A program made the position numbers and the translations under genes. Source: Chitinophaga pinensis (lineage in GTDB: Bacteria > Bacteroidota > Bacteroidia > NS11-12g > UBA955). From it: a stretch of 34,511 nucleotides of DNA. How positions within the stretch are numbered: the first letter of the stretch is position 1; each line of letters begins with the position of its first letter. Location: assembly GCA_945888525.1 (NCBI GenBank), contig CAMDAF010000005.1:1-34511 (forward strand), given 5' to 3'. The notes beneath the pieces were generated by a model that searched no databases, had not been told where the DNA came from, and saw only the letters and a list, made by a program, of their open reading frames with translations. Of the stretch, positions 1 to 34,511 are shown one piece after another.

Positions 1-288
1 TCTTTTGAAATTACTTCTGCCAATGAAACAGAAATTAACCTGATTAAGGAATTGGATAATTATAAACTGGAACTTCATAAAGCAGCCATATCCTACAGTC
101 CATCACTTATAGCCAATTATTCCTTGAATCTGGCAAAAGCTTTTAACCGTGTTTATAACGATGTGTCTTTCTTAAAAGAATTGGACGTAAACAAAAGACG
201 TTTTAGACTTTCATTGGCTAAAAAAACCTCAGAAACCATCAAACAATCTTTGTTTATGCTAGGCATACACGCACCAAATAGGATGTAA
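1..288 (+). CDS. argS: Arginyl-tRNA synthetase, C-terminal fragment
   Basis: Only the last 95 residues are in the window; the reading frame is open from base 1. The fragment has the features of the DALR anticodon-binding domain that ends class I arginyl-tRNA synthetases: a run resembling SLIANYSLNLAKAFNRVYND, then an Arg/Leu-rich helix, and the typical ending LGIHAPNRM. The enzyme charges tRNA-Arg with arginine in the cytoplasm. The stop is followed after one base by the start of the next gene, so the two are probably co-transcribed. The catalytic Rossmann domain lies upstream, outside the window. Identity rests on the C-terminal domain alone, but the ending is very characteristic. Confidence 0.88.
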   Translation, partial: SFEITSANETEINLIKELDNYKLELHKAAISYSPSLIANYSLNLAKAFNRVYNDVSFLKELDVNKRRFRLSLAKKTSETIKQSLFMLGIHAPNRM

Positions 289-289
289 T

Positions 290-496
290 ATGGGCATTGA
301 GCTAGGAAAATATAAACATTACAAGGGGAACTTCTATGAAGTGATTGGTATTGTAAAACACTCTGAAACTTTGGAAGACCTAGTACTTTACAAACAATTG
401 TATGCTGAGGGTGCTTTGTGGGTGCGCCCTTTGACTATGTTTTTAGAAACTGTTACAGTTGATGGACAAACAAAACCAAGATTTGAAAAAGTCTAG
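290..496 (+). CDS. DUF1653 family protein
   Basis: A 68-residue protein that fits the DUF1653 family over its whole length. The family pattern is visible as GKYKHYKGNFYEVIGIVKHS near the N-terminus, a central LEDLVLYKQLY, and a WVRPLTMF segment near the end. Members are small soluble proteins with a likely SH3-like fold; no biochemical role is established. The ATG follows the argS stop by one base, which suggests a shared transcript and translational coupling. There is no signal peptide or membrane segment. Family assignment is firm and function unknown. Confidence 0.85.
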   Translation: MGIELGKYKHYKGNFYEVIGIVKHSETLEDLVLYKQLYAEGALWVRPLTMFLETVTVDGQTKPRFEKV

Positions 497-563
497 GTCA
501 ATTGATTGTTAAAAACTTGTCTTCTGATTTTTTTCTAGTATTTATTTTGTAAGAGTAATTTCT

Positions 564-571
564 TATATTTG
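564..571 (+). promoter_or_regulatory. -7 promoter box of the lipoprotein gene at 602
   Basis: TATATTTG matches the Bacteroidota -7 consensus TAnnTTTG, 30 bases before the ATG at 602. The upstream -33 TTTG is poorly placed (546-549, only 14 bases away), so the -33 half is uncertain. This box overlaps an upstream TTG that could otherwise be taken as the start codon, and supports the ATG instead. Confidence 0.5.
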
Positions 572-601
572 CAATATAATAACATTATTATCAAAAGATT
601 T

Positions 602-1489
602 ATGAAAAAATTACTTTATTCAGCGATGGCACTATTTGTAGCTGGCGCTCTATTTACCGGCTGCGGTGACAACAATGGTGGTGGTGGTGGTACAACAACA
701 GTAACCCCAAAACCATCAATTGAATTTCAAACCAATACAGGTACTTTCTCTGGCTTTACTTTCGCTAATGATAAGAAAGTAATTGGTTCAGCCGTTAAAA
801 TTGGTGTTAAATTGACTTCAACCATCAACTTAAAAAGCACTAAGATGACGGTTAAATACAACAACCAAGCTGAGCAAATCATCGGAACTGATTCATTGTT
901 CTCAGGTTCAGTTACTGCTGCCAACAGAACATACAATTTTGTATTGCCACAAGATAAAGGCACGTATACATTTACAGCTTATGCTGTGAACAAAGATGCT
1001 ACCGTTTCAAGCGCTAAAATTGAAATCATCGCATTTGGTCCTTTGGCCGACCAAGGAACTGGTTTGGTATTCAGCTTAAAAGCTACTACTGCGGGTAATT
1101 TCAGTGCCTTCGATTTGTTCGAAGGAACTCCAATTACTGCCGCTGGTAATGCTAACATTGCTGATAGAGACATTGTTGATGCTTCAACTAATTCTACGCT
1201 TTCTAGATCTTGGAATTCTCAAAACGGCACTCAATTCGTAATTTCTGGCATTGAAGGTAAATTAAACAGCAAAGTTTACACCCAATTCGTATCTGAGCAA
1301 GATGTTATTGATGCTTGGGACGCAACTGCAGGTAAATCAACAACTGTTGCAGGGATCGATGATGGCAAACTAATTATTGCTAAGGTAACTAGAGGTTCTT
1401 CTACATTTTACTACCTAATTGCTATCGATACTGTTACCGATGATGTAGGAGCAGAGGACGATACTTATTCTTTCCAATACAAACAATAG
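602..1489 (+). CDS. Putative secreted lipoprotein, unknown function
   Basis: A protein of 295 residues starting at the ATG at 602; a TTG 33 bases upstream lies inside a promoter box and is less likely. It begins with Lys-Lys, a hydrophobic stretch and a lipobox LFTGC, so it should be lipidated by signal peptidase II and anchored in the membrane. After the Cys comes a flexible linker with a run of five Gly and three Thr. The rest is Thr/Ser/Asn-rich and beta-strand-like. The first half resembles an Ig-like or cadherin-like module (strand pattern ending in KGTYTFTAYAVNKD). The second half has alternating strands ending in FYYLIAIDTV and TYSFQYKQ. I do not recognise a named family. It appears to be a single gene, with its own promoter box and a strong terminator directly after it. 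Confidence 0.75.
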   Translation: MKKLLYSAMALFVAGALFTGCGDNNGGGGGTTTVTPKPSIEFQTNTGTFSGFTFANDKKVIGSAVKIGVKLTSTINLKSTKMTVKYNNQAEQIIGTDSLFSGSVTAANRTYNFVLPQDKGTYTFTAYAVNKDATVSSAKIEIIAFGPLADQGTGLVFSLKATTAGNFSAFDLFEGTPITAAGNANIADRDIVDASTNSTLSRSWNSQNGTQFVISGIEGKLNSKVYTQFVSEQDVIDAWDATAGKSTTVAGIDDGKLIIAKVTRGSSTFYYLIAIDTVTDDVGAEDDTYSFQYKQ

Positions 1490-1511
1490 TTTTATTTCCT
1501 AAAATTATTTG

Positions 1512-1541
1512 AAAGGCTCCCTTAAAGGGGGCCTTTTTTTT
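1512..1541 (+). terminator. Rho-independent terminator after the lipoprotein gene
   Basis: A stem of about ten pairs is formed by AAAGGCTCCC and GGGGGCCTTT with one G-T wobble and a five-base TTAAA loop. It is followed by an unbroken T tract. It lies 22 bases after the stop at 1489. Confidence 0.9.
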
Positions 1542-1584
1542 GGAACAACTTTTGTTTACCTTATATAAATCAAATATCGTATTT

Positions 1585-2427
1585 ATGAAAGTTCAAATAG
1601 TATTGGTGCTCCTCTTAAGTGTTTTAGTTGCTTCATGCGTTAGCAAAAAGAAATATAAATCGCAAATTGCCCGTGTCGAAATTCTAAGAGATTCGGTTGA
1701 AATGGTCGTCCACCAACTTGACCAATGTTTGGCCGATAAGCAAAAAAATAAATCAGAAATAGAAAATTTAGAATCTGAAATTTTGAGATTGAAAGCCACC
1801 AGCAATGCACTTCTAAACCAATTAAGCGAATTGTCGGTTATAAGCAAAACCCAAGCTGAAAGCATTAAAAAATCGCTAGAAAATTTGTCCAGTAAGGATG
1901 CTTACATAAAAGACCTGCAAATAGCAATGTCTCGAAAGGACTCGGTTAACCTGGCCCTTGTAATGAATCTTAAAGGCGCTTTAATAGATGTTAATGACGA
2001 TGATGTCGAAATTAAGATTGAAGGCAGTGCCGTGTTCATTTCTGTTTCTGATAAACTATTGTTTGCTTCTGGCAGTTATACATTAACACCTGAGGCATTG
2101 CTTGTACTCGGTAAAGTCGCTAAAGTCTTAAACAGTCAACCTGAAATAAGATTCATGGTCGAAGGACATACCGACAATAAACCAATTGTTAATAAAACAA
2201 TGAAAGACAATTGGGATTTAAGTGTTCTTAGAGCAACAACAGTTGTAAGAACCCTTCAAAACAATTTCAGCATCGACCCAGCCCGCATGATCGCGGCAGG
2301 CCGGAGTGAGTTTATGCCAATGGCACCAAATGATAGTGACAACAACCGATCACTCAATCGAAGAACCAGAATCGTGATTATTCCTGAACTCGATCAATTC
2401 TTCAAATTATTAGAACCCCAAAAATAA
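1585..2427 (+). CDS. OmpA-family lipoprotein with coiled coil
   Basis: A 280-residue protein starting at ATG 1585; the frame is open upstream to a TTG at 1540, but that lies in the preceding terminator's T tract. The N-terminus is a lipoprotein signal with lipobox VASC. Residues about 25-125 are a Leu/Glu/Lys-rich coiled coil. The last 130 residues are an OmpA/MotB peptidoglycan-binding domain. Visible landmarks are LFASGSYTLTPEA, the VEGHTDNKP motif, LSVLRATTVVRTL and NRSLNRRTRIVI, which includes the Asp and Arg that bind diaminopimelate in this family. The layout is that of a periplasmic tether: lipid anchor, long helix, cell-wall-binding head. A role in envelope stability is inferred from the family. 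The gene is monocistronic and ends at a bidirectional terminator. Confidence 0.88.
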   Translation: MKVQIVLVLLLSVLVASCVSKKKYKSQIARVEILRDSVEMVVHQLDQCLADKQKNKSEIENLESEILRLKATSNALLNQLSELSVISKTQAESIKKSLENLSSKDAYIKDLQIAMSRKDSVNLALVMNLKGALIDVNDDDVEIKIEGSAVFISVSDKLLFASGSYTLTPEALLVLGKVAKVLNSQPEIRFMVEGHTDNKPIVNKTMKDNWDLSVLRATTVVRTLQNNFSIDPARMIAAGRSEFMPMAPNDSDNNRSLNRRTRIVIIPELDQFFKLLEPQK

Positions 2428-2435
2428 ATGACATA

Positions 2436-2470
2436 AAAAAAACCATCAAATAATTATTGATGGTTTTTTT
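2436..2470. terminator. Bidirectional terminator between OmpA-like and THX genes
   Basis: Arms AAAACCATCAA (2439-2449) and TTGATGGTTTT (2457-2467) form an 11-bp perfect stem with a seven-base loop. It is flanked by an A tract on one side and a T tract on the other, so it can terminate transcription from both converging genes. Confidence 0.9.
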
Positions 2471-2492
2471 TATGTTTTGTAAACAAATATTA

Positions 2493-2699
2493 TTACTCAG
2501 TTTTTTTCTTAACTGTTTTTTTGGCTGTAGCTGGTTTGGCTTCTTTAACCGCTTTAACTGCTTTTACTTTCTTTACTTTTGGCTCAGCTTTAGCTGCATC
2601 AACTTTTTTCTTAAGTGCAACTGCTGGTCTAGGTCTTGTTACGCCGTAACTTGCAATATTGATTTTACCTTTTTTTGAACGTTTGTCTCCTTTTCCCAT
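2493..2699 (-). CDS. 30S ribosomal protein THX (bS31-like) with basic tail
   Basis: A 68-residue basic protein. The N-terminal part, MGKGDKRSKKGKINIASYGV followed by TRPR, is the signature of the THX/S31 family, a tiny peptide that sits in the head of the small ribosomal subunit. Residues about 27-68 are an extra tail of almost only Lys, Ala, Val, Thr and Glu, with a repeated VKAVKAV unit. It resembles histone-like tails and is probably disordered. Thermus THX is only about 26 residues, so the tail more than doubles it. The ATG at 2699 follows a good promoter (2716-2746) by 16 bases. The opposite strand also has an open frame, but it is the Phe/Cys-rich shadow of this Lys-rich gene. Confidence 0.85.
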   Translation of the reverse strand: MGKGDKRSKKGKINIASYGVTRPRPAVALKKKVDAAKAEPKVKKVKAVKAVKEAKPATAKKTVKKKTE

Positions 2700-2715
2700 A
2701 ATGATTATATTGAGG

Positions 2716-2746
2716 CAAAATTAATCATTTTTATTGTATTCTCAAT
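2716..2746 (-). promoter_or_regulatory. Promoter of the THX gene
   Basis: On the minus strand a -7 box TAATTTTG (2716-2723) is preceded, after 19 bases, by ATTG (2743-2746) at the -33 position. Spacing and sequence fit the Bacteroidota sigma-A consensus. Confidence 0.65.
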
Positions 2747-2799
2747 ATTTGAGAGAAAAATTTACTTTTGATCTGTATTTACAGGCAATTTGATGGATA

Positions 2800-2814
2800 A
2801 ATAAAGACTTTATT
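2800..2814. repeat. Short palindrome upstream of the flippase gene
   Basis: AATAAAG and CTTTATT are perfect 7-bp arms separated by one base. The palindrome sits about 34 bases before the -7 box TTAATTTG (2848-2855) of the flippase gene. It could be an operator, but AT-rich DNA gives such palindromes by chance. Confidence 0.3.
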
Positions 2815-2870
2815 GCCGCACTTAAGTTTGTTTAAATTAAAATTCGCTTAATTTGCATTCGCCTTCAACC

Positions 2871-4316
2871 GTGAGAAAAGTATTCCTTAAAAATCTCTTG
2901 CTTCTTCAAGCACTCAATTTAATCATCAAGCCTGCTTGGCTTTTGTTGATTGACCGCGAAGCGCAAAATTTATTGGGCCCAAGCTATGGAGAATACTATT
3001 TGGTGCTTAATCTGACTTTAATTGCAAACATTGTTTTGGATTTAGGTATTCAAAATTTCAACAACACGTCTGTGGCGGCAGATCAAAATTTCTTTAAAAA
3101 CAATTTCAAAAGCATTTTCGTTCTAAAAGGGATTTTATCTTCTCTTTATTTCTTTGTTGTAATAGGATTGGCCATGCAATCGAGCATTCCAATGCCACAA
3201 GATTTGCTTATAATTCTAATTGCAAATCAAGTTATAAGCAGTTTTGTCTTGTATTTAAGAAGCAATATCAATGCTCTGCATCTATACGCGGTTGATAGTT
3301 TATTGTCAGTTAGCGATAAATTCTTTGCCATTCTAATTTGTGTATTTTTTTATCTGAACCATCAAATTAGTATTTTCAATTTTGTCCTTGCCCAATTAAT
3401 GGCTAGCTGCTTTACTTTTTTAATTGCTTTGGCCATAAATATCAAGCGTTGGAAAAATATTGGATTTGAAAGTCAGACTTTAAGTTCGTTTAAACTAAGG
3501 TCTTTATTGTATAAAAGCATTCCTTATGCACTGTTGTTTACATTGATGAACTTTTATACCAGGATAGATGTAACAATGATGAATGCCATGCTTAAAGATG
3601 CGGCTTTTCATGCAGGAATTTATGCCCAAAGTTTTAGGTTGCTTGATGCATCTGCAATGTTTGCAATGTTGTTTGCTGGTTTGCTCTTGCCAATGTTTGC
3701 GAAAATGATCCAAGAAAAGACAGATTTGAGACCCTTAGTCAATTTGTCAGCAACTATTTTACTCATTATTTCAATTACCGTTTCCCTGGCTTGTTTCCTT
3801 TTTGGAGAGGAGATTTTGAAACTGCTTTATACATTTAAAAATGACGAAAGCCTAGCAATGTCCTCTATGGTTTTTAAAAACATTATGTTGGCTTTCGTTC
3901 CAATGTCTTTGATTTTTGTGTTCAGTACTTTGTTGACGGCTAAAAAAGATATTTGGTACATGAATGCATTCGCTCTAGTGGCATTCATAATCAATATATC
4001 AGTCAATTATTTTTTAATACCCGATTACCAATCATTCGGAGCCTCAGTAGGTTCTCTAATTACCCAAACAGCATTTGCTGTATTTTGTATTTGGCGTTGT
4101 ATGGTTTTGTTTGGTTTTAAGTTGCCATACCTTCAAATTGCCAAATTTATTGCCTTGGTTTTAATTCTAATTGGTGTTTATTTTTTCATTAAGTCATTGA
4201 CTAACATATATTTAGTTCTGCTAATATTTACATCCGCATCTTTTTTATTCAGTGTACTATTAAAATTAATAAATATGGATAAATTGATGGGTTTTTTTAA
4301 GAAAACCGCACAATAA
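2871..4316 (+). CDS. Polysaccharide flippase (Wzx-like, MOP superfamily)
   Basis: A 481-residue integral membrane protein with about 12-14 hydrophobic segments spread over its length, as usual for Wzx/MATE-type lipid-linked oligosaccharide flippases. The N-terminus (VFLKNLLLLQALNLIIKPAW) and an Asp-containing early helix (LDLGIQNFNNTSV) fit Bacteroidota members of the polysaccharide biosynthesis protein family. A middle segment FYTRIDVTMMNAML contains the charged pair often seen in helix 7. The GTG at 2871 is chosen because an upstream in-frame TTG (2853) is part of a -7 box (TTAATTTG, 2848-2855). It should move lipid-linked sugar repeats across the inner membrane. It is followed by a Wzz and a Wzy gene on the same strand. 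Confidence 0.82.
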   Translation: MRKVFLKNLLLLQALNLIIKPAWLLLIDREAQNLLGPSYGEYYLVLNLTLIANIVLDLGIQNFNNTSVAADQNFFKNNFKSIFVLKGILSSLYFFVVIGLAMQSSIPMPQDLLIILIANQVISSFVLYLRSNINALHLYAVDSLLSVSDKFFAILICVFFYLNHQISIFNFVLAQLMASCFTFLIALAINIKRWKNIGFESQTLSSFKLRSLLYKSIPYALLFTLMNFYTRIDVTMMNAMLKDAAFHAGIYAQSFRLLDASAMFAMLFAGLLLPMFAKMIQEKTDLRPLVNLSATILLIISITVSLACFLFGEEILKLLYTFKNDESLAMSSMVFKNIMLAFVPMSLIFVFSTLLTAKKDIWYMNAFALVAFIINISVNYFLIPDYQSFGASVGSLITQTAFAVFCIWRCMVLFGFKLPYLQIAKFIALVLILIGVYFFIKSLTNIYLVLLIFTSASFLFSVLLKLINMDKLMGFFKKTAQ

Positions 4317-4358
4317 AAAAGTGTACATTCTGTTAGGCACTTTCCATTCGAAAAAACC

Positions 4359-4366
4359 TATTTTTG
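4359..4366 (+). promoter_or_regulatory. -7 box upstream of the Wzz gene
   Basis: TATTTTTG fits TAnnTTTG and is followed by CA, as at other promoters here. It lies 28 bases before the ATG at 4395, so the wzz-wzy pair may have its own promoter in addition to read-through from the flippase gene. Confidence 0.5.
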
Positions 4367-4394
4367 CAGCCTTAAGTATACCCAATTTACAACT

Positions 4395-5411
4395 ATGCAA
4401 AATCATTTTGAAGAAATAGGCAACGGACTCATTACATTTAAAGATGTAGTCGCTTTATTTTCCAGGTGGAGAAAACAGTTAATTATTCTTGGACTTGTTT
4501 CCATTGTCGTTTCGTCTATTATTTCTTTTACATTGACTCCAAAATACCAATCGACCGTGGTGTTTTATCCAACAACAAATAATTCAATTTCAAATGCTTT
4601 GTTAACCGATCTTAACCAAAGGCAAAAAGATCCTCTTGAATTTGGAGCAGAAGAAGAGGCTGAGAAAGCCCTTCAAATATTGCAATCTTCTAAATTAACA
4701 GAGCGTTTGGTTAGAAACTACAATTTGATGGAGCACTATAAAATAGACCCTAAAAGTAGTTTGCGTAAAACAAAGCTGGCCAACAAAATTGGTGCTAACT
4801 TCAGTTTTAGCCGTACCCGTTACTTATCTATCCGCGTGGATGTAATGGATGAAGATGCTCAAATGGCGGCAAAGATGGCAAACGGTATATTGGATTTATA
4901 CGATTCAATTAAAAACGAAATTCAATTGGAAGTTGCCATTCCTGCTTTAGATATTGTAAAGCGTCAAATGCAAGCAAAGGAAAATGAAATTAACAACATT
5001 AAAACAGAACTTCAAAAGCTTGGCAGCGAAGGCGTAACCAACTATGAAGAGCAATCTAGAGCCTTGAACGAAGAAATATACAAGGCACGTTCTGCTGGAA
5101 AAATGGACAAGGTGAGCGATTTGATTGACCAATTAAAAAGCTTGGTTCAATTTGGTGGTCAATTCACGGCATTAACTGAAACTTTGCAATTAGAATTGGA
5201 TAAATTATCCGACTTAAAAGCAAAATATGAGCGTGCTGAAGTGGATGTAAAGGAAACTTTAAACAACAAATTTACTGTTAGTGGAGCTGATGTTGCTGAA
5301 CAACGCGCTTATCCGGTTCGCAAATTAATTGTTCTTGTTTCTTTAATCTGTACCATTGGTTTTTCTGCGATTTTCTTCGCTGTATACGAGAAACTTAGAA
5401 AGAAAGCTTGA
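4395..5411 (+). CDS. Wzz-type polysaccharide chain-length determinant
   Basis: 338 residues with the standard Wzz/polysaccharide co-polymerase layout. A short cytoplasmic N-terminus is followed by a first membrane helix (residues about 28-48, LIILGLVSIVVSSIISF). Next come the periplasmic Wzz domain starting TPKYQSTVVFYPTT and a long coiled coil (about 180-290). A second membrane helix near the C-terminus (LIVLVSLICTIGFSAIFF) is preceded by the usual Pro (AYPVRKL). There is no tyrosine kinase domain, so it is the stand-alone form. It sets the length of the polymer made by the polymerase encoded next. Its TGA overlaps the TTG start of that gene. Confidence 0.87.
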   Translation: MQNHFEEIGNGLITFKDVVALFSRWRKQLIILGLVSIVVSSIISFTLTPKYQSTVVFYPTTNNSISNALLTDLNQRQKDPLEFGAEEEAEKALQILQSSKLTERLVRNYNLMEHYKIDPKSSLRKTKLANKIGANFSFSRTRYLSIRVDVMDEDAQMAAKMANGILDLYDSIKNEIQLEVAIPALDIVKRQMQAKENEINNIKTELQKLGSEGVTNYEEQSRALNEEIYKARSAGKMDKVSDLIDQLKSLVQFGGQFTALTETLQLELDKLSDLKAKYERAEVDVKETLNNKFTVSGADVAEQRAYPVRKLIVLVSLICTIGFSAIFFAVYEKLRKKA

Positions 5412-6874
5412 GCTTTTCCAAAGTCATATTGTCTAAAAAAGAAAATCAACTGATTTTCGGTTTTGGTGCTTTTTCAATACTTATTGGAATTGCAGGCATA
5501 ATGCTGGATTTTTATTTAGTGGCCCTTTTGCCTTTTGCGCTTGGCTTGTTTTTCTTGTGTTATTATAAACCTGCTTTTTATGTTTTGCTGATTTGTTTTC
5601 TGGTTCCCTTATCGGTATTTATTAATGATGTAGGTGGTGGCTTAGGTCTTTCTATTCCTACTGAACCGATGATTTGGATCGTATTTGTAATGTATATTTT
5701 TCAGCAGGTTTTAACCGGAAAATTCGAATTGAAATTCATTAAAATGCCATTGGTTCTTTTTATTTTACTCAATTTATTTTGGATGGTTTTGTCTGCACTT
5801 AACAGCACAATACCTTTGGTTTCTCTAAAATATTTATTGGCTAGACTATGGTTCGTATCTGTCTTCTTTTTCTTTTTATTTAAAATATTTCAAAACCAAA
5901 ACTACATCCGCCGCTATTTTTCATACATGCTGTATGGAACCGCTTTGGTGGTTGGTTTTACTCTGATTAAACACGGAGCTGAAGGCTTTTCTAGAGGTTG
6001 GGGTTATTCCATTATGCAGCCTTTCTTTGGCGATCATACCATTTATTCAGCGTACATTGCTTTTTTTGTTCCTATAGCTTTAGTGTTCGCTGTGCGTGGC
6101 AATTGGTTTAAATTTACTATAATTCACCGCTTAATTTTTGCAGGTATAGCCTTGGTGCTAATTTTAGGTATTATATTTTCCTTTACACGTGCATCTTGGA
6201 TCAGCCTGATTGCTGCCATTGGATTTTATATCATTATGAAATTTAAAGTCAAGTTCAAACATTTGATGCTTGCCTTTGCCTTACTAGTTGCTGTGGCAAT
6301 AATCAAACAAGACCAAATACTATACAGCCTGGAAAGCAACAAACAGGGGAGTGCAGACGATTTAGAATCCCATGCTGCCTCTGTTTCTAATATCAGTACA
6401 GACCCTTCAAACCTCGAGCGTCTTAACCGTTGGCAATGTGCAGTGCTGATGTTCAAAGAAAAACCGGTATTTGGTTTTGGCCCAGGAACTTACACCTTTA
6501 AATACGCACCATTTCAAAGGCCAGAGAGCTTAACGCTAATCAGCACCAACAGTGGCGATTTGGGCAACACCCACAACGAGTATTTAAATGCTTTGTCTGA
6601 AATGGGATTAATGGGTGCTTTATCGTGGCTAGGTGTTTTTCTGGCTTCAATATATACCGGTATGAGTGTGGCGTATGATGATAAAAAAGAGTCTTGGAAA
6701 AGAAGTTTGGCCACCGCTACAGTGCTTGGTTTAATCACCTATTTCATACATGCTTTCTTGAATAATTTTAGCGACTTCGATAAAATAGCCGTTCCACTTT
6801 GGGGCTTCATGGCAGTATTGGCGGCTTTAAAGTATTACCAAAATGAAACCGATGAGACTAAAAACCTCGTTTAA
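5408..6874 (+). CDS. O-antigen ligase/polymerase family protein (Wzy/WaaL-like)
   Basis: A 488-residue membrane protein with about 10-12 transmembrane helices. Near residue 265 is TRASWISLIAAIGFYI, and the large periplasmic loop contains NTHNEYLNALSEMGLMG with His389. Both are typical of the Wzy_C/O-antigen ligase family, where that loop His is functionally important. The enzyme either polymerises lipid-linked repeats or ligates glycans; sequence alone does not separate these. Next to Wzx and Wzz, polymerase is the likelier role. The TTG start overlaps the stop of the Wzz gene as TTGA, and no better start exists before residue 31. Its TAA overlaps the stop of the converging gene by four bases. 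Confidence 0.83.
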   Translation: MSFSKVILSKKENQLIFGFGAFSILIGIAGIMLDFYLVALLPFALGLFFLCYYKPAFYVLLICFLVPLSVFINDVGGGLGLSIPTEPMIWIVFVMYIFQQVLTGKFELKFIKMPLVLFILLNLFWMVLSALNSTIPLVSLKYLLARLWFVSVFFFFLFKIFQNQNYIRRYFSYMLYGTALVVGFTLIKHGAEGFSRGWGYSIMQPFFGDHTIYSAYIAFFVPIALVFAVRGNWFKFTIIHRLIFAGIALVLILGIIFSFTRASWISLIAAIGFYIIMKFKVKFKHLMLAFALLVAVAIIKQDQILYSLESNKQGSADDLESHAASVSNISTDPSNLERLNRWQCAVLMFKEKPVFGFGPGTYTFKYAPFQRPESLTLISTNSGDLGNTHNEYLNALSEMGLMGALSWLGVFLASIYTGMSVAYDDKKESWKRSLATATVLGLITYFIHAFLNNFSDFDKIAVPLWGFMAVLAALKYYQNETDETKNLV

Positions 6875-7431
6875 TTATTGGGATATAAGCGCTTCAAATG
6901 TTTCTTTTTTAATTTAAAGCCTTTGGCTTGGTAAATTTTTAAATTGGAGAAGTTTAGATCAATTCTTCGGCCATTTATAATCAACGGACCTTTAATGGCT
7001 GTGCCTGCACCAGCAATAATGAACATGGTGCCAAACAAGTCACCAAATAAGCCCAAGCCTAGTAAAGTATATCCGGAATAGGCAAGAGATAAGCCAATCG
7101 GAATACTTATTATTCCCAAGCCAGTGGTAATCAAATTCGGGTTCTTTAGTTTTCGTATTTGATTGATGTTAAAGGTGTCACATTTTAATGTCCAAGAATT
7201 CGTTAAAGAAAAACTTGTGTCGCTAATTATTTTTAAGTGCCCTCTACATTTCTTACCGTTATTGCTCACGGCCAATAAGCGCTTGTCTTCTTCGAATATT
7301 TTAGAAAATAGATTAAATATTGTCGACTTGCTTACCAAATATTTTCTTGTAATCGAATCATTCTGCGTTTGGGCTTGAATGCCATGGCTGAAGTATAAAA
7401 ACACAAATAATAAGACCAATGATTTAAACAT
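6871..7431 (-). CDS. Secreted or membrane protein of unknown function
   Basis: 186 residues from the ATG at 7431; a TTG two codons upstream is less likely. An N-terminal signal peptide is clear (FKSLVLLFVFLYFSHGIQA followed by QTQ). A hydrophobic, Gly-rich stretch in the second half (LGIISIPIGLSLAYSGYTLL and the following GLGLFGDLFGTMFIIAGAG) forms one or two membrane segments. The protein ends in Lys-rich sequence. Similar short proteins with a Gly-rich hydrophobic hairpin occur widely in Bacteroidota, but I cannot name a family. It converges on the polymerase gene with a four-base overlap of stops. No obvious TAnnTTTG box is seen directly upstream. Confidence 0.65.
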   Translation of the reverse strand: MFKSLVLLFVFLYFSHGIQAQTQNDSITRKYLVSKSTIFNLFSKIFEEDKRLLAVSNNGKKCRGHLKIISDTSFSLTNSWTLKCDTFNINQIRKLKNPNLITTGLGIISIPIGLSLAYSGYTLLGLGLFGDLFGTMFIIAGAGTAIKGPLIINGRRIDLNFSNLKIYQAKGFKLKKKHLKRLYPNN

Positions 7432-7507
7432 ATTCAATACTACAATTTAATTTCATATACCCTCAAAATATGTTCAAAAATAAAACCCAAAAAAGCCTAT
7501 AAATAAT

Positions 7508-7538
7508 TTTGAACTTCAAAATTTTATGAATACTTTTG
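7508..7538 (+). promoter_or_regulatory. Promoter of tRNA-Leu
   Basis: TTTG (7508-7511), then 19 bases, then TACTTTTG (7531-7538): an almost ideal Bacteroidota -33/-7 promoter. The tRNA begins 13 bases after the -7 box. Confidence 0.8.
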
Positions 7539-7551
7539 CATCCCTTTAAAA

Positions 7552-7638
7552 GCCCAGGTGGCGGAATTGGTAGACGCGCTGGTCTCAAACACCTGTGGGT
7601 TCACCCCCGTACCGGTTCGACTCCGGTCCTGGGCACCA
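7552..7638 (+). tRNA. tRNA-Leu (anticodon CAA)
   Basis: An 87-base class II tRNA with genomically encoded CCA. The acceptor stem is GCCCAGG paired with CCTGGGC, followed by discriminator A and CCA. The D arm begins GCGGAATTGGTAGACGCGC. The anticodon loop CTCAAAC gives anticodon CAA at 7586-7588, reading UUG. A variable arm with GGG-TTCA-CCC and a T arm ACCGG-TTCGACT-CCGGT follow. Leu is indicated by the anticodon and long variable arm. The anticodon stem has one T-T mismatch (7580 with 7594). Confidence 0.95.
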
Positions 7639-7645
7639 AAGTAAA

Positions 7646-7673
7646 AACCTTGATAGAAATATCAGGGTTTTTT
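7646..7673 (+). terminator. Terminator after tRNA-Leu
   Basis: Arms AACCTTGATA and TATCAGGGTT form a ten-pair stem (one G-T wobble) closed by a GAAA tetraloop, followed by a T run. It starts eight bases after the CCA end. Confidence 0.9.
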
Positions 7674-7752
7674 GTTTTCAATGTTATTTTTCTACTGATT
7701 TAAAAACATTTACACATTTTAGAATTTCATTATTTCAAACGTGTATTTTATA

Positions 7753-7760
7753 TAATTTTG
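7753..7760 (+). promoter_or_regulatory. -7 box of purD
   Basis: TAATTTTG ends only four bases before the purD ATG at 7765. If transcription starts where the consensus predicts, the mRNA leader is about two bases long. Confidence 0.6.
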
Positions 7761-7764
7761 CAAT

Positions 7765-9042
7765 ATGAATATTTTGATTCTTGGGAGCGGTGGTAGAGAG
7801 CATGTTTTTGCAGATAAAATTAGCAAAAGTCCTTTATGTGATAAGCTTTTTATTGCGCCAGGAAATGCAGGAACAGCAGAATGTGGAACCAATTTGGCTA
7901 TATCTCCTGTCGATTTTACGGCCATCGAAAATGCTTGCATCGAACATCAAATCCATTTAATTGTTCCGGGAAATGAAGACCCTTTGGTTGCTGGCATAGT
8001 CGATTTTATAGAATCCAATGAAAAATTAAGCAATGTTTTAATTGCTGGACCTAATAAAGCCGGCGCGCAATTAGAAGGCAGTAAAGATTTTTCAAAAGCC
8101 CTAATGCAAAAAAACAATATTCCCACTGCGGCATATTGCACCGTTGAAAAACACAATATTGATGAAGGATATGCTTTCTTAGAATCTCTAAAACCGCCCT
8201 ATGTTTTAAAGGCAGATGGATTAGCAGCAGGCAAGGGCGTTTTGATTGAAACCGATTTGCAAGCAGCAAAAAATAATTTAGCAGAAATGCTCAACGGTAA
8301 GTTTGGTGCCGCTAGTTCCAAGGTAGTCATTGAAGAGTTTTTACATGGAATTGAATTATCTGTTTTTGTATTAACCGATGGCAAACACCATTTAATGCTG
8401 CCTTCTGCAAAAGACTACAAACGAATAGGCGAAGGTGACCAAGGCTTAAACACCGGTGGAATGGGGGCTATTTCTCCAGTGCCTTTTGCCGATAAATTAT
8501 TTATTGACAAGGTAGAACAAAGAATAGTTATTCCAACCATACAAGGCCTTAAAAACGACGGAATTACCTATAAAGGCTTTTTATTTATAGGGCTAATGAA
8601 TGTAGATGGCGAACCAAAAGTGATCGAATACAATTGCCGCATGGGCGACCCTGAGACAGAAGTTGTGCTGCACAGAGTGAAATCAGACTTGCTCGAATTA
8701 ATGCTAGCTACCTGCAAAGGCAATATCAATGAAGTGAATTTAGATATTGATGAGCAAACTGCGGTTACTGTTTTCTTAGTTTCTGGAGGATATCCGGAAG
8801 ATTTTGTAAAGGGATATGAAATTAATGGACTTGAGCAAATTACGGATTCAAAAGTATACCATGCTGGAACGAAAAATGAGGATGGAATTTTTCAGACAAA
8901 TGGTGGTAGGGTTTTGGCAATAACATCCACTGGTAATTCTATTCAAGAAGCGTTAACTACTTCAATGAAAAATGCAGAAATTATTCAGTTTACTGATAAA
9001 TATTACAGAAAAGATATAGGATTGGATTTATTAAAATTATAA
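7765..9042 (+). CDS. purD: Phosphoribosylamine-glycine ligase (GAR synthetase)
   Basis: 425 residues, the normal length for PurD. It joins phosphoribosylamine and glycine with ATP to give glycinamide ribonucleotide, the second step of purine synthesis. Family landmarks are present in order: GSGGREHVFADKISKS at the N-terminus, PGNAGTA, the ATP-grasp segments VLKADGLAAGKGV and EEFLHGIELSVFVLTDG, the DYKRIGEGDQGLNTGGMGA stretch, and the metal-binding EYNCRMGDPETEVVL. The start is fixed by the conserved N-terminus and the promoter box just upstream. The TAA overlaps the ATG of the DUF502 gene by one base (TAATG), so the two genes are coupled. No other pur gene is nearby. Confidence 0.96.
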   Translation: MNILILGSGGREHVFADKISKSPLCDKLFIAPGNAGTAECGTNLAISPVDFTAIENACIEHQIHLIVPGNEDPLVAGIVDFIESNEKLSNVLIAGPNKAGAQLEGSKDFSKALMQKNNIPTAAYCTVEKHNIDEGYAFLESLKPPYVLKADGLAAGKGVLIETDLQAAKNNLAEMLNGKFGAASSKVVIEEFLHGIELSVFVLTDGKHHLMLPSAKDYKRIGEGDQGLNTGGMGAISPVPFADKLFIDKVEQRIVIPTIQGLKNDGITYKGFLFIGLMNVDGEPKVIEYNCRMGDPETEVVLHRVKSDLLELMLATCKGNINEVNLDIDEQTAVTVFLVSGGYPEDFVKGYEINGLEQITDSKVYHAGTKNEDGIFQTNGGRVLAITSTGNSIQEALTTSMKNAEIIQFTDKYYRKDIGLDLLKL

Positions 9043-9638
9043 TGAACAAACTCAGACACGAACGCGTTAAACAAAAACTTATGACTAGGTTTTTAAAGTA
9101 TTTTTTTAGAGGTTTATTGATCTCTATTCCTTTAGTTGCTACTGCTGCAATTATTGTTTGGCTGTTCCAAACTGTTGACAATATTTTGGGAGAAGACCAT
9201 ATACCTGGGTTAGGCATATTAATCATACTTTCTATTATTTTATTTGTAGGATTTATAGGTTCCTCTTATTTTGCCAAGCCCTTTATCGATTGGTTTGACG
9301 ACTGGTTGGAAAAAACTCCTGGCATTAAGTTTCTTTATTCCTCGGTAAAAGATATCATGGAAGCTTTTGTTGGCGAGAAGAAAAAGTTCTCAGAACCAGT
9401 TATCGTTGAATTGGCTGCCGACGGTATTTATAAAGCCGGATTTATAACCAAAAAAGACTTGAAATCAATCGGATTGGAAGGTTTTGCGGCTGTTTATTTT
9501 CCTAAATCTTATGGTTTTGTGGGTGATCTGTATTTCGTTAAGAACGAAAAAATAAAACCATTAAACGCAAACCCAACCAATGTGTTTAAGATGATTGTTT
9601 CTGGGGGTGTAACTGGCGTCGATGACTCAGACGTTTAA
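9042..9638 (+). CDS. DUF502 family membrane protein
   Basis: 198 residues matching the DUF502 family. Two transmembrane helices lie at about residues 25-48 (LLISIPLVATAAIIVWLF) and 60-82 (GILIILSIILFVGFIGSSYF). They are followed by the family's cytoplasmic region with TPGIKFLYSSVKDIMEAF, AVYFPKSYGF and [12 protein letters not shown]. No function is established for the family. An internal ATG (9081, MTRFLKYFF) is an alternative start and would match the shorter N-terminus of many homologues; the TAATG overlap with purD favours 9042. The last 53 bases overlap the 3' end of the lycopene cyclase gene on the other strand. Confidence 0.88.
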   Translation: MNKLRHERVKQKLMTRFLKYFFRGLLISIPLVATAAIIVWLFQTVDNILGEDHIPGLGILIILSIILFVGFIGSSYFAKPFIDWFDDWLEKTPGIKFLYSSVKDIMEAFVGEKKKFSEPVIVELAADGIYKAGFITKKDLKSIGLEGFAAVYFPKSYGFVGDLYFVKNEKIKPLNANPTNVFKMIVSGGVTGVDDSDV

Positions 9639-10296
9639 ACCATTCGTACAATCCGATACACATTGCCAACATGGCCATGTTGTATAAAAAATCTTCAATT
9701 GGAATACTCCCTATTCTGAATCCTGTTATTTCTGCCTCATTGTAGTGCACCACAGGAAATGCCGTTAAAAGACCATTGACAATTAACATTGGTACTAGAG
9801 ATACAACGAAGGCAAAGTAAAACCAACTCATATACCTTCTTTTAATTACCATCAGATGCGTTCCCAAAAGCAAGGATAAAAACAACGAGGTTAAAGCAGT
9901 ATACAAATGGTCGTTATACCAATATAAAAGCGAACAGGAAATGCCAAAAAACAGGAGGGTAAACCAACGGTATAGTTCTTCGAAAGTTTCGCTTTTGCCG
10001 ATATAGGCCTTCAAGCATTCGTAAATAAAAATACAAGCATATGGCACGGTGAAGAAAAACATAACTTCTTCAATTGGAAGGTCATAGAGGTAGTATGAGC
10101 AGAGGTATATTGAGTTAAAGCCCCAAACATGCATCTGGGCAAACCATTGATCCCATAATAAAAACAATACAGCTGTTAGTGCAATTGCTGGAAATGCCTG
10201 AGGCCAGAATTTATAAAAGGAAACTTTCTTGTCAAAAGACAAAATGAGAGGAAACAAGATGGTTCCCAAGTTTATCCATAAATATAAGTTATTCAT
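9586..10296 (-). CDS. Lycopene cyclase, tandem CarR-domain type (CrtYcd-like)
   Basis: 236 residues, hydrophobic, with about seven membrane helices. Two copies of the lycopene cyclase domain can be seen. The first carries the exact signature hPhEEhhhhhh as [14 protein letters not shown], followed by ACIFIYE. The second has the relaxed form [13 protein letters not shown], followed by GLYEWFKR. In this family usually one of the two motifs is canonical. Members cyclise the ends of lycopene to beta-rings in the membrane. The ATG at 10296 lies inside the end of the sigma factor gene (8-base overlap), so the two are co-transcribed and coupled. A longer frame reaching a start at 10335 is unlikely because it lacks membrane character. 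The C-terminal tail is encoded opposite the DUF502 gene end. No crtI, crtB or crtZ is in the window. Confidence 0.85.
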
Positions 10297-10846
10297 TAAC
10301 CGTCTTGTGCGTTGCGAAATCCTCGCCATACACATGAAGTTTTTGACGTAGAATTCTTCTTGCTACAAATATACGGGTTTTTACAGTTCCAATTGGAATG
10401 CTCAACTCGTCGGCTATTTCTTGGTATTTAAAACCTTCTGTATTCAACATGAATGTTACTTTCAAATCGGTAGGCAATTGTGAAATGGCCCTTTCCAAAT
10501 CTTTACGTATAAATTTCAATTCAGCATCATTGTCAGTTTTGTGTGATGGCAAATCTAAGAAGTATGTATTGTCTGTTGTGTCTATAAAGGTGTTTCTTTT
10601 TGACATTCTTCTGTACTGGTTGATAAAACTATTCTTTAGAATTGTAAATAACCATGCACGCAAATTGCTTCCTTCGTGGAATTTGTCTTTGTATCTAAGC
10701 GCTTTTAAATACGTCTCCTGCACCAAGTCTTTAGCATCATCACTGTTTCTGGTTAATTGCAATGCCAAAGTCCTAAGCGCTTTACTTTCTGTTTTCAATT
10801 TTTCTTCAAAGTTTAAATCCAAAGCAAAATGATTGGTCGTATTCAT
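10289..10846 (-). CDS. ECF-type RNA polymerase sigma factor
   Basis: 185 residues from the ATG at 10846; a TTG five codons upstream is the only longer choice. Region 2 is clear ([20 protein letters not shown] followed by [19 protein letters not shown]). Region 4 is also clear ([20 protein letters not shown], then [23 protein letters not shown], the helix-turn-helix). Regions 1 and 3 are lacking, as in ECF sigma factors. Sigma factors of this subgroup occur beside carotenoid genes in Bacteroidota, and its stop overlaps the start of a lycopene cyclase. A role in switching on carotenoid or light/oxidative stress genes is an inference from that context. No typical anti-sigma factor gene is adjacent. 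Confidence 0.9.
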
Positions 10847-11244
10847 GAGGGCAAATCTCAAGGTTAATTGTGTTTAACGCTTTTATTTTTGTTTAATATT
10901 TGCTTTATTTTTCTTAAACGACAAAATAATGTCTTTTAAATGAGATACTTATATATATTTTCTATACCAATATAAAGCAAATAGTTAAGGGTTTGTAGTA
11001 GTTAATGTGTTGATAATCAATAGTTGTAATCTGCGGAAGTTATTAAATTATTAAACAATAATAAGATAAAAATTTTGGCTATATTTTAGTTATATTTCTG
11101 TAATACAGTATTTTATGATATTTTTTCGCTTGTTTTTTTGTGTAATAAAAGATAAACAAGATTATGAAGTACTATATCAGCCATTGAGACAATCAATCCT
11201 ACAGATTATCAATTTTAAAGATAAGATTTTACTGCGATTTTAAT

Positions 11245-11252
11245 TAAATTTG
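11245..11252 (+). promoter_or_regulatory. -7 box of the pterin operon
   Basis: TAAATTTG fits TAnnTTTG exactly. Predicted transcription would start near 11255-11259, just in front of the inverted repeat at 11262. No good -33 element is seen at the expected distance. Confidence 0.5.
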
Positions 11253-11261
11253 CTCATCCCA

Positions 11262-11286
11262 AAACTATTTCACTTTTAAATAGTTT
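11262..11286 (+). promoter_or_regulatory. Inverted repeat at the predicted 5' end of the pterin mRNA
   Basis: Arms AAACTATTT and AAATAGTTT are a perfect 9-bp inverted repeat with loop CACTTTT, ending 13 bases before the ATG at 11300. It could fold as a hairpin at the very 5' end of the transcript or serve as an operator. There is no T tract, so it is not a terminator. Confidence 0.45.
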
Positions 11287-11299
11287 AACAATTATCAAA

Positions 11300-11710
11300 A
11301 TGAAAGTATCTGTTTTTAGAAAAGCACATTTTAATGCTGCACATAGACTTCACAACGCTTTATTAAGCGAGGAAGAAAACAAAGAAATATTTGGTTTGTG
11401 CAACAATCCAAATTACCATGGCCATAACTACGTATTAGAACTTCAAGTAAAAGGAGAAGTTGATCCTATCACTGGATTTGTTATTGATACTAAAATATTA
11501 AAGAACTTAATCCAATCAGAGGTTCACGATCAATTTGACCACAGGAATTTAAATCTTGATACTGCCGAATTCAAAACACTTAATCCCAGTGCTGAAAATA
11601 TAGCCATTGTGATTTGGGAAAAAATGAGGGCTAAGCTTCCTGAAAGTTTGGCTGTAAGTGTTAAACTTTACGAAACTGAAAATAACTACGTCGAATTTGA
11701 CGGCCAATAA
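11300..11710 (+). CDS. 6-pyruvoyl-tetrahydropterin synthase/QueD family protein
   Basis: 136 residues, full length for the family. Zinc ligands are His15 (AAHRL) and His40/His42 (HGHNY). The catalytic Cys34 and the DHRNLN motif with His81 are present, as is the substrate-binding Glu125 (LYETENN). Cys34 and His40 are spaced as C-x5-HGH (CNNPNYHGHNY). This is the form of animal PTPS, rather than the C-x3-HGH of typical bacterial QueD. The enzyme acts on dihydroneopterin triphosphate. The product is either 6-pyruvoyl-tetrahydropterin (biopterin path) or 6-carboxy-tetrahydropterin (queuosine path), which motif spacing alone does not settle. folE, which makes its substrate, begins one base after its stop, so the two form an operon. 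Confidence 0.88.
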   Translation: MKVSVFRKAHFNAAHRLHNALLSEEENKEIFGLCNNPNYHGHNYVLELQVKGEVDPITGFVIDTKILKNLIQSEVHDQFDHRNLNLDTAEFKTLNPSAENIAIVIWEKMRAKLPESLAVSVKLYETENNYVEFDGQ

Positions 11711-11711
11711 T

Positions 11712-12359
11712 ATGCATACAGAAGACCACGACCACGATTTTGACGATTCTCACATTGGTACACCATTGAGAAATGATGCTTTCGAAAAGACTGATGAGCA
11801 AAAAATTGAAATTATTCAAGAACATTTCAAAGCAATAATGGAAACGCTTGGACTTGATTTGAACGATGACAGTTTAAATGGAACGCCCAAACGCGTCGCA
11901 AAAATGTATGTTAAGGAAATGTTTTGGGGACTCAACCCAGAAAACAAACCGGAGGTTTCCCATTTTAAAAACAATTTTAGATACAATGAAATGCTTGTCG
12001 AAAAAGACATTCATTTCTATACCAACTGCGAACACCATTTTGTGCCTTTTTTCGGAAATGCGCACATTGCCTACATTCCAAATGGTAAAGTAATTGGTTT
12101 GTCAAAGCTCAATAGAATTGTCGAATATTTTGCAAAAAGACCTCAAGTTCAAGAACGCATGACCATGCAAATTTCAAATGAATTGAAAAAAATTCTAGGT
12201 ACCGATAATGTCGCCATAATTATTAATGCAAAACATCTTTGTGTTGCAAGTCGCGGTATCAAAGACAACAGCAGCCATACCACGACCTCTGAATATTCTG
12301 GCCGTTTCAATGACACGGAAACCAGAAACGAGTTGCACCGTTTACTTGCTTTGAAATAG
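11712..12359 (+). CDS. folE: GTP cyclohydrolase I
   Basis: 215 residues from the ATG at 11712; the longer open frame upstream overlaps the previous gene and is not needed. It converts GTP to 7,8-dihydroneopterin triphosphate, the first step to folate, biopterin-type cofactors and queuosine. Type I landmarks are LNGTPKRVAKMYVKEMFWG and FYTNCEHHFVPFFGNAHIAY. Zinc ligands are Cys106, His109 and Cys177 (AKHLCVASRG), followed by TTTSEYSGRF. The first 20 residues are an acidic, His-rich leader (several DH repeats) not shared with the family core. It follows the PTPS-like gene by one base, giving substrate supply and use in one transcript. Confidence 0.96.
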   Translation: MHTEDHDHDFDDSHIGTPLRNDAFEKTDEQKIEIIQEHFKAIMETLGLDLNDDSLNGTPKRVAKMYVKEMFWGLNPENKPEVSHFKNNFRYNEMLVEKDIHFYTNCEHHFVPFFGNAHIAYIPNGKVIGLSKLNRIVEYFAKRPQVQERMTMQISNELKKILGTDNVAIIINAKHLCVASRGIKDNSSHTTTSEYSGRFNDTETRNELHRLLALK

Positions 12360-12383
12360 TTCCTTTTATTTCCCTATTTTCTT

Positions 12384-12391
12384 TATTTTCG
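12384..12391 (+). promoter_or_regulatory. Possible -7 box of the peptidase-barrel gene
   Basis: TATTTTCG followed by CA is a one-base variant of TAnnTTTG, 19 bases before the ATG at 12411. The same variant occurs before the sugar isomerase gene (29359-29366), 17 bases before its ATG. Confidence 0.4.
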
Positions 12392-12410
12392 CATCTTACA
12401 ATCAAATAAT

Positions 12411-15400
12411 ATGAAAAAATTATTATGCATTCTTTTGTTTACGCCTTTCATTCTAAAAGCGGATTCCGTATTCCAATACAAAGACTATTGGAAAAATAGA
12501 AAACCCAATGCGGCATATTGGCAACAAGATGTGCATTACACCATTCAGGCCAACATTGATGATGTGAAAGATGAAATTACCGGAACTGAAACTTTGGTTT
12601 ATTACAACAACAGCCCAGATGTTTTAAATAAAGTCTATTTTCATTTGTATCAAAATGCCTTTCAACCAGGAAGCTACGCGCATGCTTTGAATGAAGTAAA
12701 TGATGAAGAAACAAAATTCGGAAAATATGAAGCCCTCAAAATGGGAACTTTAATTGATGAATTTAAAATAAATGGACAAGCCGTAACTTATGTAATTGAT
12801 AATACCATACTTATTGCAAGTCTCGCAAAACCACTAGCACCCGGTGAATCAATAACCTTTACTATAAATTTTAGAACCTTTTGGGACAATGGCACCATGA
12901 GAAGACGTTTTAAAACTTTCTCTCCCGATGGAATCAACAAACATTTTGATGGTGTGCATTGGTACCCAAGAATTTGTGTTTACGATAGAAAATTTGGTTG
13001 GGAAACCGATCAACACCTTGGCAAAGAATTTTATGGCGATTATGGGGTGTTTGATGTGCAGTTAAATTTTCCATCGAACTATGTCGTTGAAGCTACGGGT
13101 TCTCTGCAGAATGAATCGACAGTGATGCCCGAAGAGCTTCGAAAAAGTTTGGATATTGCCAACTATTCTATTGAACAAATTGGGGCTGACGGAAAAACCA
13201 AAAGAGTGCCTACTAATTATAAATACAGCATTCCAGCTGGTTCAAGAAAAACATGGATTTACCATGCAGAGAATGTGCATGATTTTGCTTTCACCGCCGA
13301 CCCAACATACAGAATGGCAGAAGTCATTTGGAAAGGTATACGTTGTATCGCATTGGCTCAAGAACAAAACGCGCCATACTGGTACCCAACCGCTGCTTTT
13401 GTAGCCAAAGTCGTTGAGACCTACAGCACTGATTTTGGAATGTATGGATGGCCGAAAATTGTTGCAGCGGATGCCCGCGATGGCATGGAATATCCAATGA
13501 TTACACTTAATGGGGGAAATTGGCCAGGTCATCAATACGTCATCGCTCATGAAGTTGGGCACAATTGGTTTTTTGGTATGATTGGAAACAATGAAACCTA
13601 CAGAGCCATGCTCGATGAAGGATTTACCCAGTTCTTAACCTCCTGGAGCATTAAGCGTTACAACAACATTCCAATGCATGCCAATTCTTACGATGAACAA
13701 TCTGTGTACAATGGATACTTAAACGACGCATTAAACAAAAACGACGAGCCTTTAAATACCCACAGTGATGATTTTGGATCTGCAGTTGGACATGGAGGTG
13801 GATACAGACATGTATATTACAAAACCGCTACCATGTTGTATAATCTTCAATATGTGCTTGGTGATACTTTGTTCCTGAGCGCAATGAAGCATTATTTTAA
13901 CAAATGGAAATTTGCCCACCCATATCCTGAGGATTTCAGACAAGCAATAATTGAATACAGTAAAGTTGATTTGAATTGGTTTTTCGATCAGTGGATGGAA
14001 ACGACCAAGTCAATTGACTACAAACTTATTGGTTACCAGAGAATAAAACGAAATTCGAACGATGGCAAGTATTATTATCAAATTGCACTTAAACGCAAAG
14101 GCGACATGCAAATGCCGATCGATTTAACGGTTAAAGACAAGAGCGATAAAAATTACGAATACCTAATACCCAATACATATTTTAACAAACAAGAGGGTAG
14201 GACTTTGCTCAAAACTTGGAAAGGTTGGGGCTTGCTCAACCAAAAATACGTAGATACAATCGTATTGAACAAAAAAATTAAAACCATTGAAATCGATACC
14301 ACCCATCGTTTGGCTGACATATACCGATTGGATAACAGGATAGAAGGCAATAATTACGCTCTGCCTGCAAAGGTGAGATTAGATAAAGGTATTGCTCAAA
14401 CGTCTAGCTTTAATTATCAAAACGTATACCTGCGTCCTGACCTCTGGTTCAATGCAGTTGATGGAATGAAAATAGGCATGCACTCGCGCATTGAATATGC
14501 CAAAGTTAAACATGTACTAGATTTTAATGTTTGGTACAATTCAGGAATTGGCGCAGAGAAAAAATATACGACCTCAGTTAGAACCCCACTTTCTTATAGA
14601 TTACACTACTCGAATTTACTTGGAAGAGATGCCTTTATATATTGGGATACAAGGTTTTTAGACGGTGTTTTTTATGATGATTTAGGATTTAAAAAAACGT
14701 TTGGGAAAAACTTTGTAAACATACATTTTAAATCCATTTCGATGGATAGCAATGCGCGTGTTTACTGGCCTTCTGCAGCAAGTTTGAATAGAGAATTAAA
14801 AAGCAACAGCAGCATCATTATCGATTTCAATAGAAATTACCGCTACAAAAGAGGTAATGGAATAATTAAGTCTTCATTGAGAGGCAGCAGTCTAACAAAA
14901 GACTACGCTTATGGTTCGTTTAAATTGGAGGTTCTAAACAATACCCATTTTGGAAAATTAGACATTAAAACTAGGTTCTACTTCCAACATATTGAAGGAA
15001 GTGCTATTCCTGAAGAGGTGATGTTAAACTTAGCTTCTGCCAATATGGAGGAAATGTTGGAAAGTAAATTCACCCGTTCACGCGGCTGGATTCCTCAGGA
15101 ATACTTAGGGTATGGCAGCAGCACAAACCATTTTCAAATTGGTGGTGGTCTTAACTTACGCGGTTATGCAGGATATTTAGCGCCTGTTACCAAAGACAAT
15201 TTAATATACCAACTATACAAAGGCAATGGCGGTGTTTCTGCTTCTGTTGAAATAGACTTCGACCGTTTTGTGAAATTTGCGCCTAAAATCACCAGGAATT
15301 GGTTAAAAATGGATGCTTATGCGTTTGCAGATGCAGGCATTCTATACAATAGCAACTTGATTAACACTGTCCAATCTCCATTAAGAATGGATGCTGGTCT

Positions 15401-15557
15401 TGGTACTTGTTTGACCATTTCCAAATGGGGAAAACGCAATCTAATACAGCCATTTACCTTGAGATTTGATATGCCTTTTATTTTAAATACAGCGCCATAT
15501 TCAGATAAAGGATTTGTGCAAAGTCGATGGTTATTTGGAATTGGAAGAAGCTTTTAA
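12411..15557 (+). CDS. M1-family metallopeptidase fused to Omp85-like outer membrane barrel
   Basis: 1048 residues. A signal peptide (residues 1 to about 17) is followed by an M1-type gluzincin peptidase domain (about 30-560). Its zinc site is HEVGH at 380-384 with the third ligand Glu403 in LDEGFTQF, the 18-residue spacing of M1 enzymes. The substrate-side motif reads DGMEYP in place of GAMEN. After a strand-rich linker (about 560-660), residues about 660-1048 look like a 16-strand barrel of the BamA/Omp85 surface-antigen family. Evidence is alternating strands, the loop-6 signature LRGY at 916-919 (within GGGLNLRGYAGY), the later DAYAFADAGIL and PFTLRFDMPF strands, and a terminal Phe (FGIGRSF). 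The protein is therefore probably an outer membrane-anchored peptidase; which side the peptidase faces is unknown. A 65-residue membrane protein gene follows six bases later. Confidence 0.85.
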   Translation: MKKLLCILLFTPFILKADSVFQYKDYWKNRKPNAAYWQQDVHYTIQANIDDVKDEITGTETLVYYNNSPDVLNKVYFHLYQNAFQPGSYAHALNEVNDEETKFGKYEALKMGTLIDEFKINGQAVTYVIDNTILIASLAKPLAPGESITFTINFRTFWDNGTMRRRFKTFSPDGINKHFDGVHWYPRICVYDRKFGWETDQHLGKEFYGDYGVFDVQLNFPSNYVVEATGSLQNESTVMPEELRKSLDIANYSIEQIGADGKTKRVPTNYKYSIPAGSRKTWIYHAENVHDFAFTADPTYRMAEVIWKGIRCIALAQEQNAPYWYPTAAFVAKVVETYSTDFGMYGWPKIVAADARDGMEYPMITLNGGNWPGHQYVIAHEVGHNWFFGMIGNNETYRAMLDEGFTQFLTSWSIKRYNNIPMHANSYDEQSVYNGYLNDALNKNDEPLNTHSDDFGSAVGHGGGYRHVYYKTATMLYNLQYVLGDTLFLSAMKHYFNKWKFAHPYPEDFRQAIIEYSKVDLNWFFDQWMETTKSIDYKLIGYQRIKRNSNDGKYYYQIALKRKGDMQMPIDLTVKDKSDKNYEYLIPNTYFNKQEGRTLLKTWKGWGLLNQKYVDTIVLNKKIKTIEIDTTHRLADIYRLDNRIEGNNYALPAKVRLDKGIAQTSSFNYQNVYLRPDLWFNAVDGMKIGMHSRIEYAKVKHVLDFNVWYNSGIGAEKKYTTSVRTPLSYRLHYSNLLGRDAFIYWDTRFLDGVFYDDLGFKKTFGKNFVNIHFKSISMDSNARVYWPSAASLNRELKSNSSIIIDFNRNYRYKRGNGIIKSSLRGSSLTKDYAYGSFKLEVLNNTHFGKLDIKTRFYFQHIEGSAIPEEVMLNLASANMEEMLESKFTRSRGWIPQEYLGYGSSTNHFQIGGGLNLRGYAGYLAPVTKDNLIYQLYKGNGGVSASVEIDFDRFVKFAPKITRNWLKMDAYAFADAGILYNSNLINTVQSPLRMDAGLGTCLTISKWGKRNLIQPFTLRFDMPFILNTAPYSDKGFVQSRWLFGIGRSF

Positions 15558-15563
15558 TCCATT

Positions 15564-15761
15564 ATGAAAAATCAATTTATTAAGCTTGGAGTTCTGATTG
15601 GGTTTTTTACTTTATTTGTGGGCTCTGCTTTGTTTATGTATGTAAAATTCATACACAACAAACCTAAAATTAAAATTATTGCACCCAAGACAGAGGTTGA
15701 TCCAATAAAGTTCGATAGTTTGTTGTATGAAAAGAACAAAAACAAACAGCTGCCTCAGTAA
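15564..15761 (+). CDS. Small single-pass membrane protein
   Basis: 65 residues. One transmembrane helix spans about residues 7-30 (LGVLIGFFTLFVGSALFMYV). A Lys-rich segment follows, and the tail ends in KNKQLPQ. It starts six bases after the peptidase-barrel gene, so it is almost surely its operon partner. No family is recognised. The close spacing and a normal ATG speak for a real gene; the small size allows doubt. It could be an accessory factor for the large outer membrane protein, but that is speculation from position alone. Confidence 0.6.
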   Translation: MKNQFIKLGVLIGFFTLFVGSALFMYVKFIHNKPKIKIIAPKTEVDPIKFDSLLYEKNKNKQLPQ

Positions 15762-15769
15762 GTTTTTTT

Positions 15770-16792
15770 TTATTCTGTAATTCCGTTTTTGTTAAGTGCC
15801 TTCTGGTAACGTTTGGCATTTTGCAAGTGCACATTGTAGTCCTTTGCAAAATTGTGGTATCCACTAAAATCTTCTTTGGCACACATATATAAATAGGCGT
15901 GTTTTGTTGCATTTAAAACGCAATCAATAGATTGCTTTGATGCGATGCATATTGGTCCTGGGGGCAACCCTTTGTTTATGTAAGTATTGTATGGAGATTC
16001 TATGCTTAAATGTGTTTTTAATACCCTTCTTAATCCCGGCTCATTTAACGCAAATTTAATGGTGGGGTCGGCTTGCAATGGCATGCCTATCTGCATACGG
16101 TTTAAATACAAGCCCGCAACGACAGGCATTTCATCGGTTTTATTGGTTTCCTTGGAAACAATACTGGCTAATATTGAAACTTCAATGGTCGATAATCCAA
16201 GTGCTTTTGCTTTTTCCCTGCGTTCAGCATTCCAATATTTCTGATATTCTAAAGCCATTTTAATAATTAATTCGTCTGCTTCTGTATGCCAATATAAATT
16301 GTAGGTATCAGGCAATACCATAGCGTATATGGTTTCTTTTTTGAAGCCATATTTTTGGCAAAATGCTGTGTCATTGAGGATTTTATAAAAGTCGCTGCTG
16401 TCACCTTCTAACTTTTGGCCACAAAGGGCTGCTAATTTTTCCAAACCAATTAATGGTCTTATAACCAAATTGACCGTTTTCATTTTCCCTTCTCTAAAAA
16501 TCTTTGCTAATTCAACAAGATTCATGCTAGGATTAACCGTGTATCGTCCTGCTTTTACCCATCTGTTTAAATTTATTCGCTCAGATATTCTTTCAAAAAT
16601 GAAAGGAAATTTCAATCCATAATTTGATTCTAACTTTTTGCTAATAGATTCAATGTTGTCTGCACTGTCAATAAATACATAACTTTCTTTACCGATACTG
16701 AGCGCAGGCGATTTGTAGACATAAAGGCCAAACAAACTTAACAACAATAAGCTCGAGACAATAACAATTAAGACAGATTTAATAAGCTTCAT
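15770..16792 (-). CDS. mltG: Endolytic peptidoglycan transglycosylase MltG
   Basis: 340 residues. One N-terminal membrane helix (residues about 5-26) is followed by a LysM-like segment and the YceG/MltG catalytic domain. The catalytic Glu is Glu215 in LASIVSKETNK, matching the position of Glu218 in the E. coli enzyme. The family also shows VVAGLYLNRMQIGMPLQADP, SPYNTYINKGLPPGPI and YHNFAKDYNVH. It cleaves nascent glycan strands in the periplasm and helps set their length. The ATG at 16792 follows a -7 box (16801-16808) by eight bases. It is divergent from rmlC. Its stop lies nine bases from that of the small membrane protein. Confidence 0.94.
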   Translation of the reverse strand: MKLIKSVLIVIVSSLLLLSLFGLYVYKSPALSIGKESYVFIDSADNIESISKKLESNYGLKFPFIFERISERINLNRWVKAGRYTVNPSMNLVELAKIFREGKMKTVNLVIRPLIGLEKLAALCGQKLEGDSSDFYKILNDTAFCQKYGFKKETIYAMVLPDTYNLYWHTEADELIIKMALEYQKYWNAERREKAKALGLSTIEVSILASIVSKETNKTDEMPVVAGLYLNRMQIGMPLQADPTIKFALNEPGLRRVLKTHLSIESPYNTYINKGLPPGPICIASKQSIDCVLNATKHAYLYMCAKEDFSGYHNFAKDYNVHLQNAKRYQKALNKNGITE

Positions 16793-16800
16793 TTCTTATG

Positions 16801-16808
16801 CAAACTTA
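16801..16808 (-). promoter_or_regulatory. -7 box of mltG
   Basis: On the minus strand TAAGTTTG fits TAnnTTTG and ends eight bases before the mltG ATG. A small palindrome, CTTCAA-AAC-TTGAAG (16818-16832), sits just upstream in the divergent region shared with rmlC. Confidence 0.5.
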
Positions 16809-16889
16809 CTTTTTATTCTTCAAAACTTGAAGTCAAATTCTTGTGGATGACTATTTTAAATCTTGGTTTAAATTCTAATGTTAAGCCCT

Positions 16890-16897
16890 TATTTTTG
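16890..16897 (+). promoter_or_regulatory. -7 box of rmlC
   Basis: TATTTTTG ends three bases before the rmlC ATG at 16901. The predicted mRNA leader is one or two bases, so the message is probably leaderless. Confidence 0.55.
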
Positions 16898-16900
16898 CAC

Positions 16901-17443
16901 ATGGAATTGATTGAAACGGGTTTTAAAGGATTGATATTAATTAAACCCAAAGTTTTTATAGATGAAAGAGGCTATTTTTTTGAGTCTTTTAACCAAGAAA
17001 AGTTTGAATCTATAGGTATTAAAGAAAAATTCAACCAAGACAATCAATCGCTCTCAAATAAAGGTATTGTGAGAGGTTTGCATTTTCAAGCACCGCCGCA
17101 TGCGCAAGGCAAATTGGTAAGGGTTATTAAAGGTGCCGTGCAGGATGTCGTTGTAGACATTCGAAAAAACGCATTGACCTATGGTAAAAGTTACTCTGTC
17201 GAATTGAGTGAAGAAAATTTCCTAATGTTGTACATTCCACCTGGATTTGCCCATGGCTTTGCAACCTTACAAGACCACACAATCTTTTCTTATAAATGCA
17301 CAGATACTTACCATCCCGAATGTGAGGGTGGCTTGGCCTGGGACGACCGCGAATTTGCTATTGATTGGTCTGTAAGTGCTCCGATTTTGTCTGAAAAGGA
17401 CAAAAAATATCAAGCATTCAGCTTATTTGTTTCCCCTTTCTAA
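16901..17443 (+). CDS. rmlC: dTDP-4-dehydrorhamnose 3,5-epimerase
   Basis: 180 residues from the ATG at 16901; the frame is open further upstream but the conserved N-terminus and the promoter box fix this start. It is a cupin enzyme that epimerises dTDP-4-keto-6-deoxyglucose at C3 and C5 on the way to dTDP-L-rhamnose. Landmarks are FIDERGYFFESFNQEKF, FNQDNQSLSNKGIVRGLHFQ with the catalytic His, KLVRVIKGAVQDVVVDIRK, PPGFAHGFATL and the Tyr-containing YKCTDTYHPECEGGLAWDD. rmlA, rmlB and rmlD are not in the window. A link to the Wzx/Wzy cluster 10 kb away is possible only by function. Its stop abuts that of the converging FGE-fold gene with no gap. Confidence 0.94.
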   Translation: MELIETGFKGLILIKPKVFIDERGYFFESFNQEKFESIGIKEKFNQDNQSLSNKGIVRGLHFQAPPHAQGKLVRVIKGAVQDVVVDIRKNALTYGKSYSVELSEENFLMLYIPPGFAHGFATLQDHTIFSYKCTDTYHPECEGGLAWDDREFAIDWSVSAPILSEKDKKYQAFSLFVSPF

Positions 17444-19066
17444 TTAACGTTCGACAACTTCAGCCAATACTCTGAAACCTAATGTGGCATTAGGTTCTGA
17501 ATATCTCTCTTTTGAAATTAACATGATGTCATATTGTGTTGAAATCCATGATCCTCCTTTTGATGTGCCTTTTTCTTCTACCATTTCTGCAACATTTCCT
17601 GAGCAGTTGTGAAGGCCATAATTGTTAGGGAAATATGACTTGGTATAATGTGGAATTAAAGCACCATCTGCTGTTCTATTCATTGCTATTCCATTGTTGT
17701 TTACCCATGAATAGTTATTGTTGCTGTCTTGGTATAAATACTGGTCTTCTAATGGAGCGAAATTTGCCAAATAACAACCTCGATTATTTCTTGTATAGCT
17801 GCCACCCCAACCATAAAGGTCTTTATAACCCCCATATGCAGCATGCATCCACTCGTTCTCATTGGGTAATCTAAATACAACTTTGTGGTATTCTCTTTTC
17901 GGATTGGAATTGTATTTTTCACCCAACCATTTACAGTAGGCTAGGGCAGATTCATAGGTAATCCCTACAACTGGAAAATTATTAAATGCTGAATGCCACG
18001 CATATTGTTCAAAATAGCTGTATCTAAAAATAGGTTTCCAAATTCCAACTTTGGGTTTTAAACTGCTGTCTTTGTATTCTGTCAGAAATTGTTTGTATTC
18101 TAAATTGCTAATTTCATTGCTCATGAATTTAAAATTATCAGAGTTGTTTTGTTTTGGAATGTACTCAAATCCATTTGAATTCATTTTATTTTGAATCTCA
18201 AACTTGGGAATTGTTTTATTGTCATAGGTTTCCACCACCTCAATAACATATCTAAAGCCTATGTGTGAAGAGGCTGCTCCATCTTTTGAATACTGCGACA
18301 CATAATTTATTCGACAGTTATAGGGTGTAGTATTCCAGCTGCCTCCTTTTGAAAGCCCTTCTTCCTCAATCCACTCTGCAACATTTCCACTCATATTGTA
18401 CAATCCATAAGCATTTGGCCAATAGGAGTACACTTCAGTTGTTATCATCGTATTATAGGGTTGAAGCGTTTCGTATGATATGGTTCCCATTTTGCAATTG
18501 AGCAAAATCTTACCTAAGTGTTTCTTTTCAGGTCCACAATACCGCACACCTTCGCATGCCCATGGATAATTAGCCCCCGGTTTTTGTCCACCTTCTGCCG
18601 CCATTATCCATTCTTGTTCACTTGCCAGTCTTACGATGACTTTCTTGATTTTGCTCTCTGTATTTAATTCCAGATAATCGTTGTATTTAGTCTGCAGCCA
18701 ATTGCAGTAAGCCATGGCATGCTTCTGACTTACACCAACAACTGGCATATTTTGAAATGCATTGGATTGGAAATAATGGTTTCTAAATGCCTCAAATCCT
18801 TTTCCCCAAACATTGGTGTCTGGATACATGAGGTTGTATATTGATTGGTCCATTGACTTTGTCCAATTCAAAAAAGACCTGTATTCTTGGTTGCTCACTT
18901 CAGTTTCTTTCATGTACAAATAACTGCCTAGTATCGGTTTCGAACCTTCCAAAACAGACCCGTCGACGATTATAGGCATAGTAAAGTTCATAGGGTAGCT
19001 TATTTTTTTGGGATAAACGTTATTGGTTGTAAATATTAGTATTAGAAGGAAGGATAATTGTTTCAT
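17444..19066 (-). CDS. Secreted protein with two FGE-sulfatase-fold domains (GldJ/GldK-like)
   Basis: 540 residues from the ATG at 19066. A signal peptide comes first, without a lipobox. Two similar halves follow. Domain 1 (about 45-290) runs from KETEVSNQEYRSFL to NMSGNVAEWIEEEGLSKGGSW and SSHIGFRY. Domain 2 (about 300-540) runs from SNEISNLEYKQFL to NCSGNVAEMVEEKGTSKGGSW and NATLGFRV. These are marks of the formylglycine-generating-enzyme fold, also used by gliding/type IX secretion proteins GldJ and GldK. In the FGE active-site segment after GGSW, the two Cys are not both kept: domain 1 has only the second (TTPYNC) and domain 2 neither (STQYDI). An FGE-type oxidase role is thus unlikely and a structural or binding role fits better. 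No other gld genes are nearby. Confidence 0.8.
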   Translation of the reverse strand: MKQLSFLLILIFTTNNVYPKKISYPMNFTMPIIVDGSVLEGSKPILGSYLYMKETEVSNQEYRSFLNWTKSMDQSIYNLMYPDTNVWGKGFEAFRNHYFQSNAFQNMPVVGVSQKHAMAYCNWLQTKYNDYLELNTESKIKKVIVRLASEQEWIMAAEGGQKPGANYPWACEGVRYCGPEKKHLGKILLNCKMGTISYETLQPYNTMITTEVYSYWPNAYGLYNMSGNVAEWIEEEGLSKGGSWNTTPYNCRINYVSQYSKDGAASSHIGFRYVIEVVETYDNKTIPKFEIQNKMNSNGFEYIPKQNNSDNFKFMSNEISNLEYKQFLTEYKDSSLKPKVGIWKPIFRYSYFEQYAWHSAFNNFPVVGITYESALAYCKWLGEKYNSNPKREYHKVVFRLPNENEWMHAAYGGYKDLYGWGGSYTRNNRGCYLANFAPLEDQYLYQDSNNNYSWVNNNGIAMNRTADGALIPHYTKSYFPNNYGLHNCSGNVAEMVEEKGTSKGGSWISTQYDIMLISKERYSEPNATLGFRVLAEVVER

Positions 19067-19191
19067 GGTCTTAAGCAAAGATACTTTTTTAAAATATATT
19101 TTGATATCTCTAGTTTAAATTCTATCATTGCTGCGCTAAATTGGCAGACATTTGAATTTTTGAAACAAGCCAATAAAAAATAAACAATAGT

Positions 19192-19569
19192 ATGAAACAA
19201 CCATATTTTATTTTAAAATGGATTCCAGAATTTTATTTTATTATGGTTTCCGTTTTATGGTTTTACCATTCAATAACTATTGAACACAGCAACAGTGTTA
19301 ATTTTCCTGCTGTTATTCTCATCATTTTGTTTCACATGCAATTGTTTCTGAACGATCTAAAATTTGGAAAAGTTTTGGCGGGAATTGTTGCAATTGCCAC
19401 TATTGTTTTATTGGTTTTTTTGTCACAAAGAATTATTAATTCACTCAAATTTGATTACGATTCACAAATATTCATCTTAGGACTCGGAAACCTGGTGATT
19501 GTAAATATAATTATGGCAACTTTGATGTTCCGAAGATACAAAAGAACGGAGGATTCTCTACCGTTGTAG
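19192..19569 (+). CDS. Four-helix membrane protein of unknown function
   Basis: 125 residues, mostly hydrophobic, with about four transmembrane helices (near residues 13-30, 38-55, 60-80 and 90-110). It ends in a short charged tail (FRRYKRTEDSLPL). No family is recognised. The ATG follows a 113-base gap after the divergent FGE-fold gene. The stop lies in an 18-base imperfect palindrome shared with the end of gatB. Confidence 0.6.
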   Translation: MKQPYFILKWIPEFYFIMVSVLWFYHSITIEHSNSVNFPAVILIILFHMQLFLNDLKFGKVLAGIVAIATIVLLVFLSQRIINSLKFDYDSQIFILGLGNLVIVNIIMATLMFRRYKRTEDSLPL

Positions 19570-19575
19570 GTATAC

Positions 19576-21015
19576 TTACAATTCAAGAGCATCTGCAACG
19601 GCTTTGTTGAGTGCTTTTGGATCTGCTTTGCCTTTGCTTAATTTCATCGCTTCTCCAACAAACAAACCTAATAGGCCTTTCTTTCCTGTTTTGTATTCTG
19701 CAATTTTATCAGGGTATTTCGACAAAGCTTCTTTTACCACAGAATCAATTAAATTGCTGTCATTTGACTGAATAACATTTAAAATTTCAGCAATTTCAAG
19801 TGGCGTTTTCTCAGGGTGCTTTAACATCATTGGGAATACTTGTTGAGAAGCCGCAGTATTGCTTAATAGTCCTTCATCGATTAAGGCAATCAGCGCAGAC
19901 AATGATTCTGGTTTTAATTTAAAATCATCTATCTCGCTTGCTGTTTCGTTTAAAAAGGACTTAACACTTCCAAGAACCCAATTGGCTGCTGCTTTATAGT
20001 TTTTGCAAAACTTACTTAATTCAATATAATATAAAGCCGTTTGCTTATCGTCGGTTATTGTTTGAGCATCGTATTGAGACAATCCAAATTCATTTCTGAG
20101 TTTTAAGTACATTTCTTCCGGAAGTTGTGGAAGATTCACTTTTATTTGATTTAAAAATTCATCTGTAATTAGAAACGGGGGGAGGTCTGGTTCGGGAAAA
20201 TACCTGTAATCATTAGCGGCCTCTTTACTTCTCATACTGAAAGTATTGCCTTTTAAGGCATTAAAACCTCTGGTTTCAGAAACAATTTCTTCACCCTTGG
20301 TCTTCATCTCCGTTTGACGTATGATTTCACTCTCAATGGCTCTTCTAACATTGCTTATTGAGTTCATGTTTTTAACCTCTACCTTAGTTCCAAAAGCAGC
20401 AGTCCCAGTTTCTCTAATAGATATATTGGCATCACAGCGCATTGATCCTTCCTCCATGTTTCCATCACAAATCCCTAAATAGCGGACTAATTTCCTAACT
20501 TCACTTACGTATTCGTATGCCTCTTCACTGCTTCTTATTTCGGGCTCACTTACTATCTCGATTAAGGGAACACCAGCGCGGTTATAGTCAACCAAAGTAT
20601 CATATAAGTCCTGGTCGTGCATGCTCTTACCGCTATCTTCTTCCATATGGATTCTGGTTAATCCAATTTGTTTTTCTAAGCCGTCTTTTAATTTTATTTT
20701 AACAAATCCGCCTGTGCATATAGGTGTTTTGTCTTGGGTTATTTGGTAACCTTTTGGCAAATCTGCATAGAAGTAATTTTTACGGTCAAATTGGTTGTAA
20801 CGGGTAATGTTGCAATTCAACGCTAATCCCATCTTAATGGCCTGTTCAATGACGCTTATATTGTGTTTAGGCAATGTTCCCGGATGCGCAATGGTAATTG
20901 GACTCACTTGTGTGTTCGGCAAACCCCCGTATTCAGTATTGTCGCCACAGTATGCTTTACTTTTACTAAGCAATTGCACGTGAATTTCTAAGCCGATTAC
21001 TACTTCGTATGTCAT
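19576..21015 (-). CDS. gatB: Asp/Glu-tRNA amidotransferase subunit B
   Basis: 479 residues, full length. With GatA and GatC it converts mischarged Glu-tRNA-Gln or Asp-tRNA-Asn to the amide forms. The N-terminal catalytic (cradle) domain shows VVIGLEIHVQLLSKSKAYCG, FDRKNYFYADLPKGYQITQ, VDYNRAGVPLIEIVSEPEIR and NYFPEPDLPP-like sequence around residue 270. The C-terminal GatB/YqeY tail binds tRNA (GKKGLLGLFVGEAMKLSKGK). gatA and gatC are elsewhere. The ATG is 38 bases after the MazG-like gene and has its own -7 box TAATTTTG (21030-21037), so it may be read both from that box and by read-through. Confidence 0.96.
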   Translation of the reverse strand: MTYEVVIGLEIHVQLLSKSKAYCGDNTEYGGLPNTQVSPITIAHPGTLPKHNISVIEQAIKMGLALNCNITRYNQFDRKNYFYADLPKGYQITQDKTPICTGGFVKIKLKDGLEKQIGLTRIHMEEDSGKSMHDQDLYDTLVDYNRAGVPLIEIVSEPEIRSSEEAYEYVSEVRKLVRYLGICDGNMEEGSMRCDANISIRETGTAAFGTKVEVKNMNSISNVRRAIESEIIRQTEMKTKGEEIVSETRGFNALKGNTFSMRSKEAANDYRYFPEPDLPPFLITDEFLNQIKVNLPQLPEEMYLKLRNEFGLSQYDAQTITDDKQTALYYIELSKFCKNYKAAANWVLGSVKSFLNETASEIDDFKLKPESLSALIALIDEGLLSNTAASQQVFPMMLKHPEKTPLEIAEILNVIQSNDSNLIDSVVKEALSKYPDKIAEYKTGKKGLLGLFVGEAMKLSKGKADPKALNKAVADALEL

Positions 21016-21029
21016 ATAAAAAAGGAGTG

Positions 21030-21037
21030 CAAAATTA
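21030..21037 (-). promoter_or_regulatory. -7 box upstream of gatB
   Basis: On the minus strand TAATTTTG followed by CA lies 14 bases before the gatB ATG, in the gap after the MazG-like gene. No clear -33 element is seen. Confidence 0.45.
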
Positions 21038-21053
21038 GGGATTAAACATCAAT

Positions 21054-21395
21054 CTATTGGGACAATTTTTCGTTGTTTTGATGTCGGTCAAAATCGCGCA
21101 ATGTTTTTTTTTCCATGTTCTGTTTAAATGCTTCTGTTAAATTAACCCCAGTTTGATTTGCTAAACAAATTAAAACCCAAAGGACGTCAGCCATTTCATC
21201 TGATAAGTTGCTTGGTTTGTCTGTCGATTTACTCGATTGTTCACCATAGGTTCTGGCCATTATTCTGGCCAATTCACCAACTTCTTCCATTAAAATAGCC
21301 GTATTGGTCAATTCATTGAAATATCTTACACCTATGGTTTTTATCCAAAGGTCAACCTCAGATTGCGCTTGCTGTAATGTTAGTTCTTGAGACAT
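21054..21395 (-). CDS. MazG-like nucleotide pyrophosphohydrolase
   Basis: 113 residues from the ATG at 21395, two bases after the trxB stop; the open frame extends upstream into trxB. It is an all-alpha NTP pyrophosphatase of the MazG-like type. The metal-binding helices appear as LMEEVGELARIMARTYGEQ and LSDEMADVLWVLICLANQTG, matching the EExxE/ExxD pattern. Such proteins hydrolyse (d)NTPs to monophosphates and may remove non-canonical nucleotides; the substrate here is unknown. It is probably in one transcript with trxB. Confidence 0.85.
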   Translation of the reverse strand: MSQELTLQQAQSEVDLWIKTIGVRYFNELTNTAILMEEVGELARIMARTYGEQSSKSTDKPSNLSDEMADVLWVLICLANQTGVNLTEAFKQNMEKKTLRDFDRHQNNEKLSQ

Positions 21396-21397
21396 TA

Positions 21398-22342
21398 TTA
21401 TGCAGAATGTTGGCTTGACAACCATCGCTCTGCATCCAAGGCAGCCATGCATCCACTTCCTGCAGCAGTAACGGCTTGACGGTAAATTTTATCTTGTGCA
21501 TCACCGCAAGCAAACACACCTTCAATATTGGTGTATGAACTTCCTGGTTTTGTCATAATATAACCTTGCTCATCCATATGGATCCATGGTTTGAAAATAG
21601 AAGTGTTAGGAGTGTGGCCAATTGCAACAAAAAATCCTGTCACACTAATTGTTTTCAAGCTGCCATCTAAAGTGCTTTTTAATCTTGCACCTTCAACTAC
21701 AGTATCGCCAAGTATTTCATCTGTTTCCGAATTAAAATGAATTTCAATGTTTGGCGTGTTCTCAACGCGATGTTGCATTGCTTTTGATGCTCTGAAGGTA
21801 TCTCGTCTAACTATCATATGCACTTTATTACACAATTTGGCCAAATAGCTGGCTTCTTCACAAGCTGTATCTCCTGCTCCAACAATTGCGACATCTTGTC
21901 CTCTATAAAAGAATCCATCGCAAACAGCACATGCACTTACGCCACTGCCGTTTAGTTTTTGTTCACTAGGTATACCCAACCATTTGGCACTTGCACCTGT
22001 TGCTATAATTATCGATTCTGCCACAATTGTTTTTTTCTCATCTACCACACAAGTAAAAGGTCTTTGGCTAAAATCAACTGAGGTGACAATACCAAATCGA
22101 ATATCTGCCCCCAACCTAACGGCTTGCTTTTTGAAATGGTCCATCATCATTGGACCTTCAATTCCATCTGGATATCCGGGGTAATTTTCAACATCAGTGG
22201 TAATGGTTAATTGTCCACCTGGTTGCAAGCCCTCATACATTACAGGCTTCATGTCTGCTCTGGCTGCATAAATTGCTGCCGTAAATCCTGCAGGGCCACT
22301 GCCTATAATTAAACACTCAACTTTTTCTATTTCCTGATTCAT
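21398..22342 (-). CDS. trxB: Thioredoxin reductase
   Basis: 314 residues, a low-molecular-weight flavoprotein that reduces thioredoxin with NADPH. The FAD-binding N-terminus has LIIGSGPAGFTAAIYAARA. The redox pair is Cys138 and Cys141 in CAVCDGFFYRG. The NADPH domain has VAIVGAGDTACEEASYL and the VRRDTFRA segment whose Arg pair indicates NADPH. The C-terminal FAD motif is VFACGDAQDKIYRQAVTAAG. The ATG is four bases after a -7 box (22347-22354), so the message is nearly leaderless. The next gene starts two bases after its stop. Confidence 0.96.
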   Translation of the reverse strand: MNQEIEKVECLIIGSGPAGFTAAIYAARADMKPVMYEGLQPGGQLTITTDVENYPGYPDGIEGPMMMDHFKKQAVRLGADIRFGIVTSVDFSQRPFTCVVDEKKTIVAESIIIATGASAKWLGIPSEQKLNGSGVSACAVCDGFFYRGQDVAIVGAGDTACEEASYLAKLCNKVHMIVRRDTFRASKAMQHRVENTPNIEIHFNSETDEILGDTVVEGARLKSTLDGSLKTISVTGFFVAIGHTPNTSIFKPWIHMDEQGYIMTKPGSSYTNIEGVFACGDAQDKIYRQAVTAAGSGCMAALDAERWLSSQHSA

Positions 22343-22346
22343 GCTG

Positions 22347-22375
22347 CAAATTAATTAAATTATATCTGAATCAAA
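22347..22375 (-). promoter_or_regulatory. Promoter of trxB
   Basis: On the minus strand TTTG (22372-22375), 17 bases, then TTAATTTG (22347-22354), which ends four bases before the ATG. The -7 box differs from consensus at one place. Confidence 0.6.
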
Positions 22376-22437
22376 AAATTGATATTATTTATGTTGATAT
22401 ATTAGTCGTTAAATCTGAACAAATAGTGTGTTTTTAA

Positions 22438-23967
22438 TTATTGATTACAACCGGTGTCCTTATCAGAACTGGTTTTGTTCTTTTTTTTAGTGATTCCAAA
22501 ACTAAAACCAAAATAGACATCTGTTCCATAAATGTCTTTGCCTTTTAATTGTCCAATCAGATTGTCTGAGCCTATAAAGGCTGGACCAATGCGCAAATAC
22601 ATTCCCAATCTAGTGTTTCTATAATCATTCATTATGCCAATTGGCAAGGCTAATTCAAGAAATCGACTCTCAAATCTTGGAATAATTACAATGTATGAGG
22701 GTTTCCTCATGCCTATAGAATTCTTGCCTCTTAAGTCTTGAGACAAATTGGCTCCAAGATAAAGGAACTTAAAAATATTATAATCAAATTGCAGATTAAT
22801 AGTAGATGGCATATTGGTTTGGATGGTCTTGGCCGTTGTATCGACATTCAATAGTGTGCGCATAACACTGTCTGTGTATTTCAAACCTTTATCAGTTCCG
22901 TTGCTCCAAGCGCTCGCAAATGCGGGACTTATTATGAAGGCCTTGTCTCCACCTGAATTGCTTATTCTAGTGTTTTTGATTTTGTTTTTATACGCAATAT
23001 GCCCGCCATCTATAATGCTAATACCGCCCCTAAAAGTATAATTGTTTTTCTTATTGCCCACATTTTTAAAGGCTTTGTTTTTGTATTCAAATGCAGCTCC
23101 AATATCGTATCCAAATCCACTGCCTTGAAGTTTATTGTTAATTGCACCAAAGTTGATGTTTTGCAAATTTGAAAATGCAGAAATATCTGTATACCCATAT
23201 TCAAGATCCGTTTCACCAAAAACAATGGTATCTGTTCCTGCAGCTTTTATCAACAACCCTCTGTTCTTGATGTATCCGGTAGCATAACCCAATAAAAGTT
23301 TAGGTGTTACTCCAAATTTTAACACAAGATTTTCAGTGTTTACTATTGTCTTTGCTAAAGTAACCCCAAATTCGCCAAATGCATTGACATTAACTGTAAA
23401 TGAGTTGTCGCCAAAGGTTTGCCCAATTTGGAATTGATTTGGTCCACTGTAGCTAAGCCCGCCTTTAGAACTGTCGATGCCATATCTAGCCAATCGAGCC
23501 AATGGCTCTGACACATCGTTCATTTGTAAGTTGATTGTGTTTTTGTATTGAAAACCGAGGGCAAATCCGTGTGGCAAAGACATCATAAAACCAGGTGCTT
23601 TGGTTTGTAAATACAAATTCATATTCTTAGCCCTGCCATTGATATTTTCCTTCAACCAATTGTCTTGAAACAACAATGAGCCATTGCTATTTGTATATGA
23701 AGATGGTACTTTTCCTGTTATAAGGTTAAGGATTGGGAAAGGAAAATTTAATTTCAAATAATCATTGTTAAAACCAAAGCCAGCAGTAATGCCGTTAAAG
23801 TATAGGCGGTGTCTTGAGTTTGCTATATTGGCAGGGTTTAGATTTGCTTGATGAATGCCGCCTAAATTGCTGTGATTTAATCCAATATACGTTTGGGCAT
23901 TTAACCCAATAACTTGTGATAAAATACCTGTAAAAAGTATGTAAGTCTTGATGTTATTTAATTTCAT
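22438..23967 (-). CDS. DUF5723 family protein, probable outer membrane barrel
   Basis: 509 residues with a signal peptide ending near residue 25 (GLNAQ). The start of the mature protein, with GGIHQANLNPANIANSRHRLYF and the Gly/aromatic strands after it, fits the DUF5723 family of Bacteroidota. The rest is rich in alternating strands such as HGFALGFQYKNTINLQMND and FGEFGVTLAKTIV, typical of an outer membrane beta-barrel in the wider PorP/FadL-like class. Instead of ending on an aromatic strand, it has a Lys/Ser-rich tail with a Cys. Function is unknown. It diverges from the DUF423 gene with only 18 bases between start codons. Confidence 0.75.
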   Translation of the reverse strand: MKLNNIKTYILFTGILSQVIGLNAQTYIGLNHSNLGGIHQANLNPANIANSRHRLYFNGITAGFGFNNDYLKLNFPFPILNLITGKVPSSYTNSNGSLLFQDNWLKENINGRAKNMNLYLQTKAPGFMMSLPHGFALGFQYKNTINLQMNDVSEPLARLARYGIDSSKGGLSYSGPNQFQIGQTFGDNSFTVNVNAFGEFGVTLAKTIVNTENLVLKFGVTPKLLLGYATGYIKNRGLLIKAAGTDTIVFGETDLEYGYTDISAFSNLQNINFGAINNKLQGSGFGYDIGAAFEYKNKAFKNVGNKKNNYTFRGGISIIDGGHIAYKNKIKNTRISNSGGDKAFIISPAFASAWSNGTDKGLKYTDSVMRTLLNVDTTAKTIQTNMPSTINLQFDYNIFKFLYLGANLSQDLRGKNSIGMRKPSYIVIIPRFESRFLELALPIGIMNDYRNTRLGMYLRIGPAFIGSDNLIGQLKGKDIYGTDVYFGFSFGITKKKNKTSSDKDTGCNQ

Positions 23968-23973
23968 TTTCGT

Positions 23974-23981
23974 TTAATTTG
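23974..23981 (+). promoter_or_regulatory. -7 box of the DUF423-sixA-priA operon
   Basis: TTAATTTG, the same one-off variant as before trxB, ends four bases before the GTG at 23986. It supports that GTG as the start and predicts a nearly leaderless message. Confidence 0.5.
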
Positions 23982-23985
23982 TGCT

Positions 23986-24390
23986 GTGTTAATTGCTAAT
24001 AAATATAAAACGATTTTTGCTTATTGTGCATTCTTGGCAGGCCTCTCTGTATTGCTCGGCGCATTTGGTGCACATACCTTAAGCAAATATATATCTCCAT
24101 ATAAATTAGATGTCTTTAATAAGGCTTCCTCATATTTAATGTCACACAGTATTGCAGTAGTTTTACTTTTACTCCTCAAAAATACAACAAATTTACGAAT
24201 TGAACTTTGGACTGTTTATTCAATGTTCTTTGGCGTAATTATTTTTAGCCTGTCTTTATATCTGGTTTCAATTTCTGAATTACAAAGTTTACAGGCATTG
24301 AAGTATTTTGGCGCAATCGCACCAATTGGAGGTACACTCATGATTGCCGCTTGGTTTGCCACTTTTTTTTATATTTTAAAAACCAAATGA
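23986..24390 (+). CDS. DUF423 family membrane protein
   Basis: 134 residues with four transmembrane helices. The family signature is the first helix followed by LLGAFGAHTLSKYI and a later HSIAVVLLLLL. The last helices contain FGAIAPIGGTLMIAAWF. DUF423 (YgdD/TMEM256-like) proteins have no settled function. The GTG start at 23986 is supported by a promoter box four bases upstream. The stop overlaps the ATG of the phosphatase gene as ATGA, making this the first gene of a three-gene operon with sixA-like and priA. Confidence 0.88.
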   Translation: MLIANKYKTIFAYCAFLAGLSVLLGAFGAHTLSKYISPYKLDVFNKASSYLMSHSIAVVLLLLLKNTTNLRIELWTVYSMFFGVIIFSLSLYLVSISELQSLQALKYFGAIAPIGGTLMIAAWFATFFYILKTK

Positions 24391-24863
24391 AAACCTTAAT
24401 TCTTCTCCGACACGCAAAAAGTGAAGATCCAAGTATTTTGAAAACAGATTTCAATCGGAATCTAAAAACAAAGGGCATAGACAACATTCATGCAGTAGCT
24501 AAAATATTTCTTGAATACAATATTCAACCTGATATCGTGTTATGCAGCGCTGCAAATAGAACAATTGAGACAATTGCTGAATTTCAAAAGGCAATCAACA
24601 CCGCATACAATGTTCAATATATGGAAGAGCTTTACCATGCATCAGCTTCCAATATTTTAGAAATAATTCAAAATCAGGATTCTAATGCAGATGTTGTGAT
24701 GGTGGTTGGTCATAATTTCGGCATTTCAGAACTGGCCTTATATCTTGGTGAAGAGGCATGCTCTGAATTGCCAACCTCGGGCTTGGTGGTTTTTCAATTT
24801 ACAAAACAAATACATGCTGGAGAAGGAAAATGTCTGCATTTTATAACACCTAAAACAATTTGA
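24387..24863 (+). CDS. SixA-like histidine phosphatase
   Basis: 158 residues from the ATG at 24387, overlapping the previous stop by four bases; the longer frame upstream lies inside DUF423. It is a small branch-2-free histidine phosphatase. The phospho-accepting site is LILLRHAKSED, and the second active-site His is in VVGHNFGISEL. The partial LCSAANRTIETI segment matches the position of the conserved Arg after strand 2 (SxAxRTxET). E. coli SixA removes phosphate from His of phosphorelay or PTS proteins; the target here is unknown. The TGA overlaps the TTG start of priA. Confidence 0.87.
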   Translation: MKTLILLRHAKSEDPSILKTDFNRNLKTKGIDNIHAVAKIFLEYNIQPDIVLCSAANRTIETIAEFQKAINTAYNVQYMEELYHASASNILEIIQNQDSNADVVMVVGHNFGISELALYLGEEACSELPTSGLVVFQFTKQIHAGEGKCLHFITPKTI

Positions 24864-27340
24864 ATTCAGATCCATTAAATATAGAAGCATCTGAATCTGG
24901 AGCCTTGTTCGCAGAGGTGGTTTTACCTCTTCCATTGCAAAAGTTATTTACGTACCGACTTCCTAGCGAGTTTTTCGAATTGGCAGTTGAAGGTAAACGG
25001 GTATTTGTTCCTTTTGGAAACAGAAAAGTTTACACTGGGATAATCGTTAAATTAACGACAGTGGCACCCAAAAATTATGAGGTGCTTAACATTATATCGA
25101 TTATCGACGATAATCCAATTATTGACCAAAGTCAATTGGTTTTTTGGCAATGGATAGCCGATTATTATATGTGTGGCCTTGGAGAAGTTATGTCTGCGGC
25201 TTTGCCTGCTGGTTTAAAAATGGCCAGCGAAACTTTTATTGCGCTGCAAGATGATTTGTTTTACGAAGAATCCGAATTGGATGACCGTGAAGTAAAAATA
25301 TTAGAGGCCCTTAAAGGGAAAGATAAGCTTCGGATTTCTGAATTAGAAACTGTGCTTAAATCAAAGTCCTCTTTGGTCAAAATTATTAAAAGTTTGTATG
25401 AAAGACAGCTTATTGTGATGTTTGAGGATGTCTCTGAAACCTACAAACCCAAGAAAATAACAAGAATCAAAATTAAAGACAATTTAAGCGAATCTGAAAT
25501 CGAAATGCTTTTAAATGAATTAGAAAAGAAAGCAAAGAATCAATTTCAAGCGTTTTTAGTTTTACTTTCTCAAGCCAATAAAGACGCAATTAAATCAGAT
25601 TTACTTAAAAATTTCAATCTCCAAGCCACAGCATTGAAATCTCTTGTAGACAAAGGGTTCCTAGAGCAGTATCAGGTTGAAGCATCTAGATTTCAAAATA
25701 GAGAAATTATTGAACAAAAATACAAATTAAGCGCAGAACAAAATTCTGCATTTCAAAGCATTATAAATTATTTTAACCAAAGTAAAAATGTATTGCTTTA
25801 CGGTGCTACCTCATCTGGTAAAACCTTCATTTATATTGAATTAATAAAGTCAGCCTTAAAAAAAGGAAAATCCGTTTTGTATTTAATCCCAGAAATTGCA
25901 TTAACGGAACAATTAATCCAACGCCTTGAATTATATTTTGGTTCGGAAATGATGGTATCACACTCTAGATTTAGCAAAAACGAAAAGGTAGAAATATGGA
26001 ATAAAGTGAAGTCGGGAGAGGTGAAGCTTATTTTAGGTTCTCGGTCTTCATTATTCATGCCACTTCAAAATCTAGGACTAATTATTATAGATGAAGAACA
26101 CGAACCCGCTTTCAAACAATATGAGAAAGCACCAAGATACCACGCAAGAGACGCAGCTCTAGTGTTAGCAAAATCGATGGGGGCTCGAGTCCTTTTAGGG
26201 TCAGCAACACCTTCGGTCGAAACCTATCAAAACGCGCTTTTGGGGAAATATGGCTTGGTTAAATTGCCTGAAATGTATGGAAAAGCCTTAAATACCAAGA
26301 TTCTTTTTGCAGACATTAAAGAAGAAACTAAGGAGAAAACGATGTCAGGTGTTTTCACAGAGCAGCTGATGGTAAAATTAAGGCTATTGCAACAGGAAAA
26401 GTCTCAAGCCATTTTGTTTCAGAATAGAAAGGGATATGTTCCTATGTTAGAATGCAGCACATGTGGTTGGGTAAGCAAGTGCATCAATTGCGATATAGCT
26501 TTAACTTATTATAAGTATTCAAACAATTTGAGATGCCATTATTGTGGTTTTAGTCAAGCAAATATTAGCAAATGTCAAGCGTGCGGAAACAATTCAATGA
26601 GCATTCAAGGTTTTGGGACAGAGAGAATAACTGAGGAATTGCAAAATCTAATGCCTGAACTTAGAATTATGCGTTTCGACCAAGACAGTACAAAGAAAAA
26701 AAATGCTTTCCGAAATTTACTAAATGATTTTGAAGCAGGCGCTGCCGATGTAATGGTTGGGACTCAAATTGCCGTCAAAGGATTGGATTATGGCAACGTT
26801 CAGTTGACCGCTGTTATCAATGCCGATCAGCTATTAAATTTTCCGGACTTTAGATCACACGAACGGACCTTTCAATTGTTGCATCAATTATCAGGCAGGG
26901 CAGGCAGACAAGGAAGACAGGGGGAAATGATCATTCAAACTAGGCAAGTGAATCATCCTGTTTTACAATTTGTATCCAATAACGATTACGAGGGATTTTA
27001 CCAACAACAAATTTTAGAAAGGGAGCAATTTAATTATGCGCCTTTTTCTAAGATGATAAAAATAACTTTGAAGCACAAGTCAGCGGATGAAATTCAATTA
27101 GCCACATCAGAATTTGCAAAATTATTGAAATTACAATTGGGGGAGATGGTTCTTGGGCCAGAGACACCTTTTGTTTCTAAAATTAGAAATCTTTATATTA
27201 GGAATTTGCTTATAAAGATAGACGCAGAAAAAAACAATCCAAAAAAGATTAAGACTTTTATTGGTAAAACCTTTGATTATTTAGTCTTAAGAGACAATAT
27301 TAAAGGATTGCAGATAATTGCAGATGTTGATCCACAATAA
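24860..27340 (+). CDS. priA: Primosomal protein N' (replication restart helicase)
   Basis: 826 residues, a superfamily 2 helicase that reloads the replisome at stalled forks. The N-terminal 3'-DNA-end binding domain is present (FAEVVLPLPLQKLFTYRLP and PFGNRKVYTGIIV). Walker A is GATSSGKT at 315-322 and the Walker B box DEEH is at 411-414, followed by YHARDAAL. From Cys532 there are four CxxC-type pairs for two zinc ions. Helicase motifs V and VI appear as GTQIAVKGLDY and QLSGRAGRQGRQG. It starts with TTG in a TTGA overlap with the phosphatase gene; no in-frame ATG occurs before residue about 110, so TTG is accepted. Its stop directly abuts that of the converging response regulator. Confidence 0.95.
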   Translation: MNSDPLNIEASESGALFAEVVLPLPLQKLFTYRLPSEFFELAVEGKRVFVPFGNRKVYTGIIVKLTTVAPKNYEVLNIISIIDDNPIIDQSQLVFWQWIADYYMCGLGEVMSAALPAGLKMASETFIALQDDLFYEESELDDREVKILEALKGKDKLRISELETVLKSKSSLVKIIKSLYERQLIVMFEDVSETYKPKKITRIKIKDNLSESEIEMLLNELEKKAKNQFQAFLVLLSQANKDAIKSDLLKNFNLQATALKSLVDKGFLEQYQVEASRFQNREIIEQKYKLSAEQNSAFQSIINYFNQSKNVLLYGATSSGKTFIYIELIKSALKKGKSVLYLIPEIALTEQLIQRLELYFGSEMMVSHSRFSKNEKVEIWNKVKSGEVKLILGSRSSLFMPLQNLGLIIIDEEHEPAFKQYEKAPRYHARDAALVLAKSMGARVLLGSATPSVETYQNALLGKYGLVKLPEMYGKALNTKILFADIKEETKEKTMSGVFTEQLMVKLRLLQQEKSQAILFQNRKGYVPMLECSTCGWVSKCINCDIALTYYKYSNNLRCHYCGFSQANISKCQACGNNSMSIQGFGTERITEELQNLMPELRIMRFDQDSTKKKNAFRNLLNDFEAGAADVMVGTQIAVKGLDYGNVQLTAVINADQLLNFPDFRSHERTFQLLHQLSGRAGRQGRQGEMIIQTRQVNHPVLQFVSNNDYEGFYQQQILEREQFNYAPFSKMIKITLKHKSADEIQLATSEFAKLLKLQLGEMVLGPETPFVSKIRNLYIRNLLIKIDAEKNNPKKIKTFIGKTFDYLVLRDNIKGLQIIADVDPQ

Positions 27341-27733
27341 CTAATCAGCGACTAACCTCAAAATTTTATCAAGTTTTTGAATGGTTAAAGGCTTGGTAAT
27401 AAAGTCTTTTATTTCAGCATATTGAAAGGATTTTTGTTTATCAGTAGGGTCAATAGAAGATGTAAATACAAATGCAGGGATCTTGGTGTTTAATTTTCTA
27501 AATTCTTCAATAAAATCCCATCCGTTCATCACCGGCATATTTATATCAAATAGGATAACCTCTGGTATGTTTTCTCCTCTCTCAATTGAAAATTTCAAAC
27601 GTTCAATTGCCGCGCTCGCATCGGTAAATGTTTCTACTTTTTCAGAAAACTCTACTTTTTTAAGGAGCTTGTCTGTTAGATAAATGATAATTTCATCATC
27701 ATCAATGATGTATGCCAAGTCAATTTTTCTCAT
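27341..27733 (-). CDS. Single-domain response regulator
   Basis: 130 residues, only a CheY-like receiver domain. The acidic pocket is Asp11-Asp13, the phosphorylation site Asp63 in FDINMPVMNGWDF, the switch Thr91 (VFTSS) and Lys114 (FITKPLT). There is no output domain, so it would signal by protein contact, often within a phosphorelay. Its ATG overlaps the remains of a histidine kinase reading frame whose TGA lies inside its first codons. The gene was thus probably once the downstream partner of that kinase. It is now an orphan. No clear promoter box was found directly upstream. Confidence 0.93.
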   Translation of the reverse strand: MRKIDLAYIIDDDEIIIYLTDKLLKKVEFSEKVETFTDASAAIERLKFSIERGENIPEVILFDINMPVMNGWDFIEEFRKLNTKIPAFVFTSSIDPTDKQKSFQYAEIKDFITKPLTIQKLDKILRLVAD

Positions 27734-27850
27734 AAAAATAAATTTTAAATATAGTTCCTTTTCCTAATGTTGATTCAATTTTACTTTGCATTAATTCTAT
27801 TTGGTTTTAATATCAAAACACCAAGTTCCTAATCCTTCAATTCTTTGTGC
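27720..27850 (-). pseudogene. Remnant of a PAS histidine kinase
   Basis: Two short pieces in kinase order lie directly upstream of the response regulator. In one frame (27850 down to 27797) the translation AQRIEGLGTWCFDIKTK is the typical start of a PAS domain, ended by TAG. In another frame (27806 down to 27720) IELMQSKIESTLGKGTIFKIYF, split here as IELMQSK and IESTLGKGTIFKIYF, is the end of a HATPase domain with its G2 box. It closes with YEKN and a TGA that overlaps the response regulator start. Everything between (PAS core, His helix, most of the ATPase) is missing, so an internal deletion with frame change is inferred. The pieces are short, but both motifs, their order, strand and position agree. 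Confidence 0.55.
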
Positions 27851-28286
27851 TTAATAACAAACACTTTTGATTTGTTTTCTGTTCAGCAATATCCCCCCGC
27901 AACACGGGCTATATTTTCAAAATCTAAATCCAACATAGGATGAAGCCTCTTTTCTTGTACTTATTCCATTTAACAAATCTGTAGCAAATTTAAAATTATT
28001 ATCTACAATTTTAAAATTATTAATGCACATAGTTTTAATGCAATATATTGAATATTATAAAGTAGTGAAATTTATTGCCTTATTTAATTAAATAACAGAA
28101 AATTTTCTACAAAATTGACAAGAGGTAATTGTATCTTCATAATTAAAACAACTTAATTTTAGTGCTTAAGGAAATAGTTCCCTTTGAAAGAAAGGTATAG
28201 AATAAAATTTTCCTACATAAAATAATAGATAATTGGTAGTCAATTTTCTTAGACACCCAAAGCTTAAATAAGGGCAAAAGTTTTTT
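27734..28286. other. Gene-poor region with gene remains
   Basis: A 553-base AT-rich stretch without an intact gene between the response regulator and rluD. Its left part holds the kinase remnant (27720-27850) and a second protein-end remnant (27917-28071), both on the minus strand. Further right I see only a perfect 12-base palindrome AGAAAATTTTCT at 28097-28108 and an 18-codon frame (minus strand, ATG at 28140) with no clear meaning. No RNA gene or terminator is evident. Confidence 0.6.
27917..28071 (-). pseudogene. Possible C-terminal remnant of an FGE-fold or barrel protein
   Basis: The minus strand is open for about 50 codons without a start, ending in LLNGISTRKEASSYVGFRF and TGA. This closely resembles the last strand of FGE-sulfatase-fold proteins: compare ASSHIGFRY in domain 1 of the protein at 17444-19066. 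It also resembles the aromatic C-terminal strand of outer membrane barrels. The 25 codons before it are less protein-like. It is probably the decayed end of a secreted protein gene, but the match is short. Confidence 0.35.
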
Positions 28287-29300
28287 TTAGGAGACAAAAG
28301 TTCGAATCTTAGTCAGGACGCTACTGAAATCCTCAGGTAAATCAGAATTAAAATCCATCCATTTCTTGCTCTCTGGGTGCACAAATGCCAAGGTCTTTGC
28401 ATGCAAGGCCTGTCTGCTCATTATTTCAAAACAATTTTGGATGAATGAGTCAAATTTAGGAAACTTAGCATGCGACAACACTTTTAACCCACCATAGGCC
28501 TCGTCAGCAAATAATGTGTGGCCAATATATTTCATATGGGCCCTTATTTGATGGGTCCTTCCAGTTTCCAATTTGCATTCAATCAACGTGCAAAATCCAA
28601 ACCTTTCCAGCACCTTGTAATGGGTAACTGCGTGCTTGCCAATACTTGGATCCTCAAAAACAGCCGATAGTCTTCTGTCTTTCAAATCGCGGCTTATATT
28701 ACCCGTAACTGTTCCACTGTCGTTTTTCACATCTCCCCAAACCAAGGCATTGTAAATCCTTTGTATGCTGTGGTCGTAAAACTGTTTTGCTAGATGCACC
28801 AAAGCACTTTCAGATTTCGCTACCAAAATCAAACCACTGGTGTCTTTATCAATTCTATGAACCAATCCCGGACGCATCTCATCTGAATATTCAGGCAACT
28901 TGCTGATGTGAAATAACAAGGCGTTGACCAAAGTTCCATTGTAATTGTTGTATCCTGGATGGACCACCATTCCTGCCTCTTTGTTGACCAAAACCAAAGA
29001 CTCATCTTCGTAAACAATCGTAATTGGAATGTTTTCAGCAATTAATTCAGGATTTCTTGGCGGATTTGGCAGAACGACTGTAACAATATCAGCTGGTTTT
29101 ATCTGATAATTGCTCTTTACAATCCGCTGATTTACCAATACACTACCAACCTCTATGCCTTTTTGAACCTTTGTTCTAGTGGCATTTTCAATACGCATGG
29201 TGAGGAATTTATCCAAACGCATGGGCTCTTGTCCTTTGTCTGCAATAAATCTATAATGCTCAAATAAATCTTGTTCGTCTAGTGGTTCTTCGGTATTCAA
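28287..29300 (-). CDS. rluD: 23S rRNA pseudouridine synthase, RluD family
   Basis: About 337 residues. An S4 RNA-binding domain (PMRLDKFLTMRI to GSVLVNQRIVKSNYQI) precedes the RluA-type catalytic domain. The catalytic Asp is in LVHRIDKDTSGLILVA, supported by HPGYNNYNGTLVNAL and ETGRTHQIRAHMKYIGH. It makes pseudouridines in helix 69 of 23S rRNA if it is a true RluD. There is no ATG before the conserved LFEHYRFIADKGQ segment. A frame opening at TTG 29327 contains a -7 box (TAACTTTG, 29309-29316), so I prefer the TTG at 29300, eight bases after that box. The start is the least certain part. Confidence 0.92.
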   Translation of the reverse strand: MNTEEPLDEQDLFEHYRFIADKGQEPMRLDKFLTMRIENATRTKVQKGIEVGSVLVNQRIVKSNYQIKPADIVTVVLPNPPRNPELIAENIPITIVYEDESLVLVNKEAGMVVHPGYNNYNGTLVNALLFHISKLPEYSDEMRPGLVHRIDKDTSGLILVAKSESALVHLAKQFYDHSIQRIYNALVWGDVKNDSGTVTGNISRDLKDRRLSAVFEDPSIGKHAVTHYKVLERFGFCTLIECKLETGRTHQIRAHMKYIGHTLFADEAYGGLKVLSHAKFPKFDSFIQNCFEIMSRQALHAKTLAFVHPESKKWMDFNSDLPEDFSSVLTKIRTFVS

Positions 29301-29308
29301 ATCGTTTG

Positions 29309-29316
29309 CAAAGTTA
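29309..29316 (-). promoter_or_regulatory. -7 box of rluD
   Basis: On the minus strand TAACTTTG followed by CA fits TAnnTTTG. It decides between the TTG at 29327 (upstream of the box) and the TTG at 29300 (eight bases after it). Confidence 0.5.
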
Positions 29317-29383
29317 TAATATAACAATAAATTTAGGTGAATAAAACATTAAATTGGTTATTTTCGCAGCAAATTTCAATTTA

Positions 29384-30370
29384 ATGACAGAAATAAACCA
29401 CGAATTTGCTTTAACTAATTTTTACAATCAAATTCGATTTGCTCTAGATAATTTTAAATCTCATGGTTTAAACTCAGCACAATTCAACAATGTTATCATT
29501 GGTGGCTTAGGTGGTTCAGGAATAGGCGGAAGAATAGCTAAATCTTATTTTTCCGATAAAGTAAATCTTCCAATAGAGGTATACAGCGATTATCAATTGC
29601 CAACTTATGCTTCTGCTGATTCTCTTGTTATCCTTAGTTCATACAGTGGTTTAACAGAAGAGACCTTGGCCATGTATGAAGAAGCAAGAAGTAAATCTTG
29701 TACAATTGTTTGTATCACTTCAGGCGGAACTTTGCTTGAATGGGTTAAAAGAGACAATGTTCCCTATTATATTGTAGAAACAGGTTACCAACCAAGAATG
29801 GCACTAGGTTTTTCGCTGACTTACAATTTACTGATTTTATCAGAGTTGTTTGGCCTTGATTTGATTCCTGAAATAAACGCTATTTCTAGTATTTACAAGA
29901 ACCTTCAAATAGAGCAAGAAAGAGCCAATGAGATGCTGGCTCATTTTAGCAACAAGCTTGACAATAAGTTTGTGATCGTAGCTGATGGAATTACTGAATC
30001 AATCGGGATACGTTTTTGTCAACAGATTCAAGAAAATGCAAAAATTGAAGCATTCATAAATGTTCTCCCTGAGGCCAACCATAATGTATTTGAAACCTAT
30101 TACGGCATATTACCAAGCAATTTTATATTTTTAAATAGCCAGTCAAATGATCGAAATAAAGGCCGTTTTGCTTACTTAAAACAATTGTTAGAAAAACAAG
30201 GCAACACGATTTTTGAAATTAATTTAGACAATTCAAGCCTTACCGAATTGCTCAAAACGATTTATATGACCGATTGGTTTTCTATTTATCTATCAAATGA
30301 AAAAGGTGCTGATAATATGACAGTTCCTAATATTAGCGGATTAAAATCTTTCCTTTTAACATTTAAATAA
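29384..30370 (+). CDS. SIS-domain phosphoglucose/phosphomannose isomerase-like protein
   Basis: 328 residues from the ATG at 29384. Two SIS sugar-isomerase halves are visible. The first has IIGGLGGSGIGGRIAKSYF and ILSSYSGLTEETLAMYEEA, which bind the phosphosugar. The second has VIVADGITESIGIRFCQQI and the segment INVLPEANHNVFETY, close to the catalytic Glu-x-Asn-His motif of bifunctional PGI/PMI enzymes. Such enzymes interconvert glucose-6-P or mannose-6-P with fructose-6-P. A role in sugar nucleotide supply is possible. The next gene begins two bases after the stop, suggesting an operon. The exact substrate is not certain from sequence. Confidence 0.83.
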   Translation: MTEINHEFALTNFYNQIRFALDNFKSHGLNSAQFNNVIIGGLGGSGIGGRIAKSYFSDKVNLPIEVYSDYQLPTYASADSLVILSSYSGLTEETLAMYEEARSKSCTIVCITSGGTLLEWVKRDNVPYYIVETGYQPRMALGFSLTYNLLILSELFGLDLIPEINAISSIYKNLQIEQERANEMLAHFSNKLDNKFVIVADGITESIGIRFCQQIQENAKIEAFINVLPEANHNVFETYYGILPSNFIFLNSQSNDRNKGRFAYLKQLLEKQGNTIFEINLDNSSLTELLKTIYMTDWFSIYLSNEKGADNMTVPNISGLKSFLLTFK

Positions 30371-30371
30371 A

Positions 30372-31391
30372 ATGAAAATCCTAACTTTTATAAACCAAAA
30401 CCAGTCGCTAAGATTGGGCTTATTGGTTAATGGAAATATTTATGATGTGAACAACATCAATTCTTCAATTCCGAATAATATGCTTGAGTTTCTTGATTTA
30501 GGTGAATTCGGAATGGAAGCTATGCGGGTGCTTGAAAGGAACATTGCTGAAGGTAAAATTGATCAGGTATCTCTTGTATTTGATGAAAATATTTTATCAG
30601 CGCCAATTCCAAATCCAACAAGTTGTAGAGATGGCTATGCATTTAGACAGCACGTAGCTGCTGCTAGAAGAAATAGAGGCGTACCAATGATTCCTGAATT
30701 TGATGAATATCCAATTTTTTACTTCACCAACCATAATGCAATCCAAGGTCCTGGAGATATTTGGTGTATGCCAGATCATTTCCAGAAATTAGACTTTGAA
30801 CTTGAAGTGGCGGTTGTTATTGGGAAAAAAGGCAGAAACATCAAAGCAGAAAATGCAGATGAATACATTGCAGGTTACATGGTTATGAATGACATGAGCG
30901 CGAGAACTTTGCAAATGGAAGAAATGTTATTAAACCTAGGACCGGCCAAGGGCAAGGATTTTTCTACCGTAATAGGCCCATATCTGGTAACGCCTGATGA
31001 ATTAGAAAAGTACAAGGTGCCTGCCAAAAATAACCATGTAGGAAACAATTTTGCTTTGGATATGACCTGTCGTGTGAACGGCATAGAAGTGAGTAAGGGA
31101 AGTGTTTCAGATATGGATTGGACTTTTGCTGAAATTATTGAACGTTGCGCCTATGGTGTTGATGTTCTCCCGGGCGATGTAATAGGCTCTGGAACCGTTG
31201 GTACTGGTTGTTTTTTAGAACTAAACGGAACAGGCTTGTTGAACAATAAGGATTTCAAACCTCAATGGCTTCAAGCCAATGACGTTGTTGAAATGGAGAT
31301 TACTGGCTTGGGTTTATTGAGAAACACCATAAAAGCGGTTGATACCGATTTCTCAATTTTGGCAAAAAAGAAGAAACCGCTCAGCATCTAA
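30372..31391 (+). CDS. Fumarylacetoacetate hydrolase family protein
   Basis: 339 residues. The FAH fold is evident from the metal-binding segment LDFELEVAVVIGKKGRNIKA, followed by YIAGYMVMNDMSARTLQMEE, GKDFSTVIGPYLVTPDEL, and the C-terminal PGDVIGSGTVGTGCFLEL. The His preceding the core (RQHVAAARRNRG) matches the position of the catalytic His of true fumarylacetoacetases and related hydrolases. The N-terminal 100 residues form the usual small domain. It may cleave fumarylacetoacetate in tyrosine breakdown, or a related acylpyruvate. No hmgA or hpd is in the window to decide. It is translated two bases after the isomerase gene. Confidence 0.87.
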   Translation: MKILTFINQNQSLRLGLLVNGNIYDVNNINSSIPNNMLEFLDLGEFGMEAMRVLERNIAEGKIDQVSLVFDENILSAPIPNPTSCRDGYAFRQHVAAARRNRGVPMIPEFDEYPIFYFTNHNAIQGPGDIWCMPDHFQKLDFELEVAVVIGKKGRNIKAENADEYIAGYMVMNDMSARTLQMEEMLLNLGPAKGKDFSTVIGPYLVTPDELEKYKVPAKNNHVGNNFALDMTCRVNGIEVSKGSVSDMDWTFAEIIERCAYGVDVLPGDVIGSGTVGTGCFLELNGTGLLNNKDFKPQWLQANDVVEMEITGLGLLRNTIKAVDTDFSILAKKKKPLSI

Positions 31392-31400
31392 GAGCTCTTC

Positions 31401-31424
31401 TTGAGCAAGCTCAATTGATTTTAT
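31401..31424 (+). terminator. Weak terminator-like hairpin after the FAH gene
   Basis: TTGAGC and GCTCAA are perfect arms around AA (or five pairs around CAAG), followed by an interrupted T-rich stretch (TTGATTTTAT). An overlapping palindrome AAGAGCTCTT lies just before it (31390-31399). The T run is poor, so termination is uncertain. Confidence 0.4.
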
Positions 31425-31475
31425 AATTTTCGTTTTATTTTCTCGGTATTTTTCAATAAATTCGAGTAAAGAATT

Positions 31476-31580
31476 ATGGAAACTAAAAAACTAAAAAACG
31501 CCTTTATTGATTTGAGAATCCCAAAAAGGCATTTTCCTTCTGCTGAATTTTATTGTTCTGTCGATCATAATTTTAATTAG
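31476..31580 (+). CDS. Possible 34-residue upstream ORF before dprA
   Basis: An ATG frame of 34 codons (start METKKLKNAF, end VDHNFN) whose TAG is two bases before the TTG start of dprA. The peptide is basic in its first half and has no recognised family. Its tight placement suggests it could feed ribosomes to the weak TTG start, but a chance frame in AT-rich DNA is equally possible. Confidence 0.25.
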   Translation: METKKLKNAFIDLRIPKRHFPSAEFYCSVDHNFN

Positions 31581-31582
31581 TT

Positions 31583-32692
31583 TTGGATCATTCAGAGTTA
31601 ATCTATCAAATTGCCATCACGAATGTTGATGGGATAGGGCCTTATTTGGCTAAAAATTTAATAGCATACTGTGGAAGTGCATCTGAGGTTTTCAAACAGA
31701 AAAAATCAGATCTAATAAAAATTCCAGGTATAGGTTCAATGACGGCTTCAAACATTTTTAAGTTTCAAAATTTCAACCCAATTGAATTGGAAATTGAATT
31801 GTTGGCAAAACACCAAATACAAGCATTGTTTTATTTGGATAAAGACTATCCCCAGCGCTTGAAGCATTGCGATGATTGTCCATTGGTCCTATTTTATAAA
31901 GGGAACACAAATTTAAACTCAAAAAGAATTATCTCAATCGTTGGCACTAGGAAGTCTACTTTCTATGGAAAGCAATTTACGGAAGAATTAATTCAAAGTT
32001 TAAAAAATTATGAGGTTATGGTCGTTAGTGGATTAGCCAGCGGCACAGATACCAATGCCCACAAATATTCGCTCATAAACAATCTTCCTACAATCGGCGT
32101 TTTAGGCCATGGATTGGGTACAATTTATCCAAGTTTTAACCACAAACTTGCTCTTGAAATGTGTGAAAATGGCGGATTGTTAACTGAGTACTTTTACCAA
32201 ACGCCTGGCAGTAAAGAAAATTTTCCGAAACGAAATAGAATCGTCGCAGGCATGTGCGATTCAATCATTGTAATTGAAAGTGGTATAAAAGGCGGTAGTT
32301 TAATTACAGCAGATCTAGCCAATCAATACAACCGAGATGTTTATGCTTTACCCGGTAAAATAAATGACCCTTGGAGCAATGGTTGCAACCGCCTTATCCA
32401 TAAAAATCAAGCTGCAATTATTACAGATATAGAAGGCCTGATCCACGATTTGAATTTAAGTGCGAATACGCATTCAAAACCCCAATTTATTCCTGATTTG
32501 TTTAATGGATTAGATGAAAATGAATTGAAAATCATGAAGGTTCTTGAAAATGAAAAGATGACAATTGACGCCTTGTTTTACCTCTTTGATTTTGAAATGG
32601 GGCAACTGGCATTCATTCTTTTAAATCTCGAACTTAAAAATATAGTGCGGGTTTTGCCTGGGAAACTTTACACTTTAAATCATGCAATGTAA
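31583..32692 (+). CDS. dprA: DNA processing protein DprA (Smf)
   Basis: 369 residues. An N-terminal helix-hairpin-helix region (VDGIGPYLAKNLIAYCG and KIPGIGSMTASNI) precedes the Rossmann-like DprA core. Core motifs are SIVGTRKSTFYGKQF, VVSGLASGTDTNAHKYSL, GVLGHGLGTIYPSFN, the FPKRNRIVAGM stretch and IESGIKGGSLITADLANQ. A C-terminal winged helix (about 310-369) ends in VRVLPGKLYTL. DprA loads RecA on incoming single-stranded DNA in natural transformation. The start is TTG 31583: in-frame stops lie directly upstream, and homologues begin at the same place before ELIYQIA. A TAGTTTTG sequence overlaps this codon and is likely not the promoter. Confidence 0.94.
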   Translation: MDHSELIYQIAITNVDGIGPYLAKNLIAYCGSASEVFKQKKSDLIKIPGIGSMTASNIFKFQNFNPIELEIELLAKHQIQALFYLDKDYPQRLKHCDDCPLVLFYKGNTNLNSKRIISIVGTRKSTFYGKQFTEELIQSLKNYEVMVVSGLASGTDTNAHKYSLINNLPTIGVLGHGLGTIYPSFNHKLALEMCENGGLLTEYFYQTPGSKENFPKRNRIVAGMCDSIIVIESGIKGGSLITADLANQYNRDVYALPGKINDPWSNGCNRLIHKNQAAIITDIEGLIHDLNLSANTHSKPQFIPDLFNGLDENELKIMKVLENEKMTIDALFYLFDFEMGQLAFILLNLELKNIVRVLPGKLYTLNHAM

Positions 32693-32769
32693 TTTTTAAC
32701 CCTTAAATCAATATTTCTCTCGATTCTAAATGAGCTATATTCTATTTTCATTTATATTTGAACTTTGTT

Positions 32770-34446
32770 ATGAATAAATTCTTCATTTTCCTTTCATTTT
32801 TTGCATTTCAATATTTAAATGCAGCCCAAAAAGACAGCATCAAAATCAAATTGGATGCCTACAAAAAAGTTAAATTAACCACAGATGCCAGTAAGTTTGA
32901 CCCATTGGAAAGAGAAGGATTAAAACAACTCATTCGAGCAGCAGAATTAATGGACGAAATTTTCAAAACGCAAGCTTATGCCGGAAGTAGGATTACGGAT
33001 ACTATTACAAATCCCAATTTAAAAAAATACATTGATATCAATTATGGTCCATGGGATAGATTGGATGAAAATAGATCTTTTGTTAAAGGAATTGGACCTA
33101 AACCTCTAGGAGCTAACTTTTACCCAGCAGACATGCGCAAGGGTGAATACGACAGTTTAAACGATCCTAAAAAATCTGACCCATACACCATTATTGTTCG
33201 CGAGGATAATCTTCTGAAAGTTGTACCATACTCAGAAGCATATCAGCAAATGCTTTTTGAAGCTTCCATGTGTTTAAAAATAGCATCCGATTTCTTTAAA
33301 GATTCTTCTTTTAGGGTTTTTCTGAAATCACGTTCTGAAGCTTTATTGTCAAATCAATACGATGCAAGTGATCGCATTTGGTTGGACATGAAATCCAATC
33401 AATTTGACATCATTATCGGACCGATTGAAAACTATGAAGACAAATTATATGGCAACAAAACAGCTTATGAAGCCTACGTATTGGTTAAAGATTTGGCTTG
33501 GAGTCAAAAATTAGAAAAGTATGTTGCCTTTTTGCCAGACTTGCAAAGCAATTTACCTGTAGATTCAAAATACAAGAAAGAAGAGGCCGGAACCAGCAGT
33601 CAATTAAATGCTTATGATATTATTTATTATGCAGGAGATTGTAATTCTGGTAGTAAAACCATCGCTGTAAATTTACCAAATGATGAAAAATTGCAATTAG
33701 AAAAAGGCACCAGAAGAAGCCAATTCAAGAATGCAATTCAAGCTAAATTTGAATTTATTATGCTCCCCATTACCAACGAAATGGTAGCGCCTGAGCAAAG
33801 AAAACACGTCACTTTTAATGCGTTTTTTTCAAATACCATGTTTCACGAAGTCGCCCATGGTCTAGGAATTAAAAATACCATCAACGGTAAAGGTACCGTG
33901 AGAGAAGCTCTCGGACCATATTACAGCGCACTGGAAGAAGGCAAAGCTGATATTTTGGGCTTGTACATGATTACCCAATTGTTCGAAAAGAAAGTTTTGA
34001 CAGAAGGTGAAATCATGGATTATTATGTAACCTTTATGGCGGGCATTTTTCGCTCTGTTCGCTTTGGTGCAGCAAGTGCCCACGGCCAAGCTAATATGAT
34101 TCGCTTCAATTATTTTAAAGAACAAGGCGCTTTTATCCGCGATGCTAAAACGGGATACTACATGGTTGATTTAGAAAAAATGAAATTAGCGATGAACAGT
34201 TTGTCTGCTCTAATTATCAAATTGCAAGGAGATGGGGATTTAGATGGTGTTAAAAAACTGATCGCTGAGAAAGGCATGATTCAAGCTGAGCTTCAAAAGG
34301 ATTTAGACAAACTCAAAGCAAAGAATATACCTGTAGATCTTGTCTTTGAGCAAGGTATTCATACCCTGGAATTAGAAGGTAACCCCAATATACCAGTTAT
34401 GCCAAACAACAACTTGCCTGTTCAGATGCCGACGGAAACCAAATAA
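32770..34446 (+). CDS. Secreted M49-like (dipeptidyl peptidase III family) zinc hydrolase
   Basis: 558 residues from the ATG at 32770; a TTG four codons earlier is less likely. A signal peptide ends near residue 18 (LNAAQ). The zinc site is HEVAH at 359-363 (FHEVAHGLGI), with EEGKAD at 389-394 giving the third ligand, as in the EExxxD element of DPP III. The best-known DPP III enzymes have a HExxGH motif with an extra residue; here it is plain HExxH. The region between, with REALGPYYSALEEGKADILG followed by LYMITQLF, fits the shorter Bacteroidota relatives. The C-terminus is Pro/Asn-rich. It is probably a periplasmic peptidase; the substrate is unknown. It has a separate start from dprA after a 77-base gap. 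Confidence 0.75.
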   Translation: MNKFFIFLSFFAFQYLNAAQKDSIKIKLDAYKKVKLTTDASKFDPLEREGLKQLIRAAELMDEIFKTQAYAGSRITDTITNPNLKKYIDINYGPWDRLDENRSFVKGIGPKPLGANFYPADMRKGEYDSLNDPKKSDPYTIIVREDNLLKVVPYSEAYQQMLFEASMCLKIASDFFKDSSFRVFLKSRSEALLSNQYDASDRIWLDMKSNQFDIIIGPIENYEDKLYGNKTAYEAYVLVKDLAWSQKLEKYVAFLPDLQSNLPVDSKYKKEEAGTSSQLNAYDIIYYAGDCNSGSKTIAVNLPNDEKLQLEKGTRRSQFKNAIQAKFEFIMLPITNEMVAPEQRKHVTFNAFFSNTMFHEVAHGLGIKNTINGKGTVREALGPYYSALEEGKADILGLYMITQLFEKKVLTEGEIMDYYVTFMAGIFRSVRFGAASAHGQANMIRFNYFKEQGAFIRDAKTGYYMVDLEKMKLAMNSLSALIIKLQGDGDLDGVKKLIAEKGMIQAELQKDLDKLKAKNIPVDLVFEQGIHTLELEGNPNIPVMPNNNLPVQMPTETK

Positions 34447-34477
34447 ATTAGGCACGATTTTTTCACTTTAATTAACA

Positions 34478-34511
34478 ATGCTTTCAAACGCCACCATGAG
34501 AAAAATAAAAT
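34478..34511 (+). CDS. Possible start of a further gene, cut by window end
   Basis: An ATG at 34478 opens a frame reading MLSNATMRKIK up to the window edge; an internal ATG at 34496 (MRKIK) is an alternative and looks more like a signal-peptide start. Only 11 codons are visible, so nothing can be said on function. Confidence 0.3.
   Translation, partial: MLSNATMRKIK

Follow-up and report, generated by a model that had tools for sequence, protein, structure and literature searches.

An M1 peptidase followed by a predicted Omp85-type outer-membrane barrel, an apparently undescribed domain architecture in Bacteroidota

Ten subfamilies of Omp85 proteins, some of them devoid of POTRA domains, were distinguished by Heinz and Lithgow in 2014, and the subfamily section of that survey names no M1 enzyme (PMC4104836). 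Their 'Metallo' subfamily corresponds to PF00149, which is termed metalloprotease in the same section (PMC4104836). Furthermore, PlpD, which was once thought to export its patatin domain, carries this domain exclusively in the periplasm according to the relevant passages of a more recent report (PMC11116518).

In the open-access literature, to which our search was confined, we found no description of a fusion between an M1 peptidase and an Omp85 barrel. Here, we describe such a protein encoded in a stretch of 34,511 nucleotides (further referred to as the window) from a genome assigned to Chitinophaga pinensis. What is new is its domain architecture, apparently undescribed among Omp85 proteins, and neither the fold nor the enzyme. 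Proteins of this kind are likely to be annotated simply as M1 peptidases, since Pfam recognises their M1 part only.

Layout of the protein and the M1 active site

The open reading frame at positions 12411-15557 of the forward strand starts with ATG and remains open for 1048 amino acids. Its product consists of a signal peptide, an M1 peptidase whose zinc site is complete, a beta-sandwich and a C-terminal 16-stranded barrel (Table 1). The earlier note on this DNA had proposed a signal peptide, an M1 zinc site and an Omp85-like C-terminal half, and this proposal has been borne out by the sequence, the Pfam match to M1, conservation and fold. The signal peptide appears to be of the Sec/SPI type, its type and cleavage site being read from the sequence by eye, and no lipobox was seen in it by eye. 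Matches of M1-only frames from other genomes stop around the end of the sandwich.

Table 1. Features of the M1-barrel protein, with window coordinates; fractions refer to the alignment of 63 sequences
Feature	Residues	Position	Strand	Basis or conservation
Signal peptide	~1-18	12411..12464	+	From sequence; helix 2-14 in model
M1 metallopeptidase domain	26-537	12486..14021	+	Pfam PF01433 at 374-528 and structure matches
DGMEYP, at the place of GAMEN, E360 kept	357-362	13479..13496	+	63/63
Zinc motif HEVGH	380-384	13548..13562	+	H380, E381, H384 each 63/63
Third zinc ligand	E403	13617..13619	+	63/63
Tyrosine at the M1 catalytic tyrosine position	Y469	13815..13817	+	63/63
Beta-sandwich, M1 domain III-like	538-640	14022..14330	+	DSSP of model
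Linker (~29 residues)	641-669	14331..14417	+	24% mean identity; pLDDT blocks 84-86
Omp85-type 16-stranded beta-barrel (predicted)	670-1048	14418..15554	+	AlphaFold2, Foldseek, VIA, hhalign
Loop 6, strands 11/12	865-939	15003..15227	+	Model and alignment
GGGLNLRGY, at the place of Omp85 VRGF/Y	911-919	15141..15167	+	R917 63/63, G918 61/63

The Pfam search placed the Peptidase_M1 match with an E-value of 2.2e-17, and the zinc site follows the pattern HExxH(18)E, with E403 standing 18 residues after HEVGH. We take E381 to occupy the place of the catalytic residue, and E360 that of the glutamate binding the free N-terminus, in M1 enzymes such as PepN and LTA4H; Y469 presumably stands at the place of the M1 catalytic tyrosine in the VYxK motif. 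When the whole model was compared with M1 structures, the best VIA result was obtained with 1z1w (Z 29.5, 466 aligned residues, 2.9 Å). By its zinc site and predicted fold the protein is thus placed in peptidase family M1, with active-site residues that appear intact.

Conservation was assessed with an alignment of 63 sequences, namely the window protein and 62 homologues drawn from the best 80 loci, of which 18 were removed by hand as near-duplicates, truncated sequences or sequences with an unusual frame or start (an earlier, smaller alignment had comprised 21 loci and the window). Apart from the invariant residues listed in Table 1, F972, D974 and G976 and, further in the barrel, R1018, D1020 and P1022 were identical in all 63 sequences, and the last residue was phenylalanine in 62. 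A chance origin of the motifs is excluded because of their conservation across this set. Mean identity to the window protein amounted to 62% in the M1 domain, which is its best conserved part, 43% in the sandwich, 40% in the barrel and 53% in loop 6.

In all 63 members the methionine and glutamate of the GxMEN motif are kept, with the first glycine replaced by aspartate and the asparagine by tyrosine, and in a related M1 family the same place is occupied by GGMEYP (11 of 12 members) or SGMEYP (one member). The suggestion that DGMEYP may signal a different style of cleavage is therefore weak, and no altered cleavage is indicated, since the exopeptidase glutamate is conserved.

Barrel fold and kinship with Omp85 proteins

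The full protein was modelled with AlphaFold2 from the 63 sequences, with a pLDDT of 85 and a pTM of 0.81. In this model, residues 670-1048 form 16 strands, the first 11 separated from the last five by a 75-residue loop 6, which holds GGGLNLRGY together with a small hairpin; in Omp85 proteins, loop 6 likewise lies between strands 11 and 12. A separate model of the barrel agreed with this (pLDDT 85, pTM 0.82). The earlier note had taken residues 660-1048 as the putative barrel and named a structure prediction and a fold search as checks, with 16 strands and an Omp85 loop-6 arrangement as support; the predicted barrel begins close to that position and has both features, and the fold search did retrieve Omp85 structures.

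Foldseek with the barrel alone matched 97 PDB chains at E ≤0.001 (best E 1.3e-8), the best 50 of which were all BamA, TamA or SAM (Sam50) entries; TM-scores normalised to the query length were just 0.36-0.50, at an rmsd of 7-15 Å. A second look at the Foldseek candidates with VIA gave Z 20.5 for BamA of E. coli (294 aligned, 4.5 Å), 20.3 for that of Deinococcus (294 aligned, 4.2 Å) and 19.6 for that of F. johnsoniae (308 aligned, 4.9 Å), scores that are to be regarded as ties. The profile of the barrel was also compared by hhalign with 18 BamA/TamA-type barrels of relatives (18 of the 31 Omp85 loci L129-L159), which resulted in a match of E 1.9e-7 and 94% probability over 152 columns in the C-terminal half of the barrel, with the RG motifs out of register. 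Comparisons with individual Omp85 proteins encoded in the own genome remained weak (E 0.13, 0.38 and 0.0027), and significance was reached only with the set of 18; of the individual comparisons, those at E 0.0027 and 0.13 have the RG motifs in register. The strands of the barrel exceeded those of the M1 domain modestly in the odd/even contrast of hydrophobicity (p 0.037), a weak sign. LRGY of the window protein stands at residues 916-919 and its last residue is F1048; the loop-6 motif of F. johnsoniae BamA, as given in the passages cited, is LRGY as well, identical in every letter (PMC12611786).

Sequence libraries gave a different picture. Pfam and NCBIfam searches of the C-terminal half returned no Omp85 match, and Pfam found nothing beyond Peptidase_M1 at E 0.1. 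None of the 63 barrels of the family was matched by Pfam Omp85 (PF01103), and a search of the own genome with this model at E 10 returned three genes, the window protein not among them. In the PDB, neither the barrel profile (E 10) nor the full-length profile (E 1e-10) found a match. One could hence suppose that a periplasmic sandwich, or a barrel of some other type, makes up the C-terminal half and that LRGY arose by chance, a reading to which the silence of PF01103 for the protein and its 63 barrels and that of the PDB at E 10 would lend weight. Fold searches, profile comparison and the order of motifs agree on Omp85, however, which makes that alternative extremely improbable; it is refuted as long as either of the two predicted models is right. 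The missing PF01103 match reflects the model library and not the fold, and we accept kinship of the fusion with Omp85 proteins because it was decided by the fold and not by searches of sequence libraries. The assignment of the C-terminal half to the Omp85/TpsB superfamily is thus supported by 16 predicted strands, the RG motif of loop 6, and fold and profile comparisons.

Pfam detected no POTRA domain in the window protein at E 0.1, and residues 537-669 are modelled as strands without a helix of four or more residues; therefore, a POTRA domain is absent from the model. It should be added that 12 other Pfam families each matched no more than two of the 63 barrels (best E 0.0031, Nanovirus_C8) and were taken as chance matches. 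A Pfam Omp85 match above the cut-off (E 1.2e-7) at G001:C12:22780-23664 (-) lies inside a frame of 1046 aa distinct from the counterpart of the window protein in that genome, which is located on C5.

Occurrence of the fusion and of barrels without the peptidase

The genome itself carries one copy of the fusion and three weaker M1 matches in frames of 798, 840 and 898 aa. Among near relatives, all 59 genomes searched, including the own one, had a match, in many cases of full length. A scan of named genomes returned at least 592 matched stretches, of which at least 568 encode relatives, a figure that differs from the number of fusions as the scan patterns sit in the M1 part. The best 80 loci were kept: 77 match up to residue 1048 and one up to 1047, while the remaining two are truncated by contig ends. 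A full-length match was present in at least 119 of 247 genomes sampled across the class, counting the own genome and some near relatives. In some other genomes of the class, among the matches listed, the match ends near profile position 660 in frames of about 610-660 aa, which are M1 proteins without the barrel. The fusion is consequently frequent in the sampled class, occurring in roughly half of the genomes, and is no accident of a single genome. In G401 the fused gene (L184) is broken into several frames.

A second M1 family (L114-L119 and L122-L128) was noticed, with proteins of about 990-1170 aa that contain MEYP and a C-terminal half of some 400 aa looking rich in beta-structure. Its 12 aligned members match the window family over M1, the sandwich and the first barrel strand. 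By sequence, its C-terminal half was not recognisable as Omp85 (E 0.22 and 0.02), and runs at low threshold and in global mode produced no significant barrel match.

In a sample of the phylum, the barrel was detected at E 1e-10 in 47 of 296 genomes. Among the 53 matches listed, 41 fell into frames of 400-472 aa and 12 into frames of at least 994 aa; in most of the latter the barrel profile is matched incompletely, and members of the second M1 family may be among them. We read ten regions, each 9.5-11.5 kb long; one contained a fusion (L178) and nine contained stand-alone barrels, with no frame in these nine bearing both HExxH and MEYP. These barrels (L170-L177 and L179) lie in frames of about 400-465 aa, and several have NUDIX-, GreA-, acetate kinase- and phosphotransacetylase-like neighbours, as judged by eye. 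Nine stand-alone barrels from eight of the ten loci, one locus contributing two, were aligned, with L170 and L171 lacking their N-termini (the first ATG was taken) and L177 excluded for the same kind of reason. The barrel profile of the window family matched them with an E-value of 5e-46, the alignment spanning columns 36-425 of 426, and they matched the 18 BamA/TamA-type barrels at E 0.00049 with 32% probability.

Within the class, a barrel without M1 was found in two genomes, G426 (L182, 441 aa) and G357 (L183, 606 aa); in L183:4103-5920 (-), about 200 aa without Pfam match precede the barrel, where M1 would be expected. In a midpoint-rooted tree of 75 barrels, 63 fused ones together with L182 and L183 formed a branch with support 99/99, with the fused L178 outside, and the nine stand-alone barrels formed one group (100/99). 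Inner branches of the fused group were weaker, and L182, L183 and L178 have long branches, so their exact places are unsure. G426 has the same genus label as G362 and G492, both carrying the fusion. Because the two M1-less barrels stand among fused ones in the tree and G426 shares its genus label with genomes having the fusion, we infer at least one loss, and probably two, of M1 from a protein that retained its barrel. G426 has a separate M1-only gene elsewhere, and M1 activity could thus be supplied there in trans, so that the barrel need not act alone.

By eye, a nadC-like gene is located beside both L182 and L183 and a YihY-like gene beside L182; among the 80 loci, 10 have a member of the nadC-like and 12 a member of the YihY-like homologue cluster upstream of the fusion, with a cluster member on the other side of the fusion in one of these 12. 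In the window, PTPS/QueD-like and FolE genes (11300-12359, +) directly precede the fusion in the same direction, and their homologues do so in seven of the 80 loci. As even the commonest neighbour cluster recurs in 12 of 80 loci, we do not propose an operon partner. Further downstream, an FGE-sulfatase protein (17444-19078, -) showed a sub-threshold match to type IX GldK (257 bits against a cut-off of 350).

Location of the peptidase, role of the barrel and comparison with known systems

With a periplasmic N-terminus assumed, 147 residues in total fall into the eight loops facing away from M1, compared with 37 in the seven turns next to it, two of which are long (15 and 11 residues). In known barrels short turns mark the periplasmic side, and in the model the M1 domain runs into strand 1 from the side of short turns. 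This, together with the periplasmic precedent of patatin-Omp85, points to the M1 domain being most likely on the periplasmic side of the outer membrane.

It was also considered that the barrel might carry the M1 domain attached to it through the outer membrane and hold it outside as an autotransporter-like passenger. Many enzymes of Bacteroidota do act at the surface, and Omp85/TpsB proteins are capable of protein translocation, as stated in part of the 2014 survey (PMC4104836). Such display is quite improbable, however, given the entry of M1 from the short-turn side and the segment joining M1 to the barrel, which is predicted with pLDDT blocks of 82-94 and is unlike a passenger threaded through a pore. 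PlpD, the model for display of this kind and one of the patatin-Omp85 fusions that the earlier note gave as an autotransporter-like precedent, has its patatin domain exclusively in the periplasm according to the passages cited (PMC11116518). Of the two roles suggested from the sequence, retention of a peptidase at the outer membrane agrees with the model, and its display is not supported. Neither Pfam nor NCBIfam revealed a type IX sorting domain in the window protein at E 0.1, and in the model its C-terminus is the last strand of the barrel.

We therefore favour the reading in which the window protein is probably an outer-membrane-tethered periplasmic aminopeptidase. The protein would be exported by Sec and its barrel inserted by BAM, loop 6 would act as a BamA-like plug of the lumen, and the M1 domain would sit beneath the barrel on the periplasmic side, where it would trim N-terminal residues off peptides or ends of unfolded proteins near the outer membrane. 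As two genomes keep the barrel without M1, the barrel may do more than anchor; its likeliest additional role would be in outer-membrane assembly or transport, with the peptidase trimming for that role.

A barrel serving solely as an anchor, itself without any part in transport or assembly, would be consistent with the better conservation of M1 and with the lack of a detectable POTRA domain. We consider this rather unlikely in view of the nearly invariant RG motif of loop 6, the two genomes with a barrel whose M1 was probably lost and the related barrels that occur as stand-alone genes in other classes. Going beyond the tethered aminopeptidase that we favour, the protein might be a coupled outer-membrane translocase-peptidase, in which a POTRA-less Omp85 machine would insert or move polypeptides and M1, standing in the place of POTRA, would trim the arriving N-termini. 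We regard this as an unlikely, tentative possibility; if true, such a machine would be frequent in the sampled Bacteroidota class and would have been overlooked since profile libraries miss the barrel.

The tethered aminopeptidase would add a further kind of hydrolase-Omp85 protein, with the enzyme probably staying in the periplasm, and the naturally M1-less and stand-alone barrels offer a way to ask what an Omp85 barrel without POTRA does. With M1 aminopeptidases lacking a barrel (tricorn factor F3, LTA4H and Deinococcus M1) the window protein has in common the fold and the catalytic residues of the M1 pattern; it has instead an outer-membrane barrel after the sandwich, and DGMEYP for GAMEN. 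In larger M1 enzymes a helical domain follows the sandwich. Classical autotransporters (type Va) have a 12-stranded barrel, in contrast to the 16 strands predicted here. Patatin-Omp85 proteins of type Vd (PlpD, FplA) resemble the window protein in having an N-terminal hydrolase, a C-terminal 16-stranded Omp85 barrel and a probably periplasmic enzyme. They differ from it in their patatin-like domain, where the window protein has M1, the only domain that Pfam finds in it, and no POTRA between enzyme and barrel.

Another hydrolase to be compared is PF00149, which we take to be the metallophosphoesterase family. As described in the subfamily section, the Omp85 'Metallo' subfamily is similar to the window protein in that a hydrolase is fused to the barrel in a non-POTRA arrangement, with PF00149 and not M1 as the domain (PMC4104836). 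The 'noNterm' subfamily of the same section comprises barrels without N-terminal extension, which our stand-alone relatives resemble by description, whereas the window protein carries a full enzyme ahead of its barrel (PMC4104836).
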